This document shows, one piece after another, positions 1-64,000 of a DNA stretch of 64,000 bases. The stretch covers positions 82,501 to 146,500 of the forward strand of contig NZ_QFRJ01000002.1 of NCBI RefSeq assembly GCF_003143775.1, given 5' to 3'. The DNA comes from Brumimicrobium oceani (lineage in GTDB: Bacteria > Bacteroidota > Bacteroidia > Flavobacteriales_D > Crocinitomicaceae). The notes beneath the pieces were generated by a model. The model was given only the letters and a program-made list of their open reading frames with translations. It was not told the origin of the DNA and did no database searches. The first letter of the stretch is position 1, and each line of letters begins with the position of its first letter. Both the position numbers and the translations under genes were made by a program.

Positions 1-246
1 AGAAGCGCCCACAGCTGCTTGTCTTGCTGCAGTAACGGCTTGCAATGTTCCCGCCTCATGCTCCATGTATCCTTTCACTGCACCAACTAACTGAGGTACT
101 AAGTCATGGCGTTGTTTCAATTGAACATCAATATCCGCAAAGGCATTTTCTCTGTTTTCTCTTAATCGAACAAGTGCGTTGTAAATAGCAATAACCCATA
201 TTACTAATACTGCAACGACTATAATGGCAATCCAAAATCCACTCAT
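1..246 (-). CDS. lemA: LemA family protein (partial, C-terminus outside window)
   Basis: Reading the minus strand from ATG at 246 gives 82 residues open to the window edge. The N-terminus is one hydrophobic segment (about residues 4-22), followed by a charged helix and the typical LemA stretch NAFADIDVQLKQRHDLVPQL near residues 36-55. LemA proteins are membrane-anchored helical-bundle proteins with the bulk outside the inner membrane; their cellular role is poorly defined. The C-terminal two-thirds lies beyond base 1. No adjacent partner is visible: the next gene, secDF, has its own terminator between them. Family assignment is firm, function is not. Confidence 0.88.
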   Translation of the reverse strand, partial: MSGFWIAIIVVAVLVIWVIAIYNALVRLRENRENAFADIDVQLKQRHDLVPQLVGAVKGYMEHEAGTLQAVTAARQAAVGAS

Positions 247-462
247 TTTTTTTTGATTTTAATTTATTTATAAAGGTACAAAAAAAACAACTCCATGAAA
301 TGGTGTTGGATATTATTATGAAATGCTTAAAATAAAGCAGAGAAGTTTGGAAAGTGCTACATCAAAAAACCTATCATTAAATCCAATGACAAAGGATAAA
401 ATTATTGACCCGCTTTCGTAATTTACAAAATAGAATTCTTCCAACTCTAAGCGATAAAACAT

Positions 463-491
463 AAAAAAGCCCTAACATTTCTGCTAGGGCT
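463..491 (-). terminator. Rho-independent terminator of secDF
   Basis: On the minus strand, AGCCCTA and TAGGGCT pair around a 10-nt loop and are followed by a run of T. It lies about 20 bases past the secDF stop codon. Confidence 0.85.
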
Positions 492-512
492 TCTCTCTAT
501 TTTATTATGAAA

Positions 513-3500
513 CTATACTGTTTCTACTTCGTCATCGTCGTGTTTGTGGTCTTTGCTTTTCATCAAGTCAGCCACAATTGGCGTTGCAATACATACAGAA
601 GAGTACGTACCCACAATTACACCTATCATTAATGCAAATACGAAACCTTTAATTGCACCACCATCAAATAAGAAGATGGTTAATAGTACAATGAAAGTAG
701 ACATAGATGTATTTACAGTACGACCAAGAGTTGAGTTAATCGCATCATTGATAATATCGTTTTGAGTTTTTCTACGGTATTTATTCAAGAATTCACGAAT
801 TCTATCGAATACTACAACGGTATCATTAATTGAGTAACCCACAACCGTTAAAATCGCAGCAATAAATGCCTGGTCCACCTCCATGTTGAAAGGAAGAACA
901 CCGTGCAACAATGCAAACAATCCAAGAACGATAATAACATCGTGTGTCATGGCAACGATTGCTCCAAGACCATATTGCCATTTTCCGAATCGGATTAAAA
1001 TATAAACGAAGATTATCACTAAGGATAAGATAATCGCAATAGAAGATGACCTTTGTAATTCTTCTGAAACTGTTGGAGAAACAGAACGGCTATTTTCAAT
1101 TGTTGCCACTCCATACTTTCCTTCAACAGTAGCTAAAGCACTTAATAAATCTTTACGTACAGCAGCCTCAGAATTAGGAACGTTTTGTAAGTAATCTGTA
1201 GCAATTTCTACACGGAAATCTGAATTTCTAATTTTCACCTCAACAGATGCTGGAGCACCGTCTACTTGAAGTCCGTCACGAAGAACTGCTTTGATTTCTT
1301 CTACATCTTGACCAACTGGTTGTTCAAATACAGTTTCGTAAGTTCTACCTCCAGCAAATTCTACAGAAGGCTTCAAACCACGTGTTGAAATAGCGATAAT
1401 TCCACCCAATACGAGAATACCAGAAACGATATAAAATTTCTTACGGTTCTTGATAAATGCAAGGTTTACGTTGGTAAATGCATTCTTCGTCATTGGAGTT
1501 GAAAAAGTAAAGCTTTTCTTTTTTGAAACTTGCGATTCGAAAATCAAACGGGTAATTACAACAGCAGCAAACACTGAAGTGAAAATACCAATAATTAAAG
1601 TCGTTGCGAAACTTTCAATAGGACCTGATCCGAATGTTTTCAACACAATAGCAACCAATAATGTAGTTACGTTGGCATCAATAATAGAAGAAAGCGCATT
1701 TGAATAACCATCTTTAATGGCTAGTTTCATTCCTTTACCCTCTCTAATCTCCTCACGAACACGTTCGAAGATAAGTACGTTTGCATCCACCGACATACCA
1801 ATAGTAAGAACGATACCTGCAATACCGGCTAATGTAAGAACCGCTCCAAATGCAGCTAAGAAACCTACAATTAAAATAATATTCATTACCAATGCTATAT
1901 CAGCAACAATACCCGCACGACCGTAATAGAAGATCATGTAAATCAAGACTAAACCAAGAGCAAAGGCAAAAGAAATTAATCCTGAACGTGAGTTTTCAGC
2001 TCCAATTGTTGGTCCAACCACCGCTTCATCCACAATGATACATGGAGCTGGAAGAGCACCTGCGTTCAATAAGTTTGTTAATGCTTGTGCTTCTGCAACT
2101 GTAAAGTCACCAGAAATTAATGTTTGTCCACCTGTAATTGGTCCGTTAATGATTGGTGCGCTGTACACTTTCTCATCCATCGTAATGGCAATAAAGTTCC
2201 CAACGTTTTCAGAAGTCATTTTACCCCATTCCTCTGCACCACGATCACTCATATCAATACTCACACCACGGTCAGACTGATTTGGATCGAAAGATAAACG
2301 TGCATTTTCGATATCTGTACCTCCTACTCTTGCTTTTAAATCTTGAGGGATTTTCATTGCATAAAGTGTGTAGTAAAGTGTATCTTGAATTCCAATATTT
2401 TCACTTTTTGAACCCCATACGAATTTAATGTTTTCTAACATCAACTCTTCTGCTTTGTCGTTCAAGATTGTGTTTACTTTAGCCGTATCTGCAGATTTAG
2501 CGAAACCTAAACGTGGACTATTTTGGAATCTACCTTCGCCATCAATATTCACTTGGAACATTCTACCGAAAGAAGACAACTTAAATGAAGTATCTGCTGC
2601 TGCCTCCTCTTCCACTGCTAATTCCTCCTCTAAACTTAAAGTTGTTGTATCAACTGTCTCTACAGTTTCTGTTGCTTCCGTTGATGTTGTATCCTCTTCA
2701 TCGCTAAACAAGTCATCAAACTCATCATTACTTACGTCATCAGAACGTTCTATTAATAACTCGTTAAAGAAACCACCTAACTCTTCTCCTTTATAAGCAA
2801 GGTAGAATTCTAGGTTGGCAGTACTTTGTAAACGTTGTCTAACAGTTGCTTGATCTTTTACACCAGGAAGTTCAATGTACAAGCGATTTGCATTATTGTC
2901 CTTTGTGATATTAGGTTGAGCAACACCAAATTGGTTAATACGATTTTCCATAATCGTTTCCACACCATCTAATGCACCATCAGAAAGACTTCTTAAATAA
3001 GTTTTCGTTTGCTCATCAGTTGCTTTGTTTGTAATTTTAGATACGACATCATCGCTAGAAAATTCACGAATCAATAGACGATCTGGATACATTTCTTGGT
3101 GTTTTGCAACAAAAATATCGATGAAATCACCTCCTTTTGCGTTAAACTCTTCCAAAGCACTTTCGTAAGGCTTTTTGAAATGTAAATCTCTAGGATTTAA
3201 AGCTGCATTTTTCACTAGATCTGACATTGACAATTCAAGTGTCACAGACATCCCTCCTTCAAGGTCAAGTCCTAATGAAACGCTTTTTCCTTTTACTTCA
3301 TTAAAAGTGTTTCCTAAGAAAACCTCTTCTTCATTCTTCTCTTTTAAAATTTCATTTATGAAAGCAGCTTTTGCTAAGGCATCCGCTTCGTTATCAGTAT
3401 TGAAATTTACAAAAGTTCCGTTAGGCAACTTTACAGAGTCACCCTCTGCACTTGCCTTTAGAGCTTCTACCCTTTCAATAGCTAATTCCTCAGCTTCCTT

Positions 3501-3596
3501 TTCAATACCACCTCCAATAAAAGAAAATGAGATTTGGTATATACTTACCACTAACAGTAAGATTGTAAAAAACCAAAAAAATCCTTTGTTACGCAT
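513..3596 (-). CDS. secDF: Fused protein translocase subunit SecDF
   Basis: A 1027-residue single-chain SecD-SecF, the form usual in Bacteroidota. It works with SecYEG in the inner membrane and uses the proton gradient to help export proteins. The order is: an N-terminal membrane anchor (about 5-27); the SecD motif GLDLEGGMSVTLEL (about 108-121); a periplasmic P1 region containing a very acidic, threonine-rich insert (about 285-335); the SecD membrane block with TIGMSVDANVLIFERVREE (about 600); then a SecF half with its own anchor (about 715-740) and the motif TVVGYSINDTVVVFDRIREF (about 915). The acidic insert is longer than in textbook SecD and probably flexible. A promoter lies upstream and a terminator downstream, so the gene is probably monocistronic. 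Confidence 0.97.
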   Translation of the reverse strand: MRNKGFFWFFTILLLVVSIYQISFSFIGGGIEKEAEELAIERVEALKASAEGDSVKLPNGTFVNFNTDNEADALAKAAFINEILKEKNEEEVFLGNTFNEVKGKSVSLGLDLEGGMSVTLELSMSDLVKNAALNPRDLHFKKPYESALEEFNAKGGDFIDIFVAKHQEMYPDRLLIREFSSDDVVSKITNKATDEQTKTYLRSLSDGALDGVETIMENRINQFGVAQPNITKDNNANRLYIELPGVKDQATVRQRLQSTANLEFYLAYKGEELGGFFNELLIERSDDVSNDEFDDLFSDEEDTTSTEATETVETVDTTTLSLEEELAVEEEAAADTSFKLSSFGRMFQVNIDGEGRFQNSPRLGFAKSADTAKVNTILNDKAEELMLENIKFVWGSKSENIGIQDTLYYTLYAMKIPQDLKARVGGTDIENARLSFDPNQSDRGVSIDMSDRGAEEWGKMTSENVGNFIAITMDEKVYSAPIINGPITGGQTLISGDFTVAEAQALTNLLNAGALPAPCIIVDEAVVGPTIGAENSRSGLISFAFALGLVLIYMIFYYGRAGIVADIALVMNIILIVGFLAAFGAVLTLAGIAGIVLTIGMSVDANVLIFERVREEIREGKGMKLAIKDGYSNALSSIIDANVTTLLVAIVLKTFGSGPIESFATTLIIGIFTSVFAAVVITRLIFESQVSKKKSFTFSTPMTKNAFTNVNLAFIKNRKKFYIVSGILVLGGIIAISTRGLKPSVEFAGGRTYETVFEQPVGQDVEEIKAVLRDGLQVDGAPASVEVKIRNSDFRVEIATDYLQNVPNSEAAVRKDLLSALATVEGKYGVATIENSRSVSPTVSEELQRSSSIAIILSLVIIFVYILIRFGKWQYGLGAIVAMTHDVIIVLGLFALLHGVLPFNMEVDQAFIAAILTVVGYSINDTVVVFDRIREFLNKYRRKTQNDIINDAINSTLGRTVNTSMSTFIVLLTIFLFDGGAIKGFVFALMIGVIVGTYSSVCIATPIVADLMKSKDHKHDDDEVETV

Positions 3597-3628
3597 AGTT
3601 AAAGTGTCGTTTATTATTTAATAGCTGG

Positions 3629-3659
3629 CAAATATAGAATTATCATTTATTAAACACAA
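3629..3659 (-). promoter_or_regulatory. Bacteroidota-type promoter of secDF
   Basis: On the minus strand the -7 box TATATTTG (3629-3636) is preceded by TTG (3657-3659) with a 20-base spacer, matching the phylum consensus TTG / TAnnTTTG. It sits about 33 bases before the secDF start. Confidence 0.65.
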
Positions 3660-3863
3660 CCTAAACTTGAGTTGTTATTCATTTTTTTTGATTTGCCTAA
3701 TTCTCCCTGAACAATTGAAAAGTGTAAAGTTGTTAACTTTCTCCTATCTGACTCCTTTAATCACAATCATATAGGTCTGTGTAGCGAAATATTACTTTGT
3801 TTTTATTATTTTCGCGCTCAATCTAGAATAAAACGACCATTATATTAACAAGTAAATTAAGTT

Positions 3864-6008
3864 ATGAAAAAACAAATTATTGCGCTTACTTTCATTAGCA
3901 CCTTACTTTTTTCAGGTTTCGCCAGAGCGGATGAAGGAATGTGGCTACCTTTTTTATTGGGTAGAAATTATGAAGACATGAAAAAACATGGATTAAATCT
4001 TACCCAAGAGGAAATCTATAGTATCAACAACTCCTCACTAAAAGATGCCATCGTTTCATTTGGTGGATTCTGTACTGCGGAAGTGATTTCAAAAAAAGGA
4101 TTATTACTTACAAATCATCACTGTGGATATGATGCGATTGCAGACGCTTCAAGTGAAGAAGAAAATCATTTAGATAACGGATTTTGGGCTAAAAGTTATG
4201 AAGAGGAAATCGCTATTCCGGGCTTAACGGCTACTTTTGTTATTTCTATTGCGGATGTAACAGAACAAATTGCAGCTAACCTAACAGATGAAATGTCTGA
4301 GGAAGAACGTGCAATTAAGATTAGAGAAATTTCTGCTGAATTAACTAAAGAAGCTGTAGGAGAATCTAACTATAAAGCATTTGTACGTGATTTCTTTGAA
4401 GGAAATGAATTTTATTTATTCGTTACAGAAACATACGAAGATGTACGTTTAGCGGGAACACCACCAGAATCTATCGGGAAATTCGGACATGATTCTGACA
4501 ACTGGATGTATCCTCGTCACACTGGAGATTTTGCCATGTTTAGAATTTACTCTGGAACTGACAATAAACCAGCGCCATACAGCGAAGACAACCAACCATA
4601 CAACCCAAAGCACTCACTTCCTGTATCTATTAAAGGATATGAAAAAGGAGATTTTGCAATGGTTTTCGGTTTCCCAGGATCAACAGATCGTTACCTTTCT
4701 TCTTTTGGAGTGGAACAAGCGGTAAACATTGAACAACCAAAAAGAGTAGAAATTCGTAGAAAGAAGCTTGACATCATGAAGAAATACATGAATGAAAGCA
4801 CTGAAGTAAGATTAAACTATGCATCAAAGCACGCACAGGTGGCTAACTACTGGAAATACTTTATTGGTCAATCTGAGCAGTTAAAAAACAACAAAGTAGC
4901 CGACAAAAAACGTAAGTTAGAAGCTAGGTTTAATGAGTTTGCTGCTGAGAACCCGGAGTATGCGGATATCATGGAAACGATTCAAAAAGCTTACGCCTTT
5001 ACCGATAATCAAGTTTATGCTGATGTTTACCAAAGTGAATTTATTTACTCGGTAGACCTTAACTTAAACGTTTTCCGATTTGTTCTTTTAGAAAACTACA
5101 TCGAGCAAGGAATGGGAGAAAGAGCTTACGGAAGCTTTAAGGAACGTATGATGAGCTTTTACGAAACAGCGAATTTGGATTTAGAATTTGAAACTTTAGA
5201 AGCTGTACTTAAAATGTACTACAATGACATTCCTGCTGAAATGATGCCTGAATTGATTAAAAACGCAGGAGACAAAGGAAAATTGAGCAAACTTGTTAAA
5301 AAAGCGAAGAAAAAATCTATTTTCTCTTCAAAAGCGAAGTTTGAAAAATTTGATGAATTGGTTGAAAAATCTGAGGAATTTCCAATGGAAACTTTGAAGA
5401 AAGATCCACTTTTTCAGTTAATTGAATCCATTTACATTGAATACAATAAACTAACAGAAAACGAAGAGTATGTAAAGGTAATGAATGACCTTGAAAGAGC
5501 GAATAGATTATTCGTAAAGGGTTATAGAGAAATGGACAAAGACAAAACGTTCTATCCTAATGCTAACAGTACTTTGCGTTTAACTTATGGTTCTATTCTT
5601 CCTTATTCTCCAGAAGAAGGAAAAGAATACGACATTTATACTACTTTGGAAGAAGGGTTGAAAAAAGAAGATCCAAACAACCCTGAATTCCATGTTTCAC
5701 CAAAATTAAAAGAGTTATTTGCCAACAAAGATTTTGGTAGATATGCCAATGATAAAGGAGAAATGGTAGTCAACTTTATCAGTAACAACGACATTACAGG
5801 AGGAAATTCTGGTTCTCCAGTTCTAAATGCAGATGGTCACTTGATCGGAACTGCCTTTGACGGAAACTGGGAAGCAATGTCAGGAGACATCTTCTTTGAG
5901 AAAGACATACAACGTACTATTTCTTGCGATATCCGTTATGTTTTATTTATCGTTGAAAAATACGGTGAAGCACATAACTTAATTGAAGAAATGGAGATTG
6001 TTGAATAA
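3864..6008 (+). CDS. S46 family dipeptidyl-peptidase (DPP7-type)
   Basis: A 714-residue periplasmic serine peptidase of family S46 that removes dipeptides from oligopeptide N-termini, feeding peptide catabolism. A signal peptide (about 1-22, ending FARA) precedes the mature protein. The catalytic residues can be placed by motif: His85 in TNHHCGYDAI, an Asp near 222 in HTGDFAMFRIY, and Ser649 in GGNSGSP. In characterised members, the residue 18 positions after the catalytic Ser separates DPP11 (Arg, acidic P1) from DPP7 (Gly, hydrophobic P1); here it is Gly667 in FDGNWE, so I infer DPP7-like specificity. Length agrees with the family. It stands alone and ends in a strong terminator. Confidence 0.95.
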   Translation: MKKQIIALTFISTLLFSGFARADEGMWLPFLLGRNYEDMKKHGLNLTQEEIYSINNSSLKDAIVSFGGFCTAEVISKKGLLLTNHHCGYDAIADASSEEENHLDNGFWAKSYEEEIAIPGLTATFVISIADVTEQIAANLTDEMSEEERAIKIREISAELTKEAVGESNYKAFVRDFFEGNEFYLFVTETYEDVRLAGTPPESIGKFGHDSDNWMYPRHTGDFAMFRIYSGTDNKPAPYSEDNQPYNPKHSLPVSIKGYEKGDFAMVFGFPGSTDRYLSSFGVEQAVNIEQPKRVEIRRKKLDIMKKYMNESTEVRLNYASKHAQVANYWKYFIGQSEQLKNNKVADKKRKLEARFNEFAAENPEYADIMETIQKAYAFTDNQVYADVYQSEFIYSVDLNLNVFRFVLLENYIEQGMGERAYGSFKERMMSFYETANLDLEFETLEAVLKMYYNDIPAEMMPELIKNAGDKGKLSKLVKKAKKKSIFSSKAKFEKFDELVEKSEEFPMETLKKDPLFQLIESIYIEYNKLTENEEYVKVMNDLERANRLFVKGYREMDKDKTFYPNANSTLRLTYGSILPYSPEEGKEYDIYTTLEEGLKKEDPNNPEFHVSPKLKELFANKDFGRYANDKGEMVVNFISNNDITGGNSGSPVLNADGHLIGTAFDGNWEAMSGDIFFEKDIQRTISCDIRYVLFIVEKYGEAHNLIEEMEIVE

Positions 6009-6028
6009 ACTTTTTCTTGATCTTTTTG

Positions 6029-6060
6029 AAAAGTCCAGGCGTTCTCGTCTGGACTTTTTT
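6029..6060 (+). terminator. Strong rho-independent terminator after the S46 peptidase
   Basis: A stem of about 13 bp (AAAAGTCCAGGCG paired with CGTCTGGACTTTT, one G-T pair) with a TTCT loop and a T run, starting 20 bases after the stop codon. Confidence 0.9.
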
Positions 6061-6335
6061 GTTTCAGGAAAAAGTCCAGCTCCTTCCCTGTTCTTTTGTT
6101 TAAATTGGTTGATAGCACGTTCGCAATTTTATTTTCAACAAATTGAAAAAGAAATTTTCCTTAGGATGAGTTTAGACTAGAGGCATATATCAAAGGAGGA
6201 AACAAACATACAGAACCAATTATTGTAGCAGCACCCCATTAAAAAGAACTATTCTTATATTGTGCTGTTAAAACAGAAGAGCATTCAGCTTTCTAAAGCT
6301 TAAAATCAAATAAGAAAGTTAAAAATGAAAAGTAA

Positions 6336-6962
6336 ATGAAGATTTCGATTGAAGAGATACGAAAACAGCTCACACTCACTTTGCCCGGAGAAGAAGCTCA
6401 CCTTCCTATGTCTCCAATGGGCAGAGGTAGATCATCTGAAGCGATTAAAAAATCGCAAAATTATAGAGTTAGCGCAGTTGCTTTAATTCTTTATGAAAAT
6501 CAAAATGAATTAAAAGGAATTCTCACTCAAAGATCGCCTTATCGGGGAATGCACAGCGGAGAAATATGTTTTCCTGGAGGAAAAATGGAAGATTTTGATC
6601 ATGACTTAAAACAAACTGCAATTAGGGAAGCCACAGAAGAAATTGGGTTAAAACATGAGCATTTTGAATTGTTGGGAGAATTAACCCCTGTTTTTATTCC
6701 GGTAAGCAACTTTAGTATTCAACCTTATGTTTTTCATTATAAAGAACAACCTATTTTCGTTAAAAACATCAGAGAAGTTGCCGAAATATTCTCCTTTCCA
6801 ATTCATCAATTATTTGACGAAAGTATTATCAAAAAAAAGAGTCTCAAACTTTCTGACAATAGAATACTGGATAATATTCCCTATTTCGACATCAATAATA
6901 AGGTGGTTTGGGGAGCTACGGCTTTGATTCTTCATGAGTTTAAGAAGATGTTTAGTTGTTAA
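6336..6962 (+). CDS. Nudix hydrolase, CoA pyrophosphatase (NudL) type
   Basis: A 208-residue Nudix hydrolase. The stretch LTQRSPYRGMHSGEICFPGG (about 68-87) is the UPF0035 signature that precedes the Nudix box in coenzyme A diphosphatases, and the box itself continues to REATEEIGL (about 103-111). Family members cleave CoA or acyl-CoA to phosphopantetheine and 3',5'-ADP. Two acidic Glu in REATEEIGL supply the metal site. The first 45 residues are less conserved. It appears monocistronic; 275 bases separate it from the peptidase gene upstream, and a structured tandem repeat begins immediately at its stop codon. The substrate is inferred from the signature. Confidence 0.9.
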   Translation: MKISIEEIRKQLTLTLPGEEAHLPMSPMGRGRSSEAIKKSQNYRVSAVALILYENQNELKGILTQRSPYRGMHSGEICFPGGKMEDFDHDLKQTAIREATEEIGLKHEHFELLGELTPVFIPVSNFSIQPYVFHYKEQPIFVKNIREVAEIFSFPIHQLFDESIIKKKSLKLSDNRILDNIPYFDINNKVVWGATALILHEFKKMFSC

Positions 6963-7260
6963 TGATTAAGGTTTAATTAATGTTTAACGTCCAGGGTATT
7001 GAATTTCAACTGCGTTGAAATTGTGGCTTTTCGTTAAAAAGCGGCCAGCACAAACCTCGTTAATCATTAAACCTTAAAAATTAATCATTAGAAATACAGC
7101 GCAAATACTTCAACATTAAACCTTAATTAATGATTAACGTCCAGGGTATTGAATTTCAACTGTGTTGAAATTGTGGCTTTTCGTTCAAAAGCGTCCAGCG
7201 CAAACCTCGTTAATCATTAAACCTTAATAATTAATCATTAGAAATACAGCGCAACCATTT
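6961..7260 (+). repeat. Two tandem 150-bp structured repeats
   Basis: Two direct copies with a period of exactly 150 bp (about 6961-7110 and 7111-7260), similar enough that most of each unit can be aligned without gaps. Each unit holds the same hairpins: AATTTCAAC-TG(C/T)-GTTGAAATT, and GCTTTT paired with AAAAGC over a 5-nt loop. Each is bounded by outward-facing arms of the type TTAATGATTAACG / CGTTAATCATTAA. Unit-to-unit substitutions fall in loops rather than in stems. It fills the space between two convergent genes and codes for nothing visible. Probably a dispersed palindromic repeat or a small mobile unit. Confidence 0.85.
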
Positions 7261-7272
7261 CACCATTAAACA

Positions 7273-8031
7273 TTAGAAAAGCCCATACCCTACGTAGCCC
7301 ACCACTTCTTTGATCAGTCCGAACCAACCGTTAAAGGTGTCTGCACTGGGTATGATGAACTCATCCCAATGGTAAAACCTTTCTTTTCCCACGTACTGAT
7401 CTGTTGAGAAAGGAGTGACTTCAAATTCATAATTTTCGAAAGAAGCTTTTGCTCTTTTCATGTGACGGGCAGATGTGATGAGTAAAAAACTATCGAAATG
7501 CGGGTAGGATTGTTGAAAAAGAGCTGCGGTAAATTTCGCGTTTTCGTTGGTGTTTCTCGATTCTGTTTCGGTAATGATATCGATTTCAGGAATTCCCCAC
7601 TCCACAAGCTGAACTTTTAATTGTTCTGCTTCTTTTAATCCTCTGTCAATTACATTCCCGTGTTTACCCACAATGCAAATTTTACTTATTTTTTTGGCTT
7701 TATATAAATCTATCGCTTGCCAAATCCTATCTCCTCCCCTTCTAATGCTCAATCGATTTGCATCATTATCATATTCGAACATTCCACCCAAGACAATGCC
7801 TACATCGTGGTGATTTATTTCTGTTTTATTTACTGCTGGAATTTCCCATAAACGCAGGGCTTCTTTGTAAATGAATGTATTGGAGAAAAATAGAATAATA
7901 ACGATTGAACTCACTTTAGCCATCTGTTTTACTTTCTTCTTTTTTGCGAAAGCCCAAATAAAAATAGACAAAAGAAGCCAAGTTAACGGTGTGATTAGGA
8001 AGTATATAATTTTAGAAAGAATCAATATCAT
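7273..8031 (-). CDS. YdcF/SanA/ElyC-family DUF218 membrane protein
   Basis: A 252-residue protein with two N-terminal hydrophobic segments (about 4-28 and 38-56) and a DUF218 domain (about 75-225). Family landmarks seen are GIVLGGMFEYD (about 78-88), GGDRIWQAIDLYKAKK (about 98-113), TETESRNTNENA (about 155-166) and LLITSARHMKRA (about 184-195). Related proteins (SanA, ElyC, YdcF) act in envelope or peptidoglycan maintenance, but no enzymatic reaction is settled for the family. It is divergently placed to the mscS-type gene, 76 bases away. The start ATG is the first in frame. Assignment to the family is good; role is inferred only. Confidence 0.85.
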   Translation of the reverse strand: MILILSKIIYFLITPLTWLLLSIFIWAFAKKKKVKQMAKVSSIVIILFFSNTFIYKEALRLWEIPAVNKTEINHHDVGIVLGGMFEYDNDANRLSIRRGGDRIWQAIDLYKAKKISKICIVGKHGNVIDRGLKEAEQLKVQLVEWGIPEIDIITETESRNTNENAKFTAALFQQSYPHFDSFLLITSARHMKRAKASFENYEFEVTPFSTDQYVGKERFYHWDEFIIPSADTFNGWFGLIKEVVGYVGYGLF

Positions 8032-8065
8032 AGGGCGGAATCTTATGTAGACACAATTAAAAAGT

Positions 8066-8073
8066 TATATTTG
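8066..8073 (+). promoter_or_regulatory. -7 box upstream of the MscS gene
   Basis: TATATTTG matches the Bacteroidota -7 consensus and lies 34 bases before the ATG at 8108. No clear -33 TTG is visible. Confidence 0.5.
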
Positions 8074-8107
8074 TGACAAATTTAATTTTTTTAACCAATA
8101 CATAATT

Positions 8108-8956
8108 ATGGATAATGATATTCTAAACACCGAGAAGTACTTTGGCATTTCTCAAGGTGAATTATTTGCTAAAATAGTAGAAATTGGAACTAACCTTCTA
8201 ATAGCGGTAGTAATTTTCCTTGTTGGAATGAGACTCGCAAAGTTCTTCAGTAAAATGGTCGTGAAAATTCTTGAAAAAAGAGATTCAGACAGAGGTTTGA
8301 TTACTTTCATGCAAGGCTTAGTGAGTGGACTTGTGAAAGTTTTAACCATCGTAACGGTTTTCTCTCAAGTAGGAATCGAAATGACTTCTTTCATTGCTAT
8401 TTTAGGAGCCGCGGGTTTAGCTATTGGTATGGCATTCTCTGGAACTTTAAGCAATTTGGCGGGTGGAGTAATGATATTAATTTTCAAACCGTTTAAAGTT
8501 GGAGATTATGTTACAGGATCTGGAGAATCTGGTACTGTTCAAGAAATTCAAATTTTCCATACTGTAATGACAACGCCAGATAACAAAACGATTATCATTC
8601 CTAACGGTCCTTTGTACAACGGAAACATCACCAACTTCAGTATGCAACCTACACGACGTGTTGATTTCACATTTGGATTTGGGTATGGAGAAGATTTAAA
8701 ACTTGCTAAGGACACGATTTTAGAGATTGTAAATGCGCACGATAAAATATTTAAAGATCCTGAGCCATTTGTAAAACTAGGATCTTTGGGTGATTCATCA
8801 GTGAATTTAACAGTAAGAGTTTGGTGTAACAAAGAAGACTACTGGGATATTTTCCACGCTATTCATGAAGAAGTGTACCAAAAATTCGATCAAGAGGTTG
8901 AAGGTTTATCAATTCCTTATCCACAAATGGATGTACATGTTAATGGAAACGCTTAA
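8108..8956 (+). CDS. Small-conductance mechanosensitive channel (MscS family)
   Basis: A 282-residue MscS-type channel of minimal architecture, which opens when membrane tension rises during hypo-osmotic shock. There are three membrane segments (about 23-43, 68-90 and 95-125). The third is the pore helix, rich in small residues: AAGLAIGMAFSGTLSNLAGG. The cytoplasmic beta domain follows, with the family motif FKPFKVGDYV (about 125-134) and the middle-domain motif IPNGPLYNGNITNFS (about 163-177). Length is that of E. coli MscS. It has its own promoter-like box upstream and a terminator immediately after, so it is probably a single-gene unit. Confidence 0.95.
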   Translation: MDNDILNTEKYFGISQGELFAKIVEIGTNLLIAVVIFLVGMRLAKFFSKMVVKILEKRDSDRGLITFMQGLVSGLVKVLTIVTVFSQVGIEMTSFIAILGAAGLAIGMAFSGTLSNLAGGVMILIFKPFKVGDYVTGSGESGTVQEIQIFHTVMTTPDNKTIIIPNGPLYNGNITNFSMQPTRRVDFTFGFGYGEDLKLAKDTILEIVNAHDKIFKDPEPFVKLGSLGDSSVNLTVRVWCNKEDYWDIFHAIHEEVYQKFDQEVEGLSIPYPQMDVHVNGNA

Positions 8957-8976
8957 AATTATCCAACAATATTTAA

Positions 8977-9005
8977 AAGAGTCGCGAAAGTGGCTCTTTT
9001 TTTTT
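8977..9005 (+). terminator. Rho-independent terminator after the MscS gene
   Basis: AAGAGTCGC and GTGGCTCTT form a 9-bp stem (two G-T pairs) with a GAAA tetraloop, followed by a T run. It lies 20 bases after the stop codon. Confidence 0.88.
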
Positions 9006-9219
9006 GATGATACTTTCCATCAATAAAAGCATTTATACTCACCATTTTCACTACTGTAGAAGTTAATTTCAGCCCTAAAGTTTTCTTAATCCATAAAATG
9101 AACTAATTTCATCCTCTTTGAAAGATTCATAAAGGAAAGTTTGTGACTTTTCTCAATTGCGTTTATCCTAACATCGCTTTTGATTAAAGCCGCAACTATC
9201 TAATTTTTAAAATAATACC

Positions 9220-12000
9220 ATGCATTTCCATCAAACAATACATAAACTCTTACTTTCATATAGAGAAAAGCATAATCAAAATTTTAATTTTCTGGTCAGA
9301 CAAAGAGCAAGCACCAATGACAAAAAGTATCCCGGTGGAAAATTTGCACATGGTATGGTTTTTCAGGGGACTGATGATTATTGTTTTGTGGCGCTTTCGG
9401 ACAAAAGTGGTGGAGCAAATTCTACTAAAAGCATAGGAATTGTTATCCGACCATTACAGAACAACACCTATTCTGCGCACTTCGAAATAGTTTTTCCGGG
9501 GATAGAAGACCCTGAAATAATTGCATTTTATAAAGAGCTAGCAACAAAATTTACAGAAATAAAATGGGATAAAAAAGGCGAAAGAGCTTGGTTGCATATC
9601 GGAGAATTCTCTGAAGATAGCCCTACGCTATTATACAATTGGTTAGATGAAAATTATCCCATTCTAAAAGAATCAGCTCTAAAATCTGGAATCGACGACA
9701 TTCTTCCTAATGATGAACGCTTTGAACAATTGCAAGATAATTTAGCAAAAAGGCTGAAATCAGATAAAAAGCCGATAAATTACTGGATATTTCAAGGAAA
9801 CTCTAAAATTTACAATATCACCAAAGCCTTAAAAGCCGGACATTTAAAAAGTTGGAAAGTTGCAGCGCATAAGGAGAAAATTAAAGTGGGTGACCAAATA
9901 ATCGTTTGGCAAACTGGAAATCGAGCAGGTTGTTACGCCTTAGCTGAGGTTACTTCAGAGGTAGGTACTTTCGAGGAAGAAGAATACGAACAACAGTACT
10001 ACATCAATTCAGAGGAAACACCTCCTACTCATCGTGTGAAAATTATAATCACTAAATACTTAGCAGATGATCCTATTTTATGGGAAGAAATAAAAAACAA
10101 TCCGTTATTTTCAAGTTTCAATGGGGGAACACAAGGCACTAATTTCAGTGCTACCGAAAAAGAATTTAAGGCTTTATTAGGAATGACTAAAACAACAGAT
10201 ATAAATTACTGGATCTACTCACCAGGAAGAAATGCAGAACATTGGAATTCATTCTATGAAGAGGGCATAATGGCAATTGGCTGGGACGAGTTAGGCGATT
10301 TATCACAATATGAAACAAGAGATGACATTTATTCTGCTTTACAGGAAAATTACGGCGGTGAAGGGAGTAAAAAGAATAACGTTACCGCAAATTTCGAGTT
10401 TTCCAGAGAGATAAAAATTGGTGATGTCGTCATTGTAAAAAAAGGTAGGAATGAATTGCTAGGGTATGGTATTGTGACTTCAGACTATTTTCATAATAAC
10501 TCCAAGAAAACATACAAAAGTAGCAGATCGGTGGATTGGAAAATAAATGGAAGTTGGAAAACAAACCGAAGCTTAGTGCTGAAAACGCTCACCAATATCA
10601 CGAATTATAAATCAGACGATGATGATTACGAATTTTTCTATCAGCGATTGATGGGGTTAATGCAAGGTGACGAAAAACAAATAGAAATAATGCAGAAGCT
10701 AAAATTGCCAACCAACCAAATCCTCTTCGGACCTCCAGGAACAGGGAAAACTTACTTTTTAAAAGAACAGTTATTTGACCAATATACTTTAAAGGAAACC
10801 TCAATATCACATGAAAAGTATTCTGAAAAAATAGTTTCTGATTTAACATGGTGGCAAGTCACAACTTTGGCATTATTAGAGATTGGTACTGCCAGCGTAA
10901 ATGAAATTCTAGAAAATCGGTGGGTTGCAAAAAAAGCAAGTCTTTCTGAATCTAAAAATGTGAGAGCAACCCTTTGGGGAACTCTGCAAATTCATACAAT
11001 AGCTGAATCAAAAAATGTGGCTTATACACAACGAACAGCTCCTTTTATTTTCGACAAAACTCAAGAAAAGACATGGAAGCTACTTTCTACTGAATTGGAT
11101 GAACAAGCTCCAGAATTAAGAGAAATCAAAGATTCTGTCGACAATTACAATCCCGACCCAGATAAAATCATCAAAAACTACGATTTTGTTACCTTCCACC
11201 AATCTTTTGCCTATGAAGATTTTATTGAGGGAATAAAACCGATTTTACCTGAAAATGAAGCGGAAGAATCAATAGATCTCGGTTATAAAATTGAAGATGG
11301 TGTTTTTAAAAAACTGTGCTTAAAAGCAAAAAATGATCCCAACAATAGATATGCTATTTTCATAGATGAAATAAATCGTGGAAATGTTTCTGCCATTTTT
11401 GGTGAACTCATCACCCTTATCGAAATTGATAAAAGAACAGGCGCAAAAAATGAATTGAGTATTAAACTCCCCTACTCTAAGGAATTGTTTAGTGTACCTT
11501 CAAACATAGATATTTACGGCACAATGAACACCGCCGATCGTTCCGTTGAAGCGCTCGACACTGCTTTGCGAAGAAGATTTTCGTTTAAAGAAATGATGCC
11601 AAATCCTGAACTATTGAGCGATATTGACATCGAAGGAATTAACTTAGCTGAACTCTTAACAACCATCAATGAACGAATTGAAGTCCTTGTAGATAGAGAC
11701 CATACGATTGGACATTCTTACTTCTTGAATGTTGAAAGCAAAGAAGACTTGAAAAATGTTTTTATGGATAAAGTCATCCCACTATTGCAAGAATATTTCT
11801 TTGGAGATTATAGTAAAATGGAATTGGTGATTGGCTCTTATTTCTTTAAGAAAGAGCTTCCAAAAGTTACTTTCGCGGTAAACAATCAGGAATATTACGA
11901 AGAAAGGAAGCGCTATGTTTTTAAAGATTTCGACAGTTCAGATTTTGACATTATCACAGCACTGAAGGCTTTGTTACTCATCACAGAAGAAGCATCTTAG
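9220..12000 (+). CDS. mcrB: McrB-type AAA+ GTPase with two EVE-like domains
   Basis: A 926-residue motor and sensor subunit of a modification-dependent (type IV) restriction system. The AAA+ part shows Walker A GPPGTGKT (504-511), Walker B IFIDEINRGN around Asp716, and the McrB hallmark TMNTADRS (about 768-775) followed by LDTALRRRF. McrB motors use GTP and drive the McrC nuclease. Ahead of the motor lie an unrecognised N-terminal domain (1-180) and two segments starting NYWIFQGNSK (about 187) and NYWIYSPGR (about 328). These resemble EVE/PUA-like domains that read modified bases, so the sensor part is doubled. mcrC follows after a 3-base gap. It opens the defence island. Confidence 0.92.
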   Translation: MHFHQTIHKLLLSYREKHNQNFNFLVRQRASTNDKKYPGGKFAHGMVFQGTDDYCFVALSDKSGGANSTKSIGIVIRPLQNNTYSAHFEIVFPGIEDPEIIAFYKELATKFTEIKWDKKGERAWLHIGEFSEDSPTLLYNWLDENYPILKESALKSGIDDILPNDERFEQLQDNLAKRLKSDKKPINYWIFQGNSKIYNITKALKAGHLKSWKVAAHKEKIKVGDQIIVWQTGNRAGCYALAEVTSEVGTFEEEEYEQQYYINSEETPPTHRVKIIITKYLADDPILWEEIKNNPLFSSFNGGTQGTNFSATEKEFKALLGMTKTTDINYWIYSPGRNAEHWNSFYEEGIMAIGWDELGDLSQYETRDDIYSALQENYGGEGSKKNNVTANFEFSREIKIGDVVIVKKGRNELLGYGIVTSDYFHNNSKKTYKSSRSVDWKINGSWKTNRSLVLKTLTNITNYKSDDDDYEFFYQRLMGLMQGDEKQIEIMQKLKLPTNQILFGPPGTGKTYFLKEQLFDQYTLKETSISHEKYSEKIVSDLTWWQVTTLALLEIGTASVNEILENRWVAKKASLSESKNVRATLWGTLQIHTIAESKNVAYTQRTAPFIFDKTQEKTWKLLSTELDEQAPELREIKDSVDNYNPDPDKIIKNYDFVTFHQSFAYEDFIEGIKPILPENEAEESIDLGYKIEDGVFKKLCLKAKNDPNNRYAIFIDEINRGNVSAIFGELITLIEIDKRTGAKNELSIKLPYSKELFSVPSNIDIYGTMNTADRSVEALDTALRRRFSFKEMMPNPELLSDIDIEGINLAELLTTINERIEVLVDRDHTIGHSYFLNVESKEDLKNVFMDKVIPLLQEYFFGDYSKMELVIGSYFFKKELPKVTFAVNNQEYYEERKRYVFKDFDSSDFDIITALKALLLITEEAS

Positions 12001-12003
12001 ACC

Positions 12004-13248
12004 GTGAGAAAAGTCATCAACAGATTTGAACATGGGCGCTTATTCATTGGTGAAGAAGGCTTTAATCAAACGCATTTAGATGCTTTGATTAAGTTAAACA
12101 CCGTTCATGAAAGCGCGTATTTTGACATTATCCCGAAAGGTATAAAGTTCAAGCAGTTTGTGGGTGTATTGCAAGTGGGTGAACTCCTGTTACAAATTCA
12201 TCCCAAAGCAGACAAAGACGAAAACGATGGTGAATGGAAAGGTGTTTTACTACAAATGTTGAAAGCTTGTGGAAGAATTAAGGCACAAAGCGCAGGTGAA
12301 GCTCAGGTAAAAAAGCAGCACCTTAATCTTTTAGAAGTTTATTTCGAATATTTCCTCAGAGAAATTGAATATTTAATTCATCGGGGATTAATTAAACAGT
12401 ATCGCCGCGAATCTGGAAATGTAAAAGCATTAAAAGGAAAACTAGAATTTGCACAAAATATTCGTCACAATCACATTCATAAAGAACGCTTTTATACCAC
12501 GCATCAGGTGTATGACACCAATCACCAATTACACCAAATTCTTGCTGTTGCACTAGAAATTGTCGGACAATTCTCGCGTGGCTCTCGCTTAAATGATTTG
12601 TGGAGACGAATGACTTTATCTTTTCCCGAGGTAGAACACATTAAAGTAACTTCCAAACTATTGGAAAGTGTGACTTTTAACCGTAAATCTATGCCTTACA
12701 AAAGAGCTTTTGAACTGGCGCGCTTGATTATCTTAAATTATTCTCCCGACATCAATAAAGGACGAGAAAATATGATTGCCCTACTCTTCGACATGAACGA
12801 ATTGTGGGAGGACTATGTTTTTATCCAATTGAGAAAGGAAGTTTTAAAACCTAATTCCAAATACAAAGACTACGAAGTTTTACCCCAACGATCCAAAGGA
12901 TTTTGGAAAGGCAACAGTCTAAAACCCGACATCGTAATTGAACACAAAACCACGAAGCGCAAATTTGTAATCGACACCAAATGGAAAAGACCAGGTTTCA
13001 CTGCTAGCGTCGATGACTTAAGACAAGTTTACACCTACGCTCGTTTTTGGAATGCAGAAAACGTAATGCTCCTCTACCCCGGAGATTTCAGAAACAATAA
13101 AGAAGGCATTTTCAAAACTACAGATAGCGTTCCTTTTTCTAAAGACGAGATTTCTCACAAAGGCTATTTGAGATTTGTGAAAGTGGTTGAGGATGGCAGG
13201 TTGTGTGCGGATTTGGGTGAAAAGGTTTTGGAGGGGTTTGTGGGGTGA
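12004..13248 (+). CDS. mcrC: McrC-type nuclease subunit
   Basis: A 414-residue partner of McrB. The N-terminal half resembles the McrC region that contacts the McrB ring. The C-terminal part holds a PD-(D/E)XK nuclease core: Asp309 in KPDIVIE and Asp324-Lys326 in FVIDTKWK, the expected spacing. McrC cuts DNA once McrB has translocated. The gene starts with GTG at 12004, three bases after the mcrB stop, so the two are co-transcribed. Its last ~55 codons and the sequence after the stop are present again as broken copies at 14268 and 14734, which marks this 3' end as a repeated recombination point. Confidence 0.93.
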   Translation: MRKVINRFEHGRLFIGEEGFNQTHLDALIKLNTVHESAYFDIIPKGIKFKQFVGVLQVGELLLQIHPKADKDENDGEWKGVLLQMLKACGRIKAQSAGEAQVKKQHLNLLEVYFEYFLREIEYLIHRGLIKQYRRESGNVKALKGKLEFAQNIRHNHIHKERFYTTHQVYDTNHQLHQILAVALEIVGQFSRGSRLNDLWRRMTLSFPEVEHIKVTSKLLESVTFNRKSMPYKRAFELARLIILNYSPDINKGRENMIALLFDMNELWEDYVFIQLRKEVLKPNSKYKDYEVLPQRSKGFWKGNSLKPDIVIEHKTTKRKFVIDTKWKRPGFTASVDDLRQVYTYARFWNAENVMLLYPGDFRNNKEGIFKTTDSVPFSKDEISHKGYLRFVKVVEDGRLCADLGEKVLEGFVG

Positions 13249-13297
13249 TGCAACGAAGATAATTGCTTGAGTTGAATTGATTTTAATAAGCTTATAT
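13071..13297 (+). repeat. mcrC 3'-end repeat, copy A (inside the intact gene and beyond)
   Basis: The last ~178 bases of mcrC plus about 50 bases of downstream DNA recur at 14268-14524 and, without the downstream part, at 14734-14900, all in the same orientation. The downstream block TGAGTTGAATTGATTTTAA is shared with copy B (one mismatch). Copy A differs from B and C in places where B and C agree, for example after CCTTTTTCTA. Confidence 0.85.
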
Positions 13298-13307
13298 GTT
13301 AGAATTC

Positions 13308-13334
13308 TGTCATTTATGCGATATACTTATGACA
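13308..13334. promoter_or_regulatory. Operator-like inverted repeat
   Basis: TGTCAT and ATGACA form perfect 6-base arms separated by 15 bases, ending 17 bases before the -7 box of the following small gene. The position fits a repressor site. The binding protein is unknown. Confidence 0.4.
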
Positions 13335-13351
13335 TATACATATTATTTACA

Positions 13352-13359
13352 TATATTTG
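13352..13359 (+). promoter_or_regulatory. -7 box of the small gene at 13381
   Basis: TATATTTG matches the Bacteroidota -7 consensus 21 bases before the ATG at 13381. A possible upstream TTG start at 13357 lies inside this box, so it cannot be the real start. Confidence 0.55.
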
Positions 13360-13380
13360 CGTCAAACAAAAGTAATAGCC

Positions 13381-13545
13381 ATGGGAACAACACATAGCTT
13401 AGATAGAGTGATTAAGCCAAAAACTGAATACTCTATGAACAAAGAAAACAAACTTCAGAAAATTTTAAAAAATAAAAAGTCTATTCAAATGACTGCTAAA
13501 GAGTATGAAAGCTATAGGCTTAATGCATACGCTGCGGTTAGATAA
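13381..13545 (+). CDS. Small basic protein of unknown function (54 residues)
   Basis: A 54-residue, lysine-rich protein that I do not recognise. The second half has the pattern MTAKEYESYRLNAYAAVR, which is predicted helical and could be a small DNA-binding or antitoxin-like protein, but there is no family match to name. It is supported as a gene by its surroundings: an inverted repeat, a -7 box at a sensible distance and a clean hairpin terminator 23 bases after the stop. ATG 13381 is preferred over a TTG that falls in the promoter. It sits between mcrC and the mcrC 3' stub, so it belongs to an inserted module. Confidence 0.55.
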   Translation: MGTTHSLDRVIKPKTEYSMNKENKLQKILKNKKSIQMTAKEYESYRLNAYAAVR

Positions 13546-13568
13546 TATTTACACTTTTTCAATTATAT

Positions 13569-13593
13569 AGACCGTTAAATACGGTCTTTTTTT
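13569..13593 (+). terminator. Rho-independent terminator after the small gene
   Basis: AGACCGT and ACGGTCT form a perfect 7-bp stem with a 5-base loop (TAAAT) followed by T7. Confidence 0.88.
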
Positions 13594-14207
13594 ATGGCCT
13601 CTAACCTACTAAAATATTGTCACTATACACCAATTCGAAACTCCAATCTAACGAGGAGTATTTCTTTTCCTTTTCAAAAAGACAATCCAGATAGGATTAA
13701 AGCGTTCAAAATAAAAATTAAAAAGAATATAGTCTACATCGTTTAAATCTATTACTACCAGGACTATGCCTTTATAAAATTTCATCCTAAAATTCATGAA
13801 AATCACCCAAACAAATATCAAATAATTGGTATGGGATTATCTGTAGGCAACATCAAAAGGCTACTCAACACCTCATGTAAAATCATTCTTGATGAAATAG
13901 ATAAAAGTGATAATGAGAATATTATTTATTCTTTTTTTGGTCAATGGTATGAGAAAGACAACGATAAAAATAGAATTATATCAAAACGATTTAGTCTTTA
14001 TAGAAAACAAGTTGCTACATTTTTCAGTTTGATAAATTTCTTCATTCTGAAGAAGAAGCAATTAACTTTTATTGCATTTCACCAATAAAGAATAAAAAAT
14101 TCAACAAACAAGTCATCAAACTTAGAAACGAATTAGCAAATGACATGAATCTAACTGAATTATTTATGACAGAAAAAGCAAAAGAAGATTTGTTAGATTA
14201 TCAATAA
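13594..14207 (+). pseudogene. Broken gene of unknown function
   Basis: One reading frame can be followed from about 13594 through an in-frame TAA at 13744-13746, on to a region starting IYYYQDYAFIKFHPK, and then across a frameshift near 14020-14030 into a frame ending KAKEDLLDYQ at 14207. Joined together the pieces would give a protein of about 200 residues. I do not recognise the family. The in-frame stop plus the frameshift show that it is decayed. The longest open piece is 85 residues (13831-14088). Its true start is unclear because the ATG at 13594 abuts the T run of the preceding terminator. It is the debris of a former cargo gene between two mcrC 3' copies. Confidence 0.6.
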
Positions 14208-14267
14208 ATTGCAGATTACTTTCTGCGAGAATCAATGCCTAATTTTACTTATAGAGAGATTAAAATT

Positions 14268-14460
14268 GTTCTACACCAGAGATTCCCAAAACAACAAAGA
14301 TGATATTTTCAAAACTACAGACAGCGTTCCTTTTTCTACAACGGAGATTTCTCACAAAGGCTATTTGAGATTTGTGAAAGTGGTTGAGGATGGGAAATTG
14401 TGTGCGGATTTGGGTGCGAAGGTTTTGGAGGGGTTTGTGGGGATAGACGAGTTAATTTGA
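14268..14460 (+). pseudogene. mcrC 3'-end remnant, copy B
   Basis: The frame reads DIFKTTDSVPFSTTEISHKG and onward to a stop at 14458-14460, nearly identical to the end of the intact McrC, but there is no upstream McrC body. Homology starts about CTACACCAGAGATT (14271) and runs past the stop into TGAGCTGAATTGATTTTAA (to about 14524), which matches the DNA behind the intact gene. It is a non-functional stub marking the far edge of the inserted module at 13298-14267. Confidence 0.85.
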
Positions 14461-14994
14461 CGTATTTCGTGCTGTAATCCAAGTCTACGTTACTGAGCTG
14501 AATTGATTTTAACTGGCCTTATATTTACTTGGTAAAACAAGCCACGAAACCTAGGCAATTCTAAGTATAGTGTGCCTTAACTTTGGCTAAATTCAAGAAT
14601 CTTATTTTGACAGCATGGAAATGTGTAAATAACGCGAGATATTAAGAGAATCTCGCAATATTATCAAAAGAAGCAAATTGCGCTTCAATTAAGAAAACTT
14701 TAATTGTTGCTTTGATAAAGGAATATTTAGCTGAATTCCCAAAACAACAAAAAAGATGATTTCAAAACTAAAGACACCGTTCCTTTTTCTACAACTTAAA
14801 TTTCCCGCAAAAGCTATTTGAGATTTGTGAAGGTGGTTGAGGATGGGGAATTGTGTGCGGATTTGGGTGAGAAGGTTTTGGAGGTGTTTGTGGGTGATTA
14901 AAACATTAAGCTTGGTTAAATCTTGCATTTAACCTCTTTTTAGACTTGGAATCGGTTTTGGCGCGTACGCTCGAAAACCATATCACCCTAACTA
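14461..14994. other. Intergenic stretch holding mcrC copy C, otherwise no gene seen
   Basis: Apart from the copy C stub (14734-14900) I see no credible gene. CGCGAGAT (14633) and ATCTCGC form a short inverted repeat near 14633-14657. The DNA is AT-rich and appears to be module debris between mcrC stubs and the WYL gene. Confidence 0.6.
14734..14900 (+). pseudogene. mcrC 3'-end remnant, copy C
   Basis: A third, more decayed copy of the mcrC end. It shares ATTCCCAAAACAACAAA and CCTTTTTCTACAAC with copy B where the intact gene differs, and carries a stop inside (ACTTAA) and a small deletion. It cannot encode anything useful. The B-C similarity shows that the stubs derive from another mcrC allele than the resident one. 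Confidence 0.75.
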
Positions 14995-15900
14995 TCAACT
15001 GGTATACATCTTCCGCATCCGCTCCACCATTCCTTTCATATCTTCAACCAGCCAATCAGGTTCCACAACCCTTAGTCTATCCATGTGCATAAAAAGCAAC
15101 TGACTAAATTCATAATTGGGCTTTAAGAAATATTCAACCATGGTTTCTCCATCTTTTTCTTCAAGAATTTCCTGTGAATGATGCAAGGGCAATGACTTTA
15201 AATAAGGGATTTGAGTTGATTTTACAGCAATTACAATTTTAGTGAGTTCGCTTACAGAATAAGTTAATCCAACTGTTTCTCTAAAACGGTCTTTTAAATT
15301 CAAGTCTTTTTTGGCTTCGAAAGTTTTGGTCAGCAATTCAAATGAAGAAATTCGATCAATTCCAAAAGTGCGCATTTCATTGATTCCTGACACCTCTCCT
15401 ACCACATACCAACGTCCTTTGAACTCTTTGAGTAGATAAGGTTTAACCCGATACTTTCTCGTTTTACCCGATTGGTAACTTTCATGGTTAAAGCGGATGT
15501 ATTGCTGATTCCGAATGGCTTGAAGTAGCTCCTGCAGATATTCAATTCCAGAAATATTTCCTTCGTGTTCAAAATCAATATAATTCAAAGTTTCTTTGCT
15601 TTCATGGAGACTTTCTTGAAAAACATGCGCTGTTTCTACCAACTCCAACAAACGCAAAAAACTATCTATCGGTAAACTTTTTTCTTTGTTGATAAAATAC
15701 CCTCGTTTACTTTGATTGTACTCAATTTCGACATCAAATTCATTCCGAATCGCCTCAAAATCTCTTTCTATAGTTCGTTTGGAAGCTTTTAAACCTATGC
15801 GTTCAATATAATCCATGATTGAATCCATGGAAGGATATTGTCCTGACTCGAGTTGATCGATGATGCGTTTGTAACGGCGGATGATGGCTTGTGCTGACAT
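14995..15900 (-). CDS. WYL-domain transcriptional regulator
   Basis: A 301-residue regulator. The N-terminus (about 1-60) is a helix-turn-helix: the segment SMDSIMDYIERIGLKASKRT fits the winged HTH of this family. The WYL domain follows (about 130-215), with YRVKPYLLKEFKGRWYVVGE carrying the conserved W-Y and the invariant-type arginine FGIDRISSFE. A WCX-like C-terminal part closes it. WYL regulators are frequent controllers of phage-defence islands and sense nucleic acid or nucleotide ligands. The start lies 11 bases from the upstream membrane-protein gene, so it is probably read from the satD transcript. The first 161 bases of the gene recur as a stub at 17141-17301. Confidence 0.92.
   Translation of the reverse strand: MSAQAIIRRYKRIIDQLESGQYPSMDSIMDYIERIGLKASKRTIERDFEAIRNEFDVEIEYNQSKRGYFINKEKSLPIDSFLRLLELVETAHVFQESLHESKETLNYIDFEHEGNISGIEYLQELLQAIRNQQYIRFNHESYQSGKTRKYRVKPYLLKEFKGRWYVVGEVSGINEMRTFGIDRISSFELLTKTFEAKKDLNLKDRFRETVGLTYSVSELTKIVIAVKSTQIPYLKSLPLHHSQEILEEKDGETMVEYFLKPNYEFSQLLFMHMDRLRVVEPDWLVEDMKGMVERMRKMYTS
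15740..15900 (-). repeat. WYL-gene 5'-end repeat, copy 1 (within the intact gene)
   Basis: The 161 bases ending at the WYL start codon match 17141-17301 without gaps, at a constant offset of 1401 bases and with six mismatches counted by eye. Homology stops exactly at the start codon. Confidence 0.9.
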
Positions 15901-15911
15901 GGAATAAGGTG

Positions 15912-16286
15912 TTATTTGGTAAGAAAAGCAAACACGTAAAAATATAAGATAGAAATTGCAATTGAACTGAAATTACCAACTAAAAAATAATCGTTTTCTA
16001 TCTTTTGAGCGTTCTCCTCTTTACTCTCCATGAATCTAGTACCCAATTTTATTGCACCAAAAACGACTAGTATTGTTGGGATTACTAAAATTAACCCTAT
16101 AGCCATTATGAATCTTTCTAAAACTCCTTTAAAAACCGATAAATTCATTCGTAAAACTCTCTTTGAATCCTTATTACTTGTTTCATTCTTGTCCATAAAC
16201 TTTTTCTTTAAGTATCTGAACCAAGTGAAATTAAACAACAGCTCTCCTAATAAAAAAATGACGATAAATAATAATAAGTTATACAT
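15912..16286 (-). CDS. Small membrane protein, satD partner, unknown function
   Basis: A 124-residue protein with three hydrophobic segments: MYNLLLFIVIFLLGELLF at the start, FIMAIGLILVIPTILVVFGA in the middle, and a last one near the C-terminus. Charged linkers separate them. I do not recognise the family. I chose ATG at 16286, which overlaps the satD stop by 8 bases; the longer reading would need a TTG at 16340 and overlap satD by 62 bases. The overlap implies translational coupling with satD. Membrane proteins commonly follow satD in this phylum, so the two probably work together. Confidence 0.7.
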   Translation of the reverse strand: MYNLLLFIVIFLLGELLFNFTWFRYLKKKFMDKNETSNKDSKRVLRMNLSVFKGVLERFIMAIGLILVIPTILVVFGAIKLGTRFMESKEENAQKIENDYFLVGNFSSIAISILYFYVFAFLTK

Positions 16287-16917
16287 TGAGTACAGTATTA
16301 AAATTGGTAAATAGTCTTTTACACGTTGTGTATTCTTCAATATTTAAGCTTTTATATCTCCTCCACGCACTAGACACATTAAGATTTAGAGCTTCAGCTA
16401 CTTCTTGATAGCTTTTGTTTAGTAAAAACTCTTTAACAATATAGTAATCATTTATCTTCCAGCTATCAATATAGAATTGATAAATTAAAAATAAATCACT
16501 TAATATTTGTTGTGCTTTTAAATTGTTATTCAGCATTATTATAAATCTATTTTTATTAGACTTTGACTGATTAAGCTTTTCTCTCGACTCTGTAAGACCA
16601 TCACCTAACATTTCGTAGGCATTCTTTTTATTTATAGGTGTTTCAATTTCGCCATAATTGAGTACAAATCTCAACTTAAAGCCCCACTCATTTTGAATGA
16701 TTTCTTCTTCTATTTGAAAAATTATTTCTATTGCATTACCCATAGTATTAATGATGCCTTGAAACTCATCACCAAGTGTGATTGTTAGTGGAGATGTTAA
16801 TTGGTTTTTCCATTGGTTATTAATCTTGTCAACAAGCGTTTTAAAATTACTCATAAGTAACGTTGAGTCCTTTTTTCGACTTTCAACAATATCAGCCATT
16901 AAAATCGGATAGTTCAT
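16279..16917 (-). CDS. satD: SatD family protein
   Basis: A 212-residue protein matching the SatD family: it begins NYPILMADIVESRKKDS and continues with LTITLGDEFQGIINTM (about 44-59) and LRFVLNYGEIETPINKK (about 82-98). The C-terminal part SYQEVAEALNLNVSSAWRRY (about 172-191) looks like a helix-turn-helix, so the protein probably binds DNA or RNA. SatD was named from an acid-tolerance operon in streptococci; its biochemical role is not established. It heads a minus-strand unit satD - membrane protein - WYL regulator. A -7 box and two inverted repeats lie just upstream. Confidence 0.82.
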   Translation of the reverse strand: MNYPILMADIVESRKKDSTLLMSNFKTLVDKINNQWKNQLTSPLTITLGDEFQGIINTMGNAIEIIFQIEEEIIQNEWGFKLRFVLNYGEIETPINKKNAYEMLGDGLTESREKLNQSKSNKNRFIIMLNNNLKAQQILSDLFLIYQFYIDSWKINDYYIVKEFLLNKSYQEVAEALNLNVSSAWRRYKSLNIEEYTTCKRLFTNFNTVLNV

Positions 16918-16937
16918 AATAAATATTTTAAAGTAAT

Positions 16938-16945
16938 CAAATATA
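16938..16945 (-). promoter_or_regulatory. -7 box of the satD operon
   Basis: TATATTTG on the minus strand lies 20 bases before the satD ATG. A TTTG lies 23 bases further upstream, inside the inverted repeat at 16955-17000. Confidence 0.5.
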
Positions 16946-16954
16946 ACAAAATTA

Positions 16955-17000
16955 TTGCACTAATAACGCAAACATACTCAGGTTTGCGCTAAACGTGCAA
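16955..17000. promoter_or_regulatory. Inverted repeat upstream of satD
   Basis: TTGCAC...CGCAAAC and GTTTGCG...GTGCAA form an imperfect 19-base inverted repeat around an 8-base centre, immediately upstream of the satD -7 box. Position suggests an operator. Confidence 0.45.
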
Positions 17001-17012
17001 AAACAATATACC

Positions 17013-17029
17013 TTGCATTATTAATGCAA
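17013..17029. promoter_or_regulatory. Perfect palindrome upstream of satD
   Basis: TTGCATTATTAATGCAA is an 8-1-8 palindrome with the same TTGCA ends as the neighbouring inverted repeat, suggesting two sites for one regulator. Confidence 0.45.
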
Positions 17030-17140
17030 AAAAAGGTTGAGTTATAATTTGATTTTAAAATAGTATCCGCTTAGAAAGGCTAAACACAAGCTTTGTTAAA
17101 AGAAAAAGGAGTTAAGAATGTTCTCTTTTAGACTTAAAAC

Positions 17141-17301
17141 TCATTCCGAATCGCCTCAAAATCTCTTTCTATAGTTCGTTTGGAAGCTTTTAAACCAACG
17201 CGTTCAATATAATCCATGATTGATTCCATGGAAGGATATTGTCCTGACACGAGTTGATCAATGATGCGTTTGTAACAGCGGATGATGGCTTGTGCTGACA
17301 T
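17141..17301 (-). pseudogene. WYL-gene 5'-end remnant
   Basis: An almost exact second copy of the first 161 bases of the WYL gene (start codon at 17301, minus strand), with no WYL domain behind it. It sits on the far side of satD and its membrane partner, so the satD module lies between two direct copies of the WYL gene start. Confidence 0.9.
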
Positions 17302-17372
17302 TGAGTTTTTAGGCGAATATAAGGATATTGGTTTTTCTTCAACATTTCTAGCGGGAGGAGTCTTTATTTTTC

Positions 17373-17727
17373 TAGTCCTCCCCCTTACCCCCCTCCAAAG
17401 GGGGAAGTAATCACGAATATTCTCTTTTTAACAAAATGACTTTCATAAACTTTTTTTAAGAAGCTTTACACTTGTTCAATCAAAAACCTACTTGGCATCG
17501 TAGCCCACTTTGGAGGGGAATACAGGGGGAGGAATTTCACTACAATTACTCTTAATTCACATTTATTTAAAAGTATAAAACCACCCTCCGACACCCTCTG
17601 TCGGTATCCTCCCTGACCTTTGTTTTAAATCAAAAAGAAAACGAAGATGAACAACAATTTAATGGAGTTAAAAGAAGAATTTAATGAGAAAATAAATCGC
17701 TTAGAAAAGAATAGAATTTAATTAAAA
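17373..17727 (+). repeat. AAA-protease 5'-region repeat, copy 1
   Basis: About 355 bases identical to 19349-19703 except for about seven mismatches counted by eye, no gaps, constant offset 1976. The unit starts with CCTCCCCCTTA, includes a 25-base imperfect inverted repeat (17376-17400 paired with about 17508-17532), the hairpin CCGACA/TGTCGG, the leader, and the first ~27 codons of the AAA-M41 gene. Confidence 0.95.
17647..17721 (+). pseudogene. AAA-M41 gene 5'-end remnant
   Basis: The frame opens MNNNLMELKEEFNEKINRLE exactly as the intact gene at 19623 but stops at TAA after 24 residues. It is the dead end of the copy-1 repeat, directly abutting the nucleotidyltransferase gene. Confidence 0.88.
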
Positions 17728-17731
17728 AACC

Positions 17732-18424
17732 TCAACGTTTGCTACAAATTTCTTTAAGTGTGTTCATAATTTTAGTAAACCGATAATCTTGATTTTCATG
17801 AAATAAATTCCCAAGAATGGCTTCTTGTTGATTGCGATTTTCTATTATTTTATTAAAACAGTGAATGAGATAATTTTTTACTTTGTTCTCGCTTGATAAT
17901 ATTTGATTTTTAAGTGTCGATGTATGATTCAGAATATACACGATATCCTCAAAATCATGACTTGTTCTAGGGTCTTCTCCACCACGATTTTCAAAAGCTG
18001 TAAATTTTGTTGCTAAAAAGTAAGGAAGTGACAAACATCTAACAGTAATATCATCAATTTCAACTTCAATTAAATCTTTAAATCCAGACTCAAACCATTG
18101 ATTTGCTGGCGCCCATCCTACTTCTTTTGTGGACATAACATCTACTTTTATGTCTTCGAATCTGAAACGACAAACAACCTTGTCCTCATGTGATTGATAA
18201 AATCCTTTTTGTTCTAAGCGCTTTCTTATTCTTTCCAACTCACCAAAACTTGTGATTTCCAAACTAATATCTATATCTTTTGTTGGTCGAACATCATCAG
18301 CTGATTTATCATCAATATACAAACTCACCACTGCGCCTCCAACGAATACAGCATCATTATTAAGCTCTCCTAACGCATGGGCGATTTTTTTAGTGGCAGT
18401 TCTATTAATTAAGGTGTTCTTCAT
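17732..18424 (-). CDS. Nucleotidyltransferase of a toxin-antitoxin-like pair
   Basis: A 230-residue protein with the DNA polymerase beta-like nucleotidyltransferase signature: VGGAVVSLY (28-36) and PTKDIDIS with Asp50 and Asp52, and a third carboxylate in DIKVDVM. This is the pattern of AbiEii/MNT-type enzymes, which block translation by adding nucleotides to tRNA or modify a partner protein; the target here cannot be told. It overlaps the preceding HTH gene by 4 bases (ATGA), so the pair is co-translated. The stop lies immediately against the truncated copy of the AAA-protease start, marking a module edge. Confidence 0.8.
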   Translation of the reverse strand: MKNTLINRTATKKIAHALGELNNDAVFVGGAVVSLYIDDKSADDVRPTKDIDISLEITSFGELERIRKRLEQKGFYQSHEDKVVCRFRFEDIKVDVMSTKEVGWAPANQWFESGFKDLIEVEIDDITVRCLSLPYFLATKFTAFENRGGEDPRTSHDFEDIVYILNHTSTLKNQILSSENKVKNYLIHCFNKIIENRNQQEAILGNLFHENQDYRFTKIMNTLKEICSKR

Positions 18425-18933
18425 AATAATCGTTTTTTCAATTCCTCTTTAGCCATATTAACTTCGCGTGCTTTACCTACTCTTAATGTATCACACAAAG
18501 CCATAAACTCATAAAATAATGGATCTTTCAAACAAGCTTCGGGAACTTTTGGGTGAAGTGGCTCTATAGCCTGCCCTCTTATTGTCCCCCCCCCATAAGG
18601 CCATACGAAAGACTCATCACTCATAATTTCCTTTTTTAATGGCGATGCTGAGTGTGCGGTTGGAATTCCTCTAAGAATAGACCCAGGCTTCTGCGGATAA
18701 ACATATTTTAAACCATGTACTAAGAATTCTAATATAGACATTCTCATTAAAGTCTTTTTGTTCTGGGTTATTAATCCAGCAAAAGCTGAGCGATTCAAGC
18801 TCTCACTCACTTCACTAGCGCTAATCCCTAATTCATAGGATAAATCCTTCATCAACCAAGGTTTATTTTCTTTAGATGCAATTTTTAAAAGAATCACTAT
18901 ATCATGTGGACGCATTCCATTGTGCTTTTTCAT
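18421..18933 (-). CDS. HTH partner of the nucleotidyltransferase
   Basis: A 170-residue protein with a winged-helix N-terminus: MKDLSYELGISASEVSESLN (about 28-47) is the recognition-helix region. The C-terminal part is rich in Pro and Gly and ends in a charged helix. Being upstream of and overlapping the nucleotidyltransferase, it fits an antitoxin and autoregulator, but no residue proves this. Its promoter overlaps the inverted-repeat block at 18965-18988, a plausible self-binding site. It is not the AbiEi type as far as I can see. Confidence 0.72.
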   Translation of the reverse strand: MKKHNGMRPHDIVILLKIASKENKPWLMKDLSYELGISASEVSESLNRSAFAGLITQNKKTLMRMSILEFLVHGLKYVYPQKPGSILRGIPTAHSASPLKKEIMSDESFVWPYGGGTIRGQAIEPLHPKVPEACLKDPLFYEFMALCDTLRVGKAREVNMAKEELKKRLL

Positions 18934-18949
18934 GAAATCAAGTTTTATA

Positions 18950-18979
18950 CAAATATAATAATTAATTCGCGATTCGCAA
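18950..18979 (-). promoter_or_regulatory. Promoter of the HTH-nucleotidyltransferase pair
   Basis: On the minus strand TATATTTG (18950-18957) is preceded by TTG (18977-18979) with a 19-base spacer. The -33 TTG falls inside the palindrome ATTCGCG...CGCGAAT (18965-18988), as expected for a repressor-blocked promoter. Confidence 0.6.
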
Positions 18980-19342
18980 TTCGCGAATCACTAATGTCCG
19001 ATTAAAAAGGCTTTACCGCAAAAACATAAGTTTCGCTATATCTCCTATGTCTTTTTCATTTTTTTCTTGATAAAAAAACGAAACAAAAAAATCAAAGGAA
19101 TTCCAAGGCGAATGCTTCGCACCATGAGATTTTCTAAAGCTCCATGCTATATTTCTTTTTCAAAGAAATGCAATTCCACTTGAAAACTCATTTTCGCTGT
19201 GGAATCCCAAACGCCACGAACATACTTTTTCTCAAATCTAAGCCCTTAAAATCGCAAAACAAGCCATAGTACAGAATAGACAAAGACTAAAGAATAATCA
19301 TAAAATTTATATCGGACGCCAGTGATTCGCGAATTGCAAATC
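18971..19342. repeat. 372-bp element with 32-base terminal inverted repeats
   Basis: The 32 bases at 18971-19002 recur inverted at 19311-19342 with about five mismatches; the shared core is AGTGATTCGCGAATTGC. The interior codes for nothing visible and includes long A and T runs. Either a small non-autonomous mobile element whose edge supplies the HTH promoter, or two copies of one operator. The whole gap 18934-19348 holds no gene. Confidence 0.65.
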
Positions 19343-19348
19343 AAACTG

Positions 19349-19703
19349 TAGTCCTCCCCCTTATCCCCCTCCAAAGGGGGAAGTAATCACGAATATTCTC
19401 TTTTTAACAAAATGACTTTCATAAACTTTTTTTAAGAAGCTTTACACTTGTTCAATCAGAAAGCTACTTGGCATCGTAGCCCACTTTGGAGGGGAATACA
19501 GGGGGAGGAATTTCACTACAATTACTCTTAATTCACATTTATTTAAAAGTATAAAACCACCCTCCGACACCCTCTGTCGGTATCCTCCCTGACCTTTGTT
19601 TTAAATCAAAAAGAAAACGAAGATGAACAACAATTTAATGGAGTTAAAAGAAGAATTTAATGAGAAAATTAATCGCTTAGAAAAGATTAGAATTCAATTG
19701 AAA
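19349..19703 (+). repeat. AAA-protease 5'-region repeat, copy 2 (with the intact gene)
   Basis: The partner of 17373-17727. It carries the leader and the start of the intact AAA-M41 gene. Together the two copies bracket the HTH-nucleotidyltransferase module and the 372-bp element. Confidence 0.95.
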
Positions 19704-21719
19704 ACCGAGTTCACAGGAATAGACAATGCTATTGATGAAGTCGTTGACAACATCCGCTCATGGTATACTTTGGCAGAAATACAGACCCAACCCAATGTGG
19801 TTAATTTATGGGGACTTACTGGCGTGGGAAAAACTTCTTTGCTTTTAAGAATCGCTGAGTTATTAGAGATAAAAGACAAAACATTTCGGATTGATTTTGG
19901 TGCGAAATATGGACCGCATTCTTTTAATCAATCGGTGCAACAAATTGCTGCTGTTTTAAATGACGAGCCTTTGATAATTATTTTGGATGAATTTCAGCAT
20001 GCACGAACCATAGAAAAGAATTTATCAGGTAAAAAAGAAGTGGAAAATGGCGCTCATCGATTGGTGTGGGACTTGCTGGATTCAGGGAAAATTATTGAAA
20101 ATTCGTGGAAACAAATTGTAACCGAAATTCTAAAGCACATCAGAAGTCTAAAAATGTTGATTTCTAAAGGAATGCTTATCGAAAATGGGATTGTTGTCGA
20201 AGAGAAAAGCTTGTTTTTGGAAGAAATGAAAACAGAAATGTTAATCGACACGGAACCCGAAGAATACCTGGCTATTCCACAGAGTTTACATTACGAATTG
20301 GTGAAATATGTGCCGCAACGCTATAATCTTGACATGGTGGAAGAATTAGTATTGCATTTAAAAACATTGAATGGTAAAGAAACCCTTCATTTTTTGGAGG
20401 AAGCCTTACTCATTGCGCGTCAACCTGTGGAAAGAAAATTCAGTAAATCCCTCATTTTTGTAGTTGGAAACTTGGACGAAGCTTATAAAATCAACAATAA
20501 CCTAAATACAGACATTTCTGCCGATGAATTTTATGAAGTCAGTAAAAAAATAACAGTTCCCGACATAAAATCTGCCTTGCAGGAGCGTTTTCGTGATGAA
20601 CAAATTGCGCGACTCGGAAATAACCACATTATTTATCCTGCCTTAAACAAAAAAGCCTACCGAAAATTAATTACCATGAAGTTGGATGCGTATTTCAAGA
20701 TGTTAGAAAAACACTATGCCATTTCTTGGCGTTATGACAACTCTCTAATCAATAAAATTTACGATGAAGGCGTTTATCCCACTCAAGGCGCACGACCTGT
20801 TCTTACCACAATTTATCAACTCATTAAATCGCAAACTGCTCTAATTTTTCAAGCGGTATTGCAAGAAGAAAAGGCTATTCACGAAATCTCATTATCCGAA
20901 AAGGACAACAAACTGATCTGTACCTTTCTTTCCCAAAGCAATCAAGTGAATACTTTAGTTATTCCATTGCGTTCAAAACTAGGTGAATTAAGAAAACCAA
21001 AAAACAATGAGAACCAGGCAATAACAGCAGTACATGAAGCCGGTCACGCAGTAGTGATTGCTCATTTATTGAACGAAGCACCAAAAATCATCACCGCAAC
21101 AGCCACAGATGGAAAAGAAGGCTTTGTGTTTTCACGTTCCAATGAAGATTTTACTTCAAAAAAGAGCTTATTGAACAAAGTTGCTGTAGCGCTCGCTGGA
21201 ATAATGGCAGAAAAGTACATTTTCGGAGCAGAAAACATCACGATGGGCGCAAGTTCGGATATTCAAAAAGCGTATAGCTTAATTGACAACGCCTTTAAAA
21301 ATGCAGGATTGGGCGAAAAACTTTACCATTATGCAAGTAATAAAACCGAAAATTCAACAAGCTTTCATCAAATTGAAGAAGTAGAAAAAGAGATTTCAAA
21401 TGTAATTGATGCGGCACAAATTCTAGCCGAAGAAACGCTAAAAAAAGAACGCAGAATGCTACTCGAATTGGCCCAAATACTTCAAAACAAATCAAAAGTT
21501 GAACAACAAGAGTTTATTGAATTGTACCATAAACACGGCGCGAAGAAGATCGATTTTAAGAACGAGTCAACACATTACCGTGATGCCATTGTAAAGGCTT
21601 TAGAAGAATTAGAAAGCATGAAAGAAATAGCAACACACAAAGCCATTGTTCTTAATAAAAGTCAAAAGAAGGACAATGTAATAACTGATACTTTAAAATC
21701 GTGGAGAGATGAAAAGTAA
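19623..21719 (+). CDS. Clp-like AAA+ ATPase fused to an M41 (FtsH-type) zinc protease
   Basis: A 698-residue two-part enzyme. The N-terminal part (about 1-440) is an AAA+ domain with Walker A GLTGVGKT (64-71), Walker B IIILDEFQ (Asp122-Glu123), SLIFVVGNLDEAY as sensor 1, RFRDEQIARLG with the arginine finger, and QGARP (Arg391) as sensor 2, all in the Clp/HSP100 style. The C-terminal part (about 462-640) is an M41 peptidase: zinc motif HEAGH (471-475) and the third ligand Asp546 in GASSDIQKAY. FtsH normally joins M41 to its own AAA type and is membrane-bound; here no membrane segment exists. So this is a soluble ATP-driven protease with an unusual pairing. It overlaps the next gene by 11 bases and heads a four-gene operon in the defence island. 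Confidence 0.88.
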   Translation: MNNNLMELKEEFNEKINRLEKIRIQLKTEFTGIDNAIDEVVDNIRSWYTLAEIQTQPNVVNLWGLTGVGKTSLLLRIAELLEIKDKTFRIDFGAKYGPHSFNQSVQQIAAVLNDEPLIIILDEFQHARTIEKNLSGKKEVENGAHRLVWDLLDSGKIIENSWKQIVTEILKHIRSLKMLISKGMLIENGIVVEEKSLFLEEMKTEMLIDTEPEEYLAIPQSLHYELVKYVPQRYNLDMVEELVLHLKTLNGKETLHFLEEALLIARQPVERKFSKSLIFVVGNLDEAYKINNNLNTDISADEFYEVSKKITVPDIKSALQERFRDEQIARLGNNHIIYPALNKKAYRKLITMKLDAYFKMLEKHYAISWRYDNSLINKIYDEGVYPTQGARPVLTTIYQLIKSQTALIFQAVLQEEKAIHEISLSEKDNKLICTFLSQSNQVNTLVIPLRSKLGELRKPKNNENQAITAVHEAGHAVVIAHLLNEAPKIITATATDGKEGFVFSRSNEDFTSKKSLLNKVAVALAGIMAEKYIFGAENITMGASSDIQKAYSLIDNAFKNAGLGEKLYHYASNKTENSTSFHQIEEVEKEISNVIDAAQILAEETLKKERRMLLELAQILQNKSKVEQQEFIELYHKHGAKKIDFKNESTHYRDAIVKALEELESMKEIATHKAIVLNKSQKKDNVITDTLKSWRDEK

Positions 21720-22620
21720 GGAAGAACAAAATGAGATCGCTGATAAAAGAGATTCTAGCTTGAAGCATCAAGTGAAAAAGGTAATAGAAAAAGCTGAGAA
21801 TCCCTTACTCCTTTCATTAAATACAGGTTTTTCAAACATCGACGATCAACTCAATGGATTAAAATTAGGAGAACTTTACATTTTAGGCGGAGCTGCTGCA
21901 ATGGGACAGCAAACATTCATCGGTCAGCTTGCTATGGAAGTCGCAGAACATTCAGGTGTTTTGTATTTAACACAATTTGAATCTCCATCAAAACTAAGCA
22001 AACGTTTACTTTCCATTGCTGGAAATATCCAATCGCACCAACTTGAGCAGCTGCCTTGGAATAAAGAAACAACTGATCAAGTTTCAGAAATACTGAACTC
22101 TTTTAAAAGCAAAAAGCTCTTCATTGAAAAAGAAAAGCAGTTTGAACAAAATGAATTCATGAAACTTATCGAAGATTATGTCACTCAAAATGGAATCAAA
22201 TTGATAATCATAAATAATGAAAATAATTTATTTAGAAATTTAAAAGTCAAGCTGACAACAGATGAAAAGTATAATTTTATTCTAAAGTTAAAACTACTTC
22301 TACGTCGATTGGATTGTTGTGGGATGATTCTTAAGAAAATAAAATCGGCTAAACGTACCCAGGGAAACCCTTTTCAATTACCACAGATTCCAGACATCCA
22401 ACTCGAATATAACTTAGCAGATTTGGCTGATCATATTTGGTTTATGCACAGGTTAGAATATTATGGAATTGATAGAGACGGAGCAAATAACTTGACTAAA
22501 AATCGTATTGACTTGTATGTGATGGATGACGATGGTGGGTATTTGGAAAATCTGTATTTTAGTTTTAATGAGAGGTTTACGGGGATGGAAGTGGTTGAGA
22601 GGAGTGAAATAAATTATTAA
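21709..22620 (+). CDS. DnaB/KaiC-like RecA-fold protein with degenerate Walker A
   Basis: A 303-residue protein similar to the C-terminal RecA-fold domain of DnaB helicase. It keeps the pattern NTGFSNIDDQLNGLKLGELY (about 38-57) before the P-loop, and strand-loop features further on. But the P-loop reads GGAAAMGQQTF, where DnaB has a GKT/GKS: the nucleotide-gripping lysine is a glutamine. The Walker B region reads LIIINNENNLF in place of the usual acidic LIIIDYLQLM. It is therefore probably unable to hydrolyse ATP and may act as adaptor or bait for DnaB rings. It overlaps the protease gene by 11 bases. The DnaB resemblance is clear, the function is inferred. Confidence 0.78.
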   Translation: MKSKEEQNEIADKRDSSLKHQVKKVIEKAENPLLLSLNTGFSNIDDQLNGLKLGELYILGGAAAMGQQTFIGQLAMEVAEHSGVLYLTQFESPSKLSKRLLSIAGNIQSHQLEQLPWNKETTDQVSEILNSFKSKKLFIEKEKQFEQNEFMKLIEDYVTQNGIKLIIINNENNLFRNLKVKLTTDEKYNFILKLKLLLRRLDCCGMILKKIKSAKRTQGNPFQLPQIPDIQLEYNLADLADHIWFMHRLEYYGIDRDGANNLTKNRIDLYVMDDDGGYLENLYFSFNERFTGMEVVERSEINY

Positions 22621-22640
22621 ATTAGAAAACAAATAGAATT

Positions 22641-23342
22641 ATGAAAAGAATAGAAATGTTCAATTTAGCATATGATGATAAATTGATGGAGATTAATCAT
22701 TATAAAAAGCATCCACAAATGATGCCATACGTTGGTGAAGATTATGACACTTACAAAATCTTAATTATTTCAGAAAGTCATTATGTACCTGATAATTTTA
22801 AGGGAGATATTTCAAACTGGTATGATAACCCAACTTTAGAATTAGTAAATTCAATGAAAGGAAATACCAATACAAGAGGAGTAATTAATAATTTCTTTGA
22901 TAAGAATAGAAAAGGACATCGCCTTTTTCACAATATCAATTCAGCGCTCAAAAATGGTAACAAAAATATAGACCTGAAAAGTGTGGCTTGGTATAACTTT
23001 TATCAAAAACCTGCAAAGCATAAAAAAGAGTTTAAAAAAGACAATTCATTAGATAAGAAAATAGCTATTGAAGTTTTTGAAGAAAACATAAAAATATTGG
23101 ATCCTAAACTTATTTTCTTTGTGTCTAAAAATGCTTTTGGTAGTTTACAAAACGGAAAAGGTGATTATAAAGATAGGAAGTGGTGCGAAATTTTGAAAGG
23201 ACATAAATTCAAAAATCATCAAGTTCCAATTCAAGTTGCAGTTCATCCCAATTGCTCATGGTGGAATAGAAAACATGGTCAACGAAAGGAGACTGGAAAA
23301 CAACAATTCGAAAGAAAAATTAGAAACCATTTCTCAATGTAA
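22641..23342 (+). CDS. Uracil-DNA-glycosylase-superfamily-like protein
   Basis: A 233-residue protein. YKILIISESHYVP (about 38-50) resembles the first motif of UDG-like proteins and VAVHPNCSWWNRKHGQR (about 201-217) the HP-containing second motif; between lies SVAWYNFYQKPAKHKK. This arrangement is known in uncharacterised UDG-superfamily proteins near defence genes. If active it could remove a base from invader DNA, or bind abnormal DNA. The catalytic water-activating residue cannot be assigned by eye. It follows the DnaB-like gene by 20 bases and is read with it. Confidence 0.45.
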   Translation: MKRIEMFNLAYDDKLMEINHYKKHPQMMPYVGEDYDTYKILIISESHYVPDNFKGDISNWYDNPTLELVNSMKGNTNTRGVINNFFDKNRKGHRLFHNINSALKNGNKNIDLKSVAWYNFYQKPAKHKKEFKKDNSLDKKIAIEVFEENIKILDPKLIFFVSKNAFGSLQNGKGDYKDRKWCEILKGHKFKNHQVPIQVAVHPNCSWWNRKHGQRKETGKQQFERKIRNHFSM

Positions 23343-23348
23343 ATTAAC

Positions 23349-23900
23349 ATGAAAAATATTAACCTACCAAAATCATCATCCCAATTTCAATCTGAAGGGG
23401 AACTCTTTATTATTACTTCCTTCCTAAAACAGTTTTATCCTTTACAAAAGGAAGACAACCTAAAAGAGACCTTCACTTTAGAAAACGCTTCAAACATTAA
23501 GATGCAACTTGATTTGTATTTAAAAGATGCTAAAGTTATAGGTGAGATTTACGTAACAGAATTGCCTTTTAATTCAGGACGAAAGCGAAAGTTCCAGAGT
23601 GATATTCTCAAAATGATCACATTTGAAAAGATAAATAAGGAACATTATAAAAAGTTTTACTTTCTCACAGCAGATGAAGAAAAACTCAAGACGCTTCACG
23701 GAGATGTTAGCGATGGCAGTTTTTATAAACATACCCGAGAGAAGTCTTTAATTGGAAAAAATACTTGGTTAAATCTTACACTGGAATCTTTTGGAATCGA
23801 ATTGTATTACTATTGTATTGGTGAGCTTTTCTTTGAGAAATTAAAGAAAACAAGAAAGTTGCAGAAAGAGGGAATGAGAGAAAAAGTTATAAATAAATAA
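23349..23900 (+). CDS. Last gene of the AAA-M41 operon, unknown function
   Basis: A 183-residue protein I cannot place in a family. It is basic and mixed alpha/beta. The stretch QLDLYLKDAKVIGEIYV (about 52-68) has the D-(x)n-ExY spacing of a PD-(D/E)XK-like fold, but the expected lysine is a tyrosine, so a nuclease call would be a guess. It begins six bases after the UDG-like gene and ends the operon. No terminator is obvious after its stop. Confidence 0.6.
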   Translation: MKNINLPKSSSQFQSEGELFIITSFLKQFYPLQKEDNLKETFTLENASNIKMQLDLYLKDAKVIGEIYVTELPFNSGRKRKFQSDILKMITFEKINKEHYKKFYFLTADEEKLKTLHGDVSDGSFYKHTREKSLIGKNTWLNLTLESFGIELYYYCIGELFFEKLKKTRKLQKEGMREKVINK

Positions 23901-23959
23901 TACAGGAGACTTTCCAAAATTTTGTGTTTGAGCTGAAAAATCCCAATATTTTTTCTAGT

Positions 23960-24208
23960 CTATAGTTGCCCATCTATAATTTTAAATCCTTCTTCTTTTT
24001 TCTCTAAATTCTCATTTAATATAACACTACCAATTCTATACGCACTTTTTACTTGTTTCCAACTACCATAAATATCTTCTAATAATTGTGCTACATTTTT
24101 AGGTTGCCAACGTTACGGACGTCGGTATAATGGAATTTGCAAATCTTGATTTAATACAGCATTTACTTTTTTAATTTTAGCATGTATTGTTTTTTCTTTT
24201 TTATTCAA
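23960..24208 (-). pseudogene. Truncated DUF262 (GmrSD-type) gene remnant
   Basis: On the minus strand from TTG 24208, the frame reads VNAVLNQDLQIPLYRRP, an in-frame stop, then RWQPKNVAQLLEDIYGSWKQ and IGSVILN, ending IIDGQ and a stop at 23960. This is the N-terminus of a DUF262 protein, normally QIPxYQRPYxW ... IVDGQQR, cut off at the DGQ motif, with the aromatic after RP turned into a stop. DUF262 occurs in type IV (GmrS) and BREX-associated proteins. It is the relic of a lost defence gene. Confidence 0.75.
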
Positions 24209-24219
24209 CTTTTATTAAG

Positions 24220-25767
24220 TTACTTTTTTATTTCTTTTACCAATTTATTCCAAGATTTTTTAGTCTGCTTCTTTATTTTATTTTTGGTCATAGTTTTAGC
24301 CGCTTTATTAGAATAAGACAAAAAATTTCCCCAATCATAACTATCTGATTTTTCAAAGCCTTTAACTGATTCATTCCATATCCATTTTCTTTTTCTATCA
24401 GCACCTTTGTATGAGAACTTTTTTAATATTCTACCTTTAAAAATCTGTCCTTTATTTTTACCTTTTTTCGCATAATGCTTAGAACGTTTTACAGTTTTTT
24501 TCATTTTTCTATAGAAAGCTGATATGCTAGCTGAACGAACAAGAGTCGTTTCACCATCAAACTCAAAACCTAAATAAATAAGATTTTTACTCTCATTTAT
24601 TCCATTCTTAAATTCTTGCCCACAGTTAAGTATTCCATTTTTTCTTCTAAAATGAAATATTTGAGTTTTAGCCTCCTGAATTTCTAATTTTACTTTTTTT
24701 ATTTCAGAAATTACTAGCTTTATAATTGCATCCTTTTTGTCCAAAGGACAAACAACAACCATATCATCTGAATATCTCCTATAAGTTCCTGTTTCTTTAA
24801 TAAAATTATTAATTGTTCTATCAAAATTTAAAAGGTAAGCATTTGCTAACACAGAGCTAATTGGAGAACCTTGAGGAATACCAAATTTTTTAGGTAAACC
24901 TTTATTATCACCTTTCTGTATAACCTTGGTGTTTCTAACTAATTTATGCTTCTTTTTATAAAACTCTTTTTTTGTACAAAATGCAACAGCATCTTGATTT
25001 TTCAGAAATTTAATTTTAGAAACTTTACCTCTCTTTTTGGGTAATAACTTACCGTTAGAATCTCTTTTTTGAATAAAAATTTTGTTCTGAAATTCTTTAA
25101 ATAAATCAACAATGTCTACATAAGCAAACCTTGTAATGTTTTTAAATACATTAAAATGATCTGGTGGTAATTTCTGTAGTTTATTCTCTTCTGCTTCCAA
25201 TAATTGTAACCAAACATCTCGTAGAATTTTATGGTCTAACTCATCAAAAAAACCTTTAATATCTAAAGCTATTGCAACAAATTTTTTATCCGGATAACTC
25301 CTTATATAATTAAACGTATCATTAGCAAAGTCAATATTACACTTGTTTGGACCTTCTGGAATTTCTGGTTTTATTGGAATAGAACGATAGGCTAAAACTA
25401 CATCATCTAAACCATATTCTTTAATCTTATCCTCATAACTATTAGACAACGTTTCAGCATAATAACCATAAATTAAAGAATCTAGGTGAGACGCATAATA
25501 CAGTTCTCTATCTTTTACTGATGATTTTCTTAGCGCTTTTTTTTCTTTAGAATCTATTATTACTTTTCCTGTTTCTTCAGAGTATTGTTTTCTAAATTTT
25601 CTTTTTTTAGAAGTTTTATGAATAAAGGGTAAGAAAGCATGTTTTTGTATTTCATCCGGATTAGTTACATATTTCTCTATCCAAAGATATCTATCTTTAG
25701 ATTTTAACGGAAAACCAATATGTGGATACCGTTTTAACTTAAACCAATCTTTCTTTTTCTTTTCCAT
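24220..25767 (-). CDS. Stand-alone reverse transcriptase (defence-type, group unassigned)
   Basis: A 515-residue reverse transcriptase. Motif A is VAIALDIKGFF with catalytic Asp169; motif B is GIPQGSPISSVLANAYLL; motif C is YSDD at 332-335 (Ser where most have Ala) followed by MVVVCP. The N-terminus WFKLKRYPHIGFPL, the long lysine-rich insert between motifs A and B, and the basic C-terminus without maturase or HNH domains argue against a group II intron. It resembles the unknown-group/DRT-type antiviral reverse transcriptases. I chose ATG 25767; the longer reading needs TTG 25794. It is flanked by the DUF262 relic and type I restriction genes. A structured leader lies upstream. The subgroup cannot be settled by eye. 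Confidence 0.85.
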   Translation of the reverse strand: MEKKKKDWFKLKRYPHIGFPLKSKDRYLWIEKYVTNPDEIQKHAFLPFIHKTSKKRKFRKQYSEETGKVIIDSKEKKALRKSSVKDRELYYASHLDSLIYGYYAETLSNSYEDKIKEYGLDDVVLAYRSIPIKPEIPEGPNKCNIDFANDTFNYIRSYPDKKFVAIALDIKGFFDELDHKILRDVWLQLLEAEENKLQKLPPDHFNVFKNITRFAYVDIVDLFKEFQNKIFIQKRDSNGKLLPKKRGKVSKIKFLKNQDAVAFCTKKEFYKKKHKLVRNTKVIQKGDNKGLPKKFGIPQGSPISSVLANAYLLNFDRTINNFIKETGTYRRYSDDMVVVCPLDKKDAIIKLVISEIKKVKLEIQEAKTQIFHFRRKNGILNCGQEFKNGINESKNLIYLGFEFDGETTLVRSASISAFYRKMKKTVKRSKHYAKKGKNKGQIFKGRILKKFSYKGADRKRKWIWNESVKGFEKSDSYDWGNFLSYSNKAAKTMTKNKIKKQTKKSWNKLVKEIKK

Positions 25768-25871
25768 TTTATAAGAAGTGAGCAGAGAAGCCAACTACGA
25801 AGCATTGCTTTTAGAGTTTATAAAACTCCTGAAAAATGCATGCTCTTTCGATTGTAAACCTAAGTCTACAA

Positions 25872-25893
25872 CCGCCCCAATTCAAGTTGGGCG
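25872..25893 (-). promoter_or_regulatory. Hairpin upstream of the reverse transcriptase
   Basis: On the minus strand CGCCCAA pairs with TTGGGGCG (one bulged G) around CTTGAA-like loop bases. It lies about 105 bases ahead of the reverse transcriptase start and is the only GC-rich patch in the gap. Confidence 0.45.
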
Positions 25894-25915
25894 ATAAATA
25901 ATTACTGTATATTTG
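25887..25915 (+). promoter_or_regulatory. Promoter of the small ORF at 25937
   Basis: TTG (25887-25889), 18-base spacer, TATATTTG (25908-25915), then ATG 22 bases later. A good fit to the phylum consensus. Confidence 0.55.
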
Positions 25916-25936
25916 CATATAATAACAAAGTTGCCT

Positions 25937-26068
25937 ATGATATTAAATAACTTAAACAGAACTATTAGGGTATCTCCAGACATCTATAAGATGATTCTAG
26001 AGTTAACACAAGACTTATTAGAAATTAATCCAACAATCTCTTGCATTTGTAAAATACCTTCTTCTTAA
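25937..26068 (+). CDS. Small ORF, 43 residues, possibly ribbon-helix-helix-like
   Basis: A 43-residue reading frame, divergent from the reverse transcriptase. It contains RTIRVSPDIYKMILELTQDL, whose beta-strand then helix pattern is like the start of ribbon-helix-helix regulators, but it is too short for a full domain. A well-formed promoter just upstream supports expression. It may be a regulator, a decayed antitoxin, or the edge of a non-coding RNA. Confidence 0.4.
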   Translation: MILNNLNRTIRVSPDIYKMILELTQDLLEINPTISCICKIPSS

Positions 26069-26198
26069 CAGCTTTTAATGTTAAGCTTATAATATGTTAT
26101 TCACATAACAAATTACACCTTGAAACGCATTCTTCAGCACTTCTCTAACTCACTAATTTTTTATTTTTAACAATATAACAATTTTTTGTTATTAAATT

Positions 26199-27839
26199 TT
26201 AACCCTCAAAAACCTCCCGCAAAACACTCTGCATCAACATCTCACTATGTGCTTGACTTTGTTGTACTTCTTGCTCTAAAGCATCACATAAACCCATTAT
26301 AGCATTTACTTTTTCTACAATGGCTTTTTGTTCTTCTAGTGGTGGAAGTGGAAATGGAATATCTTTAATTGAAGTTGCATTAATATTTGGTTGTGCAACT
26401 GTATTTGTTAGCAACCCTAGTGATTTTTGCCCATAAGGGGAATGCATTAAATTAAAGACATATTCAATATTCACAATTAGAAACCTAAACCTAATTAAAT
26501 AGGCGCTTGGTATTGCATCATATTCTTCATTAAATATAGCCATAGTACCTATACTTCCAGTTCTAGTGACTAATAAATCTCCTTTTTCTACTTTGTATAA
26601 TTTTAACTTCTCTTCTGTTAACTTTATTGTTGGCGGATTCTTCAATTTGATAAACCCTTTGGAATTCATATCTGTAGTTCTAATGGTAGGAACTCCATTA
26701 TCAACGTATTCTTCTTTACCAAAACGAGGTCCGTAAAAACTACTATGAAGAATCTCATTCAACCTACACCAAACCCAACCTTCAGGCAATTCATAAGGAA
26801 TGTCCTCTTCCGTAATTTCAGGTAAAGCTTTTTCCTTTTTTATTTTTTTGTCTTTGATGAGTTGTGCTTTCTCTTCTTGAATACGTTTTAGTAAAACAGA
26901 AGCATCTTCTGTATTTGGATTATTTGCGCGCCAATCTGCGGTTAATTTTCCTTGTACTGCTAATTGTAAAACGGTTTCTCTTAACTTTTTAATGTTCGTG
27001 GTTTCATTAAAGAAAGGTTTAAAATGCTCTTGTAAAAAAGACCATTCTTGGTTGGCATTATTTGAAGTGAGTTGGTTTAAAGCAGACGTTACAAAGTCTT
27101 CTTTTAAAGCAATGCGCTCAACCGTTAATTGTTCTAATTGCTCTACTTCCTTAAAAAGTGTTTCTACTATTTTTACGATTTCTTTTTGTTCTTCTAAAGG
27201 TGGAAGAGCAAAAGCTTCTAATTTCAACAAACTATAATGGCGTGCATAACCTTTGCTAGATAAATCATAACTGGACGTATGTAAATAAAAATATTCTGAA
27301 TCTACTCCATCAAATGGGCTAAGTATTTTTGTACCATCTGCTCCTATTATAAAATCAAAATCAATGAATTTTACTAGTCTAGTATGATCTCCAAATACAA
27401 TTATAGGTTTAGTTATTTTTAATAATTTACTCTCATCATCACTATAACCATCAATTCTATTTTTACCTTGCGAAACAATCGGATACTTACCAGTTTCACT
27501 GTAGTTTTTGGATTGAATTTGATTTGATTTACCACCTATCGTATAATAAAACTCTGTTATATTTTTTGAAATCCACGTTTCTGGAATCAAAAAACTAACT
27601 TTATCTTTTAGAAATTCTTTTTTTGCATTTTCCTTTCTAGCAATTTTTGATTTAATTAAAACCTCTTTGTTTTTAATTATGTCCTTTAATAATTCCGAAG
27701 CAGATTCAATACCTGGGTTTTCTTTTCTCCAATGCCCGGTCAGTTTTCCTTGAATTGCCAATTGTAAAATCAAGCCTTTTAATTCTTTGGCATTTTTCGG
27801 TCGAATGGTTAATTCTTTAAAATGATGTAGTAACTCCAT
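26199..27839 (-). CDS. hsdS: Type I restriction specificity subunit HsdS
   Basis: A 546-residue DNA-recognition subunit with the two-fold layout of HsdS. Each half ends in a conserved coiled-coil region introduced by PLPPLEEQK or ALPPLEEQK: LPPLEEQKEIVKIVETLFKE (about 215-234) and LPPLEEQKAIVEKVNAIMGL (about 505-524). The halves also share the run LAIQGKLTGHWR / LAVQGKLTADWR that starts each conserved block. The two variable target-recognition domains lie between and read the two halves of the bipartite site. The start is two bases after the hsdM stop. It is longer than EcoKI HsdS, as is usual for this subfamily. Confidence 0.95.
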   Translation of the reverse strand: MELLHHFKELTIRPKNAKELKGLILQLAIQGKLTGHWRKENPGIESASELLKDIIKNKEVLIKSKIARKENAKKEFLKDKVSFLIPETWISKNITEFYYTIGGKSNQIQSKNYSETGKYPIVSQGKNRIDGYSDDESKLLKITKPIIVFGDHTRLVKFIDFDFIIGADGTKILSPFDGVDSEYFYLHTSSYDLSSKGYARHYSLLKLEAFALPPLEEQKEIVKIVETLFKEVEQLEQLTVERIALKEDFVTSALNQLTSNNANQEWSFLQEHFKPFFNETTNIKKLRETVLQLAVQGKLTADWRANNPNTEDASVLLKRIQEEKAQLIKDKKIKKEKALPEITEEDIPYELPEGWVWCRLNEILHSSFYGPRFGKEEYVDNGVPTIRTTDMNSKGFIKLKNPPTIKLTEEKLKLYKVEKGDLLVTRTGSIGTMAIFNEEYDAIPSAYLIRFRFLIVNIEYVFNLMHSPYGQKSLGLLTNTVAQPNINATSIKDIPFPLPPLEEQKAIVEKVNAIMGLCDALEQEVQQSQAHSEMLMQSVLREVFEG

Positions 27840-27840
27840 A

Positions 27841-29271
27841 TTATTTTAAAGCTTCTGTTAATACCTTAATAATTTCGTCTTGTATGGTAGAAATATTTTG
27901 TTCGGTAGTTCTAAATTTTTCTAACAACACTTCTGGACTTGCCAAGGTATCAATCTCTTGATGTGGGTTTTTAATATCTAAGTTATATCCTCTTTTTTTA
28001 ATCTCCTCAATAGAAACTTTCCAAGCTTGTGTGTTTTCTTCTCTGTTGTCCCACCATGCTTTTTCTGTATCAAACTCTTTAATATGAATCGGTTTTCCTT
28101 TGTTGTAACTTTTTACGCCTTCGGGATATGGATGCTCGTAATACCAAATCTCTTTAGTAGGCGTTCCTTTTTCAAAAAACAAGAGATTGGTTTTAATACC
28201 TGTGTATGGGTTAAAAACCCCATTTGGCAAACGCACAATGGTATGCAGGTTGCATTTTTCCAGTAATTCTTCTTTTAGACGTGTTTTCATTCCTTCTCCA
28301 AACAAAGTACCATCTGGTAAAACAATAGCACAGCGACCTTTGTCTTTTAATAACTTAATAATTAAGGCAAGGAATAAATCGGCAGTTTCTTTAGTTCTAA
28401 ACTTTTTAGGGAAATTGGTTTCGGTACCATCTTCTTCTACACCTCCAAAAGGTGGATTAGAAAGTATGATGTCTAGTTTGTCTTTTGCTCCCCAATCTGC
28501 ATAAGGTTTACTGAGTAGATTATCTCTACGCACTACAGGCAAATCAAAGCCATTTAGCATTAAATTTGTGGTACATAATAAATGTGGCAATGGTTTTTTC
28601 TCTACCCCACGAATGGAGTTTTGCAATACATCTCTATCTTTTGAGTTGTTTACTTGATTGCGAACTGCGTCAATCGTACACGTTAAAAATCCACCAGTTC
28701 CACAAGCAGGATCTAGTACGCTTTCCCCTAATTGCGGATTAATCATATCTACCATAAACTGCGTTACGGCTCTTGGTGTGTAATATTCACCTGAAGAACC
28801 TGCAGACTGTAAGTCTTTTAAAATGGTTTCGTAAATATCATTAAACACATGGCGTTCGCTCGTACTGTTAAAATCTATTTCATTAATAACATTAATTACT
28901 TGACGGAAGAGTGTTCCGTTTTTCATAAAGTTATAGGTATCATCAAATACAGAACGAATAATTTTAGCTTGCGGACTTATGGTAATATCCAAGTCTTTTA
29001 AAGCAGGAAATAACTCGTTTTCAATAAATTCCATTAAAGCATCACCTGTTAAGCCTTCATCATCAGCTGCCCAGTTTTGCCATTTTAAGTGTTCAGGAAT
29101 TGGGCTTACGTAATTGTCTATCGTAATTTCCCATTCCTCTTCTTTGTCGGCAAATATTTTCATAAACAGCATCCAGACCATTTGAGAGATACGTTGTGCA
29201 TCTCCATCTACTCCTGTGTCTTTACGCATAATATCGCGTATGCCCTTTATGTTTGTTGTTATATTACTCAT
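27841..29271 (-). CDS. hsdM: Type I DNA adenine methyltransferase HsdM
   Basis: A 476-residue N6-adenine methyltransferase that modifies the host DNA and, with HsdR and HsdS, forms the restriction complex. It starts with the HsdM_N helical domain (about 5-130), then the catalytic domain with the SAM motif LDPACGTGGFL (about 185-195) and the catalytic motif NPPFGG (about 268-273). Upstream of the SAM motif, SSGEYYTPRAVTQFMVDMI is the usual approach sequence. It overlaps the AlbA_2 gene by 4 bases (ATGA) and abuts hsdS. Confidence 0.96.
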   Translation of the reverse strand: MSNITTNIKGIRDIMRKDTGVDGDAQRISQMVWMLFMKIFADKEEEWEITIDNYVSPIPEHLKWQNWAADDEGLTGDALMEFIENELFPALKDLDITISPQAKIIRSVFDDTYNFMKNGTLFRQVINVINEIDFNSTSERHVFNDIYETILKDLQSAGSSGEYYTPRAVTQFMVDMINPQLGESVLDPACGTGGFLTCTIDAVRNQVNNSKDRDVLQNSIRGVEKKPLPHLLCTTNLMLNGFDLPVVRRDNLLSKPYADWGAKDKLDIILSNPPFGGVEEDGTETNFPKKFRTKETADLFLALIIKLLKDKGRCAIVLPDGTLFGEGMKTRLKEELLEKCNLHTIVRLPNGVFNPYTGIKTNLLFFEKGTPTKEIWYYEHPYPEGVKSYNKGKPIHIKEFDTEKAWWDNREENTQAWKVSIEEIKKRGYNLDIKNPHQEIDTLASPEVLLEKFRTTEQNISTIQDEIIKVLTEALK

Positions 29272-30782
29272 TCTGCTTTTTTATCCTTTAATAATTGAAG
29301 AAATACAATTCCTCGTTCTGTTATTTTATATTGTTGTTTAGAACTTTTTGGCTTATCTGGTATTGTTCTTTCAATTAGATTATCTTTTAGTAATTTGTTT
29401 GAAACAATATTTAATTGACTTGATATAGATTTCTGCCCTAATTCTCTTGAAATTTCTTTTTTGGAAGAAGCTTTTTCTTTCACTATTAACAGTATATGAG
29501 TATACATAGACTCGTGCTTCATCTCGTACTCTAACTCGTGCCTTAACTCTAGCTGTAACTCTAGCTGTAACTCTAGCTGTAACTCTAGCTGTGACTCTAG
29601 CTGTGACTCTAGCTGTTGATTGTAGTTTGTCTTTACAAACGAAACTCTAAAAGCAACACCTGGTTCTTTCCATGCTAATTTAATTTCTGGATATTCATTT
29701 AAATCATCTGAAATTAATTGCAATCCGTTCCCCCATTGCTCAATAATACCTAAACGTTTAAAAACGGGTGCAAGCACTTTATTTCTCACATCAGATTGCC
29801 CTGCATCCATCTCGTTAAAATCTACCGTAGGTAATAATTTTCCTGGGCTTGTAATTTCCACTTTATCATCAAAAATGGCAATTTTAATATCTTTTCCTGT
29901 AAGAGAATAATCTCTATGAATTATGGCATTTCTTATCACTTCTCGAATCGCAATCATAGGATATTCCCATCGGTCATTTCTATAAACACCTTTATAATCC
30001 TCTGTACCTTCAGAAACATGACGCATTACAAATTGATAGGCTTGTTCTGCTTGTACAGCAATACTATCATCAATGGTTTTTTGATCAATAAAATTGCCAG
30101 GAACAATCCCTTTAAACCGTGCGCATTCAATTTTAGCGTTTGGGAAAATTTGATTTCGAATTTTATCATCAGATAATAAAACCAGTGCATTGGTAGGTAA
30201 AAACTGACCTTGTTCTTGTTTTATTAGTTCTAACTTTTTTAGAATCTCAACAGTTAATTTCTCACCCGTTTTTTCTTTAAAAAAGTCACTAAAATCATCT
30301 ATAATTAAGTCTTTATACTTTTTATTAAAAACCAGTTCAGAGTCAAAAGAAATATTTTGACCTTGTCTTTCTAATTCTCGGATAATTTCATTTGTAGCCA
30401 ATCTGTTAGATGAACCAACTCTAATAAATGTTCCTTTATCTATTCCTTTTGAGGAAATAAAATAAGGAGGTTTACTGCCTTTATGAATATAAACTCTTAT
30501 GATTTTTTTGTTGTTTTCTTCAACAAAAGTAATTTCTGGCAAAATGGTTGGTGAGCATTGGTCATTAACAATATTACTAATTTGGTTTTCAATACTGTCT
30601 AATTGGTCAACGGTTAAACCTGTTATCTCTCTAGGATTATCTTTTACACCAATAAATAATTCACCACCCGCGTCATTAGCAAAAGAAACAATGGTCTTTG
30701 CTAACTCGGATTTAGTAGGCAACACTTGTTTAAATTCAAGTCGCCTACCTTCAGGTAGTTTTATTTTTCTTAGCAAATTCAA
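29268..30782 (-). CDS. AlbA_2 (Schlafen-type) / GHKL ATP-binding regulator in the type I operon
   Basis: A 504-residue protein in three parts. Residues about 1-130 form an AlbA_2 DNA-binding domain: GRRLEFKQVLP then IVSFANDAGGELFIGVKD. Residues about 270-400 match the HATPase_c_4 region, with EVIRNAIIHRDYS and EQWGNGLQLI. After a repetitive LELQ linker (about 410-440) comes a winged-helix C-terminus with KKEISRELGQKS. Such proteins are recurrent accessory genes in type I operons, probably as regulators. It starts with TTG directly after the hsdR stop (no ATG fits) and overlaps hsdM by 4 bases. The linker is encoded by a 12-base tandem repeat. Confidence 0.88.
   Translation of the reverse strand: MNLLRKIKLPEGRRLEFKQVLPTKSELAKTIVSFANDAGGELFIGVKDNPREITGLTVDQLDSIENQISNIVNDQCSPTILPEITFVEENNKKIIRVYIHKGSKPPYFISSKGIDKGTFIRVGSSNRLATNEIIRELERQGQNISFDSELVFNKKYKDLIIDDFSDFFKEKTGEKLTVEILKKLELIKQEQGQFLPTNALVLLSDDKIRNQIFPNAKIECARFKGIVPGNFIDQKTIDDSIAVQAEQAYQFVMRHVSEGTEDYKGVYRNDRWEYPMIAIREVIRNAIIHRDYSLTGKDIKIAIFDDKVEITSPGKLLPTVDFNEMDAGQSDVRNKVLAPVFKRLGIIEQWGNGLQLISDDLNEYPEIKLAWKEPGVAFRVSFVKTNYNQQLESQLESQLELQLELQLELQLELRHELEYEMKHESMYTHILLIVKEKASSKKEISRELGQKSISSQLNIVSNKLLKDNLIERTIPDKPKSSKQQYKITERGIVFLQLLKDKKAE
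29545..29616 (-). repeat. 12-base tandem repeat, six units, in the AlbA_2 gene linker
   Basis: Six consecutive copies of AACTCTAGCTGT or GACTCTAGCTGT (+ strand) encode repeated Gln-Leu-Glu-Leu/Ser. Because the unit is four codons, copy-number change lengthens or shortens the linker without breaking the frame. Confidence 0.95.
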
Positions 30783-33152
30783 TTAAGCTATATTATAAAT
30801 TTCGTTTTCTAATTCTTTAACTGCTTGGTCAAAATCTTTTTTCTTGCCAAATGCTCTCACCAATTCTACTGCTGAACCCATTTCACTTAAAGGTTGTACT
30901 TTTAATACAGAACCTTGCTCAATAGAAACAATGCCTTCTTGCTCGTATTTATCCAACAAGCTGTTTAGAACTTTTTGCGCAGTTTCGCTATACTTGGAAA
31001 AGTAGTTACGCTTACGTACGTTGTTGGCGCGTTCTTGTCTTGTTAATGCTGGTTGATCGAATGCAACGTGACATATTAAATCAAAATCATCTAAATCTAA
31101 ACCAACATCTTCACGCAACACCTCTAGCAACACACCTTGCTCTGCGAGTTCTTTAATAATTTCTTCTTTCTTTTCGGCATTATTCCACCTTTGAATAAAT
31201 GCATCTAAAGACGAAAACTCTTGTTCTATGTTCTTTTTTGTGTAATCTTTAAGAGATTCTGTTATTAACTTCCCTTCTTTTCCATAATACTGCACACGTT
31301 CGTTAATCACCGAAACAGGTATCTGATTCACATAATATTTACGAGTTACTTCCTCTTCCTCATCAATATTAACATTAGTTGGTTTGAAATCATCAGGATT
31401 TAAAGGTTCTTCCTCATCCCCATATTGCGAAGTATTATCTTCTTCCTCTGGTGGTACAACAGGCTCATCTGGCATTGGTTCGTATATCTGCTCAGGGTCA
31501 CCATCAAAATCTGGTCTTGCAAAAATATTGGTAGCTTTTCTAAAATCCATAATGGTAAAAAAGACCTTACCTTCTGCTTCTCTGATTCGGGTTCCACGAC
31601 CAATAATTTGTTTAAACTCGGTTACCGATTGAATATTAGATTCTAAAACAATAAGCTTCACCATCTTGGTATCAATACCTGTGGTTAGCATTTTAGAAGT
31701 AGTTGCAATTACCGGAAAACGTTCTTCAACATCTGTAAAATTATCAAGTTCTTGTTTACCTACTTCATCATCACCCGTAATTTTAACGCAATAGTTCCAG
31801 TGTTTAGCCACTAAATCTGCATTTTCATTAATTAAGGCTTGTCGCATTCTATTTGCATGGTCAATATCCACACAAAAGACGATGGTTTTAGCAAAACGAT
31901 CTGTGGCTTTTAAATATTCGGTTATTTTTTTAGCAACAATTGCGGTACGTTCATCAATAGCTAATGTTTTGTCGTAATCTTTAAGGTTATAAATACGGTC
32001 TTCAACTTCATTCCCATACTTATCAACTAATCCTGCCGTTGGTCGCCAACCTTCGTCTACGTTTGTTGTGATTCTTACCACTTTGTAAGGTGCTAAAAAA
32101 CCATCGTCAATCCCTTGTTTTAAAGAATAGGTGTACACAGGTTCTCCAAAATATTCCATGTTAGAAACATCTTTAGTTTCTTTGGGTGTAGCTGTTAATC
32201 CGATTTGCGTTGCGGAATCAAAATAAGTCAATACCTCTCTCCAAGCCGAAGCTTCGGATGCTGAACCTCTGTGGCACTCATCAATTACAATTAAATCGAA
32301 GAAGTCTTTACTAAATTCTTTGTAAGCGTTCTTTTCTTCATCTGTACTTGTTAAACCTTGGTATAAAGCAAAATATATTTGGTAGGATTTATCAATCTTT
32401 CGGTTTTTAATAATGTGCATTACATCATTACCAAAAGGAGAGAAATCACCATTTTTAGTTTGTGTTAGTAATGCATTTCTATCGGCTAGAAACAAGATGC
32501 GTTTTTTTACACCCGTTTTCCATAAACGCCAAATAATATTAAAAGCAGTGTATGTTTTCCCTGTACCTGTAGCCATGACCAAGATAATTTTGTCTTGTCC
32601 TTTAGCTACCGCTTCTACGGTTCTATTCACTGCATTTTGTTGGTAGTATCTAGGCGTCATTCCGCTATCATCAGCGTAGTAGTCTTTTTCTACAATTTCT
32701 TGTGCTTCTGGCGTTTCAATATTAGTATGCTTTAAATACTTTTTCCAAAGTGTTTCAGGCGAAGGAAAACTATCCAAAGCCAATTCCTTTTCTAATTCCC
32801 CTGTTGTATTTGTTTTATCATGAAATACAAAAGAATCTCCATTAGAAGTAAATACGAAAGGGATTTGCAATATCTCTGCATATTCTAATGCTTGCTGCAT
32901 ACCGTGACCAACAGGCTTCTTATTATCCTTGGCTTCAATAATAGCTATTGGAATATTGGCTTTATAGTAAAGAATGTAATCGGCACGTTTGTTTTTAGCT
33001 CTAGTGTAAAGATTACCTTGAACAATAATTCTACCATCCGTAAAGGAAACTTCCTCCCTTACTTGGGTTCTCATATTCCATCCTGCTTTTTCTATGGCTG
33101 GATTGATGAATTTAGTACAAATGTCTCTTTCGGTTAAGTCTTTTTTATTCAT
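30783..33152 (-). CDS. hsdR: Type I restriction subunit HsdR (EcoEI-like)
   Basis: A 789-residue motor and nuclease subunit. The N-terminal nuclease shows Asp58 in KRADYIL and Glu73-Lys75 in IAIIEAKD, the PD-(D/E)XK pattern of HSDR_N. The helicase follows: Walker A MATGTGKTYTA (about 190-200), the DEAD-type box DECHRGSAS (about 291-299), GLTATPK, and QIIGRGTRIREAEGK late in the motor. The C-terminus is the EcoEI_R_C domain that contacts HsdM. It uses ATP to translocate and cut unmodified DNA away from the recognition site. It is the first gene of the four-gene operon hsdR-albA_2-hsdM-hsdS; the next gene starts directly after its stop. Confidence 0.96.
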   Translation of the reverse strand: MNKKDLTERDICTKFINPAIEKAGWNMRTQVREEVSFTDGRIIVQGNLYTRAKNKRADYILYYKANIPIAIIEAKDNKKPVGHGMQQALEYAEILQIPFVFTSNGDSFVFHDKTNTTGELEKELALDSFPSPETLWKKYLKHTNIETPEAQEIVEKDYYADDSGMTPRYYQQNAVNRTVEAVAKGQDKIILVMATGTGKTYTAFNIIWRLWKTGVKKRILFLADRNALLTQTKNGDFSPFGNDVMHIIKNRKIDKSYQIYFALYQGLTSTDEEKNAYKEFSKDFFDLIVIDECHRGSASEASAWREVLTYFDSATQIGLTATPKETKDVSNMEYFGEPVYTYSLKQGIDDGFLAPYKVVRITTNVDEGWRPTAGLVDKYGNEVEDRIYNLKDYDKTLAIDERTAIVAKKITEYLKATDRFAKTIVFCVDIDHANRMRQALINENADLVAKHWNYCVKITGDDEVGKQELDNFTDVEERFPVIATTSKMLTTGIDTKMVKLIVLESNIQSVTEFKQIIGRGTRIREAEGKVFFTIMDFRKATNIFARPDFDGDPEQIYEPMPDEPVVPPEEEDNTSQYGDEEEPLNPDDFKPTNVNIDEEEEVTRKYYVNQIPVSVINERVQYYGKEGKLITESLKDYTKKNIEQEFSSLDAFIQRWNNAEKKEEIIKELAEQGVLLEVLREDVGLDLDDFDLICHVAFDQPALTRQERANNVRKRNYFSKYSETAQKVLNSLLDKYEQEGIVSIEQGSVLKVQPLSEMGSAVELVRAFGKKKDFDQAVKELENEIYNIA

Positions 33153-33728
33153 ATTTGTAAGAATAGTACGCTAATATAAGAATTACAAGTTATTAAACTC
33201 GAATCCGTCTTTTAAAGTTAGGTTCTATCTATTGAAAACAAGTCTTTAAATGACAAAATTAATATTCACGCACCTCCCCCCCTAAACTTCCACTCTACTT
33301 TCCAGTGACACGTAATATTCAAGAGAAATTAAATTATAAACCAAAAATCAATTAGACAAGTATCGAAAAAAGCATCAGATTAAAGTAATCTTTATCATTT
33401 CAACAACAAACAATTTCACAGACAAAAGTGCATTAAAACACACTATTTATCGCATAAATCAAAAATCATGTCCTTATTGACTTCTAAAAGAGCATTATAA
33501 TGCACTTCGACAGTAAAATAAAAGAATCAAGCTGGCCATTTTTTTAGAAGGAGTAATCGAAAAACTTTTCAAAATAGATAAAGGGACAATAAGGTAATTA
33601 CCATTGAAACTGTTCTGAAAGAATTTTAGCAATCTCTATCTCCACTCAACCCTCTCCCTCCTGATTGATCAGCAACCTCTCCCTCCGCTTCAGCGCCACT
33701 CTCCCTATAAAAACTGATTCATCAGTTT
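33153..33728. other. Long non-coding stretch with nested hairpin
   Basis: 576 bases between the restriction operon and mnmE with no gene visible. It contains AAGTGCATTA (33426-33435) paired perfectly with TAATGCACTT (33498-33507), enclosing a small hairpin ATTTAT-CGC-ATAAAT (33445-33459). It could be a non-coding RNA or the right edge of the island. Confidence 0.55.
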
Positions 33729-33730
33729 TT
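33709..33730 (-). terminator. Terminator of mnmE, usable in both directions
   Basis: AAAAACTGA and TCAGTTTTT form a 9-bp stem with a TTCA loop; A and T runs flank both sides. It overlaps the last base pairs of the mnmE stop. Confidence 0.75.
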
Positions 33731-35099
33731 ACTTCCCGATACAGAAATTAGCAAAGATATTCCCCAACAAATCATCCGTACTGATCTCTCCAGTAATACT
33801 CGACAAATGACGAATCGCACTGCGAATATCCATGGCCAGCAAATCCCCTGAAATTTGCATTTCTAAAGCCTGCTCCACCTGATTCATATCCGCCAAAGCA
33901 TTCGAAAAAGCTTCGTAGTGTCTTGCGTTGATGACAATCGTATCACTTTCGGTGGCTAACTCTTCTACAGATTTTGCTAATTCTGATTTGAGGGCATCTA
34001 AACCTTCGTGTTTTTTGGCTGAAATGGCAATTACTGGGTGTTTTTCGCTGTAATTGGCGAATTTGGAAGCATCCATTTCTTCGGTCTTGTTGGCGAGGAG
34101 AACGATGGATAAACCTTCGCGCTCTAAACGTTTTAAATCGTTTTGAACCTCTTCTTTTGAGAGTTCATTGGCATCAAAAACGTAGAGCAAGATATTTGAT
34201 TTACTGACTTCGGAAATGGCGCGCTCCACTCCTATTTTCTCAATTTCATCTGTGGCTTCACGAATTCCTGCCGTGTCAATGAAATTGTATAAAATTCCAT
34301 CTATCGTTAAACGTTCTTCGATGGTATCTCTTGTTGTTCCTGCGATGGAAGAAACAATGGCGCGTTCTTCGTTCAACAAAGCGTTAAGCAAAGTCGATTT
34401 CCCTGCGTTGGGTCTTCCTGCGATTACTGTTGAAACTCCGCGTTTAATTGCATTTCCATAAGCGAAAGATTCTGTCAGTAAAGTCAGTTTCTCTTTTAGT
34501 TCGATAACCAATTCATTTAACTCCGTTCGACTGGCGAATTCCACGTCTTCTTCTGAAAAGTCAAGCTCTAGTTCGATTAAAGAAGCGAAATCCATCAAAC
34601 GTTGACGCAAGTGCGCAATTTTATCTGAATATCCACCTCGCATTTGATTCATGGCGATTTCATGCCCTTTTTTTGAATCAGATGCAATTAAATCTGCGAT
34701 GGCTTCTGCTTGAGAAAGATCCATTCTGCCGTTAAAATAAGCGCGCATGGTGAATTCTCCTGGCTTTGCCATTCTACATCCCGCTTTGAACAGTAAGTTG
34801 AGAATTTGCTGCTGAATAAAAGTGGAACCGTGACAAGCAATTTCTGTGGTATTTTCTCCAGTGAAACTTTTTCCTTCTTTTAGAACAGTAACCAAAACTT
34901 CATCAATGACTTTATTTTCATCATCTCGAATTGTACCAAAATGTACTGAGTGAGTATCAACTTTCGTTAAATCTTTTGAGAAGATTTTAGAAGTCAAAGT
35001 CAATGCACCGTCCCCTGAAACACGGATCACCGCAATCGCACCTACTCCATTCGCAGTAGATAATGCACAAATTGTATCTTTCTCGATTAATAAAGCCAT
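33729..35099 (-). CDS. mnmE: tRNA modification GTPase MnmE (TrmE)
   Basis: A 456-residue GTPase that, with MnmG, installs the carboxymethylaminomethyl group on U34 of certain tRNAs. Landmarks are the N-terminal folate-binding domain starting DTICALSTANGVGAIAVIR, the motif EFTMRAYFNGRMDLSQAEAI (about 115-134), the G domain with GRPNAGKSTLLN (about 229-240), DTAGIR (about 276-281) and NKTEEMD, and the C-terminal FCIGK with the catalytic cysteine. Full length. A promoter-like TATCTTTG lies 28 bases upstream. Confidence 0.98.
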   Translation of the reverse strand: MALLIEKDTICALSTANGVGAIAVIRVSGDGALTLTSKIFSKDLTKVDTHSVHFGTIRDDENKVIDEVLVTVLKEGKSFTGENTTEIACHGSTFIQQQILNLLFKAGCRMAKPGEFTMRAYFNGRMDLSQAEAIADLIASDSKKGHEIAMNQMRGGYSDKIAHLRQRLMDFASLIELELDFSEEDVEFASRTELNELVIELKEKLTLLTESFAYGNAIKRGVSTVIAGRPNAGKSTLLNALLNEERAIVSSIAGTTRDTIEERLTIDGILYNFIDTAGIREATDEIEKIGVERAISEVSKSNILLYVFDANELSKEEVQNDLKRLEREGLSIVLLANKTEEMDASKFANYSEKHPVIAISAKKHEGLDALKSELAKSVEELATESDTIVINARHYEAFSNALADMNQVEQALEMQISGDLLAMDIRSAIRHLSSITGEISTDDLLGNIFANFCIGK

Positions 35100-35442
35100 G
35101 GTAAATGTTCTATTTAATTAAAGCTGCAAAGATAAGGAATCGAAAGGGAGATAACGTTCGAAAAAAGGTGAAAGTTGATGATTATTCGAATGACGAGCGA
35201 GGCGTCAAGTTGCGCTGTAATGGAACGCGGATGACGCAAATACTTCGGCAAGCTCAGCAGAGCTGCAAGCAACGCAGATAATCGCAGATTTTTTTATTCC
35301 TAAAAAAGGTAGTTGGACTTGAAGATTAGATATTCGACAAGGATGAAGTCGTAGCCTTCAACAAACTCAGTCAACGAAGCATTATCCCGTTGACTGAGCA
35401 TGTCGAAGGCAACAGTATTGGTATTTCGATGGCATAATAACT
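35100..35442. other. Non-coding stretch with a dispersed-type inverted repeat
   Basis: No gene seen in 343 bases. CTCAGTCAACG (35369-35379) and CGTTGACTGAG (35389-35399), within longer matching flanks, form an inverted repeat of the style often scattered through Bacteroidota genomes. A second CTCAGCAGAGCTG patch is at about 35256. Confidence 0.6.
35127..35134 (-). promoter_or_regulatory. -7 box of mnmE
   Basis: TATCTTTG on the minus strand, 27 bases before the start codon, fits TAnnTTTG. No clear -33 TTG. Confidence 0.45.
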
Positions 35443-36126
35443 CTACCCCACTTCCTTCTCAAACCACTTCCACAGCGGCTCATTCGGAACTTTTGCAGTA
35501 ATTTCTATCGGTTCCTTTTTCACGGGATGAATGAATTTAACTTTTCGGGCATGTAAGGAAATACTGCCGTCTTTATTGGATCGTTTGGCTCCGTATTTCA
35601 CATCACCTTTAATGATGCTACCAATATTTGCCAGTTGCGTTCTAATTTGATGATGTCTTCCTGTTTGTGGGTAAACTTCCAACAAAAAATAGCGGTCACT
35701 TTGAGCAATTAATTTATAGTCAAGAACAGCTTCTTTTGCTTCTGGAGTTCCTTTTTTGACGGAGTAACTTTTATTTTGATCCTTGTTCTTCTTCAAATAA
35801 TCGATTAAGCTTCCGGTATCTTCCTTGGGTTTTGTTTCCACAATGGCCCAATATACTTTTTCAACTTCTCGAGTTTTGAATAAAAGATTCATTCTGGAAA
35901 GTGCCTTACTCGTTTTGGAGAAAACCACTAACCCAGAAGTAGGGCGGTCTAAGCGATGGATCACACCACAAAAGACATTGCCCTCCTTCTTATATTTTTC
36001 GGCTAACCAGAGTTTAATTTTATCGGGCAACGGCAAATCGCCTGTCTTATCGCCTTGGGTAATGTCACCCGAAGCTTTATTGACAGCAATCAGATGGTTG
36101 TCTTCATAAATAACATCTACAGCCAT
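35443..36126 (-). CDS. RluA-family RNA pseudouridine synthase
   Basis: A 227-residue pseudouridine synthase. The catalytic aspartate is Asp60 in HRLDRPTSGLVVF, and the family stretch YPQTGRHHQIRTQLANIGSI (about 161-180) follows. It lacks an N-terminal S4 domain, so it is a short RluA-type enzyme that isomerises uridines in rRNA or tRNA; the site cannot be told. It ends two bases before the panB stop, on the same strand, so they form an operon. Confidence 0.93.
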   Translation of the reverse strand: MAVDVIYEDNHLIAVNKASGDITQGDKTGDLPLPDKIKLWLAEKYKKEGNVFCGVIHRLDRPTSGLVVFSKTSKALSRMNLLFKTREVEKVYWAIVETKPKEDTGSLIDYLKKNKDQNKSYSVKKGTPEAKEAVLDYKLIAQSDRYFLLEVYPQTGRHHQIRTQLANIGSIIKGDVKYGAKRSNKDGSISLHARKVKFIHPVKKEPIEITAKVPNEPLWKWFEKEVG

Positions 36127-36128
36127 TC

Positions 36129-36950
36129 TTAATATTGTTCTTCTTTGTTTGGGAAATCACCTGAACGCACATCACTGATGTAGCTTTTCAAGGCATTCGT
36201 CATTTCTTCGAATAGATTATGGTATTTACGCAAGAATCTTGGATTGAAGTCATTATTGATTCCCAACATATCGTGAACCACCAAAACTTGTCCATCAACT
36301 CCTCCACCAGCACCAATCCCAATAATTGGAATATTTACTTCTTTGGCCACTCTTTCCGCTAATTCAGCTGGAATTTTCTCTAGAACGATAGAAAAACAAC
36401 CCGCTGCCTCCAATGCTTTTGCGTCTTCAATCAAACGATTTGCTTCTTCTTCTTGTTTTGCCCTTACTACGTAAGTTCCGAATTTGTAAATTGATTGTGG
36501 AGTTAATCCTAAGTGTCCCATCACTGGAATTCCTGCAGTAAGAATTCTTGAAATAGACTCAATAATTTCTTGTCCACCTTCCATTTTCACTGCATGTCCA
36601 CCCGATTCTTTCATAATACGAATCGCAGTAACCAAAGCTTCTTTAGAGTTACCTTGATAAGAACCAAAAGGCATATCCACAACCACCAAAGCACGTTCTA
36701 CTGCACGAACAACAGAAGCCGCATGATAAATCATTTGGTCCAAGGTAATGGGCAAAGTTGTTTCGTGCCCTGCCATCACGTTCGAAGCAGAATCTCCTAC
36801 TAAAATAACATCAATCCCGGCTCCATCTATGATTTTAGCCATAGAAAAATCATATCCAGTTAACATCGAAATCTTCTCGTTGTTATCCTTCATTTCTTGC
36901 AACACATGAGTGGTTACACGTTTTACATTCTTATGTACAGACATAATCAA
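36129..36950 (-). CDS. panB: 3-methyl-2-oxobutanoate hydroxymethyltransferase PanB
   Basis: A 273-residue enzyme making ketopantoate from 2-oxoisovalerate and methylenetetrahydrofolate, the first committed step to pantothenate and CoA. It shows [19 protein letters not shown] (about 29-47), [19 protein letters not shown] (about 51-69), [16 protein letters not shown] (about 138-153) and [18 protein letters not shown] (about 202-219), all of the PanB type. Full length. A TACATTTG -7-like box on the minus strand is at 36963-36970, a few bases upstream. It is followed by the pseudouridine synthase gene. Confidence 0.97.
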
Positions 36951-37027
36951 TTTATTTTTTCACAAATGTACGAGAACAAATGAAATGAGCGTTGAAATTC
37001 GGGGAATTTGTGTTGGGGCGTGTGTAT

Positions 37028-37047
37028 GGGCGATTTGCAAATCGCCC
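37028..37047. repeat. Perfect 20-base palindrome
   Basis: GGGCGATTTGCAAATCGCCC is fully self-complementary. It sits between the divergent-ending nucleotidase operon and panB and is probably a dispersed palindromic repeat that can act as a terminator for the 5'-nucleotidase operon. Confidence 0.8.
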
Positions 37048-37060
37048 TTACAAATGGTCC

Positions 37061-37969
37061 CTACACTAAAATCAAATCATGACGTTGGTGTTTTTTCTTT
37101 TCTCCTAAATAAAAATCAATCCGCCCCAGTGCCAATCCAGCCCAGCCCACTTGATTGATCAAAACCTTTTCGCCTAGTTTATTTAAGTGAACTTCTGGTT
37201 TTGGAAGGAAGGTGTGGGTATGACCTCCAATGATTAAATCGATGTTTTGGGTTTCGGAGGCGAGGGTTTGGTCGTTGTCTTTGAATTGTTTTGGTTCGTA
37301 GCCCAAATGGGAAAGACAAATCACTAAATCACATTCTTCTTCGAAGCGCAGGTGTTTTGCGATTCTATTGGCTATTGGAATGGGCTTCAACCATTCTGTA
37401 TCTTGATAATGTGCTTTGGCGACTAATCCTTCTAATCCTACACCAACTCCAAAAACTCCAATTTTAAATGGTCCTTTGTTGAATATTTGGTACTCTTTGG
37501 TAAGATCTTTTAAGATTGTGTTATTGAAATTATAGTTGGAACAAACGAAGGGAAAATCTGCGTGTTGGTAGGCGTTTAAAAATCCTTCTAATCCTGCATC
37601 GAAATCATGATTCCCCATTGTTGCGCAGTCATACCCCATGTGAGTCATGAGTTTCATTTCTAACTCACCGTGGAATTTATTGAAATACGGTGTTCCTTGG
37701 AAAATATCTCCAGCATCCAACAAAAGTACATTTTTCTCTTGTTTCCGGATTTCCTTAAGCATAGCATATCTTCTTGCAACACCTCCTTGATTTGGATATT
37801 TGGCGTGCGTAGAAGGAAATGTTTCGATATTAGAATGGGTGTCATTCGTATGCAGAATAGTAATTTTATCTAAGTGTTCAGGCTCTTTGGGATAACTCAA
37901 TAAACTAGGACTAATCGCTAATCCTGTTCCAACAACTAAACTTTTTTGTAAAAATATACGACGTTCCAT
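37061..37969 (-). CDS. 5'-nucleotidase, metallophosphatase half
   Basis: A 302-residue calcineurin-like phosphoesterase, the N-terminal half of a UshA-type 5'-nucleotidase. Metal-binding motifs are LHTNDTHSN (about 40-48), LLDAGDIFQG (about 85-94), TMGNHDFDAG (about 117-126) and GGHTHTF (about 241-247). The N-terminus ERRIFLQKSLVVGTG fits a twin-arginine export signal. The C-terminal substrate-binding domain is a separate gene directly before it (one base between). The pair would release phosphate from nucleotides outside the cytoplasm. Confidence 0.92.
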   Translation of the reverse strand: MERRIFLQKSLVVGTGLAISPSLLSYPKEPEHLDKITILHTNDTHSNIETFPSTHAKYPNQGGVARRYAMLKEIRKQEKNVLLLDAGDIFQGTPYFNKFHGELEMKLMTHMGYDCATMGNHDFDAGLEGFLNAYQHADFPFVCSNYNFNNTILKDLTKEYQIFNKGPFKIGVFGVGVGLEGLVAKAHYQDTEWLKPIPIANRIAKHLRFEEECDLVICLSHLGYEPKQFKDNDQTLASETQNIDLIIGGHTHTFLPKPEVHLNKLGEKVLINQVGWAGLALGRIDFYLGEKKKHQRHDLILV

Positions 37970-37970
37970 A

Positions 37971-38681
37971 TTACCATTTTATGCGGTGATCCAAAACTGG
38001 ACGAAGCGTATCTATTGCTTCTACTCTTTTTATTAGTGCTTCACGGAGAAAAATGCCTGTGTCTGTGATTTCATAACTGCGCTTAAAGAAACTCATATTA
38101 TCTCCTCCATTGGCCAAGTAGTCTGTGGTGATGACATATAAAGTATCAGCCAACTCCTTATTGTTTTTTAAACTCACAATATCTCCATTAATTTGAAAAC
38201 CTCCGATGGGTTCTCCTCCTGATTTCTTTAAATAAGCAACTATTGAATCTAATTCATTTGCTGGAAGCTTCGCCAAAACAACAGTATTATCAAAAGGCAT
38301 CAACTTATAAATATCTCCAACGGTAATATTTCCTTGTGAAATGGGCGATCTTAATCCACCATGATTCATAATAGAAATATAGTGCTTTCCTGCTAACCAG
38401 TTATTTTCTTCGAGGTAGTTTTCTGTTTCATCGATTACAAAATTCCCCAAAGCCCCTTCTGGCCTATCTCTCAATAAATCTCCAGTTGCAAAACCAATTA
38501 CCCTGTCCATATTTGCAGCCAATTCATTTTTGTAAGGTGCTATAAAGGCTTGCAAACTATCATCGGGAGCTATTGTGGTATTGATTTCGACTTTATCACT
38601 TTGGACAAATACAGAAGCAGAAGAGCAGGCCAAAAGACCTGCTCCTACTAATAATGTCCATAAAATTTGAACAATTTTCAT
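37971..38681 (-). CDS. 5'-nucleotidase, C-terminal domain lipoprotein
   Basis: A 236-residue protein matching the 5_nucleotid_C domain: VIGFATGDLLRDRPEGALGN (about 62-81), ISIMNHGGLRSPISQGNITVG (near 103-123) and DTVYLATTDYLANGGD-like VITTDYLANGGDNM (about 184-197). The N-terminal signal ends LVGAGLLACSS, a lipobox, so the mature protein should be a lipoprotein. It supplies the nucleotide-binding half for the metallophosphatase encoded next. In most bacteria both halves are one chain (UshA). Confidence 0.9.
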   Translation of the reverse strand: MKIVQILWTLLVGAGLLACSSASVFVQSDKVEINTTIAPDDSLQAFIAPYKNELAANMDRVIGFATGDLLRDRPEGALGNFVIDETENYLEENNWLAGKHYISIMNHGGLRSPISQGNITVGDIYKLMPFDNTVVLAKLPANELDSIVAYLKKSGGEPIGGFQINGDIVSLKNNKELADTLYVITTDYLANGGDNMSFFKRSYEITDTGIFLREALIKRVEAIDTLRPVLDHRIKW

Positions 38682-38696
38682 GGTTTATTTCATCTA

Positions 38697-40985
38697 TTAT
38701 TGAACGATAATTCTTTCTACTAAATTACCTTTTTCTGTATTAATATTCAATAAATATGTTCCTGAATTAAAGTTTGTAACATCTACCTCAACAAATTGAG
38801 TTGAAGATGAGAATGTTCCCACTTTTCTTCCTGTCATGTCCATTACGTCAATAGAAGTGATTTCAACTCCATTCAATTGAACATAAACTATTTCATTACT
38901 TGGATTAGGGAAAACAGATAAATTGTTCTCGATAAAATCCGTTGATAATCCTAACTCACATCCATCAGCGATATAATCCATGTTGTAGAAATCTACGTAA
39001 CAAGCGAAATCTACACTATCGATGTAAGGATTTCTGTTGTTTTGAATGCTGTAAATCAATTCGTGACGAGCAATTTCATAACTATCTGGCAAATCATTAA
39101 AGTGCCAGTTTTTCAATACTGCTTGATCTTGGTTTGAAGGAATACTCCAGTTATCCCCAGTTCCATTTGCACCATTATATGCAGTCGCCATATAGAAAAT
39201 TGATCTTGCCAAGTTTCCTTTTTGGTCGTCTTTAGGCTCATAAACCAAAGCTCCACTTGCATCTTGACCTCTTGCTCCTTCTAAGTATTCAAAAGCTGGC
39301 GTTCCAACGATTTCACCGAAAGGTAGATTACTTCTTGGTGTATTGGCTTGGTTTAAGTTTGTAGGATATAAATTATGGTAATCTGCATATTCTAACTCCT
39401 CTGGTTGTCCGTTTGCTGGGTAAGTTGGCATCCAAGAGTGTGCATAAGTATGCTCTCTAGAATAACCTGTTGCTGTCCAATCGAAAGAACCAGTGTACAC
39501 TTTTCTTTCACCTGAATAAACACAAGTTACGTAGCTATCTCCACCTAATGTATCCATTGCTTCAAATCCATCCATCAACAATGTTTTGTACAAGAAGTAT
39601 GAGCTATAATCGTGTGCGTTGATCAATGCAGTTAAATCCTCCACTAAAGTTGGTGTTCCTGTATTTAAAGAACCGTAATAGTTTCCGATTTGACTTCCTG
39701 TAGACATTTGGTTTCCGCTAGCTACATCCGTTTGATTGTAGTTTACAAAGTTTCCGAATCCATTCATGGCATAAACAGTGTAATGATAATCCATATCTGC
39801 ACGAATACCACGAGGAGTAAAAGTTAATGAATTTCCAACATAAGTTACCTTACTGTCTCCAATAACATCACCTCTTTGGTAGGCAGTTCCATCTGCAGGA
39901 ACTCCTGTTGGAGCACTTCCTGTTTTCCAAACTACCAAGTAGCCTTCCGCATCGGCAGAAGCAGTGTAACCTACGTTCATTGTATAAGCTTCAACATTTG
40001 AGAACATTAAAGCAGAAGCACCGTTTGTTGGTTCAGTAGCTAAATTATCGTTTCCAATTCCATATAAACTTAAAGTGAAAACAGGTGTATTTGGATCATC
40101 TGAAGCGATAGACAGAGTTGAGATTCTAGAACCGTTTGCTGTTGCAGAAAAATCAATACTCCCAGTCGTCATTCCAGCGCCTGCTATTGCTCCAGTTGTT
40201 ACCGTTGTTGAGAAATCTGCTGAAGCATTTCCTGAGAAATTAATTGCAGAAACCGTTAGGTTATTCACGCCAATATTACTTACCGCAATTGGCGTACTTG
40301 CTGTTGTTCCAATTTGAATTGTGGCACCATTCAAGACAGGTGTTCCATTTACAGAAACTTCTATTTTCTTATCAGGAGCGGTGTATCCAAAAATGTCGTT
40401 GATATCACGAGGTAACAATTGGAAAAGACCATTGTACTCACTCAATAAACCAACTACAGATTGCGCTCCACCTGGAATTGTTTGCCCAGCCATTGCTGTT
40501 CCTGAGTTAATACGAATTGTTCCAGTATTTGCTCCGTCTGTGAAGTTGTAGTTTGTACTGTTTGCAAAACTACTTCCTGCATCTGGGAATGTAACGTTAT
40601 CTATTCGTACCAAACGACCTTCGTAGGTATTTCCTAAATCCACAATATTGATATTCCAAGGAGCTACTTGTGTTCCCGGACCATGAGGTGTTAAAGAAGT
40701 AATTGGATCGATTTCCAACAAGCCACTAAAATCCTTAATTGTCCCCGTAACGGTAACAGAATCTCCTCTGTTTACACCGTTCGTAAATGAACCACCATAG
40801 ATTGGAAGTCCACCCGTTTGATCTTGAATGTAACGGATTGGACCCAATTCTCCACCATCAGCAGCTACACCTTTAATGGTTACTGTAGCACCCACTGGAA
40901 AATTGCGTGCATCATCGATATCTGTTTGTCCAAACAAAGTAGTCATGGAAAACAAAGCACCGAATAACATTATTTTATTTTTCAT
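38697..40985 (-). CDS. Secreted endonuclease I-domain protein with T9SS tail
   Basis: A 762-residue exported nuclease. After a signal peptide (1-20) there is an OB-fold-like domain (about 24-190, with GATVTIKGVA and GDSVTVTGTIKDF), a Choice-of-anchor-like beta domain (about 210-310), a fibronectin-like part (about 320-430), the endonuclease I domain (about 445-660) with SREHTYAHSWMP and YADYHNLYPTNLNQANTPRS, and a T9SS type A tail (about 690-762, NLSVFPNPSNEIVYVQL to the end). Endonuclease I enzymes cut DNA non-specifically. T9SS puts it at the cell surface or outside. It is the middle gene of the DNA-scavenging operon. Confidence 0.92.
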   Translation of the reverse strand: MKNKIMLFGALFSMTTLFGQTDIDDARNFPVGATVTIKGVAADGGELGPIRYIQDQTGGLPIYGGSFTNGVNRGDSVTVTGTIKDFSGLLEIDPITSLTPHGPGTQVAPWNINIVDLGNTYEGRLVRIDNVTFPDAGSSFANSTNYNFTDGANTGTIRINSGTAMAGQTIPGGAQSVVGLLSEYNGLFQLLPRDINDIFGYTAPDKKIEVSVNGTPVLNGATIQIGTTASTPIAVSNIGVNNLTVSAINFSGNASADFSTTVTTGAIAGAGMTTGSIDFSATANGSRISTLSIASDDPNTPVFTLSLYGIGNDNLATEPTNGASALMFSNVEAYTMNVGYTASADAEGYLVVWKTGSAPTGVPADGTAYQRGDVIGDSKVTYVGNSLTFTPRGIRADMDYHYTVYAMNGFGNFVNYNQTDVASGNQMSTGSQIGNYYGSLNTGTPTLVEDLTALINAHDYSSYFLYKTLLMDGFEAMDTLGGDSYVTCVYSGERKVYTGSFDWTATGYSREHTYAHSWMPTYPANGQPEELEYADYHNLYPTNLNQANTPRSNLPFGEIVGTPAFEYLEGARGQDASGALVYEPKDDQKGNLARSIFYMATAYNGANGTGDNWSIPSNQDQAVLKNWHFNDLPDSYEIARHELIYSIQNNRNPYIDSVDFACYVDFYNMDYIADGCELGLSTDFIENNLSVFPNPSNEIVYVQLNGVEITSIDVMDMTGRKVGTFSSSTQFVEVDVTNFNSGTYLLNINTEKGNLVERIIVQ

Positions 40986-41005
40986 TTTATTCTTTTTTAC
41001 TTTTA

Positions 41006-43732
41006 TTAAAATTCAAATCCTAAAGAGAAATTCACACGAATTCCTTGACCAAAGAAAACACCTGATGAAGCAGCATCGAAAGCACTTCCGTTTTGGTTAT
41101 TTCTAGCGTCTGAAATATATAGAGAGTTTAAAGCATTAAATACGTTTCCTCTCAAGATTAAACTTGAATTTTCAAATCTGAAACGGTAACCAGTATGGAA
41201 AGAAAGCAATCCATAAGAAGGAATTTGCCAAGATTCTTTACCTCCATTTCCACTAGAAACACTTAATGAGAATGGGTCAAAATCACTGAAGTAACGGTCA
41301 AAATAAGTATATCCTGCTTTTACATAAAATCCTTTGAATGGTTCGTATCTAATCGCACCAGCGTAAGTACTTTGAGCAGCATCTCCCACGTGAACACCCA
41401 CAGCATCAAATTCGAATATTTGTCCAACTACATCAATTTTCTCAGCAGATTGCCAAGTCCAATCACCATAAGAAACCATACCTTCAATTGAAAGATTGCT
41501 CAATACTTTATACACCGCATCTACTTCAATTCCCATGTGCAAGGCATCCATTCCATTTACGTTTGCTCTTACAAATTCTGTTGGGTCATTTGGATCTGGA
41601 ACTGACACTCCAAAAGGGAATGGTTTGTTCTCCCAGTAGGTTACATATCCATTCACGTTTGCACTGAAACGCTTAGAACGGTATCCATAACCAGACTCAA
41701 AAGCCATGATGTTTTCATTTAAGATCTCCTCAAAGAATTCGTTATCTGAATTATCAATCACATTACTAAACTGAGGTGTTCTTGATAAATACCCTGCATT
41801 TACAAAAACGTTCATGCTTTCAGTAATATTAAAGTTAGCCCCTGCTTTTGCAGTAAAACCAGCTAACCATTTCCATTCTGTTTGGTTATACTCTAAATCT
41901 GGGTGATTTGGGTGATAATATTCACCATTGTAATTCACAACATCCTCACCACCGATATATAAAGTAGTATCATCTAAATGAATCTCTCTTTTTTGGTGAT
42001 AGTCAATTCCTTTGTATCCATTAACAACAGTAGATAAATTCACAAAAGAAGACCATCTTCCTTTATTGTATTCTGCTTGTCCAAAAGCTCCAGCCCATTG
42101 AACCAAAGCATCACGGTGATTGTGGTAAGGTTGCCATCCCACTTTATCTCCTTCAACCTTCATATTGGTCATCGCATTTTTATCATTGGAGTTAATCCAA
42201 TAGTTCCCTCCTAGTAAATCTCGTAATTCCGTGTAGTGCTCACCTTGATAATAACGGTAATCTAAACCACCAGAAATATCCCAATGTTCGCTTAACTTAT
42301 AATCAAATTGAGAAACCGCACCAATCCACATGTGATTGTTTACTGAAGAAGTGACCACTTGCGTTGATTTTAATAAACTTGGATGGTGGGAAGGATCTAC
42401 AGATGGCATTGTTGTTCCGAAAAGTGTAACCTCTTGGTTATTGTCAACAATTCTATCCCAGTCAACATGTCCTTCTTCATCATAAAGAATTCCACTTGAG
42501 TTTTTCAAACGTTCTCCTCCACCTCTACCGATAGAAACATAAGCCATGTTTGAAATCGATAATTTATCATTTACCTTCCAGAAATCTTTCAATGTGATTT
42601 GTGGTTTGTGGTAGTAATTTCTTCTTTCGGCTTTTTCAACTCTGTCTCCATTAGAATTTGTTATGTAACCGAAATGTTGATTGAAACGAATACCATTGTC
42701 AATATTTGGTGAACCTTCTGGAACATCAATTCCTTGTTCTCTTGCGTATTCAGCATCCCAATATTGTATTGGTTGGTTATATGAACGTTGTGCATGTTCT
42801 TGAGGCGCTCCAAATCCACTTAATGAGATTAAATGTTTTCCAACTTTCTTTTGAATTTTCAAATAATAGAAAGCTCCGCGTGTACTCAAGCCATCAACCC
42901 ATCCGTCACCTTGTTTATACGAACCAGAGAATAGAACTCCCCAGCCATTTTTTAATTTACCAGACTTATAAGAAAGTGAAGTTCTCAAGAAATTTCCAGA
43001 ACCGTATTCTTGGTTTACCTTAATTACGCGTTTTCCACCAGTTGGTTGCGTAATAATATTCATTGTTCCACCAACAGAAGGCATAGCCAATTTAGTTGCA
43101 CCTAAACCACGTTGTACCTGAATTTGGTTGGTAATCTGATCCAATCCGAACCAGTTACTCCAATAAACCGCTCCGTTTTCCATGTCGTTTACAGGAACAC
43201 CATCAATCATTACACCGATATTTCGTTGGTTAAAACCACGAATACTAATTCGCGCATCACCATCTCCACCTCCTTGCTGCGTAGCATGTACACCAGGAGT
43301 TGAGTTCAATATCATAGGCAATTCTTGCGAACCTAATTCTTCTGTAATTTGTTTGGCCGATATTCTACTTACAGCAACTGGAGTTTTTCTATCTACTGCT
43401 AGTTGCCCAATCACTTCAACTTCTTCCATTTCTTGGGTATCGCCCATAGAGAAATCCTTATTTACAACTGGTTCATCTATAGAAACAGTTACAACTAAAG
43501 TGTCATAGGAAAACATTGAAATTTTCACTTGATAATCTCCGTAAGGTAGATTTTGTATGGAATAGGATCCGTCTAATTGTGCTTTTGACCTAAATTCATC
43601 AGAAATATAGATATAAGCACCAATAACAGGCTCACTAGTAGCATGATCGGTGATTCTTCCTTTTAAAGTTCCGGTTTGAGCAGTTGCAAAAAAAGGAAAA
43701 AGGATAGCGAGGAATATAATTTTCTTTATCAC
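41006..43732 (-). CDS. TonB-dependent outer-membrane receptor
   Basis: A 908-residue receptor. A signal peptide (ending FATAQ) precedes a carboxypeptidase-regulatory-like domain (about 22-100, GTLKGRITDHATSEPVIGAY), the plug domain (about 115-225, PGVHATQQGGGDGDARISIR and PVNDMENGAVYWSNW), and a beta barrel to the C-terminal FSLGFEF. It imports its substrate with energy from TonB. Genomic setting between a nuclease and a lamin-tail protein suggests a DNA breakdown product, though the substrate cannot be read from sequence. The start is GTG at 43732. Confidence 0.95.
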   Translation of the reverse strand: MIKKIIFLAILFPFFATAQTGTLKGRITDHATSEPVIGAYIYISDEFRSKAQLDGSYSIQNLPYGDYQVKISMFSYDTLVVTVSIDEPVVNKDFSMGDTQEMEEVEVIGQLAVDRKTPVAVSRISAKQITEELGSQELPMILNSTPGVHATQQGGGDGDARISIRGFNQRNIGVMIDGVPVNDMENGAVYWSNWFGLDQITNQIQVQRGLGATKLAMPSVGGTMNIITQPTGGKRVIKVNQEYGSGNFLRTSLSYKSGKLKNGWGVLFSGSYKQGDGWVDGLSTRGAFYYLKIQKKVGKHLISLSGFGAPQEHAQRSYNQPIQYWDAEYAREQGIDVPEGSPNIDNGIRFNQHFGYITNSNGDRVEKAERRNYYHKPQITLKDFWKVNDKLSISNMAYVSIGRGGGERLKNSSGILYDEEGHVDWDRIVDNNQEVTLFGTTMPSVDPSHHPSLLKSTQVVTSSVNNHMWIGAVSQFDYKLSEHWDISGGLDYRYYQGEHYTELRDLLGGNYWINSNDKNAMTNMKVEGDKVGWQPYHNHRDALVQWAGAFGQAEYNKGRWSSFVNLSTVVNGYKGIDYHQKREIHLDDTTLYIGGEDVVNYNGEYYHPNHPDLEYNQTEWKWLAGFTAKAGANFNITESMNVFVNAGYLSRTPQFSNVIDNSDNEFFEEILNENIMAFESGYGYRSKRFSANVNGYVTYWENKPFPFGVSVPDPNDPTEFVRANVNGMDALHMGIEVDAVYKVLSNLSIEGMVSYGDWTWQSAEKIDVVGQIFEFDAVGVHVGDAAQSTYAGAIRYEPFKGFYVKAGYTYFDRYFSDFDPFSLSVSSGNGGKESWQIPSYGLLSFHTGYRFRFENSSLILRGNVFNALNSLYISDARNNQNGSAFDAASSGVFFGQGIRVNFSLGFEF

Positions 43733-43793
43733 AATGGAAAAAATTGATATGAAAAAGGGGAGCTTTTAAACTCCCCTAAATAATTTTAAAATC

Positions 43794-44804
43794 TTATTTT
43801 ACAATAACACGACGAGAAGTTACAACTCCATTTGATGTTTCTAGGTTAACTAGATATACACCTGGTTGATTCCCGATAGTGAAAGATTGAATGCCAGAAT
43901 TGTCTTCTTGAGAGAATACTTTTTGACCTACAGCACTATATACAGTAACGTTTACAATATTGCTTTCAGTTGCAAAGTTAAATACTCCGTTTGCAGAAGG
44001 GTTAGGATAAATAGACAATTTGATTGAAGACTCATCTTTTACAGACAATTCGTTACAATCACAAGCATGGTTTCCTAATGTAGCCCAGTTTCCTTCGATA
44101 CGTGGATTACCATTTCCATCCAATACAGGATCTCCATTGGCATCCAACATAGGAATTACTGCTGGTAAAGTATCCCATTCTACCATAGCATTGAACGAAG
44201 GAATGTTTGCTTGTGTTACACCTTCTTTAATTGTAGGTTTACGTACCAAAGAATGATCTGTAGAAATTACAACACCAACACCAACAAAAGGAGCTTCAGT
44301 TGTCCAACCGTTGTATGGGTCTCCAACATCTGGATCCTCTCCAATTTTTCCAAAAACATCAATTAATTGTGAGTTTGAAATATCTGTCAAAGTACCTTTA
44401 GCTAATACCATTGCATCGTTTCCATTGAAGTACATTGCTTTAGAAACATTGTAATCTGGACAATAAAACCCATCAGCACGCGCTTGTAAAGAATCCCAAA
44501 CTGGAGCGTCTTGCCCTGTTCCCATTTCATCTCTTTTATCTAAAACGGCAACATAAACGTCATAAGGTTGAATCGTTCCTGATAAAAGAACTCCTGATTC
44601 TGGACCTACAAAGTTTGCACCATTAGAATAACGAATCAACATGTAATCACTCAAATCAATAGCCTGATTTGTTGGGTTGTAAATCTCTATTGCCTTGTTG
44701 TTGGACCAGCCTTCAACATACTCCGAGATAAATAATTCAGAACAATCTTGCGCACTTATTGAAGCGCTAATAAGAAGTCCTAATGAAAGTAAAACTTTTT
44801 TCAT
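43794..44804 (-). CDS. Lamin-tail-domain protein with T9SS tail
   Basis: A 336-residue secreted protein. After the signal peptide (about 1-18) an LTD-type (lamin tail) beta domain runs from about 20 to 160: CSELFISEYVEGWSNNKAIE and IYNPTNQAIDLSDYMLIRYS. The end (about 260-336) is a T9SS type A sorting domain, LSIYPNPSANGVFNF to VIVK. LTD domains are common in extracellular nucleases of Bacteroidota. It begins the operon that also holds the TonB receptor and endonuclease I, 61 bases away from the receptor. Confidence 0.9.
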   Translation of the reverse strand: MKKVLLSLGLLISASISAQDCSELFISEYVEGWSNNKAIEIYNPTNQAIDLSDYMLIRYSNGANFVGPESGVLLSGTIQPYDVYVAVLDKRDEMGTGQDAPVWDSLQARADGFYCPDYNVSKAMYFNGNDAMVLAKGTLTDISNSQLIDVFGKIGEDPDVGDPYNGWTTEAPFVGVGVVISTDHSLVRKPTIKEGVTQANIPSFNAMVEWDTLPAVIPMLDANGDPVLDGNGNPRIEGNWATLGNHACDCNELSVKDESSIKLSIYPNPSANGVFNFATESNIVNVTVYSAVGQKVFSQEDNSGIQSFTIGNQPGVYLVNLETSNGVVTSRRVIVK

Positions 44805-45597
44805 AGTTGTTATATTTAATTGAGAATTGTTACAAATTTAAAAAACAAAACAGTTGCGAGTTTGAACAAACTTATATGGATACAACTTAATTTTTCATCG
44901 TTTTTTTATTTTATCATTTTATGGTTTTAGCATAAACATAATTGCCTCAAGGAGAACACAAAATGATTTTCAGGACAAAATTAAGGCTTTTTATTGAACC
45001 GCATATTATAGAATTATGAACATTTTTAGTTTTTTTAGTTAATTTTTTGAGCAATTGTCTTAAAATCACTCCATGTTTTATTGATTTAAACTTACAAACA
45101 CAAAACAATTTTCACTCAACATCAATAGTCATGAATGTTACAGGCCAATTAATAAATTCTGTTTTTTGAATTGATATTAATTTAATAACTGTTGAAAAAA
45201 AAAATACTTACCCGGAAAATTATTTCATTAAATATCACATAATTTTGATTTCACTTAAAATGACCACTACCTCTAACTCTAAACTTAGGCTAAAACCCCT
45301 ATGCTAATTGTTGATTACTGACGCAGTATCTTCGAAAAGACATCACAACAATAGAGCATCACCATCCACTTTCTCTAAACAATAAAACGCCTAATATTCA
45401 GATGAAGTGAAACTCCGACAAATCTCATTTTGATTACCAGCAATTCTTCATACAGAATCAATCAAGAAAGCATCAATTAGCTGTCAATAAATTTAATACC
45501 TTGTAGAAAGGAGAGTAACCCATTCACAGTTCTAGTACAGTTCAAAATTACCGGGTCAAGAATAATTCTATTATATTCGCAAAAACAAGTCAAAAAA
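44805..45597. other. 793-base intergenic region, no gene seen
   Basis: Between divergent operons. On the minus strand TAAATTTG (44833-44840) is a -7-like box for the lamin-tail operon. On the + strand TATATTCG at about 45573-45580 may serve the peptidase. The rest is very AT-rich and shows neither a convincing ORF nor a clear hairpin. Confidence 0.6.
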
Positions 45598-47790
45598 ATG
45601 AAAAAACTAGTTCTCCCTTTTTTAATATTAGCATTCACAGCCTTTTTAGGTGCAGCACAAGAATCAGACACTTCAAAAGCACTAAGCGTTGAACATATAT
45701 GGAAAGAATACAAATTCTACGGAAATGGAATTAGTGGATTTCGTTCGATGAAAGATGGAAAACACTATTCTCGTTTCGCCTTAGTGGATGGAAAAAAATC
45801 CATTATGCGCTATTCTTTCGAAGATTTAACCGGAACTGCTGAATCAATTCTCGATGGAAAAGAACTTGTTTATGAAGGCAAAGAATTAAAAGTAGACGGA
45901 TACGAATTCAACGATGATGAAACAAAATTGCTGCTTACAGTAAATCGTAAAAAGCGTTACAGAAGAAGTTTTTCAGCAGAATACTATATGTATGATTTGA
46001 CAAGCAAAACACTTTCTCCACTCGATTCTGAAAGAATTCCTCAAACTCTAGCATCTTATTCTCCTGATGGAAAAAAAGTGGCCTATATATATAGGAATAA
46101 CATTTACGTAAAAACCATTGCAACAGGAAAAGTGAAAGCCATTACAAATGATGGAAAAGAAAACGAAATTATTAATGGTACAACGGATTGGGTTTATGAA
46201 GAAGAATTCGCTTACACAAAAGCTTATGATTGGTCTCCAAACAGCGAATACATTGCTTATTTAAGATTTGACGAAAGTGATGTAAAGGAATTTACAATGA
46301 TGTATTTCGAAGAGCTCTACCCTACTCCTTACACTTTTAAATATCCGAAAACTGGAGAAGACAATTCAAAAGTTTGCTTGAAGGTAGCGAAAGTTAAGAA
46401 TGCTAAATCGACAACAATTGAATTGGGCGATTACGAATATATTCCGCGTCTTAAATTTTCGTCTACCGAAAACAAATTGATGGCCTTAACACTAAACCGT
46501 CATCAAAATCATTTAAAATATCACTGGATTGATGTAACAGCAAAGAAAATGCCTGCTGATGTTATTTATCAAGAACAGGACGAAGCTTATGTTGAAATTG
46601 ATGATAATTTATACTTTTTGAAAGACGGTAAGCACTTCATTCGAACAAGTGAAAAAGATGGTTATAATCACATTTACAAGATTGGAATTGATGGATCGAG
46701 TCAGCAAATTTCTGAAGGAAAATGGGATGTCATTGAGTTTATGGGAATCAATGAAGAAAAGGGGATTTTGTACTATACTTCTGCCGAGGAAGGTCCACAA
46801 TTCACAGCACTCTATTCAATTGGATTAGATGGAACAAAAAAGGATAAAATTAGTGATAACAAAGGAACAAATTCAATCACATTCTCTCAAGGAATGCAGT
46901 ATTACGTTAACCGTTGGTCAAATATTAACACACCTCCTGTTTATTCATTGCATGATGCTACAGGAAAGTTAATCATGGAATTAGAAAGCAATGAAATTCT
47001 AAAATATTTGATGAATGATTTTAATTTTCAGCAAAAGGAATTTATCACAGTCGAAGGAGCAACACATGATTTAAATGCTTGGATTTTGTATCCACCAAAT
47101 TTTGACAGCACAAAGCAATACCCTGTCTACTTTAATGTATACGGAGGACCGGGTTCTAACATGGTAAAAGATGCTTACGATGGAGGAAATGGAGCTTATC
47201 ACCAACTTTTAGCTCAAAAAGGATATATCGTTATGAGCGTTGATCCAAGAGGTACAATGTACAGAGGTGCACAATTCAAAAAATCTACCTATTTACAACT
47301 GGGTAAACTAGAAACAGAAGACATGATTGCTGTTGCAAAATACATAAAGAAATGGGATTTTGTTGATCCAGACCGAATTGGTATTATGGGATGGAGTTAT
47401 GGTGGATACATGGCTTCATTGGCCATTACAAAAGGTGCTGCTGATTTTAAAATGGGGATTGCTGTAGCTCCGGTAACCAATTGGAGATATTATGACAACA
47501 TTTATACGGAGCGGTTTATGCGTACTCCACAAGAGAATGCATTAGGGTATGACGACAATTCTCCAATCAACCATGTCGATAAACTAAAAGGAAATTATTT
47601 CATTATTCATGGCTCAGGAGATGACAATGTGCATGTACAAAATGCTATGGAAATGGTAACAGCATTGGTGAAAGCAGACAAAGACTTTGATCAGTTCATT
47701 TATCCAAATAAAGACCATGGAATTTACGGTGGAAACACCAGGAATCATTTATTTAGAATGATGTTGGAATACACTTTAGAAAACTTATAA
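45598..47790 (+). CDS. S9B dipeptidyl peptidase IV
   Basis: A 730-residue exported prolyl peptidase that removes X-Pro (or X-Ala) dipeptides from peptides. A signal peptide (1-20, ending GAAQ) is followed by the eight-bladed propeller domain (DPPIV_N, about 90-480) with YSPDGKKVAYIYRNNIYV and DWVYEEEFAYTKAY, whose EE pair binds the substrate N-terminus. The alpha/beta hydrolase domain has Ser600 in GWSYGGY, Asp675 or 676 in HGSGDDNVH, and His707 in NKDHGIYGG. Length agrees with the family. It complements the S46 peptidase in peptide use. Confidence 0.96.
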   Translation: MKKLVLPFLILAFTAFLGAAQESDTSKALSVEHIWKEYKFYGNGISGFRSMKDGKHYSRFALVDGKKSIMRYSFEDLTGTAESILDGKELVYEGKELKVDGYEFNDDETKLLLTVNRKKRYRRSFSAEYYMYDLTSKTLSPLDSERIPQTLASYSPDGKKVAYIYRNNIYVKTIATGKVKAITNDGKENEIINGTTDWVYEEEFAYTKAYDWSPNSEYIAYLRFDESDVKEFTMMYFEELYPTPYTFKYPKTGEDNSKVCLKVAKVKNAKSTTIELGDYEYIPRLKFSSTENKLMALTLNRHQNHLKYHWIDVTAKKMPADVIYQEQDEAYVEIDDNLYFLKDGKHFIRTSEKDGYNHIYKIGIDGSSQQISEGKWDVIEFMGINEEKGILYYTSAEEGPQFTALYSIGLDGTKKDKISDNKGTNSITFSQGMQYYVNRWSNINTPPVYSLHDATGKLIMELESNEILKYLMNDFNFQQKEFITVEGATHDLNAWILYPPNFDSTKQYPVYFNVYGGPGSNMVKDAYDGGNGAYHQLLAQKGYIVMSVDPRGTMYRGAQFKKSTYLQLGKLETEDMIAVAKYIKKWDFVDPDRIGIMGWSYGGYMASLAITKGAADFKMGIAVAPVTNWRYYDNIYTERFMRTPQENALGYDDNSPINHVDKLKGNYFIIHGSGDDNVHVQNAMEMVTALVKADKDFDQFIYPNKDHGIYGGNTRNHLFRMMLEYTLENL

Positions 47791-48176
47791 ACAGAATTAT
47801 TTTAAGAAATAATGCTGTCGGGAACTTACCAGCAGTTTAGTAAATTACAATAGGAATTGGTTTTCACTTTAATTTGACAAGATCCTAATCATTGTTGAAA
47901 ACAGAAATTTGCGAAGAATCTTGTCGGTTTACCACTTAATCACAAACTTGATTAGGTGTTTTTGCTGGTAAAGTATAGGATAGGCATTTAACAAATACTA
48001 AATAGTCTTTTATTGACAATTTAGTATTAAATTTGACCTGATATTTAATGCACTGTGAACTTATTCACATTAGGTGTGTTTTAATGAGAAAAGAACTGTC
48101 AAAAAGTACATCAGAAATGAAAGATTTCACTAACTTAGGCAGCAGAATTATAGTATATTAAAAACGAGTTAAAAAA
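47791..48176 (+). other. Structured leader upstream of citrate synthase
   Basis: Three perfect complementary pairs: TTACCAGCA (47826-47834) with TGCTGGTAA (47963-47971); GACAAGAT (47876-47883) with ATCTTGTC (47918-47925); CCTAATCA (47884-47891) with TGATTAGG (47949-47956). The latter two cross, as in a pseudoknot. Then AATACTAAA (47994-48002) with TTTAGTATT (48021-48029), and a -7-like TAAATTTG at 48029-48036. No ORF is visible. It may be an RNA regulator. Confidence 0.5.
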
Positions 48177-49463
48177 ATGAACGAAACTGCAAAAATAGAA
48201 ATTGGAGGGAAAACTTTCGAATTCCCTGTTATCACTGGTACGGAGAATGAAAAAGCAATAGACATCAAGAAATTGAGAGGTACTACTGGAGTAATTACTA
48301 TCGATCCTGGATTTAAAAATACAGGAAGTACAACTAGTGCAATCACCTACTTAGATGGTGAAAACGGAATTTTAAGGTACCGAGGTTATCCAATTGAACA
48401 ATTAGCAGAAAAAGCAACATTTTTAGAGGTAGCTTTTCTCCTTATTTATGGAGAATTACCAACTGAAACAGAATTAACTGAATTCAAAAAGAGCATAACA
48501 AATCACACATTGGTTCATGAAGACATGAAGCAGTTTTTCGAAGCTTATCCTTCGAAAGCGCACCCTATGGGAGTTCTGGCATCAATGGTAGTGAGCTTAT
48601 CTACTTTTTATCCAGAGTCTCAAGATCCAAACAGATCACCTGAGGCCATTGATTTAACAATTCACAGATTAATTGCTAAGCTTCCAACTTTGGCGGCTAT
48701 GTCATACAAAAATGCAGTACGTCATCCTTTCATCTACCCTAAGAATGAATTGGATTACGTAGAGAATTTCTTGAACATGATGTTTGCAATGCCAACTGAA
48801 GATTACAAACCAAATCCAGTTGTTGCATCAGCATTAAACAAATTACTTATTCTTCATGCTGATCACGAGCAAAACTGTTCTGCATCAACAGTAAGAATTG
48901 TTGGTTCTTCTCAAGCTAATCTTTATGCTTCTATTTCAGCTGGTATTTCAGCATTATGGGGACCATTACATGGTGGAGCAAACCAAGCTGTAGTTGAAAT
49001 GTTAGATAAAATTCAAGCAGATGGCGGTGATTTAGACAAATGGATTGCAAAAGCGAAAGACAAAAATGATTCTTTCCGTTTGATGGGATTCGGACACAGA
49101 GTTTACAAAAACTTCGATCCACGTGCTAAAATTATCAAGAAAGCAGCTGATGATGTGCTAGAACAATTAGGTGTTCAAGATCCAGCATTAGAAATTGCTA
49201 AGAAAATGGAGAAAATTGCATTGGAAGATCCTTATTTCGTAGAAAGAGGTTTATATCCAAACGTTGACTTCTACTCAGGAATTATCTACAAAGCATTAAA
49301 TATTCCTTCTGAAATGTTTACTGTAATGTTCGCATTAGGTAGATTACCAGGTTGGATTGCACAATGGAAAGAAATGATCGAAAACAAAGAACCAATCGGA
49401 AGACCTCGTCAAATTTATACAGGAGCTACTGAGCGTGACTACGTTTCTATCGAAAAAAGATAA
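48177..49463 (+). CDS. gltA: Citrate synthase
   Basis: A 428-residue type II (hexameric, NADH-sensitive type) citrate synthase that joins acetyl-CoA and oxaloacetate, the entry to the TCA cycle. The catalytic residues are His265 in PLHGGANQA, His307 in GFGHRVY and Asp364 in NVDFYSG, in register with the E. coli enzyme. The start follows a structured leader. A strong terminator is right after the stop, so it is single-gene. Confidence 0.98.
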   Translation: MNETAKIEIGGKTFEFPVITGTENEKAIDIKKLRGTTGVITIDPGFKNTGSTTSAITYLDGENGILRYRGYPIEQLAEKATFLEVAFLLIYGELPTETELTEFKKSITNHTLVHEDMKQFFEAYPSKAHPMGVLASMVVSLSTFYPESQDPNRSPEAIDLTIHRLIAKLPTLAAMSYKNAVRHPFIYPKNELDYVENFLNMMFAMPTEDYKPNPVVASALNKLLILHADHEQNCSASTVRIVGSSQANLYASISAGISALWGPLHGGANQAVVEMLDKIQADGGDLDKWIAKAKDKNDSFRLMGFGHRVYKNFDPRAKIIKKAADDVLEQLGVQDPALEIAKKMEKIALEDPYFVERGLYPNVDFYSGIIYKALNIPSEMFTVMFALGRLPGWIAQWKEMIENKEPIGRPRQIYTGATERDYVSIEKR

Positions 49464-49487
49464 TTTTAAGATTATATTATATAGAGA

Positions 49488-49517
49488 AGTCCAAACAGAA
49501 ATGTTTGGACTTTTTTT
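49488..49517 (+). terminator. Terminator after citrate synthase
   Basis: AGTCCAAAC and GTTTGGACT form a perfect 9-bp stem with a 6-base loop, followed by T6. It also ends the convergent gene on the other strand. Confidence 0.9.
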
Positions 49518-50625
49518 ATGGTTTAAGATCTCTAAATCTAACCCGTCCTCGATTATATATAGCCTTCGACTTTTTATATTGGTAATCACTAGTCCGATAT
49601 GTGACTTCATAAATAAATCTCCTCCCTCTTTTAGATTTAAATTCAATTTCAGGATAATTATCAGAATAACTTCTCCAAACAGCTGTCTCTACCGCGTATT
49701 TTAAATTTTCGGCTTCTTCCTTTAATTTATAACTGATCTCATGCGTTTTTTTCATCGTAAAAATATATTCTAAATCTTTTCTGAGCTTAAACTGATAACA
49801 AGATTTATTTTTGAACAAATTGAAACTTTGGCAAGGAACTGATTCTATTTCATTTGTTGAATAATAATTAGTAGCTACGTACAATTGAACAAGTGTAAAT
49901 CGAATAGAATTATCTGAATAACCTGATTCTTTTAAAACATTTTCGAGTAATGACAAGCCAGCACGATAAGAAACAAAGTCTTTTCCAATAATAATAAGAG
50001 GTAATTCAAATTGCTCATTATTTGAAGAATTCAAAATTACCTTAGGAATTCCAACTGTAAACCTGGAATCATAAATTAATGCCGATTGTTTTGCTACCGG
50101 CATTGATCCTCTGTAAGAACCAGTTGATTCAAATCCGTTAGCAACCATCGATCTAGGAATTGTATTTCTAGCAGTGGTGATATCAAAACTAAAAAATGCA
50201 TAGTAAGGATTCATTGCAATTGAAGTATCTATTGGTCTAAAACTCCACATTCCAGTTTGACCTCTTTTTTGACGTCTAAGCAATAATGAATCAGCATCTG
50301 TTAAAGTGTAAACCTTTTTTCTATACTCAGCATTTTTAAGTCTTTTTAAAAAACTAGCAAGATTCCTTTTCTCCCAAGAACCCATATAAGGTCTGTCTAA
50401 ATACTGCTTTTTTGACACTTGATCTGGATAATTTGCTTTATCATAAAAAAACTGACGAATTATTTTCACTCCTATAGAATCCAAGTTGAATTCAATGGGT
50501 TCGATTTTCTTGAATTCCTTTGATACAATTAATTCATGGACCTCCTCAGGACATAGTGTTCTGTTTTGGGCAATTAGACTTTGTGTTTGAAGTAAAACGA
50601 ATAATATAAAAAGCTGTTTAATCAT
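49516..50625 (-). CDS. Exported protein of unknown function
   Basis: A 369-residue protein starting with a signal peptide, MIKQLFILFVLLQTQSLIAQ. I chose ATG 50625; a longer version would begin with TTG 50634. The mature part is rich in basic residues and Tyr, with MGSWEKRNLASFLKRLKNAE (about 95-114) and LPLIIIGKDFVSYRAGLSLL (about 214-233). No domain family is recognised. It stands alone, convergent with citrate synthase. Confidence 0.75.
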   Translation of the reverse strand: MIKQLFILFVLLQTQSLIAQNRTLCPEEVHELIVSKEFKKIEPIEFNLDSIGVKIIRQFFYDKANYPDQVSKKQYLDRPYMGSWEKRNLASFLKRLKNAEYRKKVYTLTDADSLLLRRQKRGQTGMWSFRPIDTSIAMNPYYAFFSFDITTARNTIPRSMVANGFESTGSYRGSMPVAKQSALIYDSRFTVGIPKVILNSSNNEQFELPLIIIGKDFVSYRAGLSLLENVLKESGYSDNSIRFTLVQLYVATNYYSTNEIESVPCQSFNLFKNKSCYQFKLRKDLEYIFTMKKTHEISYKLKEEAENLKYAVETAVWRSYSDNYPEIEFKSKRGRRFIYEVTYRTSDYQYKKSKAIYNRGRVRFRDLKP

Positions 50626-50855
50626 TGATATCAAAATTAATGTAATTTGATTTGAAATTTATGTATTTAAAGAATCTCTCTTGTTGAGATGAGAAAAAAT
50701 TAAAATTCCATAAAAACAGAAGGTGTTTTATATTGGGATAGAATCAATTAATTTTTAAGTCAGAGAATTCTCACAGCACTTTAACATCATTTTCAAACCC
50801 CTACTTTCATTATTATTGTCACAAACCTTATATTCACAAAAAAGTCAATAGTAAA

Positions 50856-51485
50856 AAGAAAATATATCCAATAAATACAGGAAACTTCAAATTAGACGGT
50901 GGTGCCATGTTCGGCGTTGTGCCAAAAACGCTATGGTCGAGAACCAACGAAGCAGATGAACCCGCATTGGTGATTGAACCATTGAACGGTTACCGTGTTA
51001 AAGAAGCAATGCCTACAAACCTTGGTGAATACAAAACTCCATTAGGTAAGGTTGATATTGTAAAAGAAGGAACAGACTTAACATTAGTTAGTTATGGTTC
51101 TACTTTCAATATCGCAGCAGAAGCAGTCAAAGAATTAGAAAAAGCAGGCATTAGTGTTGAATTAATTGACGTTCAAACTTTATTGCCTTTCGATTTAAAC
51201 CACGACATTTCTAAATCTTTGGAAAAAACGAGTCGATTAATGATTGTTGACGAAGATGTTTCTAGTGGAGCGTCTGCCTATATTTTAGATCAAGTTTTAG
51301 TGAAGCAAAAAGCTTATTATTTATTGGACAGCGAGCCAGTAACAGTAAGTGCAAACGACCACCGTCCAGCGTATGGAACAGACGGAGATTACTTCTCTAA
51401 GCCGAACATCGATGATATTTATGCCGCTGCATACAAAATTATGAATGAGGCAGATCCAAAAGAGTTTCCTTCTTTTTTGGATTAA
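50856..51485 (+). pseudogene. Chimeric fragment: MBL-hydrolase start fused to 2-oxoacid dehydrogenase E1 beta end
   Basis: In one frame the sequence reads IYPINTGNFKLDGGAMFGVV and continues to SRTNEADE: this is the N-terminus of a flavobacterial MBL-fold hydrolase, where the expected start ATG is AAG (50856). After EADE the frame changes identity to PALVIEPLNGYRVKEAMPTN and runs to the stop as the C-terminal third of a branched-chain-type 2-oxoacid dehydrogenase (E1 beta), including SYGSTFNIAAEAV and HRPAYGTDGDYFSKP. An ATG inside (50907) keeps 192 residues open. The junction lies at GATGAA, expected in both parents. It looks like a deletion fusion of two genes; the E1 active-site part is missing, so it should not work as a dehydrogenase. 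Confidence 0.75.
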
Positions 51486-51494
51486 TAAATAGTT

Positions 51495-51533
51495 AAAGAG
51501 AAAGGGCGTTTCGAAAGGAGCGCTCTTTTTTTT
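51495..51533 (+). terminator. Probable terminator after the chimeric gene
   Basis: AAGAG pairs with CTCTT across an inner GGGCG / GCGC region, followed by T8. The stem is imperfect. Confidence 0.6.
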
Positions 51534-51609
51534 GGTTCAAGCTTTAACAATCATAAATCTAGTTTTACAAATTCATTTCTTACTTTAGTATTCCTAATAT
51601 TTATTATTT

Positions 51610-54273
51610 ATGTACCCATTCTTGAAAAATATTTTAATCCCCTTATTCATGATATTGTCCTTAACTACAAAGGCGCAGTTAGGCGACAATTATGAATATG
51701 GTTTCCATAGTTACATTTATGATGGAAAAGAGCCTTTAGATACTGTTTTTATAGAAAATCAGATTATTGTGTTAAACAAAGAAAAAGATACGCTAGAAAT
51801 CACAGATTTTATGGATGGAAAAAGACATGGAACACAACACATTTTCTTTCCAGATAGGAGAACGGAAACCATTGCAAACTATGAGAATGGCTTATTGAAA
51901 GGAAGAGTTGAACACTATAGAGTTAATACTTACAGCTCTTCTGAAGTTCATTTTTTGTATGCCACTCAAAACTATGTACCTGTTCCTGAAAAGGGATATT
52001 CGTATTTGGCTGGAAAAGAAATAATCTATTTTGAAAATGATTCAATACGGTCTTTCACCAATTATGTTAAAGGTAGAAAGAATGGAGCGTTTAAGTCATT
52101 TCACAATAATGGACAATTAAATACCCATTTCTACTATGAAAATGATCAAGTTGTAGGTCGCAAATTGATTTATAGTTATTCTGGAAATATATTGCACGAT
52201 GAAAACTACATCATATATGAAATTCCAGATTCTTTAAAAAACACCCCACATAACGAAAAAAGATATATTCTTGAGCCTAGAGGTATTAATGTACTATCAA
52301 ACTTGTCTGTCTTACACGGAAGTGCAAAATATTATGATCGAGAAGGCAATTTAAGAGCTGACTTAAATTACAAAGAAGGGCTTAAACACGGTTTATGTAA
52401 AGAATATTATGAATTTGGGGATAAATTGTTGAGATCTGAAGTTGTTTTTAAGGACGGAATTGAAAATGGTTCTTTTGCTTATTATGACCCTAAAGGTAAT
52501 CTAGAAAGCAAAGGTGATTATCAACGTGTAATGCCAGATGGCAATGTTTTTTATGACGGGAGAATTGTCTTTAACAAAATGTACGGTGGAATAATGAAGC
52601 CTTGGAGAATAGAAACATGGAAAGATTTTAAAAGAAATGGTGTTTTTGAAACATATAGATACAATTACAATAAAGTTACCGGATCACAATGTTATGGATA
52701 CACAAAGTTCAATTATGTTGACAATTTAAGGTCTGGAATTCAAGAAACCTTTGATGGTGAAGGCATCAAAACCTCAGAAAGATATTTTGAAATAGTAGAA
52801 ATAAATGGAAGAGCTTTCTCTCAAAATACAGGAACGCATAAAGAATGGAGAAAAGGTCAGCTTATCTCGTTAACTGAATGGAAAAATGGACTTAAAAATG
52901 GAGTTTCAAAGCAATATTATGATAATGGTCAATTAGCTGCTGAAAGCTATTATGAAGATGACAGACTCATTGATATTTCAAAAACATATTATGAAAATGG
53001 AGAGTTAGGAAATATAACAAGCGTTGAAATCAATGAAAATAAAGATAGAATTTATTCAGTTAAATCTTATTTCAGAAATGGTCAACTAAAAAGAGACTAT
53101 ACACAAATTCCGCATACTCGTTTAAATCCTTCAAAATATATAGGCTGGTACACCGCTTATGAAGAGAATGGCAATTTGTTGACAAAATTTTACTCGAATA
53201 ATAAAGGTGATTTAATAGTTGAATATCTTTATAATAATGGTCAACTAGAAAAAATAAAAATCGGTAATCTATTAAGTATTGGTTTTAACTTTGATGAAGA
53301 AATTGAATCCATGCAATGGAAGAATATACTACTCGCTTTTGAAATACACTCAAATCAAAAGTTAAGTGAACTCTCTTTTTTCACAAATGAAAACGATCTG
53401 GCCATTGCTTCCTATAACGAAGATGGAGAAATGACTTCTTTAAGAAATAACAACAATGGTTCTTTCAAATACAAAAAGACAAAAGATAAGCAAACGAAAG
53501 AGAAAGCAAAAGGAATAGCAGCTCAGTACAGCCCATATTGGAATGGTGAAGAATTTTCAAAGTTCGGAACTAAAGATGGGATACACAAAAGGAATTATGC
53601 AGATGGATCTCCCTATTTCAAGATAGAATTCAAAGATTTTCTTCCTCATGGTTCTTGGATTATGTACAATCCATTATTAAATGACACGCTAATTTACGCT
53701 AACTACGACAATGGCGCACCTGTTGAAAAATGGATAAACAAAGATTTGAATGCAGCTAAACTTTCTGAAATCAACTATTATAAGAATCACAAAATTGAAA
53801 ATAAAACGGAATATTTCCTTGATGGCAAAACCAGATATATTTCTAATCATGATAGCTTAGGAAAACAAGTGTCAGAGTTTTATTATTACTCAAGTGGCCA
53901 ATTAAAAAGCACAACAAACAATAAGTCAAACGACTATATCAACTTTTCAGAAAATGGTGATACCATAGGCTACAGAAAAACATCCAACATTAATGATTCT
54001 ATTTCCATTGAACGAATTTTCCATAAAAACAACAGGATAAAATCAAATAGCATTTACAATTTTGATACAGAATCTAGGAACTACACAACATTTTATAAAA
54101 ATGGAAATATTAAGTCAGTGGCTAACACTAAATATCCACAAAAAATTAGCGAATACAAAAAATACAACAAAAGAGGAAAACTCATTTTAGAAGGGAAATC
54201 CAAAGAAGGAAAAAGAGATGGAGAGTGGATAGAGTATGGTCTTTTTGGAACTAAGAAGGTTACAGAGTATTAA
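51610..54273 (+). CDS. Giant YwqK/MORN-like repeat protein 1
   Basis: An 887-residue exported protein (signal MYPFLKNILIPLFMILSLTT) built of about 20 repeats of the form G-x-x-x-G-x-x-x-x-Y-Y-x-N-G-Q-L, the antitoxin_YwqK or MORN_2 unit: for example MDGKRHGTQHIFF, YVKGRKNGAFKSFHNNGQLN and KNGVSKQYYDNGQLAAESYY. Such repeats fold as a beta solenoid. It is a paralogue of the gene at 54929, sharing the central stretch IAAQYSPYWNGEEF, then YADGSPYFKIEFKDFLPHG. The role is unknown; the YwqK name comes from toxin-antitoxin annotation and says little here. Confidence 0.85.
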   Translation: MYPFLKNILIPLFMILSLTTKAQLGDNYEYGFHSYIYDGKEPLDTVFIENQIIVLNKEKDTLEITDFMDGKRHGTQHIFFPDRRTETIANYENGLLKGRVEHYRVNTYSSSEVHFLYATQNYVPVPEKGYSYLAGKEIIYFENDSIRSFTNYVKGRKNGAFKSFHNNGQLNTHFYYENDQVVGRKLIYSYSGNILHDENYIIYEIPDSLKNTPHNEKRYILEPRGINVLSNLSVLHGSAKYYDREGNLRADLNYKEGLKHGLCKEYYEFGDKLLRSEVVFKDGIENGSFAYYDPKGNLESKGDYQRVMPDGNVFYDGRIVFNKMYGGIMKPWRIETWKDFKRNGVFETYRYNYNKVTGSQCYGYTKFNYVDNLRSGIQETFDGEGIKTSERYFEIVEINGRAFSQNTGTHKEWRKGQLISLTEWKNGLKNGVSKQYYDNGQLAAESYYEDDRLIDISKTYYENGELGNITSVEINENKDRIYSVKSYFRNGQLKRDYTQIPHTRLNPSKYIGWYTAYEENGNLLTKFYSNNKGDLIVEYLYNNGQLEKIKIGNLLSIGFNFDEEIESMQWKNILLAFEIHSNQKLSELSFFTNENDLAIASYNEDGEMTSLRNNNNGSFKYKKTKDKQTKEKAKGIAAQYSPYWNGEEFSKFGTKDGIHKRNYADGSPYFKIEFKDFLPHGSWIMYNPLLNDTLIYANYDNGAPVEKWINKDLNAAKLSEINYYKNHKIENKTEYFLDGKTRYISNHDSLGKQVSEFYYYSSGQLKSTTNNKSNDYINFSENGDTIGYRKTSNINDSISIERIFHKNNRIKSNSIYNFDTESRNYTTFYKNGNIKSVANTKYPQKISEYKKYNKRGKLILEGKSKEGKRDGEWIEYGLFGTKKVTEY

Positions 54274-54362
54274 GAAAAAATCCTATCATGAGAAAAATGT
54301 TACCACGATAAAAAATCTCGCGGTAGCATTTTGGAATATTACTTAAAGGTTAAAAAAAAGAT

Positions 54363-54659
54363 TTGTTTTACAGATTACAATGTAATTTCTTTGTAGATAC
54401 AAAAGTTAAAACAATAGAAATACGAATTATTAAAATAGGAGAATCAAAAGGTATTCTAATTCCAAATGAAATTTTAAAGCAATACAACATAGGTGATAAA
54501 GTTGAAATGACTTTACAGGAAAAGGAAATAATCTTGCGTCCGATTAAAAAACCAAGGAAAGGATGGGATAAAGCGTTTAAGAAGATGCATGAAAACGGTG
54601 ATGACAATTTATTGATTGCAGATGTTATCGAAGATGAGCAGTTTGAAGATTTAGGATAA
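54363..54659 (+). CDS. MazE/AbrB-type antitoxin, orphan
   Basis: The core TIEIRIIKIGESKGILIPNE (about 18-37) followed by KYNIGDKVEMTLQEKE is the AbrB/MazE DNA-binding fold, and the tail IIADVIEDEQFEDLG is what covers MazF toxins. The usual ATG before KT(I/V)EI is GTT here, so translation must begin at TTG 54363 or not at all. No MazF follows: the next 230 bases show no gene. Probably the remnant of a toxin-antitoxin pair that lost its toxin. Confidence 0.6.
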   Translation: MFYRLQCNFFVDTKVKTIEIRIIKIGESKGILIPNEILKQYNIGDKVEMTLQEKEIILRPIKKPRKGWDKAFKKMHENGDDNLLIADVIEDEQFEDLG

Positions 54660-54928
54660 AAACCTGCACTGCACTTTAAGCGTGTACTGATTGTAACACA
54701 ACCACTTAAAAAAGACTTCAGTTTGAAAAGACAACTCAATTTAAAACCGTCCGTTAGCTCAAATAAAAATATGATAATAATTAGAATCTTTCACGCTATT
54801 ATCTAAATTGATTAACTTTAAAGATTAAGAAAATAAGCTTTTACAATCAGTATAATAGTGGTTCTCCAATGTAATTCTGAACTAAAAACACTTTGAACTG
54901 TACAACATCGAAAATACCAAAAACTAAA

Positions 54929-57900
54929 ATGAAAATTCAACATAAATTCCTTCTTCTACTCCTTTTCCTCCTCTTCTTTTCTGTTTCGTCTTTTTCTCAA
55001 CAAGGAAAAAATTACCAAACCGCTTTTAAATCATCGGATGGAACAGATACTCTAGTCCAAGAAGTAATTTTAGGAGAATTGTTTAACAAAGAAATTTGGA
55101 TTATTCGAAATGAAGTCAAAGACACTTTAGAAATTTCTGAAGTTAAAAAAGGAAAACTTCATGGTGAGCAAAAACTATTTTTCATTGATGGAGAGTTAAA
55201 ACTGATAGCTAATTATAAAAAAGGATTGCTGAGTGGTAAAGTCGATTTTTTTGAACTAAGAACTGGTCAATTGAGTAGAACTGATTATTACAAAGCTTTA
55301 CCGAAAAAAGACTTCTCAGTTTTACAGAGAATGACCACCTATCAACATAATAATACTAATATTCGAGAAGAATATAAATACAAAAACGGACTTAAAAACG
55401 GTAAATACACAATTTATCATATCAATGGAGAAATCCGAGAAAAAGGAACTTTCCAAAATGATTTGTACATTGGAAATAAAATTGTATTTCATAAAAATGG
55501 TAAAACTCGAAGTGATGAAAATTTCATAATAATTGATAATCCAAAGTATATTTCTGCCATTCAAACACAAAAAGATGAATTTGGAGAGTCAAAACCTGAA
55601 GAAATAGTGCATATTCCAAAGAAGCTTTCTGTTTTAGACGGAAACGTAAAATATTATCACTACGACGGAAATATTTCCTCAGATTTGAACTATGTAAAAG
55701 GTCAGAAACATGGAATTTGTAAAGAATATCATCAAGATAAAAACAGTACTTTAAAATCAGAAGTGGAATACAAAGATGGTCTTCCACATGGTTCTTATAT
55801 TCATTATAGTGCCAATGGACATAAGGAAAGAGAAGGAATATTTTATGGTGAAATTCAACTTGGCGACACTATTTACAAGAATGTTTATGAAGGAGAAATT
55901 CTCACTTACTATAATGGTATACTTTTCCGTAAAGAGCATTGGGAAAATTTTATGAAAAACGGTGTTCAGGAAACCTATTCTCAACATAATGGAAAATTGA
56001 ATAAACGTGAACACCTCAAGGACAATCTAAAATCTGGAATTCAGGAAAGATTTGATTCAGAAGGCTTAAAAAATTACGAAGCACATTTTGAAATTGTTGA
56101 AGTTGATGGGAAGAAAGTTTCTCAGAAAACGGGAATTGAAACTTACTGGGATAAAGGAAAAATCAGAAGTACAACAACTTGGATCGACGGAAAGAAAGAA
56201 GGTAAAACCATGACTTACTATGCAAACGGTCAAATTGAAAAAGAAATGTATTTCAAAAATGGCGAACTCGATGGTTTATACAAAAGCTATTATGAAAACG
56301 GTCAACTCAAAGAAGACTACATGTATCATCGGGTTTATAGTTCTAGAAAACACATTGGATGGAATAAAACCTATGATGAATCTGGGAAATTGACCAGAAT
56401 TTTTCATGCTGATGGAAATGATAGAAATAGCATTGGATTAAACTATGAAAATGGGAAATTAAAAGAATTAAGTGTTACAGATGCCCTAAACCTTAAGATT
56501 TCATTAGACCATAAGTTAAAATCCATTCACTGGTTAAGACATTCCCGACCTACGTTTGGATTTAATTTATTCACCAATCAACTGTTGAGGAGAATTCATT
56601 TTATCGCAGATAAGCATTATACGAATACAGCTAATTTCACATCGAATGGTGAATTAAATCAAGTTTTTACCAGTACTGGTCAACCAATCGATGAGGAAAA
56701 CATAAATACTATTGCCAAAAAAATTGCTGCACAATACAATCCCGAATGGAATAATGAAGAACTGATTACAAAAGGGTTTAGAGATGGTATTCACCAATGG
56801 AACTACAAGAATGGGTCACCATTTTTCAAAATAGAATTCAATGATAGTCTACCAAATGGAACTTGGGTTTCTTACAATCCAATTGATGGTGACACTTTAA
56901 GTCATGCAGAATACAAAAATGGACTCCCAATAGGAAAATGGGTAGAAAAAACAGTAGATGGAGTAATTAAATCACGTAAATCATATTTTCAAAACCATCA
57001 AATTAAGGAAAGTTATAGTTATGCCAACGAAGGTTTATTAAGAGAAGTTAGAAAATATGATAGCCTTGGAAAAGAACACTATTTCGCTGATTATTATGAA
57101 AATGGGAATTTAAAAAACATGCGTGAGCCTGAATTAAGCAACAGTATCACCATGTGGGATAACGGTGATACTTCTTACTTTAACTTCCTCTATACAATTG
57201 GAGATTCAATCAAAATAGAACGTCAATTCTATAAAGGAAACATTTTGAAATTACAACGTAAAAACAACTTCACCACTGGTTTTGGAGAAGTAAAAACGTT
57301 TTACGAAAATGGTCAGCTCAAGACCTCACACGAATTAAAGGACAACAAATCTCATGGACTATATCAAAACAAAGATGAAAACGGGAGGCTTCTCAATACA
57401 GGATACTTTAAGGAGGGTAAAAGAAATGGAGAATGGATAAAGTATGATGAAAACGGAGAAGCTGAGATAAGTTTATTCGAAAATGGTGAGATCATCATTG
57501 ACAAAAGTACTGAAGACCCTAATTCTTGCAGATGTTACGACAAATCACTAAAATCGGGCAAAATTGGCTATGCTGGTTCACTCTCTCGCCTTGAGGAATA
57601 TGAAAACATTAAAGACTTTATTCCAAAAACGATAATTCCAATTGACAGTTTTAATTATGAAAACATTTTCTATGTTGGTTTACAAACAGATAATAATCGC
57701 TCTGCTGGCTTTACAAGTATGAAATTATTGATGTTTAGAGAATTTGCATTTCATTATCCAGCAGCAAATCAGCTAAAATTCAATTTGAATCCGTGTAAAA
57801 CGGAAGGATACATCAGTAATATTGAAGGGAACTTTAATTACAACTATTATAATAAGAAAACTGTTCATGCCTATTTGGGTACGAAAACTATTGCGATTGG

Positions 57901-58441
57901 TCTGCAGCAGAATCCAATGGTTAATTTGAATAACGAACCGTACACCATTCAATTTGAAACAAAGGGAATGGATTTCGATGAAAAGGACATCAAAAGCATC
58001 CAATTTATTGACGAAGACAGTACATGTTATCCACTGGGAATCATCAATAATTTCATGAACATTGAAATCTCAAAAGCAGAACTAGACATTCATCCATCAA
58101 GAGGGAAATATGCTGATGTTCCTCTATTATCAAATCAATCACAACAGTTTTATGGTTTTAATATCACTGAGGCTAAAGTAGATTTTGATTATATAAATGG
58201 AGAAGATTCTGTTCAAATTAAAGCCAATGCTAATCGAATTGTTGCTGGAGCTAATTATGTTGCTGGAAAACTGGAAGTGGAAGGAAAATCAGAAAATGCA
58301 AATGAATTTACTCCAAAAAATAGTAAGACAACAATTAGTACAGAAGAACTCCGAAGATTTCTAGAGCAAAAAGGTTTTTATCGTGTGAAGACAGAAATTA
58401 AGGATGGACTTTTATTGATTGAGTTTTACACAGAAAAATAG
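54929..58441 (+). CDS. Giant YwqK/MORN-like repeat protein 2 with extra C-terminal domain
   Basis: An 1170-residue exported protein. I chose ATG 54929 (MKIQHKFLLLLLFLLFFSVS, a strong signal peptide) over TTG 54893. Residues about 30-860 are YwqK/MORN_2 repeats such as YENGQLKEDYMYH and FKEGKRNGEWIKYDENGEAE, homologous to the gene at 51610. The stretch after about 870 is not repetitive: it has CRCYDKSLKSGKIGYAGSLS, then a beta-rich part and the end NGEDSVQIKANANRIVAGAN to EFYTEK. This tail has no counterpart in the first paralogue and is not recognised. The next gene starts 16 bases after the stop. Confidence 0.85.
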   Translation: MKIQHKFLLLLLFLLFFSVSSFSQQGKNYQTAFKSSDGTDTLVQEVILGELFNKEIWIIRNEVKDTLEISEVKKGKLHGEQKLFFIDGELKLIANYKKGLLSGKVDFFELRTGQLSRTDYYKALPKKDFSVLQRMTTYQHNNTNIREEYKYKNGLKNGKYTIYHINGEIREKGTFQNDLYIGNKIVFHKNGKTRSDENFIIIDNPKYISAIQTQKDEFGESKPEEIVHIPKKLSVLDGNVKYYHYDGNISSDLNYVKGQKHGICKEYHQDKNSTLKSEVEYKDGLPHGSYIHYSANGHKEREGIFYGEIQLGDTIYKNVYEGEILTYYNGILFRKEHWENFMKNGVQETYSQHNGKLNKREHLKDNLKSGIQERFDSEGLKNYEAHFEIVEVDGKKVSQKTGIETYWDKGKIRSTTTWIDGKKEGKTMTYYANGQIEKEMYFKNGELDGLYKSYYENGQLKEDYMYHRVYSSRKHIGWNKTYDESGKLTRIFHADGNDRNSIGLNYENGKLKELSVTDALNLKISLDHKLKSIHWLRHSRPTFGFNLFTNQLLRRIHFIADKHYTNTANFTSNGELNQVFTSTGQPIDEENINTIAKKIAAQYNPEWNNEELITKGFRDGIHQWNYKNGSPFFKIEFNDSLPNGTWVSYNPIDGDTLSHAEYKNGLPIGKWVEKTVDGVIKSRKSYFQNHQIKESYSYANEGLLREVRKYDSLGKEHYFADYYENGNLKNMREPELSNSITMWDNGDTSYFNFLYTIGDSIKIERQFYKGNILKLQRKNNFTTGFGEVKTFYENGQLKTSHELKDNKSHGLYQNKDENGRLLNTGYFKEGKRNGEWIKYDENGEAEISLFENGEIIIDKSTEDPNSCRCYDKSLKSGKIGYAGSLSRLEEYENIKDFIPKTIIPIDSFNYENIFYVGLQTDNNRSAGFTSMKLLMFREFAFHYPAANQLKFNLNPCKTEGYISNIEGNFNYNYYNKKTVHAYLGTKTIAIGLQQNPMVNLNNEPYTIQFETKGMDFDEKDIKSIQFIDEDSTCYPLGIINNFMNIEISKAELDIHPSRGKYADVPLLSNQSQQFYGFNITEAKVDFDYINGEDSVQIKANANRIVAGANYVAGKLEVEGKSENANEFTPKNSKTTISTEELRRFLEQKGFYRVKTEIKDGLLLIEFYTEK

Positions 58442-58456
58442 TTTAAAGACAGAATA

Positions 58457-60202
58457 ATGAAAAGAATTACAACAATATTGGCTTTATGCTTATTCTCAAT
58501 AATGGGTCAAACCCAGATTTTAGACGTTTTTCAAAACAAGGAATATTCAACCTCTTCGTATGTATTAAGTGCTGAGATTAAAAAGGATTACTCTCCGAGT
58601 AAATTGGAAATTGTTCATGATAAAAACAAAGATAAGAATGAAGTTTGGTCTAAAGTCGAAGAGCAGTTCTTTGAAAAAGCAAAAGCAACAGTGAATGATG
58701 AAGTGGCCTTTTTTCAACTCAACAACAAAGCTTTAAAGCAACAAAGTCAAATTGAAAAATGGAACCGATTGCAAGGAAATGATACGAGGTATTCTACTAA
58801 TCCAAAATTCGAATCTATTGATATTAGATTAATTAGTGTGCTCAATAACTGTGGAATATATTCGATTAATTACAATTTTGAAGTGAATAGCGGAGGACGT
58901 TATGGAAAAAACATGATTCCTATTAAGCAATTCTATCTAGCGGATTTTAATAGAAATACAATAATTGAAATCAAGGACTCCCCTTGTTCTAGACAGCAAG
59001 AAGAACTAAGAAAATTAACCCTTTCTAAATTCAAAACACTTTATTTATTAAAGACACAAAAAATAGATTTAGACAATTTAGAAAGAATTGAGAACGCTAA
59101 ACAAAACGAAAAAATAGGATTAGAAATAGAATCTAAACTCTACTTTTCAGAAGCACTTGTCTATCCTTATTTGAGCGGAGTTATTGTTGAATTTCCAGAA
59201 CGCTCTAATTCTTCTGAACTTTTTAATCAGGAATCGTTTCGTGTCTATTTAAAAGATGATGAAGTTCAAGAATTGCTGAAAGTTTATCCTGAATTCAAAC
59301 CTACGTTTTCAAAGGAATTAAAAGCGCCTACAAAAACGCAATTGGAACAATTAAATAATGACCATAATTTCGATTTATCCAAATTTTCTCATGCACCAAA
59401 GGAAATCCAAATGTTGGATATTCTTGACTTTGAGAAAGAAGTTTATGCGATGAAAATTACAAGTTATCAACTCTATGACACCAACAGAAGATTTATGGGA
59501 ACAAAAAAGATATTCTTAAACAAGCTTCAACAGGTAAATTCAATTGAACACAGCGATGAATATGGGAAGATCAGAAGAGAGGAAATATATAAGTACAATA
59601 ACAAGAATCTCCTTGAAAGCATAAGGACTACGGATCGTGATAAATCATTGAAATTGTACCATTATAAAGATGATGTTTTAGATTATTCTGAACATTATGA
59701 ACTCGATGTTGAATCAGATTACCAAGGAACAAATGTTGATTTAGAAATTGATCAGGAGCATATCATTTATAATAATAATTACCAATATACGCTAAAACTA
59801 AACCTAGTGGGTGAATTTAACACCAGAGCTTATACGCAACTTCGATATTTAGAAAAAAACCAATTTTGCACAAATTCTTATTGTATACTCGCAGATGAGA
59901 ATCAAAATATAATTGGCGTAAGGCAAGAAAGATATGGATTAATGGATATTCTGACCAATGATAAGAATCAACCAGTGGAGAGTTATTTGGACAATGACAG
60001 GTACCAGAATTTCTTCGCTTATGATGAAGAAGGAAGAATTGTATCGATGAACAAATTTTCGAATAATACAAATTCAGGTTCTGTGGAGTTCAGCTATCAA
60101 TTGGATAAAAAAAAGGCTTTAATTATAAAGGAAGTAAGAGGTTCCTATTCAAATGAAACGGTAATTGAGCATGTTTATGAGTTTGAGTTTTGGGAGGAAT
60201 AA
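58457..60202 (+). CDS. Exported protein of unknown function
   Basis: A 581-residue protein with signal peptide MKRITTILALCLFSIMGQTQ. The rest has many Tyr/Asn/Lys and, in the second half, repeat-like stretches such as EIYKYNNKNLLESIRTTDRD and NFFAYDEEGRIVSMNKFSNN, akin to YD/RHS-like or KWG-like beta units, too loose for a call. It starts 16 bases after the giant YwqK protein, so the two are one operon and may act together. Confidence 0.75.
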   Translation: MKRITTILALCLFSIMGQTQILDVFQNKEYSTSSYVLSAEIKKDYSPSKLEIVHDKNKDKNEVWSKVEEQFFEKAKATVNDEVAFFQLNNKALKQQSQIEKWNRLQGNDTRYSTNPKFESIDIRLISVLNNCGIYSINYNFEVNSGGRYGKNMIPIKQFYLADFNRNTIIEIKDSPCSRQQEELRKLTLSKFKTLYLLKTQKIDLDNLERIENAKQNEKIGLEIESKLYFSEALVYPYLSGVIVEFPERSNSSELFNQESFRVYLKDDEVQELLKVYPEFKPTFSKELKAPTKTQLEQLNNDHNFDLSKFSHAPKEIQMLDILDFEKEVYAMKITSYQLYDTNRRFMGTKKIFLNKLQQVNSIEHSDEYGKIRREEIYKYNNKNLLESIRTTDRDKSLKLYHYKDDVLDYSEHYELDVESDYQGTNVDLEIDQEHIIYNNNYQYTLKLNLVGEFNTRAYTQLRYLEKNQFCTNSYCILADENQNIIGVRQERYGLMDILTNDKNQPVESYLDNDRYQNFFAYDEEGRIVSMNKFSNNTNSGSVEFSYQLDKKKALIIKEVRGSYSNETVIEHVYEFEFWEE

Positions 60203-60287
60203 TTTCAACAAACTGAGATAATTCTTATACTTTTGGCGCAATGTATGCTAATGAATAAAATTAGAAATATTCAACTTATAGACAAAA

Positions 60288-60656
60288 ATGAATTATTCAT
60301 ATATATTTAAATACTGGATCACTATATTGTTAGTTAGTCCATTGGTTCTTTTTACTTATTCACTTTTCAAAAGTGACATCATTGACTACACTTTTCAACT
60401 TGAAGTCTTTTTAATATTTCTATTATTCAGCTTCCTATTCGCACTTCCAACGATCATAACTTCAACTGGCTTGTTTTATTTTTTAGAAAAAAGAGAAGTC
60501 AACACAAGTGTCATTAAAGCATTAATTATCGCAATTACAGTCTTAGGAACATTTCTCACTTTGTTTTTGGTCTCCAAGGATATTGCACTCGAATACAGCA
60601 TTCTTTATTCTATAATGGCGATACTCTCAGGTACCATCTATACATTAAAACGATGA
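60288..60656 (+). CDS. Small integral membrane protein, unknown
   Basis: 122 residues with four predicted membrane segments: about 8-27, 37-60, 72-91 and 98-118. No family recognised. It is 86 bases after the previous gene and may be in the same unit. Confidence 0.65.
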   Translation: MNYSYIFKYWITILLVSPLVLFTYSLFKSDIIDYTFQLEVFLIFLLFSFLFALPTIITSTGLFYFLEKREVNTSVIKALIIAITVLGTFLTLFLVSKDIALEYSILYSIMAILSGTIYTLKR

Positions 60657-60754
60657 ACAGGAATTAATGAAGCTCTGATTAAAAACGTTCGGCAACTTAG
60701 TTTTCATCGTTTAATTTGTTTAATTTTATATCCTAACATATTAATAATGAAACT

Positions 60755-61666
60755 ATGAAAACACTTCTACTCTTTTCTGTTTTACTTCCCACCTTACTTT
60801 TTGGTCAAATCACAAATCATTTTTCCAATCAAGATGCTCAATGGAATGTTGCTACTTCCTTTACTGCTGCAACGCAAGAACACCCTAGTTTTGTCGCAAC
60901 CACAACTAAAGTATACGGGTTTCAAGGAGACAGTTTAATAAACGGTGATACTTGGTCTAAAATCTACTCCACTAGCGATTCACTTTTCCAGAGCAATCTT
61001 GCTTTTGAGGGATTGACCAGAGTTGACAATGATTTGGTTTTATTCAAAAAGGGAGCAAATCCAATTGACACACTTTATGATTTTAGTTTAGCTGTTGGCG
61101 ACAGTGTATTTTATGATTTCGATTTGTTCACTTCTTGGATTCATGTGGAGGAAATTCAGACCATTCAAATTAATGGAGAAAGTTATAAGAAATTTATTTT
61201 TACAGAACCAACTGGTCCAACGGCATTTGATCATTTAAATGAAGTATGGATTGAAGGAATTGGAAGTGTTCACGGACCACTTTTTCCATTATCACCAAGA
61301 AAGTTTAGCGAAGAAATACCAGATTCTATGCTTTTGACATGTTCTTTCGCCAATAATCAAGATTTCTTTAATCATCCATCCTATTCTGATTGTTATGTGA
61401 ATATCACTTTAGGAGTTGAAAATCATGAAGCGATTAATTTAAGCATTTATCCAAATCCGGTAAGTTCAATTTTGACGATTGCAAGTACACAGAGTATAAA
61501 TGGAGTAATTGAGATTTATGATGTGAATGGGAAATTGCTGAAAACGGTGAAAGCTAAGAGAGAAAAAGTATCAATTGATGTTTCTGCTTTTGAGAATGGA
61601 GTTTATATTTTGAATTTCGAGCTAAATGGACAAAAAGTAGTGAAACGTTTTATTATTGGTCAATAA
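60755..61666 (+). CDS. Secreted protein with T9SS type A tail
   Basis: A 303-residue protein. The signal peptide ends LLFGQ. The middle (about 20-220) is a beta-rich domain unknown to me: GDTWSKIYSTSDSLFQSN and TEPTGPTAFDHLNEVWIEGI. This pattern is common in exported flavobacterial proteins. The last ~80 residues (LSIYPNPVSSILTIAS to FIIGQ) are a T9SS type A sorting signal, with the closing basic motif KVVKRFIIGQ. So it is delivered to the surface. The function is unknown. Confidence 0.85.
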   Translation: MKTLLLFSVLLPTLLFGQITNHFSNQDAQWNVATSFTAATQEHPSFVATTTKVYGFQGDSLINGDTWSKIYSTSDSLFQSNLAFEGLTRVDNDLVLFKKGANPIDTLYDFSLAVGDSVFYDFDLFTSWIHVEEIQTIQINGESYKKFIFTEPTGPTAFDHLNEVWIEGIGSVHGPLFPLSPRKFSEEIPDSMLLTCSFANNQDFFNHPSYSDCYVNITLGVENHEAINLSIYPNPVSSILTIASTQSINGVIEIYDVNGKLLKTVKAKREKVSIDVSAFENGVYILNFELNGQKVVKRFIIGQ

Positions 61667-61706
61667 TTGGCTTTTCTATGAATATTAATACTGTGATTTC
61701 ACACCC

Positions 61707-62699
61707 ATGAAAATCTTGACGATAATTGTATTCATTGTATGGACATCAAATTCCTTCGCGCAAAAAAACTACCTAGAATACCATAAACAAGCCAGAGAAA
61801 TTGAAAACAAAATCTTAGATTCTAGCTATTCGGAAGCAGTCAAATTGTACCATTCTTTATTTAGAGAATATGACTTCGTATTTGCAGAAGATTGTTTTAG
61901 AGCTGCCCAAACAGCAGTCGTTGATGGAGACACAGCTTCAGCTTTTACTTTTCTGAAAAGGGCAACAAAACAGGGCGTAACGATGGAAAGAATTTTAATG
62001 GATTCTTTACTTGTAGATTTACAGAAATCAAATAATTGGACAGAATATGAAAGCAATTATGATTCTTTGAGGGAAATTTATACTGCCGATATCAATTGGG
62101 AATTACGGAATAAAATCAATGAATTATACGATTTAGATCAATTTTATAGAGACAAACATGAACTACATCCTTGGAACTTCTTATGGAGGCCATTTATCAG
62201 CATCAAATGGAAAAAAGTGGTCAAAGAAATTGTAGAAAATGAATTGACTCCTCTTATTTTAGAATATGGATTCCCAAATGAAAAGCTAATCGGATTAGAT
62301 GAAGCTTCTTTTCATCATAAACATCAATATGACAAACTTAAATCAAATTTCGCATTTATTATTTTAGTTCACTATTTCTCCGATCCAAGGCCAACAACAT
62401 TGAATGAAATTTTACTTTCAAACATTGAAACAGGAAACATTTCTCCAAAACAATATGCTTCCTTAATAGATTTCCAAGCACAATGGGGACGAAATAAGTA
62501 TTACAAAGGATTGCATTACAACGAATGGCATAGTACCAAAAATGAAGAAGATTTAGATCAAATCAACAAAAACAGAGAAGCCATTGGATTAGAAGATTTG
62601 GAGAAAAGGGAAATTAAATTTCAAAGGGGCTTGGATGCTTGTAAAGAAAGAAAAAAGGGAAACTACAATCATGTTAGATTTTGGATATTTTGTGGGTAG
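61707..62699 (+). CDS. Exported protein of unknown function
   Basis: A 330-residue protein with signal peptide ending SNSFAQ. The N-terminal part (about 25-120) is helical, resembling a TPR-like repeat (SAFTFLKRATKQGVTMERIL). The C-terminal part contains LDQINKNREAIGLEDLEKRE, a motif I recall from several small Bacteroidota proteins but cannot name. No enzyme motif is seen. It starts 40 bases after the T9SS gene. Confidence 0.7.
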   Translation: MKILTIIVFIVWTSNSFAQKNYLEYHKQAREIENKILDSSYSEAVKLYHSLFREYDFVFAEDCFRAAQTAVVDGDTASAFTFLKRATKQGVTMERILMDSLLVDLQKSNNWTEYESNYDSLREIYTADINWELRNKINELYDLDQFYRDKHELHPWNFLWRPFISIKWKKVVKEIVENELTPLILEYGFPNEKLIGLDEASFHHKHQYDKLKSNFAFIILVHYFSDPRPTTLNEILLSNIETGNISPKQYASLIDFQAQWGRNKYYKGLHYNEWHSTKNEEDLDQINKNREAIGLEDLEKREIKFQRGLDACKERKKGNYNHVRFWIFCG

Positions 62700-62707
62700 T
62701 TATCAGC

Positions 62708-62780
62708 AAAAAAGAGGCTTAGTCACGAGATGAATTCGGCAGGCTATCCACCGATCTCGATATAACTAAACCTCTTTTTT
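62708..62780. terminator. Long two-part hairpin between convergent genes
   Basis: AAAAAAGAGG-C-TTAGT (62708-62723) pairs with ACTAA-A-CCTCTTTTTT (62765-62780). Inside, CGAGAT (62725-62730) pairs with ATCTCG (62754-62759), and CGG pairs with CCG further in. Ends in T and A runs, so it can stop transcription from both sides. Confidence 0.7.
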
Positions 62781-62863
62781 TAATTTAAAAACTTTTATTG
62801 CAATTGCTGGTTTCTGAAATAGAAAGCTCTTTGCAATGACAAAAGTAACTTTCTACACAGAAA

Positions 62864-64000
62864 CTATACGTGTTGTTCCCAAATTTGAACCAGTTCGCCC
62901 ATCGTCTGAACGGCCTTTTGCATATCTTGAACACTCACATACTCATGCTTAGAATGTATTGCCATTTCGCCTGTAAACAAGTTCGGACAAGGTAAGCCCA
63001 TGAAAGATAAACGGGAACCATCTGTTCCTCCACGAATAATTACGGGACGTGGTGTAATATCAGACTTTTTCATTGCTTCAATCGCATAATCAGTCACGAA
63101 AGGAACAGTTTTTAGCACTTCCTTCATGTTTCTGTATTGCTCTGTTATTTCAAAGTCCATGCTTGCCGCAGGATATTCAGCGATTACTTTTTCTGCAATC
63201 TCTTTCAATCTTGCTTCATATTCTGCAAGTTTACTGGTTTCGTGATCACGAATAATAAATCCGATCGTAGCCTTTTCTTGAATTCCATCAAACGATGTCG
63301 GGTGAACAAACCCTTCTCTACCTTCAGTAGTTTCTGGCGACCAGCTATCGTTTGGAAGAGCTGCAAGAATTTTACCTCCAATTTTTAAAGCATTAACGAT
63401 TTTACCCTTTGCGTAACCTGGGTGCGCACTAACACCATGAATTGTAATTTTCACTGCATCGGCAGAAAAGCTTTCGTCTTCAATAGATCCTAAAACTCCA
63501 CCATCCAAAGTATAACCGTAATCTGCATTTAGTTTTTCCATGTCTAAATGGTCAACTCCTCTCCCAACTTCTTCGTCTGGCGTAAATAAAATACGAATAT
63601 CCCCATGCTTAATACCAGGATTCCCCATAAGGTATTCCACGAAATCCATAATGCACGCCACACCCGCTTTATCATCTGCTCCAAGCAATGTTAAACCGCT
63701 TGCAGTAATTAAATCATCACCAACTTTTTCCTTTAAGTATGGGTGTTTTTCAGTTGTGATTACCTGAGAGTTATCATCTGGAAGTGTAATTGGATTACCA
63801 TCATAGTTTTTATGTAAAATTGGCTTCACGTTTTTTCCTGTCACATCTGGTGCTGTATCCATGTGTGCACAAAAACACACCGTTGGAACGTCGTTTTCAG
63901 TATTACCTTTTACCGTTCCAAAAACATACCCCCACTCATCCATTTCAGCGTCTTCTACACCTAAATCAAGTAATTCTTGAAGTAAAAGTCGACCTAAATC
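62864..64000 (-). CDS. pepT: Peptidase T (tripeptidase), partial at the window edge
   Basis: The minus strand is open to base 64000 (379 codons), so the first ~30 residues lie outside. It is an M20 family zinc aminotripeptidase. Zinc and catalytic landmarks: VCFCAHMDTAPDV with the metal His and Asp, TLLGADDKAGVA, FTPDEEVGRGVDH with the catalytic Glu pair, and ITIHGVSAHPGYAKGKIVNA from the dimer domain; GGTDGSRLSFMGLPCPNLF and AIHSKHEYVS near the end bind the second metal. Cytoplasmic; removes N-terminal residues from tripeptides. Confidence 0.96.
   Translation of the reverse strand, partial: DLGRLLLQELLDLGVEDAEMDEWGYVFGTVKGNTENDVPTVCFCAHMDTAPDVTGKNVKPILHKNYDGNPITLPDDNSQVITTEKHPYLKEKVGDDLITASGLTLLGADDKAGVACIMDFVEYLMGNPGIKHGDIRILFTPDEEVGRGVDHLDMEKLNADYGYTLDGGVLGSIEDESFSADAVKITIHGVSAHPGYAKGKIVNALKIGGKILAALPNDSWSPETTEGREGFVHPTSFDGIQEKATIGFIIRDHETSKLAEYEARLKEIAEKVIAEYPAASMDFEITEQYRNMKEVLKTVPFVTDYAIEAMKKSDITPRPVIIRGGTDGSRLSFMGLPCPNLFTGEMAIHSKHEYVSVQDMQKAVQTMGELVQIWEQHV

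Follow-up and report, generated by a model that had tools for sequence, protein, structure and literature searches.

The locus described here comprises four packed open reading frames of Brumimicrobium oceani, all on the forward strand (ORF list, positions 19623-23900 of the window, which is the whole stretch of 64,000 nucleotides that was analysed). Genes 1 and 2 overlap by 11 nt, genes 2 and 3 are separated by 20 nt and genes 3 and 4 by 6 nt, the same tight spacing noted in the original prediction. The features are:

14995..15900, minus strand: WYL-domain transcriptional regulator with HTH, WYL and WCX (Pfam WYL E 1.3e-15, WCX E 2.8e-7)
17127..17304, minus strand: duplicated WYL 5' end, 94% identical to 15726-15903, left behind when a SatD-like gene pair was inserted
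17373..17730, plus strand: second copy of the gene 1 promoter region with the first 28 codons, beyond the inserted PDC-M21 pair
19349..19622, plus strand: intergenic and promoter region before gene 1, matching the region between WYL and gene 1 in B. aurantiacum
19623..21719, plus strand: gene 1, soluble Clp/Hsp100-type AAA+ unfoldase with M41 zinc protease, 698 aa (Pfam, PDB profile matches and alignment)
21709..22620, plus strand: gene 2, 303 aa, similar to the C-terminal domain of DnaB with another residue in place of the Walker A lysine (AMGQQT; Pfam DnaB_C)
22641..23342, plus strand: gene 3, protein of predicted UDG-superfamily fold, 'GESHY' family, 233 aa, variable cargo
23349..23900, plus strand: gene 4, small protein without family, 183 aa, variable cargo (ORF)

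The regulator scores 57.6 bits with the Pfam model WYL (cut-off 21.8) and 31.2 with WCX (cut-off 23.9); the original prediction had overlooked this gene at 14995-15900 of the minus strand. The duplicate at 17373..17730 comprises 300 nt at 99% identity, with an 89% match over the 28 codons and a TAA at its end, and the SatD-like insertion is absent from B. aurantiacum in a DNA comparison with the window. Consensus scans of the locus for promoters and terminators gave nothing above chance. The surrounding island includes the PDC-M21 pair, DRT2 and a type I RM system (PADLOC), bearing out the defence-island setting first proposed. None of the families in PADLOC-DB 2.0.0 (2023) matched any of the four genes at E <= 1, in agreement with the earlier statement that no described defence system was known to have this set of parts.

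Gene 1 contains Peptidase_M41 at residues 462-633 (E 5.7e-21, above the Pfam cut-off) and ClpB_D2-small at 341-406 (E 6.3e-6, 26.6 bits, cut-off 21.9), the remaining AAA models of Pfam matching weakly. A profile of seven homologues compared with the PDB placed residues 467-638 on FtsH and the motor on Hsp104, ClpC and ClpB. The motifs identified were Walker A (64-71), Walker B (D122 and E123), sensor 1 (N283), the arginine finger (R330), a GARP sensor 2 with R391, HEAGH at 471-475 and the zinc ligand D546. All 44 aligned homologues keep K70, D122/E123, N283, R330, R391, H471/E472/H475 and D546; 27 of these rows are cellular and 17 viral, four viral pairs being more than 99% alike. Selection therefore acts on the machine as an active protease. 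The chain begins at its single AAA module, followed by M41, and the 19-residue hydropathy peaks at 1.27, so that a membrane helix is not expected. The FtsH equivalog model TIGR01241 reached 67.1 bits (cut-off 600), matching the protease part alone.

Judged from its sequence, gene 1 encodes a soluble AAA+ unfoldase of Clp/Hsp100 type that carries an FtsH-type M41 protease, and the original description of a Clp-type motor on M41 without membrane helices is upheld by Pfam, PDB profiles, hydropathy and the equivalog score. A normal FtsH was considered and rejected on its motor type, hydropathy and the same score. With FtsH it shares the M41 domain, with HExxH and an Asp ligand, and the union of motor and protease in one chain, but it has no membrane anchor and a Clp/ClpB-D2-type motor replaces the classic AAA. 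The likeness to ClpB, ClpC and Hsp104 is in the D2-type AAA+, the D2-small domain and the GARP sensor 2; the difference is that gene 1 has one AAA module and a zinc protease of its own, whereas those proteins work with a separate ClpP or with no protease. A literature search found no description of a soluble Clp-type unfoldase that has its own M41 protease, an architecture that would be easily purified as a one-chain ATP-dependent protease.

Gene 2 matches DnaB_C (E 1.1e-22, 81.1 bits, cut-off 27) with a Walker A of GGAAAMGQQT, where the lysine is lost, and agrees with the DnaB-like protein with dead Walker A initially described. It shares with the DnaB helicase the C-terminal RecA-like domain and differs in lacking both an intact Walker A and full length, scoring 64 bits with the helicase model against a cut-off of 385. 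Gene 2 is 94-95% identical in B. aurantiacum and 31% in L018. A DnaB-like gene adjoins gene 1 or overlaps it in the window, L017 and L018, and also in L054, where it lies upstream and the match is weak (E 0.003). The DnaB-like proteins of L045 and L019 retain the Walker A lysine, and L136 contains a DnaB-like gene and WYL with gene 1 absent. One could speculate that such a protein may hold off or target the protease.

Gene 1 is patchily distributed, being present in 19 of 395 genomes of the class and in two of nine other genomes of the genus. One scan of genome contigs gave B. aurantiacum as the sole match, and the order of G448 gave two positives in 46, both already known, and no new loci. 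In 24 plasmid and three named-phage records the matches to gene 1 were of M41 level alone, none covering more than 80% of the query. Elsewhere full-length members of the gene 1 family recur, accompanied by gene 2, which makes the arrangement more than chance. The unlinked single genes or normal FtsH that were to count against the original prediction are not what was found for gene 1, although some copies have neither WYL nor cargo beside them.

The gene that accompanies gene 1 most constantly is the WYL regulator, usually adjoining. It was identified within 8 kb (leave-one-out profile, E <= 4e-39) in 22 of 28 cellular loci, L022 and L023 being two contigs of one genome counted as one locus, and in none of 17 viral contigs carrying gene 1; the chance rate is an assumed 2%, or 0.3% on a rough guess of 230 WYL genes. 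Regulators of the same profile also occur without gene 1, and 181 of the 395 genomes have one. Among the exceptions are L051, L056 and L066, where gene 1 stands without WYL amid housekeeping-like genes. These three and L049, also without WYL, cluster with the viral rows (support 99/98 and 100/100), apart from the set of the window, in a tree that left out L022, L023, L078, L080 and L083, and therefore may represent another use of the same machine. That gene 1 would be a general soluble quality-control protease, found in defence islands by chance and with passengers as neighbours, is consistent with the three housekeeping-like copies, devoid of cargo as well, and with the viral ones; the patchy presence, the WYL linkage and the separate clustering of the copies without WYL make it improbable.

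The constancy of WYL beside varying cargo also favours a regulatory reading, in which gene 1 would act as CapP does on CapH, degrading on infection the WYL repressor or a dead DnaB-like antitoxin or inhibitor and freeing cargo that alone attacks the phage. Against it, CapP-type peptidases are small and ATP-independent, and an ATP-driven unfoldase exceeds the needs of one cut. In its favour, CapW/BrxR, of the WYL type, and CapH+CapP, a protease with a repressor, are described in the accessible part of the source as regulating many immune operons (PMC13373217). The likeness there is of an HTH-WYL protein, or of a protease with its repressor, beside changing immune genes as in the window; the protease of the window is, in difference to CapP, a large ATP-driven M41 machine. 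Also against it, WYL repressors are described, in the available portion of the literature, as switching through ssDNA binding with no proteolysis. This mainly regulatory role is rather unlikely, if a serious candidate. A literature search found no description of WYL paired with AAA-M41.

The DNA of the window is 94% identical to that of B. aurantiacum over 19543-22601, after which there is no similarity; the cargo was exchanged at the 3' end of gene 2. In B. aurantiacum the cargo comprises a UDG-like gene, 26% alike to gene 3, and an unrelated small ORF. The same four genes, which the original prediction suggested looking for in other genomes, are not together there: genes 1 and 2 are shared and other cargo lies behind them. 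At E <= 1e-4 gene 3 is missing from the remaining 58 of the 59 relatives that were searched, and no relative of gene 4 was found by the searches made for it, so a single conserved four-gene system had to be given up. What is conserved is WYL together with gene 1, to which a DnaB-like gene is often added; the rest is exchangeable. Genes 1 and 2, overlapping and still paired at 94% while genes 3 and 4 differ, could instead mean that gene 1 is the effector, with the DnaB-like protein as a decoy catching phage helicase-loading or replication proteins for the protease and genes 3 and 4 as an independent defence pair moved in behind. The DnaB-like genes next to gene 1 in the window, L017, L018 and, weakly, L054 are in its favour. 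It is nevertheless quite unlikely, as most loci contain no DnaB-like gene within three genes (5 of 115 neighbours), the lysine is kept in L045 and L019, and L136 has the DnaB-like gene without gene 1.

Gene 3 scores 15.0 bits with the Pfam model UDG (E 0.027), below the cut-off of 24.3. Its AF2 model (pTM 0.74, mean pLDDT 65.0) matches UdgX and family 4 UDG in Foldseek with a probability of 1.00, the match being moderate (TM 0.40-0.47 among UdgX rows, two matches at E <= 0.001). By this model gene 3 has a predicted UDG fold, in keeping with the UDG-like protein of the original prediction. E45, N119, Q122 and W208, candidate counterparts of the catalytic motifs of UDG, are invariant in 12 of 12 members of its family, and the wider family occurs without gene 1 in six of eight positive genomes. 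Brig1 and Brig3, described in the accessible text as anti-phage DNA glycosylases of the UDG superfamily, resemble gene 3 at the level of the predicted fold and of the defence island; they are portrayed there as acting alone, whereas gene 3 follows a core of WYL and AAA-protease. Gene 4 gave no significant family match in Pfam, PADLOC or the other searches, and its single-sequence AF2 model (pLDDT 33.7) is unusable; by eye it could possibly be a PD-(D/E)XK nuclease.

In twelve of the 28 loci (the window, L017, L018, L019, L021, L022, L045, L048, L049, L052, L054 and L065) a gene no more than three places from gene 1 matches a cargo family above the Pfam cut-off, these families being DnaB_C, UDG, GIY-YIG, GmrSD, PDDEXK_4 and DUF2779; the other 16 are without a strong match. 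The scan covered 115 of 136 neighbours of gene 1, related pairs included, and 55 of 65 from control loci with the same WYL and no gene 1, those left aside being short ORFs or ORFs at an edge, picked by eye; neighbours above 900 aa (two test, six control) were excluded before the counts. Among 202 Pfam families in the 115 neighbours the commonest were DnaB_C (5), DUF2779 (4), PDDEXK_4 (4) and UDG (4, tied with AAA_25). Cargo was found in 15 of 115 neighbours and, among the matches listed, in 1 of 55 controls (p 0.02), or in at most 4 of 55 (p 0.31) by the upper bound from the best 25 of 114 control families, and the enrichment over control loci is weak. PDDEXK_4 occurs just as often among the control neighbours (2 of 55).

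UDG was counted in the window, L017, L048, L021 and L022; the gene of L022 has no Pfam match of its own and was included for its 51% identity to that of L021. The neighbours in L057, L058, L059, L061 and L047 were tried as UDG and set aside, hhalign giving a hint for L057 alone (31% probability, E 5e-4). This test is insensitive because Pfam-supported UDGs scored 0.1-14%, and phmmer against the PDB gave no UDG match for the neighbours in L058 or L059; the count was thus restricted to those five. The cargo position beside gene 1 is occupied by GmrSD domains in L065 and by GIY-YIG in L021 and L022, type IV restriction domains whose likeness to GmrSD and the GIY-YIG CMoRE is at domain level, the known systems being without an AAA-M41 partner. 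CMoRE is described in the available part of the source as cleaving 5hmC/5ghmC DNA. The literature yielded nothing of use on DUF2779 or IetAS.

From its sequence the locus looks like an undescribed anti-virus module. The favoured reading, held tentatively as possible though short of probable, is a modular anti-phage locus with a core of WYL and AAA+ protease and swappable DNA-attacking cargo, its target being probably (modified) phage DNA. WYL would restrain the locus until the cell is infected or its DNA damaged, and gene 2 would be coupled to gene 1 by translation. The dead DnaB-like protein may serve as a decoy or adaptor, sensing the replication of the phage and delivering substrates to the protease, whose victim would be either an inhibitor of the cargo or a replication protein of the phage. 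A modified base might then be recognised or excised by the UDG-fold protein, and a nuclease would finish the DNA. This reading draws on the kept catalytic residues, the WYL linkage, the change of cargo between the window and B. aurantiacum, the twelve loci with cargo matches, the patchy distribution and the precedents of Brig1/Brig3, CMoRE, CapW/BrxR and CapP/CapH. Against it speak the lack of any PADLOC match, the weak enrichment, the 16 loci with no strong match, the three housekeeping-like copies, the WYL regulators that occur without gene 1 and the low Pfam score and moderate fold match of gene 3. Neighbours in defence islands may also be passengers.

A bolder proposal is that of an immune system of a new kind, in which a WYL-switched Clp-M41 protease, guided by a dead helicase mimic, licenses exchangeable DNA-reading effectors against phages with modified DNA, the viral copies without the switch possibly destroying host defences; taken whole it is unlikely. 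The effectors meant are UDG-fold base readers, GIY-YIG, GmrSD and PD-(D/E)XK. The copies in viral contigs pose the question of what use gene 1 is to a virus. With a near-identical core and replaced cargo, two Brumimicrobium genomes allow a direct test of which gene determines the phage range. If the core is a defence controller, an ATP-driven protease would join the known switches of immune operons, and the cargo position would be a handle for new effectors that sense DNA modification.

The contig that carries the locus is 590 kb long, in a genome of 3.85 Mb. Closest among named relatives at this locus is Brumimicrobium aurantiacum N62, with 96% identity in gene 1. The elements concerned are as follows:

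19623-23900, + strand: gene 1 (Clp-type AAA+/M41 protease), gene 2 (DnaB-C-like), gene 3 (UDG-fold protein) and gene 4 (small protein, unassigned), tightly packed
14995-15900, - strand: WYL-domain regulator gene

The four reading frames are arranged as the original prediction described. In gene 1 a Clp/Hsp100-type motor is followed by the M41 protease; the motor matched ClpB_D2-small above cut-off and a PDB search returned Hsp104, ClpC and ClpB. A long variable stretch separates Walker B (D122, E123) from sensor 1 (N283). Across 44 aligned rows, 27 cellular and 17 viral, K70, D122, E123, N283, R330, R391, H471, E472, H475 and D546 are invariant; four viral pairs are more than 99% identical, which lowers the number of independent cases below 44. 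Position T71 carries T or S apart from a single K, and R322 is not constant among cellular rows (R in 19 of 27). A hydrophobicity check of the whole chain identified no segment with the length and hydrophobicity of a membrane helix.

The conserved unit comprises gene 1 and the WYL gene. Gene 1 homologues including the motor were identified in 8 of 99 relatives (14 matched, six by the M41 part only), in 19 of the 395 genomes searched in the class and, for the phylum sample, in 5 of 395, two of them new; these samples combined give 28 cellular loci, one split over two contigs. Of the 9 other genomes sampled from the genus, 2 contain gene 1. With a profile that excluded the tested locus's own WYL, a match was found within 8 kb of gene 1 in 22 of the 28 loci (E 4e-39 or better), mostly as the directly adjoining gene; the distance is 3.65 kb in the window, behind two insertions, and 1.9 kb in L019 (L-numbers denote loci in other genomes or contigs). 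Exceptions are L005 and L046 (short contigs), L049, L051, L056 and L066. Chance cannot give such linkage with one or few WYL genes per genome. The WYL gene is not exclusive to gene 1, since 181 of 395 genomes have WYL genes by the same profile.

The Clp-M41 protease was also identified on 17 contigs assigned as viral by IMG/VR (L067-L083), several longer than 300 kb, and the WYL profile matched near gene 1 in none of the 17. Four of ten viral neighbours matched PHROGs, a DNA helicase and a DNA ligase among them. In the gene 1 tree, whose deep forks are weak and which has several long branches, the window belongs to a 13-row set of cellular loci (91/58). L049, L051 and L056, which lack WYL, fall with viral L067 and L082 (99/98), and L066, also without WYL, with other viral rows (100/100). 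This suggests two uses of gene 1, one cellular and WYL-linked, the other WYL-less and common to viruses too.

Genes accompanying gene 1 at individual loci
L021, L022: UDG-like and GIY-YIG
L048: three UDG-like genes and DUF2779
L065: GmrSD, three bases behind gene 1
L045, L054, L019: PD-(D/E)XK
L049, L052, L019: DUF2779
Window, L017, L018, L045: DnaB-like

The genes beside this unit (cargo) are exchanged. The window and B. aurantiacum are 94% identical in DNA over 19543-22601, and similarity ends 19 bases ahead of the gene 2 stop; downstream, B. aurantiacum has a UDG-like gene, its product 26% identical to that of gene 3 (E 3e-4), and a 156-aa reading frame without clear family. A cargo match above the Pfam cut-off lies within three genes of gene 1 in 12 of 28 loci and is absent in 16, and L020 and L050 contain WYL and gene 1 with no recognisable cargo. 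The commonest Pfam families among 115 gene 1 neighbours were DnaB_C (5) and DUF2779, PDDEXK_4, AAA_25 and UDG (4 each). The control, 55 neighbours of same-type WYL genes at 14 loci in genomes without gene 1, gave PDDEXK_4 (2) and DnaB_C (1) among the 25 families listed of 114. The contrast has p 0.02, or p 0.31 with an upper bound for unlisted families; cargo enrichment near gene 1 is suggestive, not proven.

Gene 2 has the Walker A GGAAAMGQQT in the window and in B. aurantiacum. The lysine is retained in the DnaB-like protein of L018 (AMGKLT), those of L019 and L045 look closer to working ATPases, and that of L054 is very divergent.

In the gene 3 family, named GESHY here after its motif, eight residues are unchanged across 12 members, E45, N119, Q122 and W208 among them. 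The AlphaFold2 model from four sequences (pTM 0.74, mean pLDDT 65.0) had UDGs (UdgX, family 4, TDG, UNG) as its best 38 PDB matches (probabilities of 0.91-1.00, E values down to 5.3e-4 and TM around 0.3-0.5), followed by KaiC and FlaH (probability at most 0.6). The UDG fold is likely, though not strong, as only two matches had E <= 0.001. The family was found in 8 of 198 genomes, six of them without gene 1, and on two viral contigs, so the UDG-like gene is a mobile part. In two of those six (L096, L099) a WYL gene is close. On viral contig L084 a member lies beside genes resembling phage packaging genes by eye. A further UDG-like gene (L140 7691-8395, E 2.8e-5) occurs without gene 1, at a distance of two genes from a WYL regulator.

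Other features of the window are:

13024-13248, 14276-14442 and 14735-14900: the same 3' gene end three times
15901-17304: SatD-like and membrane protein genes, inserted between WYL and gene 1
17373-19648: PDC-M21A/B pair, inserted between WYL and gene 1
24220-25794, - strand: DRT2-type reverse transcriptase, 524 aa
29268-30782, - strand: Schlafen/AlbA-like protein with an ESQL/ELQL repeat run in its linker
33729-35099, - strand: gene hitting LeoA/LeoBC weakly in PADLOC (E about 1e-7)

Each inserted pair is flanked by a long direct repeat of the start of the adjacent gene (178 nt, 94% identical, for 15901-17304; 300 nt, 99% identical, for 17373-19648), and both are absent from this place in B. 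aurantiacum. The three 3' ends, from a gene which we take to be McrC-like, all match one place in B. aurantiacum. This pattern of gene-end copies, common to both cases, hints at how the island grows. The reverse transcriptase scored 371.9 against NCBIfam Drt2, below the cut-off of 390, with the model spanning 416 positions, and seems to have inserts. At L136 (5986-9858), which lacks gene 1, a possible sister module combines a WYL gene with two others, one DnaB-like with its Walker A altered and one resembling a reverse transcriptase by eye.

PADLOC-DB (2023) holds no model for genes 1 to 4, and in the literature accessible, with subscription journals mostly outside coverage, nothing was recognised as a WYL/Clp-M41/cargo arrangement. 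The parts and the logic are known; the chimeric protease is rated unusual and the combination unreported. What is shown of the mechanism is structural and genomic; the rest we infer. WYL would repress the locus, by analogy with CapW/BrxR, the precedent for this role (PMC13373217). The dead DnaB-like protein may serve as a decoy or as an adaptor. A modified base may be read or removed by the UDG-like protein, for which Brig1 and Brig3 are precedents and CMoRE a further one. The closest working analogy is CapH+CapP, where a protease also stands beside a repressor ahead of changing immune genes. Because the protease of gene 1 is of another kind, the locus would work like CapH+CapP rather than be a member of it.
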